A stretch of 64,000 nt of DNA from Cladopsammia gracilis (Eukaryota; Cnidaria; Anthozoa; Scleractinia; Dendrophylliidae): contig JAJGOT010000212.1 of NCBI GenBank assembly GCA_022457155.1, positions 1,118,001-1,182,000 on the forward strand. The letters are read 5' to 3'. This document shows, piece by piece, positions 1-64,000 of this stretch. Within the stretch, counting starts at the first letter, position 1; each line of letters begins with the position of its first letter. The translations under genes were made by a program, and so were the position numbers. Below the pieces are notes generated by a model. It was not told where the DNA came from. It made no database searches and saw only the letters and a list, made by a program, of their open reading frames with translations.

Positions 1-320
1 AATGGAAGGTGTATAGTTAAGTAGTTGCATTATTGTATCGGATGTGTTGAATGACCAAAGGAAGCCATTTCTTTAGACCAAATTCAGTAAATCCGAATAA
101 ATGTTCGCTTCTGAGGTAAGTTTTTGCATGTGAGTTGGTCAGTAGTGGTTCACATTTTACGTTTTAAACTAATTGAATGTCAGGGGTTGGGGCGCAAACT
201 ATTCGCAGTAGAAAACGTTCAATTTTTCTTCTCGGGAGCGAAATTCTATGGGTAGTGAGATTTATGACAGTCTAAAGCTTTAAAACAAAACATCAACTTG
301 CATTTTATTAAATATTTAAG

Positions 321-1377
321 GTGAGGCCGGAAAGCCTGGAACCAATAAACCGTTTCCAGGCCCTCCTGGTCTTAAAGGTGACAAGGGAGCTGTTGGAAGG
401 ACTGGAGACAAGGGATCTCAAGGTTCTAAAGGCGAAAAAGGACAAGACGGAGTTGGGAAGTCTGGGGTAAAGTATGTTCGCTGGGGAAAGACTACATGTC
501 CTAATGGTGCTCAGATGGTATATAAAGGTAAGACCAAATATGCTGGAGACCCAGAACTTCTTGTTAATAGTAACTGGCAGTGTCCAGATTTGAAAAGACA
601 GAATGAACAATAAACATTCTTATGACAAGTGATTGAGTATGTTTTAAAACAAGAAGCAAAGTTTTTAGTTTTGTTCAATAAGGGTTAACTGGTACGAATT
701 TTAAAGAGATTTATTCACTCATTAATGCTTTGGTTTGTTTTGAAGAACTTGAGGGAAGCCAGACGAATTTCACTTAATAGAATATTAGGGACTTCCATAG
801 ACCCCACCCACTACTAAATAAAGTTTGAACGCTCCCTAAGGGTTATCGTTTTCTACGTAGAAATTACTGGTTTTTAAAACCTCATTATTCATGTTCAGGT
901 TTAGTTGGAAGTGGTTACTACTGGCATTATGGAGGCGGCGGCCAATACCTTTGCCTGCCAAACAACCCAAAGTACGACAAGTACAAGGACGGATTTCAGC
1001 ATGGATCATACATTTATGGCACCGAATATGAGGTGAACTCTGCTTTCAACCCATTCAAGAAGAATCTTCACAATCACGATGTTCCGTGTACTGTGTGTCA
1101 CGTCAGGTCACGTGCGTCTCAGCTTATGATGCCCGCAAGGAATGATTGTCCTTCAGGATGGACCGAGGAGTATCATGGGTATCTAATGTCATGGCACCAT
1201 GGACACAGGAAATCTGGTGATTTCTTGTGCATTGACGCAGACGCGGAGTTTGTTCACGGAAGTCACGCTAACAAAGATGGCGCCCTTCTGTATCCTGTAG
1301 AAGGACAGTGCGGCTCGTTGCCATGCCTACCGTACGTTAATGGCCGAGAGCTGACATGCGCTGTGTGTACCAAATGA
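321..1377 (+). CDS. short-chain collagen C4-like gene 1, last two exons (5' part outside window)
   Basis: Two exons are supported: 321-527 and 899-1377. The first follows an AG acceptor, ends at a GTAAGA donor and encodes Gly-X-Y triplets (GPPGLKGDKG) running into [11 protein letters not shown]. The second starts in matching phase (G|GT) and encodes a 158-residue Cys-rich domain with nine Cys, including [15 protein letters not shown] and LTCAVCTK before TGA. The same architecture occurs in genes 2 and 3 on the other strand, so this is a third, inverted family member. Short-chain C4 collagens are extracellular matrix proteins. No earlier exon (signal peptide, coiled coil) is visible in the first 320 bases; they presumably lie to the left. 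An AATAAA at 1521 is a likely polyadenylation signal. Family assignment is by recognition of the conserved C-terminal block. Confidence 0.82.
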
Positions 1378-1520
1378 AGCGAACCAGGCCAAGAATAACG
1401 AAGCTTGAAACACTAGTTTTAGAACAGAACAAAAGACCTTTAAGTCGCTCCAGTAGTGCAGGAAAGAGAGAAGACAAACAGTCAGAAGCACTAAAAGAAC
1501 CGTTTGCTGTAGAAAAGAAG

Positions 1521-1526
1521 AATAAA
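1521..1526 (+). terminator. putative polyadenylation signal of collagen gene 1
   Basis: AATAAA lies 144 bases after the TGA of the plus-strand collagen gene. No competing signal is closer. Confidence 0.4.
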
Positions 1527-2417
1527 ATTCTTGAAGCCTGACTAAATTGTGAATTTGTTTTAGAAAAAGCTATAACATGAAGTAATTTGTTTGTTTTGCG
1601 TGAGGTCGTCCTTGCCGTGTTTATGAAGTAAATTAACTGTCTATTGCAGTTGTATTCAGTTGCAATTGGTGGTTGTGAGCCTTTCATTGCACGTTGACAA
1701 TATATCAATCACAAAGTAGGGGGAAGTAAAATAGAAATCATGGCTGACATGTATTGTATTTGCTTATACAAAAATTGACTTTTAAAGAGTGCAAGTTTCG
1801 AGCTAACATGTACCGCCGTTTCGAACCTGGGTCGTCCCAATCAGTCCTTTTTCGAATTTCGGTCTATAAAATAAGTAAAGAAGGAATCTATTATTATCTC
1901 CCCCTTAGACAACTCAAGAGGAGAAACAGGTTGCAAGTTGGGCTCAAGCACAGAGAAAATCTATCATAAATTAAAGTTAAAAGTTTTGCACTCACTAAAA
2001 CTGGGAGAAGACTGAGCTCTCCTAACACAGGAGAGTGTGGTGCAAGTAAACAAAGAGGACATAATCTCAATCCGTCTTTGTCCTTGCCTTGTAAGTACAT
2101 ACAGTGTAAACTCTTTCGAAAACTGCGTGACCAGCTGGGTGAAGAAAGAATTCTTTCTCTCCCGATGTGACCATACTCAGTCCAGTTCAGGCCTTCAGGT
2201 ATCCGAGGCCCCGCTCAATTCCATTTTACCAACTGTCGAGGTTTTGAAAGGCACACTCTTTAAGTTCAAGTTAATCCCGATTAAAAGTGCGCCATGGCGA
2301 ATGATGACATTGCTTATTTTGAGTTCAAGATTTGATAATTGCAAAAAATGTAAAGGAGACTCAATTAAAGCACCAAATTAATTGCCGTCGAAAAGGTTAA
2401 TGATTGCTGGAATGATA

Positions 2418-2553
2418 CAGTTGAACCTCTATAATATGGACACCAAAGGAACTTACAGAGGACAACAAAGCTGAGTGTCCGTCATATGCAGGTATCCGTG
2501 ATCGAGATCAGATACTTGATAATGAGGTGTTCATAATGATGTAGGTTTAACTG
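2418..2553. mobile_element. MITE with TA target duplication
   Basis: The 136-bp element has imperfect terminal inverted repeats: CAGTTGAACCTCTATAATAT at the left, and at the right the complement of CAGTTAAACCTACATCATTA. It is flanked by TA on both sides (2416-2417, 2554-2555). The TA duplication and CAGT start fit a Tc1/mariner/pogo-type non-autonomous element. Nothing in it is coding. Confidence 0.6.
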
Positions 2554-3281
2554 TACACTAAATAGAGCAGTTTTCAGTTGAGTGTCGTAAAACCAAAATG
2601 AAAGCAATTACTCCAGCCAATCACAACAGACGCAGACAATTCAATGAACCAATCAGAACTCGAAGCAAAAACATGTCGCCGGCGTCAAGCGCGGGAAAAT
2701 GCGTGCTAGCGAGTCACGGTTGCTTTTGGTTTTATTTCCGAGGTTGAGAAAGTGGCGCGAGAATTTTTGGCCAATCACAAAGCGTAGCAATGCAAAACCA
2801 AAGCAAGCGCGAAATTGCTTTAGATACTCAATTGAAAACCGCTCTTTCGGCATATAAGAACCTTTGGATGAGGATCCATTAGGTTACAATTTGGCATTTA
2901 CACGCCCAAACTCGTGATTAAACAAATCGGACTCCCGCTTCGCGGTCGTCCGATTTTGTTAATTACTCGTATGACTACAGACCAAATTGGACTCCACTCA
3001 GTCCTACCATTGTTAATTAACATGCACTTGGATACTTTGATAAATTGTTTCCAAACCAAAAAGGTACTACGGCACGGTAATTTAGTTTTTTTCTACTCAC
3101 TCAAACTTCGACATTACAATAGAGCCACGTTCGCCACTCGACAAAATTGTTAGCACAGTCTTCATCCAATCCTAAGCTCAACTACGTATCTCTTGATAAG
3201 GGAACCAGACACTTGAAATGACAGATGCTACTAGCTCGCCTCTCGCCTCTTGCAGTTTGCATTCTTTCGATGCTTAGTTAA

Positions 3282-4510
3282 CCCTATCCAGACCGGGCTT
3301 TTTTTTGATCGTCTGGGACCGGAGGGGCTCCAGAAGCCCCCCTATGTAACTTTGAAACCGCTTATGCTTTGGCCACCAAATTTACACAGGATAATGTTGT
3401 CATGAATTCTAGTAACTACAGATACTTTGGTGTCATAATGACGTGGCGTGACGTCATTATGACGTCATATAGTCGATTTTATTGGCTAAAACAGTCTTTT
3501 ATCAATATTTTCTCAATTTTGAACATATAACAACAATACTTTAACAGCTACCTATTTGATAAAAGTCTTATGTTTACTAACACTGTTTTTGTTGTTAACA
3601 ATAACAGTGACGTCATTATGACGTCATATGCAATGAAATAACCAACTGAAGCGTTCTATAAGGCATATCTCTGAAACAAACGGTAGTGTTCATACCAAAC
3701 TTTCACATATTGATGCAGGAGTAAAAGTTAATGAATTCGTACACTTTGTTGCCATGGTAACAGCATATGACGTCATAGAAGTGATGTGTACATTTTCTTA
3801 AAAACTGTAACAGATAACTTTGCAAATTATGGCTTTTCATGTACCTAATGAATTCAAAAAAGCTTTCTCAAGTGAAAAGGACATTTTTATGATATTTTGA
3901 CGACAAATGTTTAGAGATAATGGAATTACACAGACAGGTAAATAAATTTCCCATTTTATTGTTCGCCATCTTGGATCCGCTATCTTGAATTAGTCCAAAC
4001 GTGTTTATTCGGTAAAAACACCGAAAAATAAAGCAAATGGACTGCTAAAACTTAGTTTATTGTGGGCAAATGTTTTACAATCCAAAATATGAACCAATAA
4101 TAAAATTATAGAGAGAAAAGACCTTTAGTAAAACTTCGATCCGCCATCCTGGATTTTGACATTTCATATTCCACATTTTCCTAAAATTACCGTTAATTAA
4201 CCTTAATTAATAAACAATTATACATAATTTCATCAATTATCGCTAAATTAAGTGGAAAATATTAATTCAGTAAGAAAACTTTGAAATAATCTTGATTAAA
4301 GCGAAAAATGCTAATTTTGTAAAACATAGGTGTCAAAAGCGGTTGCTATGGAAACGTCACTGTCGGTGGACAAAGGATGCTAATGGGAAAATGTTTCCAG
4401 ATAAATTTTAGGAAAAGTCACCAAATTTGGTGGTCATTGCATCGATCGTTTTGAAACGACACAACTTCAAAGTTCGAGCGGGCTCCAAAAGCCCTCCGGT
4501 CTGGATAGGG
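3282..4510. mobile_element. piggyBac-like non-autonomous element (1.23 kb)
   Basis: Both ends abut TTAA (3278-3281 and 4511-4514). The termini are CCCTATCCAGACCGG and its complement; piggyBac elements typically have TTAA duplications and CCC-starting ends. Subterminal inverted similarity continues inward (GGGCTCC..AAGCCC blocks). The 1.2-kb interior has no open frame of note but several CRE-like TGACGTCAT palindromes (3430-3780). Confidence 0.7.
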
Positions 4511-4598
4511 TTAATTGAACCCTACCAGACATTTACATTGGTTCTTTACCCTTCGACATCAAGCTCCAAGCATACAACGAAAACTTAACTTTTATTAA

Positions 4599-4962
4599 GG
4601 TGGCTCGACTGGATTTTTTGGGTGCGATACCCCCTCCCCCCCCCCCCCCCCAAGTTTGAGCATCAACTACGACGTCATTAACAATGCTATGGAAAAACGG
4701 TCACCACAGCTGTATTAGATAAAGATGAAAATTTGTTAAGACCAGTGTTACAGTTAACATCGGAGTTGCCATAGCAACGTAATGACGCCTTGACCTTTTT
4801 TACTTGCCGTCGTATTTCTCGGCACCAGGAAGTTTTTTTTGGTAATCGCTTAACAGCTTAAGGGAGGTTGAGGTGACCGTTTTTCCATAGCATTGTTAAT
4901 GATGTCGTAGTTGATGCTCAAACTTGGGGGGTATCGCCTCCAAACAATCCAGTCGAGTCACC
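4599..4962. mobile_element. piggyBac-like MITE with long inverted repeats
   Basis: TTAA flanks both ends (4595-4598, 4963-4966). The ends read GGTGGCTCGACTGGATT and the complement of GGTGACTCGACTGGATT. The arms match for about 100 bp (shared GTTTGAGCATCAACTACGAC), interrupted only by a poly-C run in the left arm (about 4630-4651). Confidence 0.7.
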
Positions 4963-4966
4963 TTAA

Positions 4967-6216
4967 AGGTGTTTTGTCGCGAGGTTTCGCCTAATTTTAG
5001 TAACTTTAATTTACATTTTTATCTGTCAAAATTTTTTTGTTCGCTGATACGAAACAGGACTCGAAAAGGAACCAGTGGTCACGTACACAAGAGCTGTTGC
5101 TTGTTTTGATTTAAGACCATTTAAGTCCAACAATTTCATCGCTCTTTTCTCAAGCGAAACAAAATCAGAAAAATGTTAGGTTTGTCTGTGGCGGTAAAGA
5201 AGTACAAAGCGAAGACTCTGGTGCCATGTTAATATGCTGAAATGTACTATATTTAGCCAACAGAGAAGTAGAACCTTCGTCCATGACATTCCATGGTCAA
5301 CTGATTTCCATCGCTGCTCGTACATATTGAGATATTTAGCCGTACGATTTCAGAATCGGAAAAATAACCGGGCCAAAATCAAGACAAATAGATTATTTAC
5401 GTATGTGAAAAATCTGAGACCATTTGGTAAACACAGCACTGCAGGATTGAATGGATTCGACGATGATGGCGTAAACTTGTAAAACAGCCACCGAACGTTT
5501 TTCAAGATTGTAGCTTGCGTGACACCTCGCGACATAGCCCCCTTTCAATTGAGATGTTTTTTAAGGCCAAATCATCTTCCCAATTTCCTTGGTTCCTATA
5601 ATACGAGGCGCCATTGTGGATTGAGGAAAGGAGTGTTGCATACAGGAACTGCTTTCTTGTGTGCTACGGAAAGGAATTATCCGACATATAGTATTGATGG
5701 GCCCATGGCGCTGCTGAGCCACGTGCCAATTAAAATAAAATAAACAATTTTTTTATTTTTATTTTAAAGAATAATGGAAAAATAAAAAGAACCTGATAAG
5801 AAACAGCACAAAGGAAAATAAAACGAGAAGTAAATGAAAATACTTTCACCTTCAAAATACTTTTCAGAAGTGATAAAACAAAAAGAAAATGAAACGAAAA
5901 AAGATTTTTTCCCGTATTTTTATCAACTTAAATTAATAATGATAATAATAATAATATTAATAATAATAATGATAATAATAATAAAATATAGCAAAAAGGG
6001 TCACAAACACTTGATAAATTGTTACGCTGTTGGTAGGCCAACATACTAAACGTCTGCCTGTTTCAGTGTTCGCCGAGATTTGAACCAGCTCCATACAATG
6101 TTGATTATCACAAATTAAAAGTAAAACGTACTACTGTCACTCTAACGTAGATATGTTTACGTTTAATGCGATGGGCGCAGATTGACCCATTTATTGTAAT
6201 ATTCTCCTTACAGTAG
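4967..6216. other. non-coding spacer
   Basis: Open frames here are short, without recognisable motifs, and their A/T-rich composition matches the surroundings. A microsatellite of AAT/AATAAT units lies at about 5936-5987. I see no gene. Confidence 0.4.
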
Positions 6217-6537
6217 CATCTCCTGAGCAATAGACCTTATTCGCTTGGGCGTATTTGTTTACCCATTAGAGACCACGTGTCATTCCCCTGAGTATTATTT
6301 CTTTCTTTTCCGTTAACGCTTGAGAAGACACATTAATATGGATATGGCTCAGAGAAAGAATTTAACACCCAAGAGGTTTGTATTGGGTAAACATTACGCC
6401 CAAGCGAATAAGGTCTATTGGTCCATCTCCAGCGGACGTATAGGTCACACCAGAAAGCCACTGTCCTTTTTGTTCCTTTACTCCTGGAGATCCAGGAGGG
6501 CCCTGAGAACCAACACTTCCAGTTTCACCAAAGTCCC
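6201..6537 (-). pseudogene. orphan collagen exon, broken by a MITE
   Basis: Reading the minus strand from an acceptor (TAG at 6540-6538), phase 1, the frame gives Gly-X-Y triplets (GDFGETGSVGSQGPPGSPG), one Gly lost (VKEQKG), then SGVTY, matching the collagen exon that ends with the RWGxTTCP linker in the intact paralogues. At that linker the DNA (CGCTGG...) carries small indels and the 200-bp MITE. The exon lies downstream of the last exon of gene 2 and has no terminal exon of its own, so it is a relic of another family copy. Confidence 0.6.
6224..6423. mobile_element. 200-bp MITE inserted in a collagen exon
   Basis: Inverted ends share CAATAGACCTTATTCGCTTG. A direct repeat CATCTCC flanks the element (6217-6223 and 6424-6430; extending to 8 bp with one mismatch), which would fit a hAT-type duplication. 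On the minus strand the flanks are the two halves of a collagen exon (see next entry). Confidence 0.65.
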
Positions 6538-6540
6538 CTA

Positions 6541-8076
6541 CGGTAATAAAACAAACATTAAACGGCATGACATGGTTAGTAAACAACACTAAGCAAGTAT
6601 AGGACGAAGTTGAATCAGAATGGTAATCTTCCAGTTCCTAGTAGGCGGGTATTTGTGTGATTTGTTTCTTTCGGCGAAAATTTCCAGTAACAGATCGTGT
6701 GATTATGAGTTATGCGACAACCTAAGGCTACTATCAAATATCTACATCTATTGAATAAATAAGCGGCCGGACGCACGAATGAACCATGGCAGAAAATTGG
6801 GTGATATTTGCCTATATTGTATTTTCACTCATCACCAGGCTCCCAATTTGACCCTAAAATCATAGCAGAAAGGTTATTTTTTTAAAGGAAAATCAAAATT
6901 TCGCGCATTTCTGAGCTATCCTCAGACAAGTTTCAACACATGACTGCGCATGCTTCACACCTCTAACATATCATGTGCCCAGGTAAGTAAGAGGAGTAAA
7001 GGAAGACTATGAATCACTTGGAGAATAACGGTGGAAAAAAAAAAAGAGGAACACGACAGGCGTCGGGTGACGTATCTCGTTGCCTAAACAATGCTGTCAG
7101 TGGTCAGCTTAGGGTCGTAGTTATCCCAGTTAATTGACGCATGCCTTGTTTGCCTTAGTGGAGGCACGGTGATAATTAGAGCGTTGCAAGGTTGGTGGTT
7201 TGAGGTCTTTTCTCTGCCTTCGAGTTGTTTCCTCCGACAAGAAACTTTACTCCACACAGTCTCTCTCCACCAAGGTCTTGGGTTATGGATTTCCGCTTCC
7301 GGTTAACTAGCGGTCACAATAAAATACGAGGGATTAGATTATCATACCGAAGGGGAGCAGACTGCGAATGACTCGACCGTTCGAAGCAGTGTGCTTGTGA
7401 GAAGACGAGAAGACTGGGAAGGCCACAATTTCCCGCCCTTAGAATGTAATCTCGGCAATGGGTTTTCACAACATGCAAGTTCAAGGGACAGCGTTCCTCC
7501 GTAATAGCGAAATTCTGCTTACCCAGTAATAATCATGTTTGTTGCCAAATCAACCAAATATACAACTGAATCGAATAAAAAGATTCTATATAAAAACAAA
7601 ACGGAACGATTACTTTGAGGATAAAGTACAAATCTGTTTTCTCGACCGGCGGTCCTGAAATAAAACTTACTTAAAAACAGTCTTTCTTTGCTTCTTTTAC
7701 TTAGTTTAGGGTCTTTTAGTGATTTTTCCTTTCTAACTCGGCAATTTGCTGACCATACTCATGAAAACATTTTATGTCGGTCTCCTTTAAAATGTTTTTA
7801 AAGAGACGTAAAAAGGCGGTACGCTTCATTAAAATTGAGATGGCGTCGTCGGCCGACTTTTCTCGAATACGGTATTTGAAATGTTTGAATGATATGTCCT
7901 CGAATACAATGAGCCTTTCCTCAATGGTGACACTTGAAATACTGGATCAAAGTCGGCTGGCATCGGCAAGATATTATCCCCATTCACGCTGCTGATAGAA
8001 AAATATCAAAGGTTCTTAGATATCAGCAAAGTTAAAGCAAGAAAACAATCAGTTGCATCAATGATCTCACTTTACG
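6541..8076. other. gene 2 3' flank, no gene seen
   Basis: The right part (about 7540-7620) resembles 30390-30480 downstream of gene 3, sharing CCAAATATACAACT and neighbouring sequence, so the collagen duplication includes 3' flanking DNA. The small open frames have no recognisable features. Confidence 0.4.
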
Positions 8077-8082
8077 TTTATT
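8077..8082 (-). terminator. putative polyadenylation signal of collagen gene 2
   Basis: AATAAA on the minus strand, about 200 bases after the stop codon, sits in the motif AATAAACGTAAAGTGA. The same motif occurs after gene 3 (32566-32571). Confidence 0.5.
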
Positions 8083-8283
8083 TTGAAGTTATTGCTTATA
8101 CTCTACATTAATATCACCACGAGTCGCCAGAAAATCTTGCTTTTCATATTTGACTGAAAACAAGTCGGTGTATTCCACCTAGTTTATGTTTAATTTAAAC
8201 GGAAAATCATGAAACTTTATCAAATCATTGTTCCTTTTTTCGTTGAAGGCCGTTGAAAGCCACTCTAACAGGGCGTTTCCTTG

Positions 8284-8753
8284 TTACTTGGTGCACACAG
8301 CGCATGTCAACTCACGATGGTTGACATATGGACCACACGGAAGTGAACCACACTGTCCTTCCACCGGGTACAGCAAGGCACCATTCTTGTTGGCCCCAGT
8401 ACCAGGAACATACTCTGGGTCTTTGTCAACGCAGATGAAGTCACGTTGCTTCTTGTGGGCGTAATATTCGGTCATCAAGTACCCATGATACTCCTCGGTC
8501 CATCCAGACGGACAGTCATTCCGTGCGGGCATCATCAGCATTGAACCACGTGACTTGACAAAGCAGACAACACAGAGTGCCTCATGGTTAAAGAGACTTT
8601 TTTTGAAAGGGATTTCCATTTCATACTCAGTGCCGTGGATGTATCCCGAGTGTTGATTACCATCGTTGTACTTGTCGTACTTCGGATTGTGTGGAAGGCA
8701 AAGGTAGTTCACTCCACCACCAGTATGACCGTAATGCTCACCACCCATTATAC
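8284..8753 (-). CDS. collagen gene 2, terminal exon (Cys-rich domain)
   Basis: It starts after the acceptor TTATCAG in phase 1. It encodes [10 protein letters not shown]... and the family signature [20 protein letters not shown], and ends [12 protein letters not shown]. The nine Cys are at the same places as in genes 1 and 3; with the linker Cys they make ten, consistent with disulphide pairing. Confidence 0.9.
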
Positions 8754-11700
8754 CTGATAAATTATCAACAAACAATCAGCATGAGTTTTTTATGTTCTTA
8801 AAGTAAATTAATAATTAGTAATTATTTAATTATAAAACAGTAAATTAGCAATTATATAATATATAATTAATATTAATTACATAATTAGTAATTATACTAG
8901 TAGTAATTGGAAATTAGGGTAGTGCGTTCGACAGGGTGGGGTGATGGTTCTAGAGGGTGAGGAAGTGAGAGGTGGAGGTGAGGGTCAATAGGATAACCAC
9001 TTTTGGAGGGCATATAGTTTATTTGTGGCCCGATGATGATGCTACGAGGGACACAAATAAACTATATGCCCGACAAAAGTCATGTGATTATCATTATTAT
9101 CAATACACAAGGCCAAATCGTACAAATTTATTTCGTAAGAAAAAATGTTTAACAGAAACAGGGCCGTAAATGCGTTTGCAGCCCGTCAAATTCAATATCG
9201 CCCGCCACTCACGCGTGTTTTCTCGAAGGCAGTTTCTTATTTGGCCGCGTATATTGATAATAATAGGCGTTGGTTTGGGGGGGTTCAAGGAGTGGCAGTT
9301 ATCAAGGCTGTGCTCTAAGAGTTATCATAGGGAGCCTAAAAAGAGTGCAACTATAAAATTTAGGGTACCCAGCAGTTAAGTTATGTGCAAAAACTAAGTT
9401 TGCTGACTCGAGAGAAATTACTACGTTTAGAAACTCGATAATATTCATTGTTTTCTCTCAAAATGACAATTTTATTCGCCATATGATCGCGACATTAATT
9501 CTATTTTAGCGCGCGCTAATACAGTTGCTTTCGTTTATAGCACGGCACCCCTAAAAGTAAACAAAGCCAACCGTTCCACTAATGCAGTTGCTTTCGCTAT
9601 ATAGCACGGCACCCCTAAAAGTAACCAAAGCCAACCGTTTCACACACGAGCAGCGAGCTGACGCGAGCGAAAGCGAAAGCGAAAGATGAAGGCGTTACCA
9701 CTTGAGTACGCGCGTCAAAGCTAGGCTAATTGCTATTTGCGAGGCTAATTGCGGATCACCAAAGCACAATTATTGCGCATCATCAATTGCGCATGAAATC
9801 GAGGCGAGTGGTCAGCCAGTGCAAACCTCGAAATCGCATGGCATGTAGCCCAATTCCTCCCACAATCCCCTGCGCCGAGACCGATACCCGACCAGAATAG
9901 ATAGCGTTCTCCTATCGTCGAACGCAATAACAGTAAAATTTGTATAGTTTAAAAAGTTGGAGTTTATTGAAGAATAAACTGCTGTTTATGAATCTTGAGA
10001 CATTCAGGAAAAGAAAGCTATACACTTGAGGCCTGTGGCATTTATTTATGTTCTGTCGCACAATCCTTGCCAAATACAAGGAATATATGTAGTTTATAAA
10101 ATAATGTAAACAAGGTTCAGAGTCCAAAAAGTATAATCCACCTCAACTCCTTATCTACTACAATATTATATCCTAGTCCAATGTAATCGAACCGTCTAGA
10201 ATATATCTCAACAAAGGTTTCAGTCAGTTCTTGAAAAGAAGTTCAAAGTCCAAGCAAAACAATCCACAAAGACTTCTTATGTACTACAATGTATCCTTCT
10301 CCCATAAGCAAAGTCTAATGAATGTAATCGAGCCTCGCAAATTGTATTTTAACAAAGGTTCCTGTCAGCTATTCACACGCTTAGCACATGATTTTCCCCC
10401 TTCTTATTATCCTGTACTGCACTTGTCTGTTCATTCTTTCTAGGGCTTAGGTACCGACTCATCTAAGTTTCCCTCCCAACCTCCCATGATTTTTTATTTA
10501 TTTATTTATTTATTTTTTATTTTTACATTCCACAATCACAAATTACAGGTTACAACTAAGCTTAAGATTTACAAAACTACAAATCATATCTACATTATAG
10601 GCCATAAATTATATATTTTCACGAGACCTACAGGTAGTATTTAAACAAAAGAAAGGGAAAAAAAGGAAAATAGACAACAATGAAGTCCGTTAGCCGCATT
10701 ACACTATTACATATTTGATATGCCACAATTTTCAATAATGTACTGTTCATATAACTTCGTTAATAATTCATCTAGTTCAGGTTTTTTTGTCAGGTTTTTA
10801 CAAGTGTATAAATATTTCTTTTGCAATAACCAATAATCAAAGTACATTTTCACACTCTGGCGTCTCGCATATCGGCATTAGTGATCATTCACTTATTTTT
10901 TCCATTAGCAAATTATGCATTCCAACTCGCCCCTCAAATATTATTTCTAACAGACAATTTAAAAATTTTGAACCCACTTGTTTTAGGCAAGACTTAAGCC
11001 TGGCCCCATGGCATACTGTAACTTGTCTCAAGGATCCAAATTCTACTTGGACTGTATGGAGGGACCTGTTTCTACATGTCTCAAATGTTCATGCACCTTT
11101 TCGACAAGAGAAAGTGAAAAGTATTCCTGCGCTATGGCTAAATCCTGGCTTAAAGAAATTGATGTTCGAAAGAGACAAGCTCAAAAAAATTGCCTGCAGA
11201 CTAAGAACAGATGAAAGCTGGTCAAGGTATAAATCTGTTAAAAACCAAGTGAATGAAGCGATAAAACTGGCTAAATCATCTTATTATAACACATACTTCG
11301 AAGCTAACTATGGAAATATTAAGAACTCTTGGAAAGGAATAAATCTTATTATGGCCAAAACTCTAGAAATTGGGGACGTTTCTTATACTTCTCCGCGAAA
11401 AATAAGTAATGTTTTAAATAATCATTTCTCAAATGTAGGACCATCACTTGCCAGCGATATTTTGCCCGTAATCAGCAAATTGTTAGAAAGAATAGTTTTC
11501 GATCAGTTCTATGCGTATCTAATAGAGCACGATCTCTTAGTTGACAACCAGTCTGGTTTTAGACCCCTACATTCCTCTCAAACTGCTCTTCTAGAAGCTA
11601 CGAATGAGTGGTATTTAAACATTGCCAATGGTCTCATAAATGGGGTACTTTTTCTCGACCTGAAAAAAGCTTTCGACACTGTGGATCACCCGATCTTACT

Positions 11701-14700
11701 GCAAAAACGTCAACTTTATGGGGTGGATTCCCTAACTTTGAAGTGATTTAGGTCATATCTAACAAATCGTAAACAGAAAACCTTTGTGAATGGCCATATG
11801 TCAGACTATTGCCCTATTATTTGCGGTGTCCCACAGGGATCGATCTTGGGACCTCTATTGTTCTTAGTTTATATAAATGACCTCCCCGCATGCCCCCTAT
11901 ACTCTGTGCCAAGAATGTACGCCGACGACACAAGTCTTACTCTAAGCACACTGAAGTGATCCAGCAGAGCTACAATCCAAATTAAATAGCGACTTAGATG
12001 AAATTCAGACCTGGCTACAAGCTAATAAACTTAGTCAATATAAAAAAACCAAGTATTCTATTATTGGTAGCCATAACAAGTTGGCTAATTTAAACCACCA
12101 GTTTGATATCAAGATTAATGAACATTCTCTAGAAAGAGCTAAAACTTACAAGTATCTTGGCATTGATTTAGATGAGAGCTTATCGTGGGACTCCCATATT
12201 GACTATATTGTTAAAAAAGCATCCGCTGGCCTCGGGGCTATCAAACGTGTCAGGAATTTGGTTCCCCGTGAGACTCTTATCATGATTTATAAAGCCCTCG
12301 TCCAACCATACTTTGATTATTGTAGCTCCGTATGGGGCAGTATAGGTGTGTGTCAGTCTGAGAGACTCCAAAAACTCCAAAATAGGGCTGCGCGTTTAAT
12401 CACTTTCTCTGATTTAAATGTTAGATCTTCCACTTATTCTCTTTAAGACTCTCCACATTCTTTCTCCGACTCGTCTAAACAGTGTTTTTAAAGCTACATC
12501 CAGTGTTCACTCACATAATCTAAGAAATTCAAAATACAACCTTTTCGTTCCTAGACCGAGTACTGAAGCAGGCAAACGAAGTTTTCAATATCGCGCTTCT
12601 GTCCTCTTAGCTCTTTTAAATCATGCATTTAATTTTTATCTAATTTAATGATAGTTAATAAAGGATAGTTTTTTATCGTTTTTTAATACAATTTTATATA
12701 GAAAATTAATTTAGTTAGATAATTTAAATTAGTTATACTTAAGTACTTAACCTATTGTTGTTAAAAACACGGCTCGATGGAAGAGCATGTATTGTGAATT
12801 GATATCGTGTCTAAATAAAGTTTACCTACCTACCTAATCAATAGACGCAGTCTGCATTTATGGGAATTTGGCAATTCGGATGGAATGGAGTCTTCCAATG
12901 TGTTGAATAAAATTTGCTTATTTGAAAGTTGTATCTTTGTGTTATGATAATCATTAAACCATCTTAAAGTCTTCGTAAAGAAATTAGTCGATTCGTTACA
13001 ATGTATAAAAATATGTTCTATTGAGTCTGGATTGAAGCAGAAAGAGCATGCATCATCAACGATCAAATTGTACTTCTTCAGTTCTTTCTTAGTCGGGATT
13101 ATCCTGTGCAGGACTTTAAAAGAAAATTGTCTAAGATTGTTGTCCTTAGATGACTTATATATTTCCGCAAAGCATTTGACCCAGTCACGATCAGTAAATT
13201 CCGGGAGGTATTTATTCCAGGACCTAACAGCGGTCGGCTCTACAGCAAGTTTTTCTATAAACAGTTTTTAGTAGTTTTTACAACGCACTAATGTTTACAG
13301 CGCACTACTGTTCTGTCCTCCAACTGATGGTATTATAAAGGTGCACCATGTGCACTGAACAGATCAGGGGTGGGAGAATCAAATGCCTTTCTCTTCAGAT
13401 CAGGAGGGATGGCAACGATTAGTTGAAAGAAATGCAAAAAATTCACTTTAATTTTGAATTTATTTTGGAAGTCTTCGAGCGTCAGAAATTTCCCTTCTGA
13501 ATTTAACAAATCACTTATAAAATAAATTCCCTTATCAAACCAGTGTTTCCAAAAAACACAATTCTTTTCCATAGTTATTTTCCTATTATTCCAAAGAATG
13601 AAATCACTTTTGTTGTCTTTTGAATAATTAGTCAATTCTTGGAAGTAGGCTAGTAATTCGCGATAAAATGAGGGTAAATTTTTATCGAGATTTGCAGTAT
13701 TATAATTACATTTAAGAGGAAAGAGTAAGCCCCCATATTTATCGAAATAATAATTCGGTATGGCTTTCCAGTTGTCGTTGGAATCACTGAGCAGTCTACC
13801 TATCCAGGCCAAACAAAGAGATTTCACCATAATTCTAAAATTTACAAAATTAAGGCCACCTTCTGACAGAGGCTGGCAGACAACTTTTCTCTTGATTTTA
13901 TCCATTTTGTATTTCCACAAAAAAGAAAAGAGGTGGCTTTCAGCTGTCCTTATTACTATATATCAGGGACACTAGGCATTGACGCAGTGTGGATTAATTG
14001 AGAGGCACCTAAAAAAAAGAAAAGGGATTTACCATATAACGTAAGGTCTCGTGTCTGCCACAAATTAAGTTTGATTTTCATATTTCAAATTTTGACAAAA
14101 AAGTTGGCATCATTATTTTTATCTACGTTGTACGACAAATGTGCTCTAAGTATTTTAATTGGGTCTTTAATACTGCGAATATCCAAAATTTTAGTGTTTT
14201 TCTGTTTCGAAACACCGATCCACATTGCTTTGGTTTTTTTCTTATTTAATTTTAAGCCAGATATGTTTCCGAAACTTTCAACTATTTGCAAAGAACATTT
14301 AAGAGAGTTTGTGTCTTTAGAAATCAGAGTGGTGTCGTCGGCAAATTATGAAATTTTTGCCTCCTGATTGTTGGGGAGACTTATACCTCTACAAGTTGGC
14401 TCTTGTCGAATTCTCAAAGCTAGTAATTCTACAGATAATATAAATAAAAATGGGTTCAGCGGGCACCCCTGACGAACTCCTCTTGAGACTTCGAAATAAT
14501 TGGTCATGAAACCAGCGTTCATCACTGCTGTCTCGACGTTATTATAAAGAATAGAGAACCACCTGCTGATAGATGGTCCAAAATTAAATACATTTAAACT
14601 TTTCTTTATGAAGCTCCACTCTATAGAATCAAATGCTTTTTCAAAGTCAATAAATAGTACAATTCCAGAAAATTTGTTGGTGTCTGTATATTCCATCAAA

Positions 14701-17700
14701 TCGTTTAAAAGTCTTATGTTCTGACCGATGTATCTATCTTTGACAAATCCTGTTTGGTCTGAGTGAATTAGTTTGGATAGAAAAGGTTCTATTCGTTTAG
14801 CAATACTCTTCGCAAGGATTTTATAGTCAACGTTAAGCAGTGTTATGGGACGCCAGCCAGTTAGTTCTGACAAGTCACTGTCAAGTCACTGAGAAACTGA
14901 AAGGCTTCCTTTTTGAAAAGCTTCGTTATAAGAGTTAAGCAGATGTTGTTGCAAAATCTCCAAAAAAAAATTTATAAAACTCTTTGGTGAAACCATCTTC
15001 ACCGGGTGTTTCATTTTTCGCAAACGAATGTAACACCATCTTTATTTCTTCAAGTGTCAAGTCATGCTCAAGTATCGCCTGTTCCTCATTTGTCAATTTT
15101 GGAATTTCCAAATTCTTCGTAAAGTCATTAAAATTTTTTTCCTGTTCGAATAATGGAGTATTGGCAAGCTTAGTCTTGTACAATTCACTAAAAAAAGTAT
15201 TCTATTTGCTTGTTTACTTTTTTTAGATCAGAGGTGATTTCACCATTGTCTAATTTAACTTGAAGCAACGTTTTCTTTGCATAATTAGTCTTTTCTAACC
15301 TCCCATGATTGGAACCTTCATCTGCTTCTCGCATTTGTAATGGTAGCTATCATAAGCTCTAAGCTTAGTCTGTCAGTCGTTGTATCAGGATTATTATTTT
15401 ACCAGGAATAAAGATTGGTGGCAGGGAAGTGCAACCCTCGGCTGCACTTTACCCCACAGTAAGGCTTAACCTTTGGAGACAGGTCTGGAAAAATATTCAT
15501 TCCAGGGTAGGTACCCCAGTTCCACCTGATCTGTACTCTACCCAGGTAGAGCACCCCTCCTGGTTCCGTTAGTCCCCCGTGACTATGAGATATGGGCCTC
15601 ACCCGCTGAAGACAGGTCCGGACCATTCAGTCCAGGGTGGCTACCCCCGGTACCACCTGACCTGTTCTCCGCCCAGGAGGACACTCCTTGTCATAGCCGT
15701 GCTTCCCTGCCACCCACATTTTTCCCATTATCTGTTGCTTGCATTACTTATGTATAATATCCTTAAGTTGGGAAATAGCAGCATTCCCGAAAAGAGTTCA
15801 TAAATAACCTGAAATGTATCGTACCAGTTTCGAATTACTAGTAGTTTAGTTCAGAATCGTGACATTAATCCACCTGCATCCGTATCAAAATAAGCTGTCT
15901 CGTAATTTTTAGTGCTCTTTAATGATTGTGGTTCAGATGTTGGAGTAGACGAAATGACGATTTATATGCACACGTTCTAACGATAAGAGTGGAATTATGT
16001 TCCTGAGTCTATTCACTTTCACTCCGCCAAGAAGACTAATTCCGGCTTGCTTCTTTTTTCGAGTCTATTCACTTTCACTCCGCCAAGAAGACTAATTCCG
16101 GCTTGCTTCTTTTTTCGCACTGAAAACACTCGGAAAATATACCAAAAATATACATAATATCATGATGGATAGTTCAATTTTGCTTAAAACAAACATATTT
16201 CGTACCTCGAGGGCCCTAAACCAAACGATTAACACGCACGGTAAAAATTAACTAACGAAGTCTTTACCAAAAGGGCGAACGTTTTATAAATATATATAGG
16301 AAAAATGTACCTCGGCATACAAGAAAACATTTAGGGTGAAATGGCCGGCCTTTCGTTTAGTTTTTTTTTTAGATGCAATTAAATTTAACCATAAAAGAGA
16401 TAAAAGATACAACATCACGATAATACGTGGGAGCGAGGAAATATCTTTATTTATAGAAATCCTTGTAATTCGCTGAAGTTTATATAGTAAAACTTCTTAT
16501 TCTTCCTGCGAGATATGCGTAACAGTTTTCAACTAACTCCAACCGTCCCGCGTATGGAAAAAAAGTGATCTTCATTTTATAAATTAAACAACGTTTTGGA
16601 GAACATTCTAGATCTTTTATATTTAACATTATCCCGGAAAATTAAACACACCTTCGTTTTGTTTGAGTTCCCGGTCAGGCGGGGAAAAGTCGACTTGCCA
16701 GCGACTTCGTCGCTCTCTTAAGTCTACATGTGGGTTAGTTAATCAGTTAATTACATATTTGCTATAAGCAGAAATGCACAGTTGAAAAATAACTCCACCT
16801 TTGTAAACTATCTGAGCACCACTAGGACATGTAGTCTTTCCCCAGCGAACATACTTCACCCCAGACTTCACAGCTCCTTCTTTTCCCTTTTCGCCTCTAG
16901 CTCCCTGTGCTCCTTTGGTACCTTGATCTCCTTTAGGACCTTGGGGACAATGTAAATGAATTGGGGTGTTGGTTTAAATTTGTAAAGGAAATGTAAGATA
17001 AAATAGGACCTTGCAAGAGAAACCTACATTACCTATAGCTAAAATGTCAGAATTATGTTGTCATATTGATAGAAGCCGATCGGAGTGCATTCAAGAGTAC
17101 ATCGCCTAGACCTCTCTTATATTAATTTTATATTGCTGTAAAACTAGGTTGTTGGTTAATATGCTATGACTTATTAATCGTGCAATTAACTTTAATACGC
17201 GTGACTAGCACTTCGCGTTTACGCTGTAGCCTCTCTATAATGTCCAACCGCATACCTCCAGTGTTTTATAGGAGCTGTTCTGCAAGTTAGCTGCGGTTCA
17301 GGCTATGGAACGGTCGGAATATGACTTCTCAATCAGCAATAATCTTATATTATGTACATGTCTTAGCCAATACGCTTACGCAACAGTATTTGTATTTGTT
17401 TTTCTCTACCTTTCAGTCCTGGTTTTCCTGGCCGTCCAGACTTCACTGCTCCTTCTTGTCCTTTTTCGCCCTTAGCTCCCTGAGCTCCATTGGCTCCTTG
17501 ATCTCCTTTAGGACCTGATGATGTAAAGGAGAGGTAAGATAAAATAGGGCTTTACATGAGAAGCCTTTGTTACCTAAAATGTTAGTCCGCCCGCGCTTCG
17601 TCGAGATCCCCGCATTGACCTAGCCGCATTACTCCTATTGCGAGCTGTTCTGCAAGTTAGCTGCAGTTCAAGCTACGGAACGATCGCGATATGACTTCTC

Positions 17701-20700
17701 AGTCAGCAATAAGAGCAAATAAAAGATCTTATGTCCTAGCCAATAAAACCCAAATCAAATATCATGCCGATCAGTTGCAGAATTTCTGAGCTCTCAGTCT
17801 GTTGTAATAAAGAGTTCAAATTTAATGGTTCAGTCGAATGTTTTTAGGCTATCAGGCTGTGTCGCGCACTAATAACTTCGGTTTACAATTACGCAACAGC
17901 ATTTGTTTTGTCTACCTTTCAGTCCTGGTTTTCCTGGCGGTCCTGGCGGTCCCATTGGGTGCTTTCCGTTACTTCGTCCATCCCGCACTGAAATAACAAA
18001 ATTTAACAAAAATTAAAGTGCATCACATACTAACATAAAAACCATATCGCAAGATAATTTTAAAGGTAATTTTCTGCCTGTCTAGGCAACGTGCTTGCAG
18101 GAATTTTTCTTGTTCTGAGTTTAACCCTCGGACGTACAAGCAAACTTTATACCCCTACCGTGTGGTACAAGGGAGGGGGGGGGGGGGGGGTTACAACCCC
18201 TCCCTTGTGTTTTTGCAGTGTTACATAATATCGGAAATATTTTACCTCTAATAGATAGCCTGTGATGTGCTCTACGAGATAAGGTAAATATTATGGGTAA
18301 TGGCGCTGCTGGGGGGTCCGTGACGTCATTCAAAATGGCCGCCAAGATGGCCGCCATCCTGCCGCCATCTTGGAGTTTACAAAAAATTCAACTTTATCAG
18401 AAAAATGCGACAATTGCAAGCAATCTTTGCTAGAGTTGTAAAATATGATACACTTAAACATTTTGCAGCCTTTGGTGACGTTTTATTCTTTTTGAACACT
18501 TGGTTTTGTTATGGCCTCCATATAAAAAAATATGACTCTAGTTTGAACAAATGAAATTGTCGTTGTTAATCTTTAGTATACAAACCAAGCAGGTAGGCCG
18601 AAAGAGATGAGTCACTTGACCGGGATGGTGTTTGCAGCAAGGCATCAAGTCTGTAAAAAGATTGTATATGTATACAGTGTAGGTAAAAGAGGAAGACCAG
18701 ACTGTTTTGGCCATCACAAAATTATTTTAAGTTCTAAGTCGTCCAAAATTCAGTAAACTGTGATCTGATCATGCGAAATATGTTTTGCTGAAATATTTCA
18801 TTTCTTTTTCGATATTGCCGTAGAATAGTAATTGTCGCATGGACTGTTGCGTTATTCTTTCCAATGAACTAGAAATATTCATCAAGTTGACTGTTGCATT
18901 TGATTTTGATCAAACATGTGTGTCAAAATGGTGCATTTTTTGTTTCATGGATAGTTTCGAGATGGAGTAAATGAAACCTATATATACCGAAAGAAAGCGA
19001 AATCAATAGAATTGGATAGTCAGTTACTGACATCTCGCGTGTTCTTACAAACTGTACATTATAACGTAGTGCTTCAGAGTTATAACGGAAAATAATAAAA
19101 CCTACCGTTGTATAAACTGCTTCTCCATTTCTTGAAATCGTTTTTCCATCAAACTTGTACTTTTGTTGTGCCTGATAAAAAGAGATATTGGTGTTGAGAA
19201 AAAATGATTACATAGGTATTAAGCCGATTTTAATGATCCAATTGTCACTGCGCTATGGAATATGGCGTAACAGTTGCGTTTTATCCTTATCATTTTGTTC
19301 CAAACGTTTGCCTTGTGTCAAGTCTACTTTATGTCAGTGAAAACAGTCACTCTATTTCTGCAGTGCATTTATACGTGAGTAGTACTATAGGGTCAAAGAT
19401 AAGCCCCGCGATGGCCTAGGTGCCTAGGTGCCTAGGTGCCTAGGTGCCTAGGTGCCTAGGTGCCCAGGTGCCTAGGTGATGACGTAGTTTGGTATAGGTA
19501 ACTTATTAATATGTATTATCAACTGCCTAGTCAACTACCTATTCCTTTTGTTATTCTGGAACAATAGAAACAATAGACCGGCCCAAACTTGCCCGCTCTA
19601 TTCCAACTCACTTCAAAACAAAACACAACTGACACAGTTAACTTTACAGACATATAGAGCAAAACAACATACCTTGACCAGGACTCGAACCTAGGTTACT
19701 GCGGCCACAACGCTAGACCATCAAAGCTGTGGATATTATACCCGAATAAAACTAATTAGAGGTTTCCGCGGAAACATTTAAGTTTAGAAGCAATAAAAAA
19801 CCGCTTCTTATTCGTATTTACCGCCGTTTTAGCCCCTTCATTGCTAGATTTTCAGTTTCGCAGCCATCACCTTCAAGTTTTTATAACTTTACCGGTAGCT
19901 TGAAAGTTAAAACTTTTAATTATGCGAACTTTCACTGAACTAAATTTGCATGAAAAATTAGCACCTCGGAAAAATAAACAAAGCAACCAATTACATGCGT
20001 TACTAAAACAATAAACCCACACTCTGTTTAAGTAAAATATATATTTAATAATAACAAAACGTATTGAGGTTTCATCAAATCATTATGTCAACAAAAGCTG
20101 TTTTATTTAGAACAACTCAAATCCATATACTACACAAATGATAAGGAAATCAAGAACAAAATGTTAGAATAAAATAGCTTTTCGGACGTAGCGCGAATTC
20201 ACTATAAGGCCGTATTGCAGTCCTAAAGCTTTGCTGCCTTTTTTTTCGAAAGCAATGGTTTCCTCTGAAAACGATTTTACGTTTGGTTCATCTCCGTGTA
20301 TATATAAGTAAATCCACTTTGTATTATCGTTTGAACAATGTCTTAATTTAACTGGAGAACTCGGGCGGAGGTTGTAAGGATTTTGGGAACTGGTATATTT
20401 CTATAACACCGCGTTTTTCATCCAAGAAAGTTTTAGTCGAGGCTGTTTTCGCAAATCCTTGATCATATATATTAAAAGTAACTAGATATCCGTGTTTTCT
20501 GTTGTGATCAAATGATAGGGGTACAGGAGGGGTACAGAAAGGGTACAGGAGGGGTACAGGAGGGGTACAGGAGTTTTCGCTACCACCACCACCACAATTC
20601 TATTATTTTCACCACCACCACCACAATATCGACCCCACATCGACCCTCCTCCTCCTCCTCCTCCTCCTCCTCCTCCTCCTCCTCAATTCTATTGTTTTCC

Positions 20701-23700
20701 CTCCTCCTCCTCCTCCTCCTCCTCCTCCTCCTCCACAATTATTTTGTTTTCACCTCCTCCTCCTCCTCCTCCTCCTCCTCCTCCTCAATTCTATTGTTTT
20801 CCCTCCTCCTCCTCGCCCACAATTATTTTGTTTTCACCTCCTCCTCCTCCTCCCCGTCCTCCTCCTCCTCCTCCTCCTCCTCAATTCTATTGTTTCTCTC
20901 CTCCTCCTCCTCCACAATTATTTTGTTTTCACCTCCTCCTCCTCCTCCTCCTCCTCCTCCTCCTCAAGGATCTTCAGATTGAGAACATTTTTGCGCGAAT
21001 ATCTATACATATAGTCTAGGTATGTTTGGAGACCTCGACCAGAGAGGGGTTATGACTTGATTTGTCCCGTTTGTCTCCTTTTGTCCTGATAGTCCTCGTT
21101 TTGTCCTTGTCTATAAATCCACAAATACATTTTCCCAACCTGAAGATCCTTGAGGAGGAGGAGGAGGAGGAGGAGGAGGAGGAGGAGGAGGGAAAACAAT
21201 AGAATTGAGGAAGAGTAGGAGGAGGGTCGATGTGGGGTCGATATTGTGGTGGTGGTGGTGAAAATAATAGAATTGTGGTGGTGGTGGTAGCGAAAACTCC
21301 TGTACCCCTCCTGTACCCTTTCTGTACCCCTCCTGTACCCCTATCATTTGATCACAACAGAAAACACGGATATCTAGTTACTTTTAATATATATGATCAA
21401 GGATTTGCGAAAACAGCCTCGAATAAAAATTTCTTGGATGAAAAACGCGGTGTTATAGAAATATACCAGTTCCCAAAATCCTTACAACCTCCGTCCGAGT
21501 TCTCCAGTTAAATTAAGACATTGTTCAAACGATAATACAAAGTGGATTTACTTACACGGAGATGAACCAAACGTAAAATCGTTTTCAGAGGAAACCATTG
21601 CTTTCGAAAAAAAAGGCAGCAAAGCTTTAGGACTGCAATACGGCCTTATAGTGAATTCGCGCTACGTCCGAAAAGCTATTTTATTCTAACATTTTGTTCT
21701 TGATTTCCTTATCATTTGTGTAGTATATGGATTTGAGTTGTTCTAAATAAAACAGCTTTTGTTGACATAATGATTTGATGAAACCTCAATACGTTTTGTT
21801 ATTATTAAATATATATTTTACTTAAACAGAGTGTGGGTTTATTGTTTTAGTAACGCATGTAATTGGTTGCTTTGTTTATTTTTCCGAGGTGCTAATTTTT
21901 CATGCAAATTTAGTTCAGTGAAAGTTCGCATAATTAAAAGTTTTAACTTTCAAGCTACCGGTAAAGTTATAAAAACTTGAAGGTGATGGCTGCGAAACTG
22001 AAAATCTAGCAATGAATGGGGCTAAAACGGCGGTAAATACGAATAAGAAGCGGTTTTTTATTGCTTCTAAACTTAAATGTTTCCGCGGAAACCTCTAATT
22101 AGTTTTATTCGGGTATAATATCCACAGCTTTGATGGTCTAGCGTTGTGGCCGCAGTAACCTAGGTTCGAGTCCTGGTCAAGGTATGTTGTTTTGCTCTAT
22201 ATGTCTGTAAAGTTAACTGTGTCAGTTGTGTTTTGTTTTGAAGTGAGTTGGAATAGAGCGGGCAAGTTTGGGCCGGTCTATTGTTTCTATTGTTCCAGAA
22301 TAACAAAAGGAATAGGTAGTTGACTAGGCAGTTGATAATACATATTAATAAGTTACCTATACCAAACTACGTCATCACCTAGGCACCTAGGCACCTAGGC
22401 ACCTAGGCCATCGCGGGGCTTATCTTTGACCCTATAGTACTACTTAATACGTGTTTTGAATATTTACTTGCTTGAAGAATCGTGAATCCCGGCCACTTTT
22501 ACCTTACATCAATTCTGTGACTGAGAAGAACTACATGTACACTACTCAATTAGAACGTTTCTGTTCATTACTTTCTATACCTCTCTTTAATTTTAGACTT
22601 ATCCACACACTTCAAAGGGAGTTTAAGTGATCAAGTGTTGCTGAATTTTGTTGTCTCATCTCCTTTATTTTCTGAATATTGTTCCTTCTATTTTCTATAG
22701 TTGAAGTTCCCAAGATCAGCCCTTTTTTAACATTTCTGTTTTCCTCCTTTTCTATAATCTGTCGCTTTTTAATCTCCTTTTCGTATTCTTCATCTTCGGT
22801 TGCCTTCCTCATTCTGTTTTCTTAAGTGAACATGTTTTGTTGGTTTCCTTGTTCCATCAATTGTTTGTTATATTTCATTTTGAAATCGTTATCTTTAAAA
22901 GCTTCCATGCTGTTTTCCTGAGTTCCAGTTTGGAGGGTCTAAAGGTTGGTGTCGTGACGGTTTGTACTGCTTCAAGTCCAAATTAACTTAGTTGCTAACT
23001 CTGCTGTAATCTGTAGCGCCTTCTCCCCTTGATCTTTCTTTCTCTTTTTCATTTGCTTGTCTCCTGAATCTATCGTGTCACTTTGAAGCTGAGTGAGCGT
23101 CCATCATACGTTATTCTGCTCCAAATCTTTCAAGACTACATTTACCGGTACGTCTCCAGTCCGGATGATTGGATTTAAGGCTCAGTTAAAACTTTCAAGT
23201 AGTTGCTTGGTTTTGGCTGAAGGTTGAATTTCTTTTGAATCAGTAAAATGTTTCAAAGGAGTTCAAAGCTGTTACCACTGTTGACTGAGTTCTAGTTTCG
23301 GGATCTTATGGTTGGCCTTTTTACTTTTTAATCTTTAGTTTAATACCTTCAGGTTGTTTAATTTCCTTGTAAGCTTAATTTTCTTCTTCATATATGTAGT
23401 TGAGTGTGTTTCTAGTGCTCATCTGGCTCATGTACTTTAATTTGCATCATTATGTCCCAGTCCAGGGGTCAATTCAATAAAACTTTTACAAGATAGTGTA
23501 ATTGACAAGCGTAACTATTGTTTTCAACCTCTGAAACAATGGCTACACTTGTAAATTACAAGTGTAAAAGTTTTATTGAATTGACCCCAGTATCAACTTC
23601 CTTCCCTGGTGATATATTTTCCTCTTGATGCTGCTCTCTTGCATTTTATTTATGTCCCTCTAGATCAACCTTTTTTTATCTTCTCAGTTCTGTGTTCTTT

Positions 23701-26189
23701 ATCTTTGCCAAGGATGTTGAATCATGTTTCGAAGGAGTTCAAAGCTGCTACCACTTTTCTAGTGACTGAGTTCCATTCATTAATAATTCATGAAGAAAAT
23801 ACAAAGGAAATTAATGTTTCATGAGTGTTTGGAAATTAGATGAAACACTGTGTCTCATGTTTGATATATTACTTAATATTACTTCCAAATTACTTTTGTA
23901 CATGTACACATGTACTTTAATCCTCAGTTTAACATCTTCAGTTGCTTAACTTCTTGAGTTTCATCTACAATCTTCTTACATGTAGCTGAGTGTCTTTCTA
24001 GTGCTCATCTCGCTCATTCATGTTTGGCATCATCATTTCCCAGTCCAGCATCAACTTTTCTATCTGAATGTTTTATTTCTGGTCACAGATACCCTCGATA
24101 GGGTTAGCCTCAGGTATCTCCTTTTTATTGTATTAATGTTTATATTGACATCAATGAATAAAGTATTATTATCTTTTCCTCTTGATCTTTCGCTCTTCCA
24201 ATGAAAGTTCGCCTTGATCAGCCCTTCTTTTTTTGCAATATTTAAGTGTTTTTATTTCTTTTTACCGTCTTTTGGTGTTCTTCATGCCTGCCTTCCTCTT
24301 CCATGTTGCGTTTTATAAAATGCCCTCCGTTTTTTTTTTTTTTGTGTCACGATTTTGCATACAAATTTATGCACGCAGATTTTAAATTGTGTACTTCCGG
24401 TTCATAGCTTTGTCATTTGCACTTCCTGTTTAGTGACTTCCGGCTACTCTCACTTCCGGTAAAACAACGTTACTGAAGTGTGATGACAGCATCTCCTACA
24501 ACCCTACTTACATTACTAATGTTCACGTTAGGTATATATCCTGTAACACTTATAAAGAATCATTGACTTCATTGCGGTACAGCCTTCATTTACAAAACAA
24601 ACATTCAATAGTAAACAACGTGGTTTGCAGGAACGATGACTGAATGAAAGGAGTAACTCTTCTCCATGTCGGACATCTTCTTATCATGTTTAAAATATAT
24701 CATAAAACTTTTTTACGCATGCGTATGAGTATAGGCTGCTAGAAGCCTCTTGTTGTTTTTCAGTTCATCTCATTCATGTACTTCGCATCATCCTTTCCAA
24801 GTTCAGCAATAACTTTTCCATCTGAATATCTTCTTTCTGGTAGCGTCTTCTCCTCTTGGTCCTTCTCCGTTTTATTTAACGTCTCCTGGATCTATCGTGC
24901 CCCGTTAAAGCCTTGAAGGATGAGTTAAAAGTTTGATGGTGGGAGTGTTTGAAGTTGTAGTTCCAAATCATCTTCCTTCTTCTGGCTTGCTTTAATCTTT
25001 AGCTCCAAGTTTTCAGTTTTTTTAGCTTCATTTCCTTTTCAGTGGAGAGTAATTTCCAAATGTTTCAATCAATTTTTGTATTTCTTATTTTTTTGGACTC
25101 AACGTTAAATATTACATTTTTTGTTACTCCTCTGTTTCATTCGAAGCTGTAGTCGATCAGTCGGCATTTTTAAAATACTTTTGTTTCGCCTCAGCTCCTT
25201 TCTGTTTCGATCTCTTTTTCATCTTATTCATCTTTACCATTCTTTTTTGTTGTTGTTGCTTTTCATCTATTAACTGAGACTCGCCCATTTCATTTTGAAG
25301 TCGTTGTCTTTAAACTTCTAACTTGACTTAATTAACTCTTAATTATAAGGATAGCCCGTATTTTTGCAGCTTCCCCAGCACGTCTATAGCTATCAGTGTT
25401 ACAATTTTACGTCAATTTTAATTAATGGAAGAGCTAATAAGCTTGTAAAATTTTGTGCTGAAAATCGATTCGGTATTCCTTCAAATTCATTCACTACAAC
25501 ATGCTTCCACTACTGTATACCAAGAAAGCGAAACTGAAGACCGCATGAGAATATTGAAATGTTAACCCGCACTTTCTCCCAAAATATTTATTCAAATGTC
25601 AGAACGTATATGTAATTTATAGACTTTTATCAGTCGCGCTGACAGTAAACTTTCATTGATATTAATTTGCGAAATAATAATTTGGCCACAAACTGTTTGT
25701 CAAACTGTATCTCATTTTTTGCGATAATCATCTATTGTTAATTGCTATATTCAACCATGATGATACAATTACGTTAAGTTCGTCACGAATCAGCATTCAC
25801 GTTAATCCATTTCATTTCAAATGCAATTTTTAGTGGCTTGAAATTATCCTATAAATTATATAATATAATTTTACGGCTAATTCGAAAACTGTGCGAAATT
25901 ACGGACAAACAAAAGTAAAATACCTCTCTTCCATGGCTTGAAGCCGTTTTTCAATCTCCGACAAACTGGGCGTCGCGTTCTTTTTAACTGATTTTCGCTG
26001 ACGATGCAAGAAGATCTGTTTTTCACCAGTTTCAGCGTCATCATCGAAGATTCGATTGTGGTTTTGATCTTCTCCTCTGCGTTGATCTGCTGCAGTTTCA
26101 TCCGAGATGTGAGCCAGAATGGCACAGCACATTACAAGCGAAGCAATGAGACGTAGGCTAAAGCGAGAACTTACGGGAGGATGTTTCAT
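8284..26189 (-). CDS. short-chain collagen C4-like gene 2 (seven exons)
   Basis: Exons in transcript order: 25924-26189, 19106-19171, 18586-18650, 17916-17987, 17410-17514, 16799-16939, 8284-8753. They total 1185 bases, 394 residues plus stop; every junction has GT/AG and compatible phase. Domains: signal peptide (about residues 1-30, hydrophobic [15 protein letters not shown]), acidic and basic linker, heptad-like coiled coil ([22 protein letters not shown]) probably for trimerisation, NKS glycosylation sequon, three short collagen exons, [11 protein letters not shown] linker, then a Cys-rich C-terminal domain. It is expected to be secreted into the matrix. Exon 5 looks like an internal duplication. 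The last intron (8 kb) holds nested LINEs and intron 1 a 3-kb palindrome. Family known from sponges and cnidarians; exact role not inferable. Confidence 0.8.
8992..9092. repeat. hairpin-forming inverted repeat
   Basis: Left arm (8992-9027) and right arm (9052-9092) share GGGCATATAGTTTATTTGTG in inverted order around a short GATGATGATG loop. It resembles a minimal foldback MITE; no clear target duplication. Confidence 0.5.
9516..9643. repeat. tandem duplication of about 63 bp
   Basis: Two copies (9516-9578, 9579-9643) share CAGTTGCTTTCG and TAGCACGGCACCCCTAAAAG with a few differences. No coding potential. Confidence 0.7.
9644..10477. other. intronic sequence, nothing recognised
   Basis: This is part of the last intron of collagen gene 2. 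Two weak local repeats (about 10130-10220 versus 10250-10370, both with AAAGTCCAAG..AATCCAC motifs) are the only structure noted. Confidence 0.3.
10780..12835 (+). mobile_element. CR1/L2-like LINE nested in the minus-strand LINE
   Basis: It lies in opposite orientation inside the ORF2 C-terminal region of the host LINE. It starts within the endonuclease domain (GISDHSLIF), so it is 5'-truncated. Reverse transcriptase motifs follow: [33 protein letters not shown], then the C-terminal [17 protein letters not shown] region. Stops or frameshifts occur near 11744, 11957 and 12444. The 3' end carries short ACCT tandem units (12821-12835). The 5' limit is approximate. Confidence 0.75.
10787..11746 (+). 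pseudogene. nested LINE endonuclease/RT remnant with internal deletion
   Basis: The 319-codon frame joins the pre-RT region ([13 protein letters not shown]) directly to [15 protein letters not shown]. In CR1/L2-like elements a fingers segment of roughly a hundred residues, usually ending in NYRPISVL, sits between these. The deletion junction is at about 11460. It ends at TGA just after FDTVDH...GVDSLTLK. Confidence 0.7.
14346..14873 (-). pseudogene. LINE reverse transcriptase fragment (L1/Tx1-like)
   Basis: The 175-residue open stretch contains [12 protein letters not shown], the motif A block [15 protein letters not shown] and the motif B block [16 protein letters not shown]. The catalytic YADD box should follow in the next segment but the frame is broken after about 14346. 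It belongs to the minus-strand LINE. Confidence 0.8.
15417..15714. repeat. 298-bp inverted-repeat element with internal duplication
   Basis: The ends are GGTGGCAGGGAAG and its complement. Inside, two related units (about 15478-15560 and 15611-15690) each hold GACAGGTCYGGA, TCCAGGGT, CCACCTGA and CCCAGG blocks. Probably MITE-derived; no clear target duplication. Confidence 0.45.
16005..16116. repeat. perfect 56-bp tandem duplication
   Basis: Two identical copies (16005-16060, 16061-16116), beginning GAGTCTATTCACTTTCACTC and ending in TTCTTTTTTC, stand head to tail. Identity implies a recent event. Confidence 0.85.
16799..16939 (-). CDS. collagen gene 2, exon 6 (Gly-X-Y and RWG linker)
   Basis: Acceptor CCCCAAG, donor AAAG|GTGGAG, phase 1 at both ends, 141 bp. 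It encodes [19 protein letters not shown] then [19 protein letters not shown]. It splices 8 kb away to the terminal exon. Confidence 0.85.
17410..17514 (-). CDS. collagen gene 2, exon 5 (duplicated hybrid exon)
   Basis: 105 bp, phase 1-1. Its first two thirds match exon 6 ([19 protein letters not shown]) and its end matches exon 4 (GKPGLKG). Neighbouring intron blocks are also duplicated, indicating unequal exchange inside the gene. Gene 3 lacks this exon. Confidence 0.8.
17916..17987 (-). CDS. collagen gene 2, exon 4
   Basis: 72 bp, phase 1-1, after acceptor TTATTTCAG. It encodes [19 protein letters not shown] and KPGLKG. It is equivalent to 34500-34562 in gene 3. Confidence 0.8.
18586..18650 (-). 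CDS. collagen gene 2, exon 3 (65-bp exon)
   Basis: Acceptor TTTTACAG; donor CTTG|GTTTGT. It encodes [20 protein letters not shown]. It is identified because the same segment exists in gene 3 (35779-35843), differences keep the frame, and both edges complete split codons of the neighbouring exons (CG|A and G|TG). Confidence 0.75.
19106..19171 (-). CDS. collagen gene 2, exon 2 (coiled-coil)
   Basis: 66 bp, acceptor TTATCAG, donor CG|GTAGG. It encodes [20 protein letters not shown], a charged heptad-like helix continuing that of exon 1, with an NKS sequon. Confidence 0.8.
19415..19478. repeat. octamer array CCTAGGTG
   Basis: Eight copies, one with a C substitution. The mirror array in the right arm (22376-22407) has only four, so array length changed after the arms formed. 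Confidence 0.8.
20648..20968. repeat. TCC microsatellite with higher-order linkers
   Basis: TCC runs alternate with two linkers, CAATTCTATTGTTTTCCC (A) and ACAATTATTTTGTTTTCACC (B), in the order A-B-A-B-A-B. The right arm (21151-21205) has one GGA run and one A linker, so the left arm expanded. Confidence 0.8.
22130..22190 (+). repeat. tRNA-like module in the palindrome arm
   Basis: CTTTGATGGTCTAGCG resembles a tRNA A-box region, and GGTTCGAGTCC at 22163-22173 is a perfect B box. CTTTGA can pair with TCAAGG as an acceptor-like stem. At about 55 nt it lacks part of the anticodon arm, so it is not a functional tRNA. A mirror copy lies near 19675-19735. Confidence 0.5.
22454..23465. other. intron 1 sequence of gene 2, first part
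   Basis: Pyrimidine-rich degenerate sequence with no convincing frame. Repeated motifs (GCTCATCT..CTCAT and CCAGTCCAGCATCAACTT) also occur at 23430, 24000, 24770 and, in unit 3, near 41930. Confidence 0.35.
23466..23587. mobile_element. 122-bp MITE with CAG target duplication
   Basis: Inverted ends start GGGTCAATTCAATAAAACTT. CAG flanks both sides (23463-23465, 23588-23590). Related sequence near 24050 reads CCAGTCCAGCATCAACTT without the insert, giving an empty-site comparison. Confidence 0.75.
23591..25923. other. intron 1 sequence of gene 2, second part
   Basis: No gene seen. From about 25480 on it is clearly paralogous to 42330-42724 of gene 3 (shared ACCAAGAAAGCGAAACTGAAG-like blocks). 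Confidence 0.4.
25924..26189 (-). CDS. collagen gene 2, first coding exon (signal peptide)
   Basis: ATG at 26189 begins [10 protein letters not shown], followed by a hydrophobic signal peptide core and, after an acidic linker and a basic RQRKSVKK patch, the helix [13 protein letters not shown]. Donor AG|GTATTT, phase 2. The equivalent exon of gene 3 has the same start and length to within three codons. Confidence 0.85.
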
Positions 26190-26350
26190 GGCGGATTGCA
26201 GTGGATGGGTTTTCCGTACAAAGAGAACGCTTAGAATTTGACTTTAAGAAAAAAAGGAACCTACTTTCTCTCTACAACAAGGAAGTTGTGATGAGCAATC
26301 GATACCAAAGAACATTACGCTGAAAAATGGGCAAGAATTTTTTCGCGTTT

Positions 26351-26370
26351 GTGACGTAGAAATGACGTAG
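26351..26370 (-). promoter_or_regulatory. paired TGACGTA sites upstream of gene 2
   Basis: Two TGACGTA motifs about 11 bp apart are conserved upstream of gene 3 (43155-43173) in otherwise diverged sequence. They resemble CRE/ATF half-sites. A promoter role is inferred from position (about 165 bp upstream of the ATG) and conservation only. Confidence 0.3.
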
Positions 26371-28546
26371 CACAATTGGAGTAATCTGCAGAAGGATACA
26401 TGTAACTATCAAAATTGCTCGAAATTTTAAGTTAGTTATTTAAATATATCTTAAGTAAAGGCAGTCGAAGAAGGCTTAATACGGCGATTCGTTTGCTTGG
26501 TGGCGTGATCAGGCGACTCTAACAGATTACACATCAAAAATCAAAGGCGCGGTAAAGAAGGACATATTTAGCAATTTACTACACTGCAATTTACAACGCA
26601 AACTAAAGGTTAGTTTCCTTATCATCGCCACTCTTGACTATTAATCGGACGGTCAAAACAACTTTTAATTTCCTTTTAAGTTCCTTTATTTTTCCAAATC
26701 ATACGCTTCATCGGATTATTGATTTAGACATATATAAGGAGCCTGAATGCAATTGCTTTGTGATATTTTGATACTAAAAATACAATTTAATTCTTTCCCT
26801 TCTAACTCCACTGTGTTTAACACTAAAAAAATAATCTAGCAGCCGTGTTTGAACAGTTTTTGTATTGACAGCGATCGAAATAGCTGTACCGAATGTAAAT
26901 TTGGAGAAAAAATAGGTACATGATAAGGCGACAGGAAGCGAGAAATCACTTTTTTACATTCTAATTACCGGCAATTTACCTACTAATCTCAACAGTATTT
27001 GCATCGACAGAGATCAAAACAGCTAAGTTAAACAGTATGTATATTTTCCAAGAACTTGTTTCGCGACTGCTGGACAAAACTGAATTGTAGACTTTGGTTA
27101 TGACTTCTTTATTGACTACTGTCCATTGATGGAGTCTTTGTCTTTTTGTTCATATCTTTACCTACTCTTTTTATAATTAAGGTAGCACTGAGAACTGTGC
27201 TACGTTGCTTAGTGTGATTCCATGTGAATGCAAAGGCATTTTTGGAGGCTATAATTCATTTGAAGAAGGCATGCAATAAGCTCGAAAATGTCAAAAGCAT
27301 GTAAGGAAACATTGTACAAAACCCATAAGGCATGCGGCTATCCAAAGATGCATTAAAGAAGGCTGCAGGAGTATCAATCTTAAGGCGATGTTGGATCTGG
27401 CATTTTCGATGTCTTGTTTAACATTGCACAAAACCCATTGTACAAAACCCATGCGGCTATCCAAAGATGCATTAAAGAAAGCTGGAGCTATCAATCTTAG
27501 GCGATGTTGGATCTTGTTTAAGGTTTCTCGCCTTGCTTCAATGCCATCCGACTGACTTCTCTTTCTTGTCCTAAAAACGATGATACAACTTTGAGTTAGA
27601 AGTTGAGGTTATAATAATAAGGGAATGACCTAAGTTATGTCAGATTTTATAAAGCAAGAGCTTTAATTAATTTTGGTTTATGTCCGCCATTTCGGCTTGT
27701 GGTATATGTCCTGTGATTAACTTGTGTTCTAACAATGAACACGCTGCATAGCCATTCATCTTTAACCGACGTTAATTACACTCATTTTAACGAAATGTAC
27801 AAAATAAATAATTAGTCGTAGATTTAACAGGAAAATAGAGGGATTAAAAAAGACTTTTTTTAATTTAATTTTGAAGACATATTTCGATGGATTTTCCATC
27901 ATAGTCAGTTACAGTCACTGATTAATATTTTGTATTTACTAACCAGAAGTTATTACAATTGAAATTGAATGCAGGATGTAAAATATATGTTGTGGTGCAA
28001 CTCCTTGAACATAACAATTGAAATCACTGTTGTTTAAAGCAAATTATGGTTTCACCGTAATTGATTTTACAAAAATAGGAAAGTGATTTCTTAATTTTTA
28101 ACAGGAGAAAATAACTGTCTTTATTTATAAATCCACGAGTAAGCAGATTAGGACCCTATTCTCTTGAAATAAGGAAGTTAAACCGGTTTGTTGTTTGTAG
28201 TTTCAAAGGAATGTTCGTCTGCAAAGCAGATATACTAAGGGTAGATAAATTAAACTTAAACCATCTATTGAAACAAAAGTGCTGCGAAATTAATCCTGGA
28301 AATAATTCGATTTAAATGTAAAATCTAATGTTCTTCGACAGCTATTTGAAAATCCGTTTTTTTTGCGAACATCCACCCTTCACTTCTATGAACTAAGGTT
28401 TTTTCACTTGATAGCTAAAAGAATTCGTTAAACAGTGAGCTTAATTTTAAAATATTTCTTAGCATCGCTTCAAAATTATGCAAAATATAAGGTGGTTATT
28501 TGTTTCTAAGTGAATGATCGTTGTACGTATATTTTTTCTCTCTTAA

Positions 28547-29088
28547 GGGCCTGTTTATATGGTCTCGGGTACCCGAGACAACCCTCCCCCCGAGACAACT
28601 TTGCCGAGCGTTTATATGAGAAATGTTGTCCCAGCTGACCGAGTCAAAAGTTGACCCTACTTAAATATTCACAACACTGCGTAAATATTCAAATCTAAAT
28701 ACAGCTATCGTATACCTGTTCGTTTGATTTTTTTCATTCGTTCGATCACTGTGGGCTTTGCTGATTAACATTTTACTTCTTTAACACGAATTTGTGTTCT
28801 TAAACCTAAAATCTTGGCTTTTCGTGACACGCAGGACATCGTGAGTTGTCCCGGGTAGGCGAGCCAAAGTGTTTATATGAGAAAAAGTTGTCCCGCCTGC
28901 CAGGGTTACCCTACCTGCCGAGGCGAGACAACTCGCCCAACCGAGTTGTCTCGCCCCCCCGAGACGAGTTACGATTCTCATGTAAACGGTTGGTTGAATT
29001 TTTCAAAGAAATAAGTGAAAAATTAGCTCGCCCAGGGTAACTCGGGGGGGGGGTTGTCTCGGGTACCCGAGACCATATGAACAGGCCC
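28547..29088. mobile_element. 542-bp TTAA-flanked MITE
   Basis: TTAA at 28543-28546 and 29089-29092. The ends are GGGCCTGTTTATATGGTCTC and the complement of GGGCCTGTTCATATGGTCTC. CTCGGGTACCCGAG palindromes lie inside each end. The paralogous site upstream of gene 3 (about 45800) lacks it, so it inserted after the duplication. Confidence 0.8.
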
Positions 29089-29245
29089 TTAAACTCTGCA
29101 TTCCAGGTCAGACTTCAATCCCAATCATTCCATATGATTCAAGCGTTGAGGCATATTAGGAACAATCATGATAACTTTCAAATCAGTCCTCTTTCTAAGA
29201 CAATATCAGGTCACGTAAATCCAATATAAAATTATAACAACTTAC

Positions 29246-29515
29246 CTTCAGCGGGATCATCGAGTTCCATCTTGCTCGTTGTAAATCTATACCCAATTTG
29301 TTCCATGATCGATAGAAAAAGGACGAATCCTGTTAACAGTCATCAGCTGAGTTATATAGAAATATCTGTAGAAAGTACCTCTAGTTCATTGCCACCGGGG
29401 AATGATAAATAAACACGATCCCAAGAATAAATCCCACGATGCAAAAGAAATACAGAAAAATTAACGCCAAGCTGGACACACGATCATCAAATCGCTTTGC
29501 CGAAAGCGTCCGCAT
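29246..29515 (-). pseudogene. decayed membrane-anchor exon pair upstream of gene 2
   Basis: Counterpart of 45925-46254. The frame begins MRTLSAKRFDDRV and a transmembrane segment, but a deletion of about 41 bp removes the stalk (NVNDRITKLERK in the other copy) and leads to a stop. The second exon (29246-29329) keeps acceptor AACAG and donor GAAG|GTAAGT but is one base shorter. From an internal ATG it could still read MEQIGYRFTTSKMELDDPAE in phase 1. Confidence 0.55.
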
Positions 29516-29961
29516 TGTCCTTGTTAGGTTTAATCTTAAATCGCATATCGCGAGTATTATTTTATTTTGTAAAACTATTTATTTATGCAAATGTTTTAGA
29601 CGTGTTAAATACGTGCAAACAGTTCTCTTTTGTTTCTCATTTTATTTAATTTTCGGACGTCAATCAAACGGAACTACCTACCCCAAGGGAAGGTTATTTT
29701 GCTACACATGACAGGCTAACTTGTATTCAGTACTTCAAACAAAGGATGACAAGATAACTGCATATTGTTAGTAGCGTAGCACAAATTTATTTTTAACTCT
29801 GGTTTTGTTAATCTAAAATGTAAATTAGTTTTTACAATTTCATAATTTGCTGTGTGGCAACCACGAACCACTTTTTTAAACTTTAAGAGGCTGTCTAAAT
29901 ATCAAGAACAACCAATGATTGTGGTTCGATAAATATATTTCTCTGATTGTTATTTAAAGGG

Positions 29962-30331
29962 TGGAGTCTACCTGCTATAGCTCAGAAGGAGGTCGGACAC
30001 CTTATTGAGAGTTATATGACGTAATGTCGACACTTTATCTTCGATGAACTTTTAACTGTACAAAAAAGGTCCAAAGTTCCCACCAAGGCTCGAACCTGTG
30101 AGCTCAGGCAGTATCTAGATTGTTAGAGAGCCTACATGACCACAACACTATCGAGCTGCTTGCGTCAATTCGGTTTAAATGAAATTATGTTACGTGCTAA
30201 CCCTAACCCTAATTAAAAGCTAACCAGTCAGGCTTAGGGTTATGGGTAGTTAATCTGGTTCTTACATCATATATTCTCATTAAGGTGTCCGACCTCCTTC
30301 TGTACTATAGTATTCAGACTCTACCTAGTTA
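29962..30331. mobile_element. foldback MITE containing a tRNA-like module
   Basis: Inverted arms share AAGGTGTCCGACCTCCTTCT. TTAAAGGG occurs at both edges, a probable 8-bp duplication. The interior, on the minus strand, has a B-box-like GGTTCGAGCC with an upstream A-box-like block (about 30075-30165). Two telomere-like CCCTAA units lie at 30199-30211. Confidence 0.6.
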
Positions 30332-31090
30332 AAGGGACACGATCCCGCCGAAATAACGAAACTGTGTTACTCACTTGCTATATCGCCAAATGCCACCAAA
30401 TATACAACTAAATTGGATAACAATATTCTATAGAGCAAAACAAAAGCAGAAGTACAGGATTACAAGGATGGAAGTGGATTATGATTTCGTGACAGGTGGT
30501 CACGCAGAAGTCAAAGTTTCCATTCTGGTAGAATTTTGAGTTCTTTAGTCGTCATTTTGTCTTTGTAGCTCATATTTCTTTGCGTTAATCACTTTTGGCG
30601 ATTTTTTCTTCCTATTTTAGGATAATAAAGCCAGTTGCTGCTGGCCTTGGCGTTTTTCGGTTGCCTTGATTTTCTTTGCATGCAGAACTGCCGCTTCATC
30701 ATCCCTAGGGGGTGTTTCTTGAAGGTCTAATTCTTGTTTGTATTTTTCAGCCTCTCTCGAGGTAAAATACAGTTTTTTCTTTTTTTCATGTCGTTGGACT
30801 TAGTGATGGAGTCGATCATTGCTTGATGTCAAATAGGCATCTAGGCCAATAGCGGTAGTCTTATAGGTCAGTTCTAGTTAGACAAGACCTCGTCCACCGT
30901 CGACGTCTGATCTTGGAAGATATAATCGATCAATATCAGCTTTTGGGTCAATATAAAAAATAAAGACTGTTGCTAGTCTTTTTTTCTCTCTCGCTCTCGC
31001 TTTCTTTCCCTATTCTCTCTCTTCTCTGTGATTTTCGGGCTGATCGGGGTCATAAAAACCCTTGTTTGGCCTAGTTGTAGGGAAACCTTC
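30332..31090. other. spacer between collagen units
   Basis: Paralogous at its start to about 7500-7620. No gene recognised. Confidence 0.35.
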
Positions 31091-31227
31091 AAGGCCCACT
31101 ATCACCCAAAACGCATTGCGAATTTAACGCAGTCGAAAATTCCCGAAAGAGCCAATCACGAGCAAGCTCGTCATTTGATTAAACAAAAACAAACGACCGC
31201 AAAGCCGAATGGGTGATAGTGGGCCTT
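31091..31227. mobile_element. 137-bp inverted-repeat MITE
   Basis: The ends are AAGGCCCACTATCACCCA and its complement. The interior has short open frames on both strands that are chance. Confidence 0.6.
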
Positions 31228-31460
31228 TAATGGTTGAAAGGTTTAAGGTCAGCGCCGTTTGTGCACTGAAATGGCTCAAGGGACAAAAAAGAACTGACAT
31301 TTTCAATATCATGTATTTTACAGCCAAGTATACAGAGAATAATGAATCGATCAGGAAATGAAATTGGAACCTAATTTACAGCCCAATAAAAAAAACCCAG
31401 TTCCCTCGTGCCAGAGACTTTACTTGCGCTTCTGTGTTACGTATTACATGCACTCTTATG

Positions 31461-31784
31461 CCCGGGGGGGGGGGGGGGGGGGGAGGACTCCCATCTAAAA
31501 ATGACGGGGGTGCTCGTCGTACCTTTTAGGGGTCAAAACTTGTAGTTGGTACTGCTTTGGGTACGAAAATCTAAAATGACACCGTTAGAATTATCGCGGT
31601 ACCTTAGGGTATGAGCCAAAAAAATATGACAGAAACATGACATGTGTTGTTTTCAATTGGTACCTCTTAGGGGTAAAACTTCTTTTGAGCCACGCCCATC
31701 AAACGAGATTCTGGTACCTTTTAGGGTGTTTTTCGTGAATTTCCGACGAGCACCCCTGTCATTTCTATATATTTCCACCCCGGG
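31461..31784. mobile_element. hAT-type MITE with perfect 8-bp duplication
   Basis: CTCTTATG flanks both ends (31453-31460, 31785-31792). The ends are CCCGGGG; subterminal GGGGTGCTCGTCG is inverted inside. A long G run (31464-31482) follows the left end. Confidence 0.75.
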
Positions 31785-32565
31785 CTCTTATGTCTCTTTA
31801 ATTCGTTACGCGGCCGGCTTCAAGCCACGACTGCTGCAGCAAAGCTTACCTCAAGAAAACGCTCTCGTATCCAGAGTAACAGAACGGTGAACTGACGCAA
31901 TCATTGATACCGTGTCACACAGACAAGGCTCTCATACAACTTTCAGCCCTGAAACAATCGTTAAGTCAGCGCCGTGGCTTTTCTTTTGTGCCGCTTAGGT
32001 TAATCTTGCTGAATAATACGTTGATAATATGTTAGGAAAACGCACTTGAGGCGCCTTATTGTTATAACATTTTAGAAACTATTACGAAAACTACTAAAAC
32101 ATTAAGATTGACAGTCTGCGTGAAGGGCTAACTGCTTGTGATCACATGCACCCTCCACCGGGCTTGCCTGCATGTGAGAAGACTAGCTAGGACAGGTACA
32201 GTTCTCCTCTCGTAGGTTCTCTATAGCCTATGCCACGTCAAGTAAAGTTGATGGATAAAACAACCTCGCCTAATCGGGTGTTCAAGACATGCAAACGACA
32301 TGTACATTTCTAGTCAGAATAGTCAAAAATACAAATATACTGATTTATGAATAAAAGCAACATGGATTCGGAGGTGTGAACTGAATGATTGATATTGTTC
32401 GCGACTGAGCGTTTCATCAAAGGTTTTTTAAAAAGTACCGTACTCGATCAGAATCAGAGGACATGACATCTGCATTCCCGCTGCTGGAGAAAATTACCAA
32501 GAGATCCAAATACGGCAGGAAAGTAAAGAAAAGGCAGAAACGTTTGTTAATGATTTCACTTTACG
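31785..32565. other. 3' flank of gene 3
   Basis: No gene recognised. The part nearest the gene is similar to the gene 2 3' flank. Confidence 0.3.
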
Positions 32566-32571
32566 TTTATT
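32566..32571 (-). terminator. putative polyadenylation signal of collagen gene 3
   Basis: AATAAA on the minus strand within AATAAACGTAAAGTGA, shared with gene 2, about 145 bases after the stop. Confidence 0.5.
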
Positions 32572-32713
32572 GTTATTGTTTATCACTTGGTTGCTGCCGA
32601 ACTACAAGTTTGTGTACTATACTAGAATCTGTTTGCATTTAAGACAAATCATGAGACTTTATTAAATCATTTTCTTTTTTTGTTGAAGGTCGTCTTGATG
32701 GCAATTTTTCTTG

Positions 32714-33189
32714 TCACTTGGTACACACAGCGCAAGTCAACTCTCGACCATTGACATATGGACCACACGGAAGCGAGCCACACACCCCTTCCACAAGGTA
32801 CAGCAAGGCACCATCCTTGTTGGCTCCGGTACCAGGAACATACTCTGGGTGTTTGTCAACGCAGATGAAGTCCTTTTGGCTTTTGTGGCGATGATATTCA
32901 GTCATCATGTACCCATGATACTCCTCGATCCATCCAGACGGACAGTCATTCCGTGCGGGCATCATCAGCATTGAACCACGTGACTTGACAAAGCAGACGG
33001 CACATACTGCCTCGTAATCATGGAGTTTTTTCTTGAAAGGGTTAAACCATTGGACTTGATACTCACTGCCGTATACATATCCGGCGTTTTGATGGCCGTT
33101 TTTGTAATTTTCGTACTTGGGATTGTTCGGAAGGCAAAGGTAGTTCACACCACCCCCAGTGTGCTGGTGATCTTCACCACCCATTATAC
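32714..33189 (-). CDS. collagen gene 3, terminal exon (Cys-rich domain)
   Basis: Acceptor CATTAG, phase 1. It encodes GIMGGEDHQHTGGG and [20 protein letters not shown] and ends LTCAVCTK. One change, LLYLVEG where the paralogues have LLYPVEG, alters a conserved Pro. Confidence 0.9.
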
Positions 33190-36100
33190 CTAATGATGTG
33201 ACAACAAAATTTGCACCTTTACATTCCATAGTCTTACCTAAAATAACTACTTATAGAAGTATACAAGTGAACCATGTTCATAAAAAAACTTAGATTATGA
33301 TAGCATGACGTTTAATATATTTGTGCAAAAACAAAACGACTCAAAGGAGTGCCTTAAAATAGCTAAAATAAACTGATTGGTTGAGTATTATATTAAAATT
33401 GGACTCCATTTCAGCGACTTTTCTCTGTCTTTTTCTGACCTATACATAACTCTTCTCTGACACAGACATTTTCAGTCAATCGGCAGCAATCGTTTATTTT
33501 AATTAATCCCCAAAATAGAGTAACTATGAGCTACAACCATGGCCAATATTTTTGGGACACTTTTCACTTTTTCCTATTAAAACAGAAAAAATTATCCCCC
33601 CTGTTTAGGGGTGGGGGGTGGCGGGGTGGGGGGGGGGGGGGAGACGTTGAAAGATGGTGTGGGTTAGTATTTATTATCGCTCATTTTTAGTTTGTGCAAA
33701 GAAAAACGTTATAGAAAAGTGAAGTGTCCCTAAAGGTTTTGGTCACGGTTGTAGTTTTCCGAGTTAATTACGCCACGAACTAAAAAGATAAAAAAAGTTA
33801 AAAGTTAAGAAAACCGTAAGTGTAAAATTAATTTAATCTATGATTATGATAGAATATGCTGTTATTTAGAATATTTCTTCACTTATTTGCAAGTAATAAT
33901 TCGTTCACATTAAGCTCTAGGAAGAACGATTCCATACTTTGAGTCATATTAGTCTCAGATTTCCTGTTCCCTTCATTATAACTTTGTTCTAAACAAAATT
34001 AAAAAAGCTTTTGAAAGAAATAAAATACACCATTTGGAAATTCAAATACCTTTGTAAACTAAGTGAGCACCATTAGGACATGTGGTCCTTCCCCAGCGAA
34101 CATACTTCACCCCAGACTTCCCAGCTCCTTCTTTTCCTTTTTCACCTTTTGCTCCCTGAGCTCCCTTGTCGCCAGTTCTCCCGACAGCTCCTCGATCTCC
34201 TTTAGGACCAGGAGGACCGGGAATAGGCTTGTTGGTACCAGACTTTCCCGTTTCTCCTGTAATACAATCAACTAGGGTGTTACATGTAAGTTTCTATTTT
34301 AAACTAAGCTTTTAATTCGATTGTAATTTGAATATGTGTAGATTTTCATAAAACGATCCCTAATGTAAGTGGAGGTTTTATTCAAACAAGCTGTCCGCGC
34401 CATGATCTCTTCTTCCTCTCTCTCTCTCTTCCTTACCGGTCTTTGTTTTAACATTGTGCAACATATCATATTTTAAAACAAGTCTCTTGCAATGTGTACC
34501 TTTTGGTCCTGGAGGTCCTGGTGGTCCATGTAGTTGCTTTCCGTTATCTCGGCCATCCCGCACTGAAATACAAAGGAAGGAAAATGTCTCAAAAAGTCTT
34601 CACGCTTCACACAACTCTAGATACATAACACTGTTCTTATATTTAATAAGCGACGCAAAGTGTCCTCCAAAATCGAGCTTGTATTTTCTGTTCTTTACAT
34701 ATACAGTCGAACATGTATTATAAGGCCATCATCTGGACTTTGGACATTGGCCGCTCAAAATTGGCTCACTTTGTGGGAGTGGTAAAATGTCAATTTTAAT
34801 ACCGTACAGTATTATTGTATACACTAGCAGATTATTCTAGTTAACAATAACACAGTCAAGCAATCTCTGCCTTTTAACTGCGCATGCGGTAAGGCTTGCC
34901 ACAAGCCTAAATTACGGAACTCTAAAGTTTCAAGAGTTGGATATTCCTACCTAATGAATTGACGTATAAGTATGTCTGGATCCTTTTTAAGCGAAATGAA
35001 ATCGTAAAATGACAAGTGCTTTAAGATTTCCATGTAAGTGTGGCCGATTAATACAGGTAAGACAGACAAACATGGGACTGCTAAAGGGTTGTCGCGACCG
35101 CTTAAGGCGGGGTTTTACCTGAATTTTAATGAAATTTTAATAGGTTTTAAGAAGGGATAGGAGAAAGAAAATGATTTTTGGAACACCAACAGACAGTTGA
35201 TACCCACGCAAGAGCACCCCAGGTTGCTAGTGGACTAACTTGATATCCGTCTATTAATTATTAACTACAAATTCTATTTTTAAAACTTCACTAAATCTTC
35301 AATATTTCTTATTTCTCTAAATTTTACAAATCCTTTGAGAAAAACTATTTCCTCCCAAAATACCCAAAAATTTACAAAACATCCCACAACATAGATTCAT
35401 GTAATGAGCTAAGGGTTTTCGGATTGCTTGAAACGTGAACGAGATATTTCCAATGGCGGAAAAATGGCATTCAGGTAGAGCCTCCGCCTTAATCACGGTG
35501 GCCGAAAATTCGGAACTATCAGTGAATTTGAAAACTAGGCTGGTCGCTGAATAGAGGGTGGCCGCATAATACAGGGCAGTTATACATATAGGTTCGGCTG
35601 TACTAAGGCTTATGATAATGTTCATTTAAGATTTTTCTGGCTGATGTAGGAATAGTTGTAGAAACGTCTTTTATTCATAAAGCTTTGTTTTTTATTGATT
35701 TGTAGCAAGATCAATACAAACCGATAACCTCCTTTACTTCTTTGTCGGGTGAAGTATCTCTCCAACATATATTTTAACCAAGTAGGTAGGCCAAAAGCGA
35801 CGAGTCACTTGATCGGGGCGGTGCGTGCAGCAGGGCATCAAGTCTGAAAAATGATTAGTGGAGAATAAATATCAGAAAGTTGAGATTAAGACTTGATTGA
35901 ACTGATGGTCGAAGTTTTGATTTGAGCCTGCAATAGATAAAGCCTGAACTGTTTATGAGAAATAAAAGCTATTAATGGACATTACGTTTGTGCGGATTGT
36001 ATTATGCTTTATAAGACGAGGATGTGGTGACCATTCAAATGCATGAAGGCTAATGAACACTTTTCAGTGGTATTCTTTGTCAAGCTCTACAAGGTGGATC

Positions 36101-39100
36101 TAACTTTTCAGTCTTTGTATGAAACCCGAAATTGTGGCCAATTAATCTTGAATTAGGTACACTAGTGGAGACGAGTTAGTTGCAATGTTTATTCATGTTT
36201 TTTTTAATCTTTTGTCAAATTGACCGTTGCATTCGGTTTTGATGTCAACCTATCTGATGACTGGTGTACGCCCTGTATCAGCAGCTGTACTTATAGCAGC
36301 CTTATGATAATGACAGAGCGGAGGCGAGCTAAATAATATGATTACTTGGTAGACATGGAAAGACTTTAAACGCCGATTAAGCCAAAGAACTACTCACCGT
36401 TTTATAAACCTCTTCTCCATTTCTTGAAATCGTTTTTCCATTAAGGTTGTGCTTTTGTTATGCCTGAAATACGAAGATGGTTGTTAGAACAAAAATGTTG
36501 TTCGTTCTCTAGCGTTTTCGAATTCGTACTAGAATTGCCGCTGCTTGAGTGAGTGTTATACTAAATAAATGTATCCATTTCATTTTCTTCTGAGTCAGCT
36601 AGTACTGTTCATGTTGTGCTAATTCAACTTCATGGCAATAACCTCACTTCACTACAGAGTAAAATTAATGTAGAAGCAAGTGTTTTTTAGTTGAAAAGAA
36701 GAATCATGGCTGCCCGAATTTCCATCTTAAATTAATCAGTTCTGTGACTTTTAAAAATACCACTGATTTTTCAAACTCACTGAGGTAAATTGTCCCTCAG
36801 ACGACGAGCCAAACTATTCACTCTCAGCTCTCTTGTTTCTTGATTTCTGGACCGTTCAGATGGGTGTAGCCTTTAGAGACTTTAGAAGGTAAATCATATT
36901 TCTGTGAGCTTTAAACGCTGCAGGCCATTGTTCCAGAATCTGCATATTGCATAGACCCCTTTCTTGTCGAACCAGTCGAGTCAAAGCAAAAATCTGCTGT
37001 AATGTACTGCTCCATCTGGAGGACCCAGTGACGTATGTAAAGACTAAAGTTCTACTTAGATTTAAAAGTCCCGAGTAACCACTGAACTAAAGTCATACAC
37101 AAAAGGCCAAAGTGCAGTAATGTATCTCGACCTATCTCCAACACCCCCAAACCTAACTTTGTTTATCATACACCTAATACTTATGATTTTGCAGTAGTCA
37201 CTATCCGTTTAATGACAGAGATCGCGGTATTCGCTTCACAGTGTACTCGGCGACATGAAATCTAATAGTTACGCATTGTGTTCTGTTTATCATTGTTTCC
37301 CTACATATCTCAGCGGTACCTAATATTACATAACACCAGGCTTAACTAATCAATGACATCAATGACATCAATGACATCAATGACATCAATGTAATCAATG
37401 AGTAATCAATGGGTAATCAATGAGTAATCAATTGATTACTCATCGAGTATTGCCAATACTCAATGAGTACTTAATGACTAATCAATGACCCACAAAATTT
37501 TTGGCCATTGATTAGTCATTGATGTCATTGATTAGTGATTAATTTGCACGAAAAGAGGTGTTGACAGGCCAGGCGTGCGTTTCTCGAAGCTTCCGAAGAC
37601 TTTTCGGTCCCGAAAGCAATTTTTAAAATGTACTTTCTAACGAAAGGCGTTGAACTTTTTAGCCCACAAATCAGCTAAAGTTGTGTCAGTAGTAAACGTA
37701 AGATTTTATTGCTCAGCTTTCAAATTCAACAAAAACCGAATCTTTATTGGTAAACATTCTGCACGTAACACAGCTTTTCGGGTCCGAAAAGTTTTCGGGA
37801 CTTTCGAGAAACGCACGCCAGACACGACTCATAAGCTCGTGATAACGTGGAACGTGACCTTTAGAGTTTTACATGCTCTAACAAGTATATCTCCCAAGGA
37901 TTTTCCTTTTTTGTATGAGATAAGGGGAGGCTCTTTGCATATTTCTCTTAGCAATGGTTGGTTCTGAATTAAATGCCATCTATTTGCTCATTAAGATGTT
38001 TTTAAGATTAGGCAACGCCGGGTGGTACGTTATTACTTTTTGCACGTTCTCTTTTTACTGCAAAGATGACTTCCATTCATTGAATTTTACCTCGGAAATT
38101 ATTTTTCTAATGAGATTGTGAGTGTAGCCTCTAGCACGGAGGCGTGCTTAGAAGTTGTTGATATTCTCACTGAACGATTTCGCTGAGGAATTTGTTCTTA
38201 AAAGTCTCAGGGCTTCACCTTTTATGAGCCCTTTTCTGACCACTGGTTGTTGGCAGGAAGAGAAATGGGTGTACTGGAAGGTCTCTGTTGGTGTAAAATG
38301 AGTAATCAATGACATCAATGAGTAATCAATGACCCACAAAATTTTTTGGGTTCGATCAATCATTGATTACTCATTGAGTATTGGCAATACTCAATTATTA
38401 ATCAATTGATTACCCATTGATTACCCATTGATTTCTCATTGATGTCATTGATCATTGATTAGTTATGCCTGGATGGCGATGCACATCTTCTTCCATCTCC
38501 GGCAATAAGAACTACTTCTCCCACCTAAGGAGATTGATCCCGCTTTCCTCTTTAACCAGTGACTTTCCACTAATAGATTTTATCATTTATCCCAGTCCTG
38601 AATTGTTTTGTCCAAAGTATTTACTAACTTAGGTGTCCAGCAAAGTCCACTCCAGTAACCTCAAAGGTTCTAATCCCCTCCGTTCCGAATTTGGCAAGGC
38701 ACTTGTATCCTACAATTCACTTTTGCACTCGTATTGTATTGGCGCGCAGTACTAAGGTCACATAATCTGATTTTGTACATTGGGTAATGGATTTCTTTGC
38801 CAATGGTTATTCTAGTGGAAGTTTTCGGCCTGAACCCTCGATTCTATCTTCACTCTTGCAAGTTCCAGGTGAACGCAGACTGGGTTGGTCAGCTTTCTGA
38901 ACTGTTCCCACCCAGTTGCTCTCGCCGTGGTGATCTCTTCAGTTCCTCTTGGACCTGAAATTCTATTTTTAAAACTTGTTTCTTCTCGCTTGGAAGTTGC
39001 TAACGAGCTTTTATTTCCATGCTGTCACTCTCATTGTATGCTAGTTAGTGCTCTTCTTTAGTAATGCGTCGCAATCATACAGTTTGTGCTCTAGTTTGTG

Positions 39101-42100
39101 AAGATTTGGTTGCGGCACGGGTTTGGATTCTTCGTCTGCATTCTAAGTGCACTTTAGCTTCTGGTCACTGCGTTTCGTCTAAAAGGCAGTCAGGTCCTAT
39201 GAACCAGTCCGGCTTCTCCATCTTTAATTTATTATGATTGCTCTTCTGTTTCCTAGGTTCATGTATGTTGGACACTGGTTTCAACACATATAAATCTTAC
39301 TGATGAGTTCTAGCTGTACCTTGAGTTCCTAACTCTGTTGGAGACAAACACTTTCTACCATCTCCCTTAATTCATGCTCAAATACTACGACGACTGCTGC
39401 GTAGCATGCTGAACTGCTGGTTTCTGAAAAGAGTTGAAGGTGTAATGCCTTCATCTTGCTGATGGAGTGCGGTTGTGCTTCTGGGTATCTGAACGTTTTT
39501 GACAATGAGTTGTTTCCTCCGCTCTCTCAACGGTATGAACGTCTATATCCCGATCTTTGCTTCTCGTCACATGCTTCTTCTCGATAGATTCGCTTTCCTT
39601 CAGTAATAGTGAGCGAGATTATTGATAGGGAATCCTACTTGTGTCCCAAATATCTAAGGATGGTTCCCTTGCGAACCGGTTGTTTTTCGGGGAAGGCTTT
39701 AACAGACAACTCTGATGCATCTGGAAGTATACCCTATAGATGGCCCAGAATTGTGCTTGGTCATGTCTCCACTCTACAAGGATTTGACATCTAATCCCTG
39801 CACTTTGGCACTTTCTCGGAACAATTTATTCTCTTTCTTTCAGTACACCAACTTCTCACTATATCTCCGGTTTGCATAAGGTTGTATGCATATGTGTTCT
39901 CTCTCAGCGCTATAACGTATCTTCAAATTCTGGTTGTTGCGATTAATGGTGGTACTGCAAGAGTGTCACCGAGTAATAAGGGGTCGCCTCTATGCAAAAG
40001 GTTCTCTTGTAAATCTCAGGTGATTGTCTTCTCCATTGATGGTAAAAAGGAATCGGAACGAATCTCTAACTGCCTTATTCTTAATTCCTATCTGAAGGAA
40101 CGCCTTCTGAATGTCAGCTAGCAGCCGAGTTGTGGACATCCGCGTTCTCACCGAGAAGTGTCTGTAACGGGCGACCAGTAAACAGCAATTATTGATGCTG
40201 TTAACTAATGGGTGCTCCTTGACCATCTTAGCATTTCTGCTCTTGCACTCTGGTTGCGTGTATAGAGTTATAATAGTCCTAAAGTAGGTCACTGGTTCGA
40301 AGCCTTGTCACGTCTCTACCGTCGTGTTGTTCTCTTAGACAAGAATCTTTGCTCTACGTTCTCTCTCTCCGTACAAACGGCTGCAGACAACCTACTGTTG
40401 GGGGTAATCCTTCGATGGACTAGTACTGACGCATCCAGGGAGGAGTCGTAATATTGCTAGTTGCTTCAAACTACAGAAACCGGGTTAAGTTCCGGCCGTG
40501 TGGGTTTCCTGTGGCTCGTATGCGACTTTACCTTTACCTACCACTATTCAAGGCATCGTAGATCCCGTATCCAAGTAAGCAGGCAGAATTTTCCCTATGA
40601 TGCGGACTGATATTATGGCAGCAAGATCCTTTCTTCTGTGAAAGTCATGTACCTTGTAACCGTTGTTTTGTTACGTCTTTCTCACTCTTGTCACGTAAAT
40701 TAGCGCTGGTGTAGTGTTTACGACTTTGGTTTGCCAGCTCTATTTCCTGAGCGTCTACAGTTAAAACACAATTTGTGATGTTTGATGAGGATCGGAACAG
40801 TAAAGTTTTTACTGCACTGTGATGTTCAGGCTCATGTCCCTCGCTTTGTATTCGTTCTTCCCGACTTCCGAGTGATGATTGGGGCTCTCGTCTACCTTGC
40901 TTCCCCGGCCGCTTGTGTGATCTGTTGTTAAAGGCTCCCATGGACGAAACCTTCCAATTATCGTTGACTATCACAAGATTGACATGTCAGAGGTAACTTG
41001 CTGAGCGTGGTCGTGACAAATCTGTGTTATCGTCCACCTTCTCTCCATGGCTCTTTCTTAGCGTAGAATTCTTGTACATTCTCGTAATTTGATCCTCTCA
41101 CTTGGACATTTCTACTCATAGCAATTATTTGGTTTGTGATTTGAAATCCGGTACGACTGATTCGAGGAGACATGCGAAGTTCTCTTCATCATAAATGGAC
41201 CCGCTGTTAGCATGCGCAAGAAACGTGCTCACGTCACCCATTCGGCGGCGGTGCCTCTCAGTGAATTGGGTGATTCAGTTGTAGCTGAGGAATCAGAGGA
41301 AGCTTCCCAACATTTGCCCCTCTGGGTGAAGTAACTCTTGTTGTCGCCGTTTTCATTCTATTTCCTTAAGCCGCATATCCTTGTTCCATTGGCCAATTAA
41401 CAATTATTGGATGAGGTTGAGCATGATAGCGATAATTATCAAGGCCAAAGTTTGTGTTATCTGCCGAAGCCGAAGGCTGAGGCGGATAACACAAACTGAG
41501 GCCTTGATAATTATCGCTATCATGCGAAAACCGAATCCAATAATTGTTTTATTATGCATATTCCTGAGCTGCACTTGTAAAGACAAGAGCGCGCACAAAA
41601 AAGTGATCAATGCACAGCAGTCAATTTGTAAGTAAACAACTTACGTCACTTCTGCATGCATAAAACTATTGTCTGTAGGTATGACGTCACTTCTGCATAC
41701 ATAAAACTATTGTCTGTAGGTATGACGTAACAGAAACAGCAAGCAATAATTAGCTGCGTGCTTATAGCCAATCAAAATCGAGCTAGTGACACCAATGTAT
41801 AATAATCACTCTTGGAATCTTCATTATCCATTCAATCTTTTACTTCTTACTTGCTGATATCATTAGTCGGTTTATCACCGATTCCACGCTGAATCGCTGA
41901 TTGATTCATGTTTGCCAGGTCTCGTTCAGTCCACATGCATCATCATTTCAAATTCCAGCATCAACTCTTTCTCATCTGAATATCGTCTTTCTGATCACGT
42001 TTTTAGGCTTCTTTTGTTCCTCTTAGATACAAAACTTCACTCGCTTGTATCTCGTAAACGCGTCATGGTCTGAACTTAAAAATTTGCATGTCGGTTTCTT

Positions 42101-42999
42101 TTTAGATTATCTTTGAGCTGTAAAAAAATCAGACGAATCTAAAAGGGTCACCTTAGCCTCCAATACCACCTTAAATAGCTTGATTTAAGTGGCGTTTCAC
42201 GTTTTGTTGCTAACACAGCAGGGTGTATAAAAGTTATGATTTTGCGTCAATTTAGAAAAGAGTTGGTAAGCGTTATCCACAATTTAAAGTCTGGTGTGAA
42301 AATCTTAATGGGGCAAGAAAAATTCATTTGGGATTCTTTATTTAATATACTATACTACATATTTCCACTACCGTCCATCTGCCAAGAAACATAGATCACT
42401 GAAGACAACATGAGTATGTTGATTCGGAAATGTTAAACCGCATATACATTCTTAAAGATATCTGTTCAAAAGTAAGAAAACGTACATATATCTTCCTCAG
42501 TTGCTACAGTAAACGTTCATATTAATTTGCCCAATAATAATTTGGCTGCCGAACTGTTTGTTAAATGTGTAATCCAATTACTTCCGATCATTCCATATTG
42601 CTATAGTCCACCATGATATAGCACGCTAAGTTCAACACAAATCTTTTCGAAAGTACATTTCATTTCATTTCAAGGTTATCCTTTATATAAAACAGCTAAC
42701 TAAAAAAAACATTGTAAGCATTACCTTTGTTCCATGGCTTGCAGCCGTTTTTCAAACTCCGACAGGTTGGGCTTTGTGTTATTTTTAACTGATTTCCGCT
42801 GACGATGCAACAAGATCCGTTTTTCAACAGTTTCGACACCATCATCGAACACTCGATTAGGGGTTTGATCTTCTTCTCCGCGCTGCTGTCCTTCAAGAGT
42901 TTCATCCGTGGCAGAGATGTGAGCCAGAATGGAACAGCACATCACAAGCAAAGCAATGAGACGTAGGCCGAAGCGAGAACTCACTGGGGGATGTTTCAT
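32714..42999 (-). CDS. short-chain collagen C4-like gene 3 (six exons)
   Basis: Exons in transcript order: 42725-42999, 36398-36463, 35779-35843, 34500-34562, 34050-34256, 32714-33189. Together 1152 bases, 383 residues plus stop, with all phases consistent. Layout as in gene 2: signal peptide (LRLIALLVMCCSILA), coiled coil ([23 protein letters not shown]), collagen exons, KYVRWGRTTCP linker and Cys-rich C-terminal domain. Exon 5 is longer (207 bp) and carries the block GTNKPIPGPPGPKGDRG also present in gene 1. Intron 1 (6.3 kb) holds a BEL/Pao relic and foldback repeats. Expected to be an extracellular, trimeric collagen-like protein. Confidence 0.8.
33530..33755. mobile_element. inverted-repeat MITE in the last intron of gene 3
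   Basis: Ends CTACAACCATGGCCAA and the complement of CTACAACCGTGACCAA; inner GGGACACTT is inverted too. A poly-G run sits in the middle (33610-33641). Target duplication unclear. Confidence 0.5.
34050..34256 (-). CDS. collagen gene 3, exon 5 (main Gly-X-Y exon)
   Basis: 207 bp, phase 1-1, acceptor TACAG, donor AAAG|GTATTT. Continuous triplets such as GPPGPKGDRGAVGRTGDKG end in VKYVRWGRTTCPNGAH. Confidence 0.88.
34500..34562 (-). CDS. collagen gene 3, exon 4
   Basis: 63 bp, acceptor TTTCAG, donor AAAG|GTACAC. It encodes VRDGRDNGKQLHGPPGPPGP. Confidence 0.8.
34704..35600. mobile_element. 897-bp TA-flanked element (pogo/mariner-like ends)
   Basis: TA at 34702-34703 and 35601-35602. Ends CAGTCGAACATGTATTATAA and the complement of CAGCCGAACCTATATGTATA, with a second inverted block GGCCACC/GGTGGCC. 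No transposase frame. It lies in the intron between exons 3 and 4 of gene 3. Confidence 0.65.
35779..35843 (-). CDS. collagen gene 3, exon 3 (65-bp exon)
   Basis: Acceptor TTTTCAG, donor CTTG|GTTAAA. It encodes LDALLHAPPRSSDSSLLAYL. Frame and split codons match exons 2 and 4, and the gene 2 copy differs by in-frame substitutions. Confidence 0.75.
36398..36463 (-). CDS. collagen gene 3, exon 2 (coiled-coil)
   Basis: 66 bp, acceptor ATTTCAG, donor CG|GTGAGT. It encodes [20 protein letters not shown]. Confidence 0.8.
37336..38472. mobile_element. 1.14-kb foldback element with ATCAATG subterminal repeats
   Basis: Inverted ends (CCAGGCTTAACTAATCAATG, and the complement of CCAGGCATAACTAATCAATG) continue for about 160 bp and are built from repeated ATCAATG units with CCAATACTCAAT inside. 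Multiple subterminal motif copies resemble transposase binding arrays. No target duplication could be fixed. It contains a second MITE. Confidence 0.7.
37572..37819. mobile_element. 248-bp MITE nested in the foldback element
   Basis: Inverted ends of about 46 bp begin GGCGTGCGTTTCTCGAA and share CTTTTCGG blocks. It sits between the arms of the larger element, so it inserted later. Confidence 0.65.
38473..39869 (-). other. probable 3' part of the BEL/Pao relic
   Basis: Degenerate sequence on the distal side of the reverse transcriptase remnant. Stops in all frames; I could not place RNase H or integrase motifs with confidence. Confidence 0.3.
39870..40980 (-). pseudogene. BEL/Pao-like retrotransposon relic
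   Basis: The frame 39990-40292 contains LLADIQKAFLQIGI, then DSFRFLF and LRFTREPFA, the fingers and motif A region of BEL/Pao reverse transcriptases. After one frameshift the next bases read ATPYYSVTLLQYHH, corresponding to the SSPFLLxATLxxHL block. Upstream, 40645-40974 is an open stretch that may derive from the gag/protease region. LTRs were not found. It lies in intron 1 of gene 3. Confidence 0.6.
41401..41546. repeat. near-perfect 146-bp palindrome
   Basis: Arms share CAATTATTGGAT and CATGATAGCGATAATTATCA around CCGAAGCCGAAGGCTGAGGCGG. A hairpin-type MITE; overlapping open frames on both strands are by-products of the symmetry. Confidence 0.75.
41643..41724. repeat. 41-bp tandem duplication
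   Basis: Two copies (41643-41683, 41684-41724) beginning ACGTCACTTCTGCAT, one mismatch, each with a TGACGT(C/A)A-type motif at the junction. Confidence 0.8.
42725..42999 (-). CDS. collagen gene 3, first coding exon (signal peptide)
   Basis: ATG at 42999, [14 protein letters not shown], hydrophobic core, acidic linker, RQRKSVKN, helix [13 protein letters not shown]. Donor AAAG|GTAATG with phase 2. Confidence 0.85.
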
Positions 43000-43154
43000 G
43001 ACGGATTGGATGGGTTTTCCTTACAGAGATAATGCTTTGAATCTGACGCTAAGAAAAAAAAGAACCTTTTTTCTCACTACAACAAAGTTGTGATGTGCAA
43101 TCGATATCAAAGAACATTAAGCTGAAAAAAATGGGCGAGAATTTTTTCGCGTCT

Positions 43155-43173
43155 GTGACGTAGCAATGACGTA
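43155..43173 (-). promoter_or_regulatory. paired TGACGTA sites upstream of gene 3
   Basis: Same motif pair and spacing class as upstream of gene 2 (26351-26370), about 160 bp upstream of the ATG. Role inferred from conservation. Confidence 0.3.
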
Positions 43174-43199
43174 GCACAATTGGAGTAATACAGAAGGAT

Positions 43200-45924
43200 A
43201 ACTATGAAAAACTATCAAATGAATGATTATTGCTCGAAAGTTTAAGTTATTTAAGTCGTGAAATAACTGAAAATATGGGATTAATCTACGTGGCGGAGTG
43301 GAATCAGGCGACTCTAACAGCCAGTCCACACACATCAAAAGTCAAAGGCGTAAGGGAGGACAATCATATACAGCACTGATTTACCGGTGCTGTTTACAAC
43401 GCAAACTAAAGGCCGGTTTCTTATGATCACCAACTATCACGGATTGTCCAAATAACTTTTAATTTCCTTTAGTTGTGAAGTATATATTCCAGATAATACA
43501 CTTCATCGGATTGCTGACAGTGATTTTAGACATAAGGTATGCGATTGCTTAGTGGTATTTTGCTATAACAATGATTAATTTATAATTAATTCTTTTTCTT
43601 CTAACTCCATTGTGTTAAACACTAAAAATAAATAATCTAGCGCAAATAGTGTTTGATCAGTATTTGTATTGACAGCCATCGAAACAGCTGAACCGCATGT
43701 AAATTTTGGGAAAAAAATTAGGTAAATAATAAGGCGACAGGAAGCGAGAAATCACCTTTTACCTTCTAATTACCGGCAATTTACTTCGTACACAAAAAGG
43801 AGGAAAGCAGTTCGAGTAGCTCACGTTTGATCGGTAATCTCAACAGTATTTGTATTGATAGAGATCATGATTGAAACAGCTAAGATGAATAGTAAGTTTA
43901 TTTTCCAAGAACTGGTTTCGCGATTGGTGGATAAAACTGAAATGTCAACTTTGGTTATGACTGCTTTATTTACTCTACTTCTGATGATCCAATTTAAATA
44001 GATGGAGTCTTTGTCTTTTTGTCCATATCCGTTTACCTACTCTTGTTATAATTAAGGTAGCACTGAAAACTGTGTTACGTTGTTTAGTGTCAATCCGTGT
44101 GAATGCAAAGGCATTTTTTGGAGGCTATAATTCATTTAAAATAGACATGCAAAAAGCTCGAAAATGGCAAAAGAATGTAAGGAAATATTTTACAAAACCC
44201 ATGCGGCTATCCAAAGATGCATTAAAAAAGGCTGCGGCCATCAATCTTGGCATGTTGGATTTGGCAGTTTCAATGTATTGTTTAAAGCTTCTCCTTCGTC
44301 GCCATCTGACTGACTTCTCTTTTTTGTCCTAAAAAGATGATACAACTTTCAGTTGGAATTAAGTTGTGGTTATAGCCATCTTTAAGCGCCACTGCTTCCG
44401 ACTGTTTTACCGACACGCTGCACTCGTTTTAACGAAATGTACAAATTAGTCGTAGCCAAAACAGGAAAAGAGAGGAATTTTCACAAAAAAAATGACTTTC
44501 TTTATTTAATATTGAAGACATGGATCTTCCATCTTAGTCAGTTACTCGTCACTAATTTTGTATTTACTTACCGGCAGTTATTACAATTGAAATTGAATGC
44601 AGGATGTGAATTATACATTCATAATAGAAAACTTGAAAGTGGATTAAGGTGAAGGCATTGTTATGATTTCATTGTTGTTACTGATTGTTTGCATAAAGTT
44701 ATATAATTCAGTACACCTTCCATTGTAAATGACGATGGTGGAAGATCCATCAAAACATGTCGTTAATAAAATTAAAGAAAGTTAACATATATTAATTGGT
44801 CTGCTCCAAGAGAACATCATGATTTATGTTCTCTTGTCTGCTCTTATCCCGAGCAAAAGTTAGGAAATATTTGCACACGCAGTAATAATAAACACAAAAC
44901 CATTGCTTTCGTAGCAGAGAAAGGTGATCGAACTAAAAAGGCGCACGAGTTTCAGGGCAGCCGAGACATGTAGATTTTCAAAGACTGAGAAATCATTGTT
45001 AACGTCCATCCGAAAATTGAGCTTACATATTTAAGGTACTATGGAAGGAGTGTCTTGAAGGATACTGAACAGCTCTGAAATTACGACCATATATATTCAC
45101 AATGCCATAGTTCAGGCCTTCTAATTTTTTCGTTTTGAGAAACTGCGAACAGACATAAGCCTATAAGTTAAAACGAAAGACAAAGTATTGGAGATTGTGG
45201 TCCGGCCGACGAATTTTGCAATGAACATGCCCCGAATTTGGAAATAATTTTTCTCTTAAACATTGCAAATAACAATTCAAATCCCATTCACTGTTTTTAA
45301 AAGCAAATTATAGTAATTGATTTTACAATATGAGGAAAGAGATTTCTTAATTTTTTCAGGAAAAAATAACTTTGTCTTCATTTATAAATCCATGATCACG
45401 AGTGAGCAAAGGACCCTATTCCCCTGAAAATAGGAAGTTAAACCGGTTTCTTTAGTTTCAAAGGAATGTTCGTCTGCAAAGCAGATATACTGAGGGTACA
45501 TAAATTAAATTTTACCCATCTATTGATAAAAGAAAATACTGCGAATCCTGCAAATAATTCGATTTGAATGTAAAATCTGGTGTTCTTCGACAGCTATATG
45601 AAAATCTGTTATTTGCGAACATTCACCCTTGCCTTCTATAAAGGTTTTTTCACTATTTGATACTACAAGAATTCGATAAACAGTAAGCTTAATTTTAAAA
45701 TATTTCTTAGCATAGCTAATTCAAACGGATGTGAAATATATATAAGCCAGATAGTTATTTGTTTCTAAAGGTGAATGATGTACGTATATGTTTCTGTCTT
45801 GATCTTTGCATCACAGGACTTCAATGCCAATCCTTTCATGTGCTTATACAAACGTTAAAATGCCTTCTTTCTAAGACAATATCACTGAGATCATATCAAC
45901 CCAATTTAAATCATAACAACTTAC
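43200..45924. other. upstream region of unit 3, paralogous to 26400-29245
   Basis: Long alignable blocks with unit 2 show the duplication extends here. A segment conserved in both units (27190-27540 and 44050-44330) has an 86-codon plus-strand frame in unit 3 that is broken in unit 2, so I do not call it a gene. Confidence 0.5.
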
Positions 45925-46254
45925 CTTCAGGATCAATGAGTTCCACTGATCTTACTCTTTGTAAATCTATACCCATTTGTCGCTTGTTCGACGCAAAATG
46001 GACGAATTCCTGGGAATTCCGGCTGCCGTGAGAAAGAGTTATCAGCTGAGTTATGTAGCAACTTCTGTAGAACGTATCTCTAGTTTATTGCTACTGGGGA
46101 ACACTTTTCGCTCGAGTTTGGTAATTCTGTCGTTCACGTTCAGATAAATAAACACGATCCCAAGTAGAAATCCCACGATGCAAAAGAAAAACAGCAGAAT
46201 TAACGCCAAGCGTGACACACGATCATCAAATCGCTTTGCCGATAACGTCCGCAT
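45925..46254 (-). CDS. alternative 5' exons encoding a type II membrane anchor (collagen unit 3)
   Basis: Proposed exons 46105-46254 and 45925-46009. The first encodes MRTLSAKRFDDRV, a hydrophobic segment (LALILLFFFCIVGFLLGIVF) and a charged stalk ending KLERK at an AAA|GTGTTC donor in phase 0. The second starts after CCCAG in phase 0 and ends GAAG|GTAAGT in phase 1. Phase 1 fits collagen exon 4 (G|TG CGG) but not exon 2, so a transcript from here would skip the signal peptide and coiled coil and give a membrane-anchored collagen. The first donor is weak. It could instead belong to a separate gene. Confidence 0.5.
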
Positions 46255-46504
46255 TGTCCTTGTTAGGTTTAATCTTAAATCGAATATCGCGAGTATTATT
46301 TTATTTTGTAAAACTATTTATTTATGCAAATGTTTTAGACGTGTTAAATACGTGCAAACAGTTTTCTTTTGTTTCTCCTTTTATTTAATTTTCGGACGTC
46401 AATAAAACCGAACTACCTCCCCCAAAGGAATGTTATTTTGCTACACATGACTGGCTTATCATGCTTCAAACAAAGGATGACAAGAGAACTGCAGTAGTAA
46501 TAAG

Positions 46505-46644
46505 AGGGACTTTGGGGCACTCTGGGTCACTTTTCCATTTTCAGTGTGTTTTATCGTTAAATTAACGTTCATCGTATAATTATAGGCGATTCACCTATAA
46601 TTATTCACTCTAGGGTACTTTTCAAGATCTAGCGTGTTTTGTCG
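46505..46644. repeat. left terminal region of the Polinton
   Basis: Two related blocks (CACTCTGGGTCACTTTTC.. and CACTCTAGGGTACTTTTC.., each followed by GTGTTTTRTCGTTAA) stand about 90 bp apart, separated by a perfect 11-bp stem palindrome ATAATTATAGG/CCTATAATTAT. Expected to be terminal inverted repeat sequence; the partner is not visible. Confidence 0.5.
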
Positions 46645-46968
46645 TTAATTTGGTGATATGCTGTAAGATAAGCTTATTTTGTTTCCATCTTTATCCGTTA
46701 ACTCTTTTCCAGTTCTTAGGTAATGCTGAATTGAACCGATATTCTTGTTCAACAGTTTTGAACATTGATACATACTTTTACATATTATTTTTTCACCTGT
46801 TTGCGAATTTGTTATTTCTACTTTCTTCGCTGTTGACGGTTTGCATACGAGTGTTTCATTGAGATTCAACGCTTTCACCAGTTCCACTTTGCTTAACTTC
46901 ATGTAGTATTTGATTTTCTTTCCAACAGCTATTTCTCTCAATTCTCGAAGAGTCATAAATGATTCCAT
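46645..46968 (-). CDS. small SAP-like/NUMOD-like protein
   Basis: 107 residues. The N-terminus (TLRELREIAVGKKIKYYMKL and SKVELVKAL) resembles SAP/Rho-N helix-extended-helix DNA-binding motifs; PolB of the same element starts with a similar module. The C-terminal half (VEITNSQTGEKIICKSMYQC, SKLLNKNIGSIQHYLRTGK) resembles NUMOD-type DNA-binding repeats of homing endonucleases, with no nuclease domain. It is the outermost gene on this side, 45 bp downstream of the integrase stop and on the same strand, so probably co-transcribed. DNA binding is inferred from similarity seen by eye. Confidence 0.6.
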   Translation of the reverse strand: MESFMTLRELREIAVGKKIKYYMKLSKVELVKALNLNETLVCKPSTAKKVEITNSQTGEKIICKSMYQCSKLLNKNIGSIQHYLRTGKELTDKDGNKISLSYSISPN

Positions 46969-47013
46969 TGTTTTATCTTATTAATAAGATTAAATATTTT
47001 TTTAACCCATTTT

Positions 47014-48504
47014 TCAGAGTTTTTTCAATTCTTTTAGATCTATCCATTGGTTGAATTTTTCTGGATAACCGCTCCACTTTACTAACGCTTTACCTTTTCG
47101 AGCGTCTCGTCGAATCACTTTCTCAATTCGGTAAACGTCTTGAACACTTGACGAAGTCAATTGCAACTCATCCTTATAAAAAGTACCCTTTATCTCCTCA
47201 CCCAATTCATCCCTTATTTTATAGGTTATAGGGTTTGTGTATTGAATCTTATCGACAACAAAAATCTCTTCAGTCCAGTTTGGAGTGTAACCTTTATCGA
47301 AAACAGGTCGTTTGTATTTTGATATTCGAACTTTATCTCCAATTTTAAACTTCGGTTTATACGTAGCTGTACGTTTGACATTACCATAAAGATTTAAATG
47401 AACATCACTTTCGTTCTTTTTCTTCGATGCTTCCACAGGTGTCATCCCGATACTTCTGTGTTTTGTATTATTATATTCATTTACCAATTTCGGCAACATA
47501 TCATAATATTTTGTATTGTTTTGAATGGTAAATTGTTTCCACATTTTGTTTTTCATCGTACGGTTCCATCTTTCGCAAACACTAGATTTTTCTTCATTCT
47601 CTGTCGAATATAGTTGTATTTTATTTTTATCTAACAGTTCTTTCATATTCTTATTGTAATACTCTTTTCCCTTATCAGTCCACAAAAAATCCGGTTTTCT
47701 TCCTTCCATGAATATTGTTTTGAACGCTTCCGCAACACTCTCTCCCTTTTTATCCTTCAACGGCACAATCCATCCATATTTACTAAAAACATCTAACACC
47801 ATGAGAAGATATCGATATCCCTTATTCCACTTACTAAATTTCTGCATTTCAACAAGGTCAGAACACCATATTTCATCGATTCTGTATACAATAACACGCC
47901 GCCGAGTAAACTTTCGTCTTATAGGCTTATGTAGCTCGTTTGCTAACTTTTCTTGCCAACTCAGCGGCTTTTTGCCGTTTTTTGAAACACCCAGTCCAAG
48001 TTTTTGTTTTATATCTATTACATTTCTAGCTAGCGCATGACCCCATTGTCGTTCCTTATATGGTACGCTATCCAAAGCTTTCACCATTTTTCTATCAGCT
48101 TCATTTTTACATTTTACAGGGTTTGGTTTATTCGAGCAAACAGCATAATCAACGTCATGTCGCATCGCTATAGCATCAGTTTTGCCCGTCGGTTGAATGT
48201 GGACCTTCGTTATTTCGCCTGTTTCTGGATCATACTCGGGCATAGGGTTTCCTGGACCTGTGTAGTTATGTCCTGGTAATGTCCATCCTCCTTTTGGTTT
48301 CGGTAGTTTTAAAATCGCTTTATGAATATCGAAACCGCTTCCCGCCGCTACCTTTATGTTTCGTATTTTCGTTTTTTTACAATTTACACAAGTACACCAA
48401 AAATAAGGTCTTCCATTTTTATTTAACTTATAACCAGATGGTTCAACACATCCAGTCCAGTCGTTTTCTGAACGACAATATATTTTCTGTGTTAGAGGAT
48501 CCAT
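47014..48504 (-). CDS. INT: zinc ribbon-PLA2-integrase-chromodomain fusion protein
   Basis: A single 496-residue frame. Residues 9-45: Cys ribbon (YC...C...NGRPYFWCTCVNC) like DUF5679. Residues 74-172: phospholipase A2-like domain of parvovirus VP1 type, with Ca-loop Y81-TGPGN86, catalytic H116-D117-x-x-Y120 and D137. Residues 188-380: retroviral-type integrase core with D216 (CSDLVEM), D277 (WTDKGKEYYN) and E311 (CERWNR), a D-x33-E spacing. Then an SH3-like KIGDKVRISKYK segment and a C-terminal chromodomain (456-496, YRIEKVI...VKWSGY). Integrase inserts the element; PLA2 domains in parvoviruses act on endosomal membranes during entry. Both in one chain is unusual. The start is the first ATG, 12 bp from the ATPase stop. 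Confidence 0.85.
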   Translation of the reverse strand: MDPLTQKIYCRSENDWTGCVEPSGYKLNKNGRPYFWCTCVNCKKTKIRNIKVAAGSGFDIHKAILKLPKPKGGWTLPGHNYTGPGNPMPEYDPETGEITKVHIQPTGKTDAIAMRHDVDYAVCSNKPNPVKCKNEADRKMVKALDSVPYKERQWGHALARNVIDIKQKLGLGVSKNGKKPLSWQEKLANELHKPIRRKFTRRRVIVYRIDEIWCSDLVEMQKFSKWNKGYRYLLMVLDVFSKYGWIVPLKDKKGESVAEAFKTIFMEGRKPDFLWTDKGKEYYNKNMKELLDKNKIQLYSTENEEKSSVCERWNRTMKNKMWKQFTIQNNTKYYDMLPKLVNEYNNTKHRSIGMTPVEASKKKNESDVHLNLYGNVKRTATYKPKFKIGDKVRISKYKRPVFDKGYTPNWTEEIFVVDKIQYTNPITYKIRDELGEEIKGTFYKDELQLTSSSVQDVYRIEKVIRRDARKGKALVKWSGYPEKFNQWIDLKELKKL

Positions 48505-48516
48505 TCTATTTCTATA

Positions 48517-49152
48517 CTAGATTTTTTCATCGAAATTTTTTGCAACACTCTTCTTTTCCTTATCCAAGAATAGAAATTCATACGGTCCTAATCTTTTGAA
48601 CAGCTCAGGTTCAATCATGTTTTCCTTTCCTATCAGATTACAATGGTTTTTAGTTGTTGGAGTATAAAGTATCATATGTGAACAATTTAGCCTTAGTTTT
48701 TGTGGTGTGTCATAATATGACTGTGTCAAATAGATGGGTGAAATCTGATGATGTCTACCGTCAGTGAAATGGTTCGCTATTTTTGATTGGATGTTTTGAG
48801 GTGCATTAACGAGATCGTCAAAAATAACTATTTTTCTGTTTCCCTCATCGTAATCTGTCGTATCCATTATCTCATCTTGCCCTTTGATTTCTAATATATC
48901 ATAACCAACTTTCTGTGATAGCCCATCCATCATCTTTTTCAAATCCTGTATTTTATCCTGGTGGGGGTTGGGTGTATACAAGTATATCTTATCGTAATAA
49001 ACCAAAGGTTCCCTCAACATATGCATGACGGTATTCGTTTTTCCACTTCCAGATTGTCCTGCTACCAGCATTCGATATTCTTCGTCTAAAAAGTTGTTCA
49101 ATCTTCTCTTCGACTTTTCATTCACATTAGTATCGTAATTTGGAATTTTCAT
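48517..49152 (-). CDS. ATP: A32-like genome packaging ATPase
   Basis: 211 residues. Walker A G32-QSGSGKT39, Walker B KIVIFDD113, followed by a sensor-like IYLTQSYYDTP. This is the FtsK/HerA-type DNA-pumping ATPase family shared by Polintons, virophages and large DNA viruses; it would load the genome into the capsid. Length is normal for the family. It is first in the leftward unit, whose promoter should lie in the 49153-49386 spacer. Confidence 0.9.
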   Translation of the reverse strand: MKIPNYDTNVNEKSKRRLNNFLDEEYRMLVAGQSGSGKTNTVMHMLREPLVYYDKIYLYTPNPHQDKIQDLKKMMDGLSQKVGYDILEIKGQDEIMDTTDYDEGNRKIVIFDDLVNAPQNIQSKIANHFTDGRHHQISPIYLTQSYYDTPQKLRLNCSHMILYTPTTKNHCNLIGKENMIEPELFKRLGPYEFLFLDKEKKSVAKNFDEKI

Positions 49153-49212
49153 ATCTATTTATTATTAACATTTTATTGCAACCGTTTTTATCTTTTTGAA
49201 ATGGTTAAAACG

Positions 49213-49356
49213 ACACTTATCTCAAAAAATAAGTGTCGAATAACACTTATCTCAAAAAATAAGTGTCGAATAACACTTATCTCAAAAAATAAGTGTCGAA
49301 TAACACTTATCTCAAAAAATAAGTGTCGAATAACACTTATCTCAAAAAATAAGTGT
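49213..49356. repeat. five 30-bp palindromic iterons in the divergent promoter spacer
   Basis: Unit ACACTTATCTCAAAAAATAA + GTGTCGAATA, at 49213, 49243, 49273, 49303 and 49333, identical except that the last is incomplete. Each contains the inverted pair ACACTTAT/ATAAGTGT around an A-rich loop. The array lies between the leftward ATPase and the rightward gene at 49387. The unit length is a multiple of three, so both strands stay open; I treat that as incidental. Role may be operator, bidirectional promoter element or replication-related. Confidence 0.85.
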
Positions 49357-49386
49357 TTATTTTGTAACCTAAATGTAAATAGTATT

Positions 49387-50556
49387 ATGGATATTGAAGA
49401 GTATAGAAAAAATGCTGAAAAACGACTGAGAACCAATCTTTTGAAAGAAAAGGTTGCAAAATCATTGAAAGACTACAGTGATGAACGAGAAGATATGAGA
49501 TTTGAAAGACGAGAAGTATTTCATCCTATTGTAAGCGGTGTGAAAGAGGTGAAAGAAACAATTGATGAGAAACAAGATCGTGTTATTGCGAAATTGGAAG
49601 AGAATCAGAATGCATTGATAGAGAATCAGAAAGCGATTACCAGTGGACTGGAAGATTTTGTATTAACCGCAATTGAGGAAGATAAAGATAAGGGATTTTC
49701 AACCCCAAGCCCACTTGAGCCAAGTTCACCACTCCTCCGAGCGGATATTGATAAAAATTTTAGCCCACATGAAGTTGAAAAACTAATGGAATATAACTTG
49801 CCGCCGCCATCTGATGTAATGAAGGCTGTATTGAATAAGACGATAGATTGGGAAGATTATGATAGAAAACTTAGTAAACAGATCCAAGCCCTTGGACGAA
49901 AAAAGGGTCAACTCTCAAAAAGTAAAAAATCAAAAGATAAAAACAGAGCAGAACTCGATGATCTGACGAGTGATATCAAGCTATTGCAAAAGTATCGAAC
50001 CCGTTTACAGCTGTTAGACGAAGGACAGTCACTGCTTTCACCTTCCACCACCGGCGAAGGTGTTCGTCGATACAAACAACCAAAAAGAAATGCATATAAG
50101 ATTGATGTAAACACAGGTCAATACGGTGGGTTGAAGATCAATGAACGACGACTGAAGAATGAGATGTTTGTGAAAGCGATCACCACCAACGGAGGAAGTG
50201 TAGTTTATGAGGCACAGGCGGATAAATCTCTAGTGGACCTGTTGACAAAAAGGTTCAATCCGAAAAAGAAGTACTCTTCAAGAGCCATTCGGATATTCCA
50301 TGATCTCAACAGGTTAGCGGGAATTCCAAAACATAGGTCTTCAGGAAAAAGTAAACTTACTACAGGTGGTACAATTTATGACGGATCTCCAGAAGAGCTG
50401 ATGAAAAGGTTGACGCTTTTGACAGGAATCCGACGCGCTGGTAATAACAATATACAGCTTCGAAATGAGATTTGGGAAATTCTTGATTACATGTTGAAAA
50501 AAGCAATTATTTCGAAACAACATTATGATGCATATGTTCAAAAACATCTAACATGA
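49387..50556 (+). CDS. conserved Polinton coiled-coil protein, function unknown
   Basis: 389 residues from the ATG at 49387 (MDIEEYRKNAEKRL). An in-frame ATG at 49201 would only add the translated iterons and is not preferred. The N-terminal half is strongly charged and heptad-rich (VKEVKETIDEKQDRVIAKLE). A Ser/Pro linker (STPSPLEPSSP) follows, then a second coiled coil (about 165-220), and a C-terminal globular block with YGGLKINERRL, FNPKKKYSSRAIRIFHDLN and LTGIRRAGNNN that I recall as typical of Polintons, of unknown role. Its stop overlaps the next start (ATGA), indicating coupled expression with the minor capsid gene. Confidence 0.7.
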   Translation: MDIEEYRKNAEKRLRTNLLKEKVAKSLKDYSDEREDMRFERREVFHPIVSGVKEVKETIDEKQDRVIAKLEENQNALIENQKAITSGLEDFVLTAIEEDKDKGFSTPSPLEPSSPLLRADIDKNFSPHEVEKLMEYNLPPPSDVMKAVLNKTIDWEDYDRKLSKQIQALGRKKGQLSKSKKSKDKNRAELDDLTSDIKLLQKYRTRLQLLDEGQSLLSPSTTGEGVRRYKQPKRNAYKIDVNTGQYGGLKINERRLKNEMFVKAITTNGGSVVYEAQADKSLVDLLTKRFNPKKKYSSRAIRIFHDLNRLAGIPKHRSSGKSKLTTGGTIYDGSPEELMKRLTLLTGIRRAGNNNIQLRNEIWEILDYMLKKAIISKQHYDAYVQKHLT

Positions 50557-51299
50557 TGAAAATGAAGAGACCTCTTTTTATCAATTCAGTTGATGGTACA
50601 GAAAATTCGAAAAGCCACGATTTTACGATCCGTTTCGATCCGGAATTGAATCTTGATAGCAACAAGAACTATTTCGTAGCCCTTGACTCGATAACGATGA
50701 GCTATAGTTGGTACAATGTGAGTAGTAGCTTCAACAACAATACGATTAAATATAGCCACGATTCGGGACAGACGTGGACACAGATCGTATTTCATAATGG
50801 TAATTATTCGTATAAGGAATTAAACCTTTATTTAGAACGAGTACTTGAAACGAATGGTCATTCGGAAAAAGGTGTCCAAATCACATTCGTTCCGTCACTA
50901 TTCAAAGTACTGATAACCTTGGAAGAAAATTTTCAGGTAGACTTTAGAACCGGTGATTTTGCTAACCTTATCGGTTTTAACAAGAGTATCGTTAGAGCAA
51001 CTGGTTATGGAGAAAATTTGCCAAATATCACAAAATCTATCGACAATATATTTATTCACTCTAACATTATATCTGAAAGTGTTGTTGCAGGGAAAGAATC
51101 AGATATACTTTTTCGATTTAGTGTTGATAATCTACCTTTATCGTACCCATTTCACATTGAACCCCGGAGAGCCCTATTCAGTAAAATCAAAACGAATAAC
51201 ATAAAAGATTTACGAATTTATATTACCGATACAGGCGGTAATTTCGTGGATTTGAATAACATTCCTGTTTCACTAATATTAATTCTAAAAGAAGAGTAA
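50553..51299 (+). CDS. minor capsid protein (penton, single jelly-roll)
   Basis: 248 residues, beta-rich throughout, with the usual start RPLFINSVDGTENSKSHDFTI and the segment NYFVALDSITMSYSWYNVS. Position directly upstream of the major capsid gene and size fit the Polinton penton-like protein that forms the icosahedral vertices. Starts within ATGATG, overlapping the previous stop by 4 bp. Assigned by recognition and gene order; jelly-roll strands were not modelled. Confidence 0.8.
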   Translation: MMKMKRPLFINSVDGTENSKSHDFTIRFDPELNLDSNKNYFVALDSITMSYSWYNVSSSFNNNTIKYSHDSGQTWTQIVFHNGNYSYKELNLYLERVLETNGHSEKGVQITFVPSLFKVLITLEENFQVDFRTGDFANLIGFNKSIVRATGYGENLPNITKSIDNIFIHSNIISESVVAGKESDILFRFSVDNLPLSYPFHIEPRRALFSKIKTNNIKDLRIYITDTGGNFVDLNNIPVSLILILKEE

Positions 51300-51342
51300 T
51301 AAATAATCTTGAGTAAGTTTAATCATTGATTAATCAGTAAAG

Positions 51343-51771
51343 ATGTCACACCGCAGGCGTTATAGAAATGAAAATGGCGAAAGTATCTATTATGATATTG
51401 ATATGTGTCATGGTGACATTGATACAACTGATGGTGAAGGAATTTTCACTGATGTTATGAAAAAAGTAGCACCAAAACTCACAGGTAAGCTGGTAAAGGA
51501 ATTAGGAACAAAGGTTGTTACAAAAGTTGCTGAAAAGGGTGCTGAGAAGATTGGAGAGAAGACAGGACAATTAATTGGAGAAAAAATATATGACAAATTC
51601 AGTAGTAGGAAGCCTACTACTCAGGAAAATAAAGGAGATCAAATCATTAAACTATTACAAAATCAAAAAACAAAAACAGTACTTCCAGTACCTGCAAACA
51701 GTACTTCACATAAAAGTTCTACTAAAAAAGATTTACTAATTCAACAGTTTGAAGAATTGTTAAAATTATAA
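51343..51771 (+). CDS. small amphipathic virion-associated protein
   Basis: 142 residues. A basic start (MSHRRRYRNENGE), an acidic patch (HGDIDTTDGEG), then a helix with alternating Lys and small/hydrophobic residues (TDVMKKVAPKLTGKLVKELG, AEKGAEKIGEKTGQLIGEKI) and a C-terminal helix LIQQFEELLKL. This pattern suits membrane-active or cement proteins such as adenovirus pVI, but I see no specific homology. Located between the two capsid genes. Confidence 0.6.
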   Translation: MSHRRRYRNENGESIYYDIDMCHGDIDTTDGEGIFTDVMKKVAPKLTGKLVKELGTKVVTKVAEKGAEKIGEKTGQLIGEKIYDKFSSRKPTTQENKGDQIIKLLQNQKTKTVLPVPANSTSHKSSTKKDLLIQQFEELLKL

Positions 51772-51796
51772 AAAAATTTTACAAAACAATATATAA

Positions 51797-53119
51797 ATGG
51801 CGTTTAGATCTTCAAAACATTGTGAAAGATATGAGTATGTAACTATCGATTTGCAAACTCCGATTACCACTCCTGCGAATAATCGGTTGCAACACAAAAC
51901 TAACTATAAATTTTCCGTCGATAGTAGCAACGAGAGTTACCCTATGGATTGGTATAATGCCTACTTTGAGCTCGACGTAAAAATTACGAAAATGGATAAT
52001 ACAGATTATGGTGCAAACGACGCCGCTGGAATCATAAACGGTGGGTTTGCATTAATTAATTCCCTCAACGTTAACTTTGATGGTGTGAAAGTCCTTGACA
52101 CATCTTCAATCAATCACGCTATCAATGTCAAAAATCTCACGGATTTTTCGAAGGATTATAGCGATAGAGTAGGTGGATCAATGTTTCACTACCCTGATAC
52201 AGCCACAGGGGCAGTTTTTCAAAAGTACACTACACTTGATCTGGATGGTAACGCGCAACAAATAGCACCGACAGATAACCCTCTGTATAATGAAGGTTTT
52301 GCAAAGAGGAAGGCGCTTCTTAGTGGTGGTGCAACAAATAAAATAATTCTACCGTTGAATCGATTCGGCTTTTTCCAGTCGTTCAAGGACCAGATCAGCC
52401 CTAATGGGAAAGTTAAATTTGAAATCACCCTAGAAAGTGACGATAATGTTCTGTTTAGAGCAGCTGCCGCTGACCCAGGTAGATATATTGTCACCAGATT
52501 TGTTTTGAGGGTTCCTAAAATGACATTGAATCCTAGTGGTGAGCAAATGTTTCTTGAAAAGTATCTCAAACCTCATACATGGTCATACCTCAAGGAGAGT
52601 ATCGAATCCTCACCATTTCAACAGTTGAGCGGTAAATTCAAGATAACAAACCTCATCAGAAAACCCAGGCATGTCTTTGTCTGGGCTCTCAATTCTACAA
52701 AGATTGACGATCAGGAACAAAATATGTTTCTGTTCAATACTTATAATATTGCAAACGCTAGAACGATTACAAAGGCTCGGATAAGTTTGGCCAACGGTAT
52801 ATATTACCCACAGGATATTATGGAGCCAGAGGAAATAACCAGAACATTCAGAGAATTGACAGAGTACAACAAGGGTTTCAATGATCATTTGACAGGTCCT
52901 ACTATTGATTTGAAGTCGTTTCAAGAATTGTATGGAATTTTATATTTCGATTTAAGGCACCAAGAAGAGAAGCTCAAGAACGGGTCCACTAAGTTGGAAC
53001 TTGAATTCACGCTTAGTGGTGTACCTAATGCAGAATTCAACATGTATGCGCTGGTCCTTAACGAGGAAGAGATCAGTGTCGATGTGACGAGCGGAAAAGC
53101 CATCCTCAGAGAAATATAA
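51797..53119 (+). CDS. MCP: major capsid protein (double jelly-roll, hexon-like)
   Basis: 440 residues. N-terminal MAFRSSKHCERYEYVTIDLQ, the tracts SYPMDWYNAYFELDVKI and GGFALINSLNVNFDGVKVLD, and the C-terminal half with FVLRVPKMTLNPSGEQMF and LELEFTLSGV fit the Polinton/adintovirus capsid protein, which forms trimeric pseudo-hexagonal capsomers. Length is typical. TATATAA directly precedes the ATG (51790-51796), giving TAAATG at the start as in poxvirus-type late initiators; a 5' UTR would then be very short. Confidence 0.88.
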   Translation: MAFRSSKHCERYEYVTIDLQTPITTPANNRLQHKTNYKFSVDSSNESYPMDWYNAYFELDVKITKMDNTDYGANDAAGIINGGFALINSLNVNFDGVKVLDTSSINHAINVKNLTDFSKDYSDRVGGSMFHYPDTATGAVFQKYTTLDLDGNAQQIAPTDNPLYNEGFAKRKALLSGGATNKIILPLNRFGFFQSFKDQISPNGKVKFEITLESDDNVLFRAAAADPGRYIVTRFVLRVPKMTLNPSGEQMFLEKYLKPHTWSYLKESIESSPFQQLSGKFKITNLIRKPRHVFVWALNSTKIDDQEQNMFLFNTYNIANARTITKARISLANGIYYPQDIMEPEEITRTFRELTEYNKGFNDHLTGPTIDLKSFQELYGILYFDLRHQEEKLKNGSTKLELEFTLSGVPNAEFNMYALVLNEEEISVDVTSGKAILREI

Positions 53120-53186
53120 ATGTGCATATGAAAATACGTGTATTTTCAAAAAATTATTATATATGGTACATATATAATAATACAAT

Positions 53187-53642
53187 ATGACAGAATATTT
53201 TCCACATGGTGTGAATTTATCTCAAAATCAAAAACTTAAATTGACGAAAGCTCTTGAGCAGAAAACACCGGTTACTATTCGTCTCTCGCATAATCAATTA
53301 CATGGTCCTGATCAGCTACTGTTGACAAAAACACAGATTAACAAGATCCAAAAGGTAAAAGGTTCAGGAAAAGGTGTTGACATTAAAATCAGTAAAACAC
53401 AGATCAGTGCTCGAAAAGGAAAAGGTCTTCAGAATAGATCGAGTGGAAACGGAATGCAAAATAGACCGTATAGATCATCGATTGGAAACGGAATGCAAAA
53501 TAGACCATATAGATCATCTGATTATATGCCTTATATTCCACCACCGTTTTTTACACCTATACCACGACGAACCGGTACAGGTTGTAGTTGTAAAAAAAAG
53601 ACCGGCAAAGGATTAATACACGGAAAAAACCACCTTTCGTGA
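53187..53642 (+). CDS. basic Polinton core-like protein
   Basis: 151 residues. N-terminal block NQKLKLTKALEQKTPVTIRL and LLLTKTQINKIQKVKGSGKG, then KISKTQISARKGKG. A duplicated insert follows (NGMQNRPYRSS twice), a Pro-rich stretch (YIPPPFFTPIPRR) and a Cys-Lys tail (GCSCKKKTGKG). High pI suggests a DNA-condensing or adaptor protein. Known to me as a recurrent Polinton gene next to the protease; function not established. Its TGA overlaps the protease frame start. Confidence 0.65.
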   Translation: MTEYFPHGVNLSQNQKLKLTKALEQKTPVTIRLSHNQLHGPDQLLLTKTQINKIQKVKGSGKGVDIKISKTQISARKGKGLQNRSSGNGMQNRPYRSSIGNGMQNRPYRSSDYMPYIPPPFFTPIPRRTGTGCSCKKKTGKGLIHGKNHLS

Positions 53643-54103
53643 TTAAAGCAATTTCAAATTTTGACATTATGAAATGGATAGATTACATGAGGATCCCACA
53701 CAGCGTGTTCAACGGTGTTATTTCAAGAGATCAAATAGATCAAATTGATCTACAGCATCGCAGTATCGGAGGATATTATATTGTTAATTTAAACGACTCA
53801 ACACAATCAGGCTCGCATTGGGTTGCGCTTAACATCACACCAAATATAATTGAATATTTCGACAGCTTTGGACTGAACGCTCCAATGGAAATTATAAATT
53901 TGTCAAATCGTCTGAATGTAAATTATCTGTACAACAGTACACAATACCAAGATCTAATGAGCGTATTGTGTGGTTATTATTGTCTGTATTTTGTTAACGA
54001 ATCCCATAAGGGAAAATCATATTGGGAAATAATAAAACCTTTTTCGCATAAATCGACCAAATCCAACGAACGACTTATAACCAATTATTTCAAAAAAATA
54101 TAA
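53639..54103 (+). CDS. PRO: adenain-like cysteine protease, capsid maturation
   Basis: 154 residues if read from GTG at 53639, 144 from the first ATG (53669). Catalytic set H60 (SGSHWVAL), D75 (EYFDSFGL), Q104 (QYQDL), C111 (VLCGYYC) in the adenovirus protease order. It should cleave capsid precursors. The conserved SNFDI segment lies upstream of the first ATG, and the GTG sits in a GTGA overlap with the previous stop, where the penton gene has ATGA. Either the original ATG was lost or a non-AUG start is used. Confidence 0.82.
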   Translation: MIKAISNFDIMKWIDYMRIPHSVFNGVISRDQIDQIDLQHRSIGGYYIVNLNDSTQSGSHWVALNITPNIIEYFDSFGLNAPMEIINLSNRLNVNYLYNSTQYQDLMSVLCGYYCLYFVNESHKGKSYWEIIKPFSHKSTKSNERLITNYFKKI

Positions 54104-54122
54104 TATAGAATATAAATATAAG

Positions 54123-55877
54123 ATGGGCTATTCTGATGGATCGCATCGAGCTTATAAAACACCAGGATGGAGCGGAATGGCTGGTAAAATGGGTCCGCCA
54201 GGACTACCAGGTGTCGGCTTTAAATTAACCGAAAGTGGAGATTACGATATGAATAATAAAAAGTTAACAAACGTTGGCGAAGGTGTCGACAATCAAGATG
54301 CTGTGAATAAACACCAAATGGATGTTGGTTTGTCAACAAAACCGAACAAAACCGATGTTTTACTGGTAAACGGCCAAAATCATATGACCGGCGATCTGGA
54401 TCTCAGAGGAAACAAATTAATAAATCCTATAGAGATTGACATGAATAGAAAACTAATCACAAATTTAGGCACCGATGAAGATAACGATCTGTCCGCTGTC
54501 AATATGATAACACTGAAAAAATTTCATCCTAACACTCCCGAACCAACGCACGAAGTGACTAAAGATATTGACCTGAAAGAACGTTTCAATGTTGTCCAAT
54601 CAAAACAACAATCATGGCACGATTTAGGAGCAAATTATAACAATCTCGTTTCATACGATGATGTCAAAAATATTTTTCTCAGTCGAAAAGAGATGTTTCC
54701 GATGGAAAGCGGGTTAGATATGGGAAATAATACAATTTATAATGTAAAGGACCCGACGGTCGCTGACCAAGCTGTAAACATGAGATATGTGAATAACAGA
54801 ATAAATCAAAAGGCTGATCTAGCGAGATTTTATACGCTCAGTAACACCGTTTCTAAGAAAGCCGATAAGACATATGTTGATAGTGAAATAACAAATGTTG
54901 ACAATAACATTACTAAAGCGCTCAAAAAATATGTTGATGAATCACATATCACCAGCTCGGGAGCGCCTTCAGCGCTGAAAGATGAGTTCCGGTACATAAT
55001 GGAAAATGTTGACGAAAGCTCTTCCGAGCATGATATAACCGTTACCGGTATAGTCGATCTGGTGGAGTCGCCGCATACGCTAAACAAAAAAGTTTATGCG
55101 TTGCTATTACACAAACATCCACAAAATAACTACTCATCAAGAATCGGTTTTAATTTGTATAAATTACCTAAGGGAGAATATACCGTTTGTATTGAATTTA
55201 TCCCACCACCAACGGCGCGCGGTGTTAGCGTCGATGTTCAATCGGCTTCTATCAACATAAATAAACAATCGACAAAAAACTTTACTAATTACAGTCGAAG
55301 CATTATCAATCTACATAAGTGGAATATCACACCACCGGAATATATTAGGGTCGATTTAAAATGTACTGGCTCACCAACATCAGCTTCGCAAGCCCAAGCC
55401 TATCTAGTGATATACGGAATAAAAGGAAACCACTCAGATGTACCGGCCAGTGTATACGATTCTCCTTATATTTTGGAAGGTGGGAAATTTGTAATGCAGA
55501 CCGATTTGAACATGAACAATCACGCAATTATCAATTCACCAAGTCTCAAACACATGTTTGTTATGAATGGCGTTTACAAGAAAACTGCGAATAATATTTT
55601 TGCTCTATTTTCAGGAGAACATATTTCAATAGTTCCTGTTAATTGTCGCCTTGTAAAATGTTGTATAAACATCCTCGATACGCTTGAAACTTATCCTCCT
55701 ATTTTCGTGATGATTAACAACAGAATAGGTCGAGGAAAGGGCGGAAAGAAACAATCCTATGACATGAATGTCATTTTGATTGAGTGCGATACATTTCGTG
55801 TAAGAGTGGTAAGTGATCAGGGAACTGTCCCATCAATTAACAAATGTGCAGTAAGTTTAATGTTTGAGACGATGTAG
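54123..55877 (+). CDS. collagen/tail-fibre-like protein
   Basis: 584 residues. Residues 21-31 form a short collagenous block (GKMGPPGLPG). Repeated fibre-type modules follow: MNNKKLTNVGEGVDNQDAVN, MTGDLDLRGNKLINP, LDMGNNTIYNVKDPTVADQA and LNMNNHAIINSP, each a beta-turn with a following helix, as in trimeric phage and adintovirus fibres. A coiled-coil-like centre (TYVDSEITNVDNNITKALKK) leads to a beta-rich C-terminal half. A likely receptor-binding or surface fibre. It directly follows the protease (19-bp gap). Confidence 0.7.
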   Translation: MGYSDGSHRAYKTPGWSGMAGKMGPPGLPGVGFKLTESGDYDMNNKKLTNVGEGVDNQDAVNKHQMDVGLSTKPNKTDVLLVNGQNHMTGDLDLRGNKLINPIEIDMNRKLITNLGTDEDNDLSAVNMITLKKFHPNTPEPTHEVTKDIDLKERFNVVQSKQQSWHDLGANYNNLVSYDDVKNIFLSRKEMFPMESGLDMGNNTIYNVKDPTVADQAVNMRYVNNRINQKADLARFYTLSNTVSKKADKTYVDSEITNVDNNITKALKKYVDESHITSSGAPSALKDEFRYIMENVDESSSEHDITVTGIVDLVESPHTLNKKVYALLLHKHPQNNYSSRIGFNLYKLPKGEYTVCIEFIPPPTARGVSVDVQSASININKQSTKNFTNYSRSIINLHKWNITPPEYIRVDLKCTGSPTSASQAQAYLVIYGIKGNHSDVPASVYDSPYILEGGKFVMQTDLNMNNHAIINSPSLKHMFVMNGVYKKTANNIFALFSGEHISIVPVNCRLVKCCINILDTLETYPPIFVMINNRIGRGKGGKKQSYDMNVILIECDTFRVRVVSDQGTVPSINKCAVSLMFETM

Positions 55878-56190
55878 TTGAATTATATGTAATTTTATTA
55901 TACGAAGCGTATAATAAATTTTTCATGTTCCATATATGTTCAAAATATCTGAGGTATGAAGAATGTGACGCATGTGAATTTCCGGGGTGCGGCAGGGTGT
56001 TGCAACACGTTCCAGAGCGTTGAATGGTGTGTGAACAATAAGATCCTTATTTACCATATCGTTTATTGTTCTCTATTCATAACAAAGTACGTCACCATAT
56101 ATTGAAAATTACAATATATAAATGCGAACATTTCGCGTTCAACTTCAGTGTTGAGTTGAGAGCAAAACCAAATCAAGAAAGTTCAGAAGA

Positions 56191-56400
56191 AAGAACAGTG
56201 GCCAAGTTGCCGAGCCAGCCACCGCACTGAGAAAGATGAAGAACAGTGGCCAAGTTGCCGAGCCAGCCACCGCGCTGAGAAAGAATCAGAACAGCGGCCA
56301 AGTTGTCGAGCCAGTTGTCGAGCCAGCCACCGCACTGAGAAAGATGAAGAACAGCGGCCAAGTTGTCGAGCCAGCCACCGCGCTGAGAAAGAATCAGAAA
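56191..56400. repeat. tandem 45-60 bp repeat
   Basis: Four copies of a unit containing AACAGYGGCCAAGTTG, CGAGCCAGCCACCGC and CTGAGAAAG. The third has an extra GAGCCAGTTGTC. Copies alternate between AAGATGAAG and AAGAATCAG junctions (period-two higher order). Confidence 0.8.
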
Positions 56401-56520
56401 AAGCTGAAAAACCCGATTAGCTGCGGACTAAGGGGTAGAGCTATGGCTGCGTTCGAGGACGACTTCGAAAGAAGGTTAACTAAGGTTAACGCGGAGTTCG
56501 CAGTGGAAGCGCCGGTTTAG
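56236..56520 (+). CDS. possible repeat peptide ORF
   Basis: 94 codons, GC-richer than its neighbours. Units KNSGQVAEPATALRK and NQNSGQVVEPVVEPATALRK repeat, and one more unit lies upstream in frame without an ATG (56191-56235). The C-terminus (LRGRAMAAFEDDFERRLTKV) is unrelated to the repeat. May be a rapidly evolving protein or just an open tandem repeat; no known family. Confidence 0.35.
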   Translation: MKNSGQVAEPATALRKNQNSGQVVEPVVEPATALRKMKNSGQVVEPATALRKNQKKLKNPISCGLRGRAMAAFEDDFERRLTKVNAEFAVEAPV

Positions 56521-56689
56521 CCTAAAGCTAATCGGAAAAAATCCCAAAAATTGGTGGCGAGGTTATTGGGTAGAGCTTGTCCGTGAAAGCGGCGGAAGTG
56601 CCGGTTTAACCTCAAAGCCTAAAGGGTAAAAAAAATCAAAAAATCAAAAAATCAAAAAACAACAAAAAAGTAGTTATTAATTTAAGGGG

Positions 56690-56896
56690 TGGGTTGATAT
56701 AGAAAAAGCGAGGGCTATATCAATCCACCGGGATATATTATAACTCAAAACCCTCGCGGTTATAATATATCCCTTTCAAATTAAATAAAATAAACTGAGG
56801 AGGGAAAAGGGTGGATTGATATAGAAAAAGCGAGGGCTATATCAATCCACCGGGATATATTATAACTCAAAACCCTCGCGGTTATAATATATCCCG
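56690..56896. other. two tandem copies of a kissing-loop hairpin pair
   Basis: Copy 1: hairpin A 56690-56727, hairpin B 56730-56773. Copy 2: A 56812-56849, B 56851-56896. A has a 13-bp stem (TGGATTGATATAG/CTATATCAATCCA) with loop AAAAAGCGAGGG. B has a 15-16-bp stem (CGGGATATATTATAAC and its complement) with loop TCAAAACCCTCGCG. GCGAGGG in loop A is exactly complementary to CCCTCGC in loop B. In copy 1 one A-stem pair is a G-U wobble. Period about 122 bp. No coding content. Confidence 0.85.
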
Positions 56897-56984
56897 AAAT
56901 TAAAAAATAAACTAAATAAACTGAGGGAAATGGAACAAATAAAGGGAGGGTAAAAAAATAAAAAATAGCCCGGGCTAAAAAAAT

Positions 56985-57320
56985 GAAAGGGGGAGAGGGA
57001 AACGGGAAAGGGTGGGAAAAAATGGGGGTGGGAAAAGGGGGGAGGGAAAAAGGGGTGGGAAAAGGGGGTGGGAAAAGGGGGTGGGAAAAGGGGGGAGGGA
57101 AAAAGGGAGGGAAAAGGGGTGGGAAAAGGGGGTGGGAAAAGGGGGGAGGGAAAAAAGGGAGGGAAAAAGGGGGGAGGGACACCCAGCTCCATTGGGAAGG
57201 GAGGGACACCCAGCTCCATTGGGAAGGGAGGGTAGGGAGGGTAGGGAGGGTAGGGAGGGTAGGGAGGGAGGGTGGAGCTGGGTGTCCCAAGTGGGAGGGT
57301 GGAGCTGGGTGTTCCAAAAA
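56985..57320 (+). repeat. polypurine/G-quadruplex tract framed by inverted 27-bp repeats
   Basis: 56985-57178 is almost pure purine on the plus strand (GGGAAAAGGGGGTGGG-type units). 57221-57273 contains nine or more GGG runs separated by A, TA or AA, a strong G-quadruplex pattern. On its left ACACCCAGCTCC is repeated with 27-bp spacing (57179, 57206); on its right the complement GGAGCTGGGTGT is repeated with the same spacing (57274, 57301). Confidence 0.8.
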
Positions 57321-57366
57321 AAAAAAAAAAAAAATCATTTTTTGATGAAATAAATAAAGTGTAGCA

Positions 57367-57864
57367 ATGAAACACAAACGGGATATTTTCACGTTCAATC
57401 ATATCGATCCTTCGATCGATGAGGAGAGATTGATAGAGATCAAGGCTCTTTACAGATTTTATCATAAAAAATGGTGGTGTTACAAAAAGACTTATAGGCG
57501 TTTCAAACGGATGAATCTATTCTGTAAAATGAGTAGTTCATTTCTTATCGCAACCGGTACAATCGCAGGCGGAATTACACTAAACCCAGTTACGCTAGGA
57601 GTTGTTGCCGGCGCAGGATTGTTATTGAAAACATACGCCGATTTCAAGAATTATAATCGAAGGATTGAAATGAGTAAACACGCATATACAACGTATCAGA
57701 AAGTATTGATTGACTTGCGTTCTTGTATGCGTGGAAAACATTTCGATCACGATTCGTTTGTGGACGAGATGAGGTTAATCGATGACATGGTTAGTGATCT
57801 TTGTACATGCACGAGCAATGATGACAAGATTGAAGAGAAATATGAGAGAATATTCATAACATAA
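57367..57864 (+). CDS. SLATT-like membrane protein
   Basis: 165 residues. A basic cytosolic stretch (KKWWCYKKTYRRFKRMNLFC) precedes two adjoining hydrophobic segments (about 57-92: SFLIATGTIAGGITL and VTLGVVAGAGLLL). A helical tail follows (MSKHAYTTYQKVLIDLRSCM, DEMRLIDDMVSDLC). The arrangement, two close membrane helices then a helical bundle, recalls SLATT proteins of bacterial nucleotide-signalling conflict systems; the resemblance is by eye. Could act on membranes during virion release or entry. Follows the structured region by 47 bp. Confidence 0.6.
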   Translation: MKHKRDIFTFNHIDPSIDEERLIEIKALYRFYHKKWWCYKKTYRRFKRMNLFCKMSSSFLIATGTIAGGITLNPVTLGVVAGAGLLLKTYADFKNYNRRIEMSKHAYTTYQKVLIDLRSCMRGKHFDHDSFVDEMRLIDDMVSDLCTCTSNDDKIEEKYERIFIT

Positions 57865-57932
57865 CAAATGAATAAATTTCACGTCGAGTTTCGATTCAAG
57901 TTTCATGAATCGAAAACACTGTATACTAAAGT

Positions 57933-58604
57933 TTAATCTTCGTCTTCGCTTTCTTCTATAGGTAACAACGCTTGTCGCTGATTTAGCGGTTTAACAATAG
58001 CGTCGTTAACTTTCACCTGAATTGAAACGGTACTTTCACTGATGTAAATGCTTTCGATTAACAAAGCTAATTTAACTTTACAATACGTGTTAAGATAGTT
58101 GAGTGGATCCTGGTTCTCTCCTTTCGTATGGAATAACGATAAAATTTTATCAGACTTTTCAGAATATAGGAGTTTAGCATATAATACTGGCGCACTTGCT
58201 TCGTCTCTTTTGTTTTTCTTTTTGAAATATAAAAGCTGACTTAATTTATCCGCTATTTCCGAACCATGCGTGTCTTGTAATTGTTCAAAACAAATATCCT
58301 CTAGAAATGTCAAACACTTAAAAAACTCATTTTCTTCTGCTGTCGGTTCTTTGTCTTTCGACCATAAGCAAACCGGAATAGAATAACCGACTAGCTCGTT
58401 AGTTATTTTATCCCGTCTTTCGTTCACTCCAAAACTGAAGAGAAATGGCGATTCGATAACTAGCGGCCCTTTCTTGTTGTTAGGATAATTGGTTTCAATT
58501 TTAATCTTGGTGTATGTCGAAAAAGAGTTTTTCACTCTATGCGAAGTCGGTTTGCAGAAAGTAATATTTTCTTTGCAGATATTTGAAAGACTTGTCAGTT
58601 GCAT
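57933..58604 (-). CDS. DUF2738/CP312R-like protein (putative ssDNA-binding)
   Basis: 223 residues. The core FLFSFGVNERRDKITNELVG then YSIPVCLWSKDKEPTAEEN resembles the (F)SFGVxE...GYSLPxCLW...PT block of the DUF2738 family in nucleocytoplasmic large DNA viruses, whose African swine fever member CP312R is reported to bind single-stranded DNA. Acidic C-terminal tail ESEDED, as common in SSB proteins. A replication partner for PolB would fit the position. Assignment by motif recognition only. Confidence 0.6.
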   Translation of the reverse strand: MQLTSLSNICKENITFCKPTSHRVKNSFSTYTKIKIETNYPNNKKGPLVIESPFLFSFGVNERRDKITNELVGYSIPVCLWSKDKEPTAEENEFFKCLTFLEDICFEQLQDTHGSEIADKLSQLLYFKKKNKRDEASAPVLYAKLLYSEKSDKILSLFHTKGENQDPLNYLNTYCKVKLALLIESIYISESTVSIQVKVNDAIVKPLNQRQALLPIEESEDED

Positions 58605-58702
58605 GTTTGTTATTTAGTAATATTTATTTCTTTAAGACAATTTTTTTCATCTCTCTTTATCATTTTCAACTCACGTTTCACGAGTTGAAATTATAATTAT
58701 AA

Positions 58703-58876
58703 TTATTCTTCACTTCCGCTTTCGCTTTCTTCACTTTCGCTTTCGAATGACAATAAGAAAGCTGTAGCAAGTTCATCAGCACGTTTCAACAGTAAATACA
58801 TGCAAATCTTACAAAAGCGTTTGTTTACACCGTGAATGCAGGGTTGAAAATTCAACGCTTTTGTTTGTTTTTCCAT
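58703..58876 (-). CDS. 57-residue Cys/His protein with acidic tail
   Basis: Starts MEKQTKALNF. A small metal-binding-like knuckle (CIHGVNKRFCKIC: C, H, C-x2-C) and a helix (LLLKRADELATAFLL) precede an acidic Ser/Glu tail (FESESEESESGSEE). It sits between the DUF2738-like and the zinc-ribbon genes on the same strand. The tail resembles that of the neighbour. No known family; coding status supported by composition and context. Confidence 0.45.
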   Translation of the reverse strand: MEKQTKALNFQPCIHGVNKRFCKICMYLLLKRADELATAFLLSFESESEESESGSEE

Positions 58877-58936
58877 TGCTTTTACATATATATATATATA
58901 TATATTTTATTTCTTTTATTTTTTCAACACCGTTGC

Positions 58937-59350
58937 TTAATCACAATACCCCATTACATATTTTTTCTTCTTTTTATCATATGTTATAGTATCACAAGAT
59001 GGATCATGTCTTTCAGAGGGACGCGTCCAAAATTTTTTTGATAAAATTCCGTGATCAGTACCCAATGCTGATTTGACAATATCTCCTGACCAAAACCTAT
59101 CAAATACAGGTTTTGTTGACGGAATTACTTTCTTTGTAACAGCTTCAGCTGCTTTTGCTACTTTTAGTGGTATATCTAAAATTCCTTTTCCGTAGGAAAA
59201 ATCCTTTTCACTTACAAAAGTAGATTTTCTTTTGCCGCAAGAAATACAGATACATTTTAACTGAAATCTTCCATTCGCAGTTATTGTATATTCTTCGCTA
59301 TTCGGAATACAATCTGTTTTCTTCTTTTCCTTTACGCAATAAGTCTTCAT
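58937..59350 (-). CDS. zinc-ribbon (DUF5679-like) small protein
   Basis: 137 residues. N-terminal Cys ribbon YCVKEKKKTDC...NGRFQLKCICISCGKRKS, the same module that opens the integrase fusion protein. Then a basic Lys/Ala helix (IPLKVAKAAEAVTKKVIP) and a C-terminal segment with WSGDIVKSALGTDHGILSKK. In related elements such ribbons precede PLA2 domains; here no HDxxY is present, so it may be a paralogue that lost or never had PLA2. Possible virion or nucleic-acid-binding protein. Confidence 0.6.
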   Translation of the reverse strand: MKTYCVKEKKKTDCIPNSEEYTITANGRFQLKCICISCGKRKSTFVSEKDFSYGKGILDIPLKVAKAAEAVTKKVIPSTKPVFDRFWSGDIVKSALGTDHGILSKKFWTRPSERHDPSCDTITYDKKKKKYVMGYCD

Positions 59351-59423
59351 CTTTATTATTAATTTAGATATAATTAATTAATTTATTAAATTAATCTATT
59401 TAAATAAATCTATTTATCACATT

Positions 59424-59582
59424 TTACTGTTTTTTCGAGTCCAACTCGTTAGCGTTGCTTGAGTGGTATCTCTTTGGGATAGTTTCTTTGAATTGCGGCG
59501 GTTTCTTTTGGTAGTGCCGATTTTTCTCTTCCATATCCAATTCGTCAGTGTTGCTTGAGTGGTATCTCTTAGGGGTACACAT
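59424..59582 (-). CDS. 52-residue ORF with duplicated PKRYHSSN motif
   Basis: MCTPKRYHSSNTDELDMEEK... and IPKRYHSSNANELDSKKQ: two copies of PKRYHSSN-[TA]-[DN]-ELD about 25 residues apart. The frame can extend upstream to 59732 but then overlaps the PolB start, so the short form is preferred. Possibly a small element-specific protein; unknown function. Confidence 0.35.
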   Translation of the reverse strand: MCTPKRYHSSNTDELDMEEKNRHYQKKPPQFKETIPKRYHSSNANELDSKKQ

Positions 59583-59698
59583 TCGTATGTGTGTCTCTTT
59601 ACTTCCTCGGAAAAAAATGTGAATTAACATGTAACTGAAAAATGTGGAAATGGAAAAATTAAAAATCGGTTTAAAAAAATCTTTCTTATATACAAACC

Positions 59699-62600
59699 AT
59701 GGATTCTTCAAACACACAAAGTGTGAAAGCAAAAACTGTTAAACAGCTATTAGCAATTGCTCGACAGCTTCGCTTAAAAGGTTACTCTGGAAAGAGAAAA
59801 GCGGAGCTGATTAAATTCATTGAAAGTAGCATAAATACTACACCTTCACGAGGTATCGTTACTTTTATAGATGAACCATCACCTCCCCCATCAGCTACAC
59901 ATAGACCATCAAAAGCAGGACCAAAACCTTATCAGATGAAACCCAAACAGACCCGTAGACAGAAAAGAGAAGAGAAAAACTTTGAAGCGCCTTCGGGGGT
60001 TGTTCCGACAGATAATAAGATAAAAGAGAAACAGATCAAGCGGCTCAAGAAAAAACTCCAAAAGGTTAATAAAAAGTTGAAAAATAACAAAAAGCAGAGA
60101 AAACAGCTGTTTTCAAAAAGAGAGCTGCTCAACAACGAGCTTGACACGCTTCGTGTGAAAAGAACAACCTTGTTGGAACATGAAGCTTCGTATGAGATAA
60201 TCAAGATATCTTCAAAGGAAAGTAGAAAGTTCAAATCGTTTTTCGATAAATTCAATGTAAAGATAATAAACCCACGTGCAGCGATGCACGATATCGATAT
60301 CGCAATATTATTGTTAGAGATCGGATCGAAAGTAATAAGAGAGAGAGGGTTACAAAATGGTGATAAGATTCGGTGGATACTTAGCCATCCGAGTTGGCAA
60401 AAACCGGTCAGTACAAAACTGATCACAATCACAGATAACCTTGGGACGGATCTGGTCGAACAGATAGCTAGATTCGTTGAATACAAGGATGTACCGATTA
60501 GTGAAGTTGAGATAGAGATTCAGACGATAATGGTTCCTCGGGGTAAAGGACGATTGCGTGTAACCAAAGACAATGTTTCAAGAAAAAGGTCAGTTATAAC
60601 GATTAAAAACAGTGATAGTATATGTCTTGCCAGAGCAATTGTAACAGCGGTGGCAAATATTAACAAAGATAGATGGACAAGTTCGCAATTGAAAGATGGA
60701 TTCAACAAATCTCGAAAACTGCAGGAAGATGAAGCAAAGAAACTTCATAAAGAAGCTGAAGTTCCAATATCGCTATTTGGGTCTACTCTTGAAGATGTGA
60801 AAAGATTTTCATTTCATATGAAAGTAGAGATTAATATCGTTGATACTGACCAGTTTAATGAGATAATTTTCACAGCCGCTCCTTTTGAAAATGCGAGTAA
60901 GATCTATCTTTTGAAAAATCAAAATCATTACGATGTCATTACAAGTATGCCAGGCTTTCTTTGTAAAGATTATTATTGCCATACATGTAAGAAACCCTAT
61001 GAACATAGAGATAAGCATAGATGTCCGACAAAATGTATCGCTTGTTTCAAATCTTTTCCTGACGGAAAAAAGTGCTCTAAACCACCAATTCCATGCGACA
61101 AGTGTAATAGATCTTTTTTTGGATTAGATTGTTATGAAGAACATAAACGAGACAGATCAAAATGGGGAAAACCCGACATTGTGTGTGAAAATGTAGGAAA
61201 ATGTTTGAAATGCGAGAGAATAATCGTAACTTCAGAAGATAGAGATGGAACGATTCATAACCTAAAGACCCACATATGCGGACATTCAAAATGTTCCAAC
61301 TGCAAAGTTTACTGTGATTTAACAACCCATGAATGTTTTATGAGAAATACACAATGCAAAGGAGGAAAATGTACAGGCTGTACTGAAGAATACGTATGTT
61401 TCTCTTGCCAAACATATACGGAAAACTATATGTTTTTTGACTTGGAATGTGTTCAAGAGACAGGTATTCACGAAGTAAATTTAGCTGTGGTACACGATTT
61501 TAAAGGAAATGAGTGGGTCTTTCACACAATTGAAGAATTCTGCAAGTTTGTGTTTGAGGAGTATGAGGTGGAGGATGAGAAGGGAAAGAAGAAGATGGAG
61601 CAGAAGCATAAAGGATATACCTTCATTGCACATAATTCAAAAGGTTATGATGCTCAGTTTATCTTGAAATGGTGCGTAGAAAATATCGTAAAACCCGATA
61701 TTATATATTCAGGTACAAAAATAATGTCGATGGAGATCAAGTCATTCAAAATAAGATTCATAGATAGTTTGAATTTTGTTCAGAATAGGTTAGCAGCGTT
61801 CCCAAAAACGTTTGGATTGAAAGAGCTGAAAAAAGGTTATTTCCCCCATTATTTCAACAAAAAGTGTCACCAAAACTATGTAGGACCGATTCCAAGCAAG
61901 AAACACTATGGTTATGATCAGATGAAGAAAGATGAAAGAAAAGCTTTTCACGAATGGCACGATGCTCGTGTTAAAGAAAACTATGTTTTTGATTTCCGAA
62001 AAGAGCTTATCGATTATTGTAGGTCTGACGTTGATATTCTTCGAAGATCGATGATGATGTTTCGTGAAGAGTATATCGATCTCGAAAATATCGATCCGCT
62101 TCAATATATCACAATCGCAAGTGTGTGCATGGCAATTTTCAGAGATAATTATTTGGAACCAGGAACAATCGCTGTCGTAAAAGATACCACACGACAGGAA
62201 AATTATTCGAAAATAAGTATCGCATGGTTGGATTATCTATCTGAAAAACACGGAATTAAGATTCAACACGCTCTCAACGGTGGTGAGAAAAAACTTGAGT
62301 GCCTCAAAGGTGCACCACGTGTCGACGGTTTTTGCGAAGCAACAAATACTGTCTATGAATTTCAGGGATGTTTTTGGCACGGTTGCAAGAAATGCTTCGA
62401 TTCAGATACGATAAATACCAAAAATCAGATGGATATGAAAACTCTTCATCGTCGTACGATGGAAAAAAATAATAAGATTATCAATAACGGTTATAATCTT
62501 GTGGAGATCTATGAGTGCGAACTCAAACAAAATACCGAATTTAAATCTTTCATGAAAAGCGATTGGAAACGTGATTTTGTGGAGCCGCTTAACCCCAGAG

Positions 62601-63949
62601 ATGCCTTCTTTGGTGGTCGAACAAATATTACAAAGCTAACCCATGATTTCAAAGAGAATGAATCGGGTGCGTATGCTGATTTTGTCAGCCTGTATCCAAC
62701 AGTTCAATTCTACGAGGAATACCCTATCGGTCATCCTGAAAAGATTTTCAATCCCAAAAGGTTTAATAAAAAATGGTTCGGGTTCATAAAATGTAAAGTG
62801 GTTCCACCTCGAGGGCTTTATCATCCTGTTTTACCGGTAAAAATAAAATGCGATAAGGCTGAAAAGTTGCTGTTTCCTCTTTGTCGAACGTGTGCAGAAA
62901 CAAAACAACAAGAATGTTTACATTTGAACTCTGAAAGATCATTTATTGGAACATGGTGTACAAACGAGATACAAAAAGCGCTTGAAAAGGGATATAAGAT
63001 TGAAAAGATTTATGAGGTTTGGCATTTCAAAGAGACATCTAGCGATCTTTTCAAAGAATATGTTAAAAAGTTCATGAAGATCAAATTGGAAAGCTCTGAA
63101 CTCAAAACCGGTCCTGGATGCAAATACAAGTCAGAAGAGCATTTTAGACAGGTTGTCAAAGAACGTTTGGGAATTGAGTTAGGGAAAATAGAATTTAATC
63201 CTGGAAGGAGGGCAATTGCGAAAATATGTCTGAATAGTCTTTGGGGAAAGTTTGGTCAGCGTAACAACATGAATCAACACAAATATGTAACCGAATCAAA
63301 AGAGTTTTACAAAATTTTGCTCGATGATAACATTGAAAATCTTTTCATTCAGTTCCTCACTGAAGATATGGTGCAGATGACGTATGATTTGAAAGATCAG
63401 TTTGTGGATAATGCAAACAACACCAATATTTTTATTGCCGCATTCACAACAAGTCATGCGCGTCTAAAGTTGTACGATGTTTTGGATACTCTCGGGGAAC
63501 AGGTGCTCGGATTTGATACCGACAGTTGTTGGTATGTACAAAGGCCGGGAGGTAAAACAATTGAAACCGGTGATATGCTTGGTGAGCTAACGGATGAGCT
63601 TGGAGGTGATAAAATTGTTGAGTGGTGCGGTTCTGGCCCAAAATCTTATAGCTATGTGACGTCAAAAGGTAAAATTACTTGTAAAGTAAAAGGTTTCACA
63701 CTAAATCACGAAAACAGTCAATATCTGAATATGAAAGGAATGAAGGAAATCATCAACCGTCAGAAAGAAAGAATCACTCTTGTCAATGAGCAGAAAATCA
63801 CAAGAGATCCAAAAACAAAAGAAGTTTTTAATCAATATCAAGAGAAAGACTTTCGGTTTGTTTATGATAAAAGATGTTTGAATAAAGTTGAAACCGGATT
63901 GGATACACTTCCATATGGTTATACGAATTTAGTGCGTTTTATCGATTAA
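59699..63949 (+). CDS. POLB: protein-primed DNA polymerase B
   Basis: 1416 residues. 13-46: SAP/Rho-N-like helices. 90-165: basic coiled coil. About 300-415: OTU-like region (D306-x-x-C309 in NSDSICLARA, H410 in NQNHYDVI). 426-575: Cys-rich zinc knuckles. 3'-5' exonuclease: D581-x-E583 (FDLEC), N646/D651 (AHNSKGYD), Y773-x3-D777. About 900-950: inserted block EFQGCFWHGCKKC typical of this family. Polymerase motif A D994-FVSLYP, motif B K1175-ICLNSLWG, motif C D1273-TDS. All catalytic residues are present, so it should be active in replicating the element from its termini. The start ATG has a good context (ACCATGG). Confidence 0.92.
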   Translation: MDSSNTQSVKAKTVKQLLAIARQLRLKGYSGKRKAELIKFIESSINTTPSRGIVTFIDEPSPPPSATHRPSKAGPKPYQMKPKQTRRQKREEKNFEAPSGVVPTDNKIKEKQIKRLKKKLQKVNKKLKNNKKQRKQLFSKRELLNNELDTLRVKRTTLLEHEASYEIIKISSKESRKFKSFFDKFNVKIINPRAAMHDIDIAILLLEIGSKVIRERGLQNGDKIRWILSHPSWQKPVSTKLITITDNLGTDLVEQIARFVEYKDVPISEVEIEIQTIMVPRGKGRLRVTKDNVSRKRSVITIKNSDSICLARAIVTAVANINKDRWTSSQLKDGFNKSRKLQEDEAKKLHKEAEVPISLFGSTLEDVKRFSFHMKVEINIVDTDQFNEIIFTAAPFENASKIYLLKNQNHYDVITSMPGFLCKDYYCHTCKKPYEHRDKHRCPTKCIACFKSFPDGKKCSKPPIPCDKCNRSFFGLDCYEEHKRDRSKWGKPDIVCENVGKCLKCERIIVTSEDRDGTIHNLKTHICGHSKCSNCKVYCDLTTHECFMRNTQCKGGKCTGCTEEYVCFSCQTYTENYMFFDLECVQETGIHEVNLAVVHDFKGNEWVFHTIEEFCKFVFEEYEVEDEKGKKKMEQKHKGYTFIAHNSKGYDAQFILKWCVENIVKPDIIYSGTKIMSMEIKSFKIRFIDSLNFVQNRLAAFPKTFGLKELKKGYFPHYFNKKCHQNYVGPIPSKKHYGYDQMKKDERKAFHEWHDARVKENYVFDFRKELIDYCRSDVDILRRSMMMFREEYIDLENIDPLQYITIASVCMAIFRDNYLEPGTIAVVKDTTRQENYSKISIAWLDYLSEKHGIKIQHALNGGEKKLECLKGAPRVDGFCEATNTVYEFQGCFWHGCKKCFDSDTINTKNQMDMKTLHRRTMEKNNKIINNGYNLVEIYECELKQNTEFKSFMKSDWKRDFVEPLNPRDAFFGGRTNITKLTHDFKENESGAYADFVSLYPTVQFYEEYPIGHPEKIFNPKRFNKKWFGFIKCKVVPPRGLYHPVLPVKIKCDKAEKLLFPLCRTCAETKQQECLHLNSERSFIGTWCTNEIQKALEKGYKIEKIYEVWHFKETSSDLFKEYVKKFMKIKLESSELKTGPGCKYKSEEHFRQVVKERLGIELGKIEFNPGRRAIAKICLNSLWGKFGQRNNMNQHKYVTESKEFYKILLDDNIENLFIQFLTEDMVQMTYDLKDQFVDNANNTNIFIAAFTTSHARLKLYDVLDTLGEQVLGFDTDSCWYVQRPGGKTIETGDMLGELTDELGGDKIVEWCGSGPKSYSYVTSKGKITCKVKGFTLNHENSQYLNMKGMKEIINRQKERITLVNEQKITRDPKTKEVFNQYQEKDFRFVYDKRCLNKVETGLDTLPYGYTNLVRFID

Positions 63950-64000
63950 AATATATACCATCACTAAATTATAATGATGGGTTTCATAAATTAAAAAATT

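Follow-up and report, generated by a model that had tools for sequence, protein, structure and literature searches.

In the window (the whole stretch of 64,000 nucleotides analysed here), a Polinton carries two copies of an 86-nt module in the gap between its fibre-like gene and a 165-aa open reading frame (ORF). In each copy, two hairpins with 15-bp stems stand side by side and present loops with exactly complementary 7-nt segments. The module is real and non-random, and it is probably a conserved structure of RNA type. Palindromes also follow the stop codons that end gene clusters in the same Polinton. Our preferred reading, which we consider possible but short of probable, is that the module is a 3′-end or stability element of plus-strand RNA, a doubled and kissing-locked variant of the hairpin signals of the Polinton.

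The two modules span 56688-56773 and 56810-56895, and module 2 starts 122 nt past the start of module 1. Each consists of hairpin A followed by hairpin B. In copy 1, the arms of stem A are 56688-56702 and 56715-56729, and those of stem B are 56730-56744 and 56759-56773, with a T.G closing pair possible in addition. In copy 2, an extra C-G pair (56851/56896) is possible, replacing the last pair of stem A. When the T.G pair is counted, both loops are 12 nt long, each beginning with five A-rich nucleotides, which the 7-nt partner follows (AAAAA-GCGAGGG in loop A, CAAAA-CCCTCGC in loop B). The hairpin pairs are thus present where the earlier note had placed them (56688-56896), and the 7-nt loop complement is seen in both copies. 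Comparison of the copies confirms that the whole pair is repeated 122 nt away with one G-U-compatible change in stem A, and the length of 15-16 bp given for stem B agrees with 15 bp plus the possible T.G pair. Two details need correction: stem A has 15 bp, with one G.U in copy 1, rather than 13, and the hairpins abut with 0 nt between them rather than lying two or three bases apart.

Table 1. Coordinates of the hairpin modules, palindromes, putative promoter and genes in the window
Feature	Position	Strand	Remark
Hairpin A, copy 1	56688..56729	+	15-bp stem, one G.U; loop AAAAAGCGAGGG
Hairpin B, copy 1	56730..56773	+	15-bp stem plus T.G; loop CAAAACCCTCGC
Hairpin A, copy 2	56810..56851	+	perfect 15-bp stem; loop as in copy 1
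Hairpin B, copy 2	56852..56895	+	further C-G pair (56851/56896) possible
Kissing partner 1, loop A	56708..56714 (copy 2: 56830-56836)	+	GCGAGGG
Kissing partner 2, loop B	56751..56757 (copy 2: 56873-56879)	+	CCCTCGC
Inter-module spacer	56774..56809	+	first 27 nt alignable with sequence downstream of copy 2
TATA box (TATATAAAT) and initiator-like TTCAGTG, about 30 nt apart	56115..56147	+	pattern match
94-aa orphan ORF with internal repeats	56236..56520	+	open frame
13-bp palindrome after capsid stop	53153..53181	+	second, 9-bp palindrome at 53129-53148
11-bp palindrome, 17 nt past stop of fibre-like gene	55894..55918	+	
10-bp palindrome in convergent gap 57864/57933	57889..57915	.	
9-bp palindrome after 57-aa minus-strand ORF	58664..58690	-	
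9-bp (TA)n palindrome after 137-aa minus-strand ORF	58886..58905	-	low complexity
11-bp palindrome after 107-aa minus-strand ORF	46576..46604	-	
Integrase	47014-48504		Pfam match: rve, E 1.6e-10; Chromo, E 9.2e-06
Packaging ATPase	48517-49152		Pfam match: Pox_A32, E 1.1e-13
PolB	59699-63949		Pfam match: DNA_pol_B_2, E 1.1e-54

The two copies are the product of one tandem duplication, not of independent events, and the earlier argument that such a structure would hardly form by chance twice therefore fails. When the 1,489-nt gap is shuffled 300 times with dinucleotides preserved, a stem of at least 15 bp appears in one shuffle, and hairpins at most 10 nt apart with a loop match of at least 5 nt appear in none. 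When non-overlapping stems of at least 10 bp are considered across the window, six neighbouring hairpin pairs lie at most 40 nt apart, and the loop match exceeds 4 nt in the A/B pair only; the no-overlap filter removed the pair of module copy 2 from this list. Of 200,000 pairs of 12-mers drawn at random from the window, 644 have a match of at least 7 nt, as do 12 of 200,000 trials in which the two loops are shuffled. Counting both strands, the window has five occurrences of the word GCGAGGG, four of them within module loops; the word by itself is not rare, as 5 of 100 whole-window shuffles reach this number. Simple inverted duplication was rejected as an origin of the loop match: an inverted copy predicts a T-rich half, and the two linkers have their A-rich sequence on one strand.

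A single position of the 86 distinguishes the two modules, an A-U pair in one being G.U in the other. By comparison, five of the 27 aligned nucleotides downstream of the modules differ, and the alignment contains a 4-nt gap in addition (Fisher p = 0.003 for module versus spacer, substitutions counted). For the loops alone, the comparison with the spacer is marginal (0/26 versus 5/27 changes, p = 0.051). At the level of sequence, the low divergence of the module suggests either selection on it or conversion confined to it. The single stem change retains pairing on the plus strand (G.U, or G.T in DNA) and fails on the minus strand (A.C). Hairpin A of copy 1 folds at −20.7 kcal/mol in the sense and −15.8 kcal/mol in the antisense orientation, and hairpin A of copy 2 at −21.3 and −20.5 kcal/mol, respectively. 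The plus strand is thus favoured by the stem substitution and by the T.G closing pair, which are two positions only.

Pairing of the two 7-mers amounts to −12.8 kcal/mol, with kissing penalties excluded. The geometry was assessed with a model that treats both stems and the 7-bp loop helix as rigid A-form bodies, with limits on chain length and simple exclusion. With the real linkers, the kiss in cis closes in 8 of 8 runs of this model (four runs for each of two loop settings), leaving a penalty of 0 to 0.01. Closure fails when the linkers are removed (best penalty 38 to 73, 4 of 4 runs), and a penalty of 6 to 10 is left when stem B is extended to 22 bp (4 of 4 runs). With stem B at 8 bp the model closes in all four runs, indicating that equal stem length is unnecessary for the kiss. 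Nothing in this coarse model forbids a kiss within one molecule. When both copies are folded jointly and kissing is left uncounted, pairing between the copies (−90.5 kcal/mol) is preferred to four local hairpins (−81.5 kcal/mol). Two loop helices, each worth about −12.8 kcal/mol before penalties, could overturn this preference. Support for the kissing module proposed in the earlier note comes from the sequence, the energy of pairing, the coarse geometry and the conservation seen when the copies are compared.

The gap of 1.5 kb in which the module had been sited measures 1,489 nt. It is not empty, since it holds a TATA-plus-initiator match and the 94-aa ORF. The match places a putative transcription start near 56147. 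The pattern was written after the site had been noticed; it matches nowhere else in the Polinton part, and over both strands of the window it has three distinct matches in all. None of 39 candidate homologues of the 94-aa ORF reaches E ≤ 1, so the status of this ORF as a gene is unproven; one Pfam match to a BID domain (E 0.12, below the cut-off) is judged a chance match. The module starts 168 nt after the stop of this ORF, and the 165-aa ORF, putatively the membrane protein gene of the earlier note, begins at 57367, past the gap. Predicted folding energies along the gap are −48.3 kcal/mol for 56400-56545, −41.8 and −42.5 kcal/mol for the modules, and −71.7 kcal/mol for 57170-57320. The gap is rich in tandem repeats and its plus strand is purine-rich, with a GC skew of up to 0.64 and an AT skew of up to 0.38.

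The gap contains other repeats. A 19-nt inverted repeat (79% complementary, 56413-56535) extends across the end of the 94-aa ORF, inside the 56400-56545 fold, and the stretch 56589-56615 is partly similar to this region. At 57176-57315, a double inverted repeat with two 16-nt arms per side flanks a TAGGGAGGG tract, which could form a G-quadruplex. An A-run of about 20 follows this repeat.

The Polinton occupies the window from about 46.6 kb to its end. Most of the element is present. The PolB stop is at 63949, close to the last position (64000), and the right end seems to fall outside the window. The rve integrase, the A32-type ATPase, PolB and a capsid protein related to stony-coral proteins bear out the Polinton context. 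The Pfam match of the capsid protein itself is weak (E 0.0063, under the cut-off). PF21738 is present in several of its close homologues, such as P0001 (73% identical), and through these homologues the predicted protein is identified as a double jelly-roll capsid. Among the 120 capsid relatives listed of 667, every one with a named organism comes from a stony coral, Oculina patagonica or Stylophora pistillata. The closest Polintons, represented by their proteins, have capsids 65-73% identical to this one. The fibre-like gene is so labelled from Pfam matches below the cut-off.

Several further features of these genes can be noted. The integrase ORF also has a phospholipase A2-like domain. The N-terminus of the PolB protein is a Rho_N domain, and the 107-aa ORF (46645-46968) resembles this N-terminus by eye. 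A TAAATG at 51794-51799, a word like that of poxvirus late promoters, overlaps the start of the capsid gene, and this overlap is unique to the capsid gene among the gene starts compared and the small ORFs; the TAAAT word in PMC6211774 may be compared. The giant-virus early promoter AAAATTGA is unsupported here: its one occurrence in the Polinton part (minus strand, 58502) falls within the 57933-58604 ORF.

To compare gene ends, the 100 nt after each of 15 stop codons was examined for the longest perfect stem, with 300 shuffles for each. A stop is called cluster-ending when the next same-strand gene is at least 60 nt away or when a convergent gap follows. Under this rule, which was drawn post hoc and in which internal stops have little room for hairpins, a palindrome with a stem of at least 9 bp lies at most 70 nt from the stop at 7 of 7 cluster-ending and 0 of 7 internal stops (Fisher p = 0.0006); in the count of seven, one palindrome is shared by two convergent genes and another is a TA run. 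The longest stems are 9 to 13 bp at the cluster-ending stops (each p 0.003 to 0.010 versus 300 shuffles) and 5 to 7 bp at the internal stops (p 0.25 to 0.91). As background, a stem of 9 is reached in 2.3% of 1,500 random 100-nt draws, both in the first 46.5 kb and in Polinton coding sequence. The fifteenth stop is that of the 94-aa ORF; its longest stem within 100 nt is 5 bp, and the kissing modules lie further downstream. The palindromes at cluster ends start 13 to 41 nt past their stops, versus 168 nt for the module. The PolB stop was considered apart, as 51 nt remain in the window after it, with a longest stem of 6 bp. The two capsid palindromes (9 and 13 bp) are 4 nt apart, and their loops, GT and GTA, have no meaningful complementarity.

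Stems of at least 10 bp between 46,960 and 63,949 number 0 in 14,298 coding nucleotides versus 6 in the remaining 2,692, with small ORFs, the 94-aa ORF included, treated as non-coding. Two of the six are module hairpin B and one is a repeat at 49211; a seventh stem lies just to the left, at 46576. From 46,500 on, stems of at least 9 bp number 3 in coding sequence versus 13 elsewhere. Hairpins are not exclusive to 3′ ends, because divergent, 5′-type gaps also carry them: a repeat array at about 49211-49357 and a 9-bp AT-rich hairpin at 59358-59395. The array (about 49213-49356) consists of 4.8 perfect copies of a 30-bp unit, each a hairpin of the form ACACTTAT-CTCAAAAA-ATAAGTGT. Its location is either the divergent gap beside the ATPase gene or the first part of the 49201 ORF.

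Taken as a doubled and reinforced version of the other cluster-end palindromes, the module may work as follows. A transcript beginning near 56147 would include the 94-aa ORF, and the module would lie in its 3′ untranslated region. Each copy would fold co-transcriptionally into two abutting 15-bp hairpins, side by side. Pairing of GCGAGGG with CCCTCGC would then lock hairpins A and B into one compact body, and this body would help to form or protect the 3′ end. Among the possible roles, RNA stability and 3′-end formation are favoured by the palindromes at cluster-ending stops; replication and packaging are less so.

Searches for relatives of the module gave the following results. No Rfam family reaches the gathering score in the window, and two sub-threshold matches of hairpin B to mir-4803, obtained at a lax cut-off, are judged chance matches. 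The loop A stretch has no exact match in viral contigs. Loop-pattern matches in one viral and one bacterial contig have minimum-energy folds that lack the two-hairpin form, and are likewise attributed to chance. No Polinton relatives are found in viral contigs through the capsid, integrase or polymerase, and no phage record contains this capsid. Among the papers searched, none combines Polintons and kissing loops; hairpin 3′ ends in Polintons may already be reported.

Kissing loops at RNA 3′ ends include the X/Y kiss of the enterovirus 3′ UTR. In HCV, 5BSL3.2-SL2 is a loop-loop pairing of two hairpins close to the RNA 3′ end (PMC7481400), and kissing hairpins are computationally predicted in the 3′ UTR of Senecavirus A (PMC9189406). 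The HCV and picornavirus elements have paired hairpin loops near an RNA 3′ end, as the Polinton module would in its proposed role. However, they belong to RNA genomes and act in replication, whereas the Polinton is a DNA element, and its module has 15-bp stems, 5+7 loops and a duplicated arrangement.

In its hairpin layout, the Polinton looks like Mimivirus, the Marseilleviridae, Sputnik and the yeast linear plasmids. In the Mimiviridae, mRNA is polyadenylated at palindromic hairpins, which a viral RNase III cleaves, and the sequence of the palindromes at Mimivirus transcript ends is not conserved (PMC4402537). In the Marseilleviridae, palindromes are enriched between genes and tied to the upstream stop codon (PMC5413956). 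The Polinton shares with this hairpin rule the concentration of palindromes outside coding sequence. In contrast, both virus groups encode RNase III, and the Mimiviridae also poly(A) polymerase, whereas neither enzyme has a Pfam match among the 16 ORFs scanned in the Polinton part, a set from which the 107-aa, 57-aa and other small ORFs are excluded. A helper or the host could provide both enzymes to the Polinton. The available parts of these two sources say nothing of complementary loops in adjacent hairpins, which the Polinton module has.

In the Sputnik virophage, a hairpin polyadenylation signal ends 16 genes (PMC6723459). Sputnik is a small DNA virus; it is deemed reliant on the machinery of its giant-virus host, whereas the Polinton here has no known helper virus. 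In the yeast linear plasmids (pGKL), stem-loops affect mRNA 3′ ends, as shown by mutation and rescue, and have a median distance of 26 nt from the stop and a median energy of −7.5 kcal/mol (PMC6211774). These plasmids are virus-like elements as well. Unlike the Polinton module, their stems are weaker and kissing loops go unmentioned in the available part of the source; their mRNAs lack poly(A) tails and they have their own RNA polymerase.

Three other explanations of the module were weighed. The stretch may be intergenic debris, repeat-prone sequence in which inverted duplication and tandem copying gave rise to the hairpins and a coincidental loop match has been kept by recent duplication or gene conversion, an explanation that we regard as doubtful yet credible. 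Tandem repeats abound in the gap, 0.3% of random 12-mer pairs from the window show a 7-nt match, and indel-prone A-rich sequence could explain the lower similarity of the spacer. However, the divergence of module versus spacer (p = 0.003) argues against this explanation, as do the 5+7 layout common to both loops, which is not expected of inverted copying, and the absence of matching adjacent hairpins from all 300 shuffles.

The module could instead act as DNA, through cruciforms or through folds in the displaced strand during protein-primed replication, at an origin, packaging or nick site, and the loop match would then pin two cruciform arms together; we judge both the DNA role and the pinning unlikely. 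This Polinton carries PolB, consistent with protein-primed strand displacement. The gap also contains, next to the long palindromes, a G-rich tract and another double inverted repeat. However, the single stem change keeps its pairing on the plus strand only, the closing T.G pair does likewise, and the linkers are A-rich on the plus and T-rich on the minus strand. The pair of cruciforms suggested in the earlier note thus finds no specific support, although the preference for the plus strand comes from two positions in the stems. It is also improbable, in our estimate, that the stretch 56147-57320 encodes a stable non-coding or leader RNA with the kissing modules as protein-binding or dimerisation domains; such an RNA might, with the same reservation, be a decoy, a leader for translation control of the 165-aa ORF, or a dimerisation or packaging RNA. 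Much of the stretch folds at the energies given above, its plus strand is purine-rich, and the module copies could kiss each other in trans. However, the 94-aa open frame lies within the same stretch, and the Rfam search returned no family at gathering score, just the two sub-threshold mir-4803 matches. We keep the 3′-end or stability element as the preferred reading.

To our knowledge, Polinton transcription and mRNA ending have been little studied. What is new here is the position of the module after a 94-aa orphan ORF behind a TATA-plus-initiator match, together with the palindromes at cluster-ending stops. By analogy, this Polinton, and perhaps the Polintons of marine animals generally, might end mRNAs at hairpins like giant viruses and virophages, with the kissing double hairpin as a super-stable version, an extension of our reading that we rate as quite unlikely. 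A kiss within one molecule between two 15-bp hairpins, encoded by a mobile DNA element, would be uncommon among natural RNA architectures. Hairpin-ended Polinton mRNAs would suggest a transcription machinery that is partly like that of giant viruses, rather than that of the host alone, and hairpin 3′ ends would give animal Polintons a functional link with virophages, giant viruses and yeast linear plasmids.
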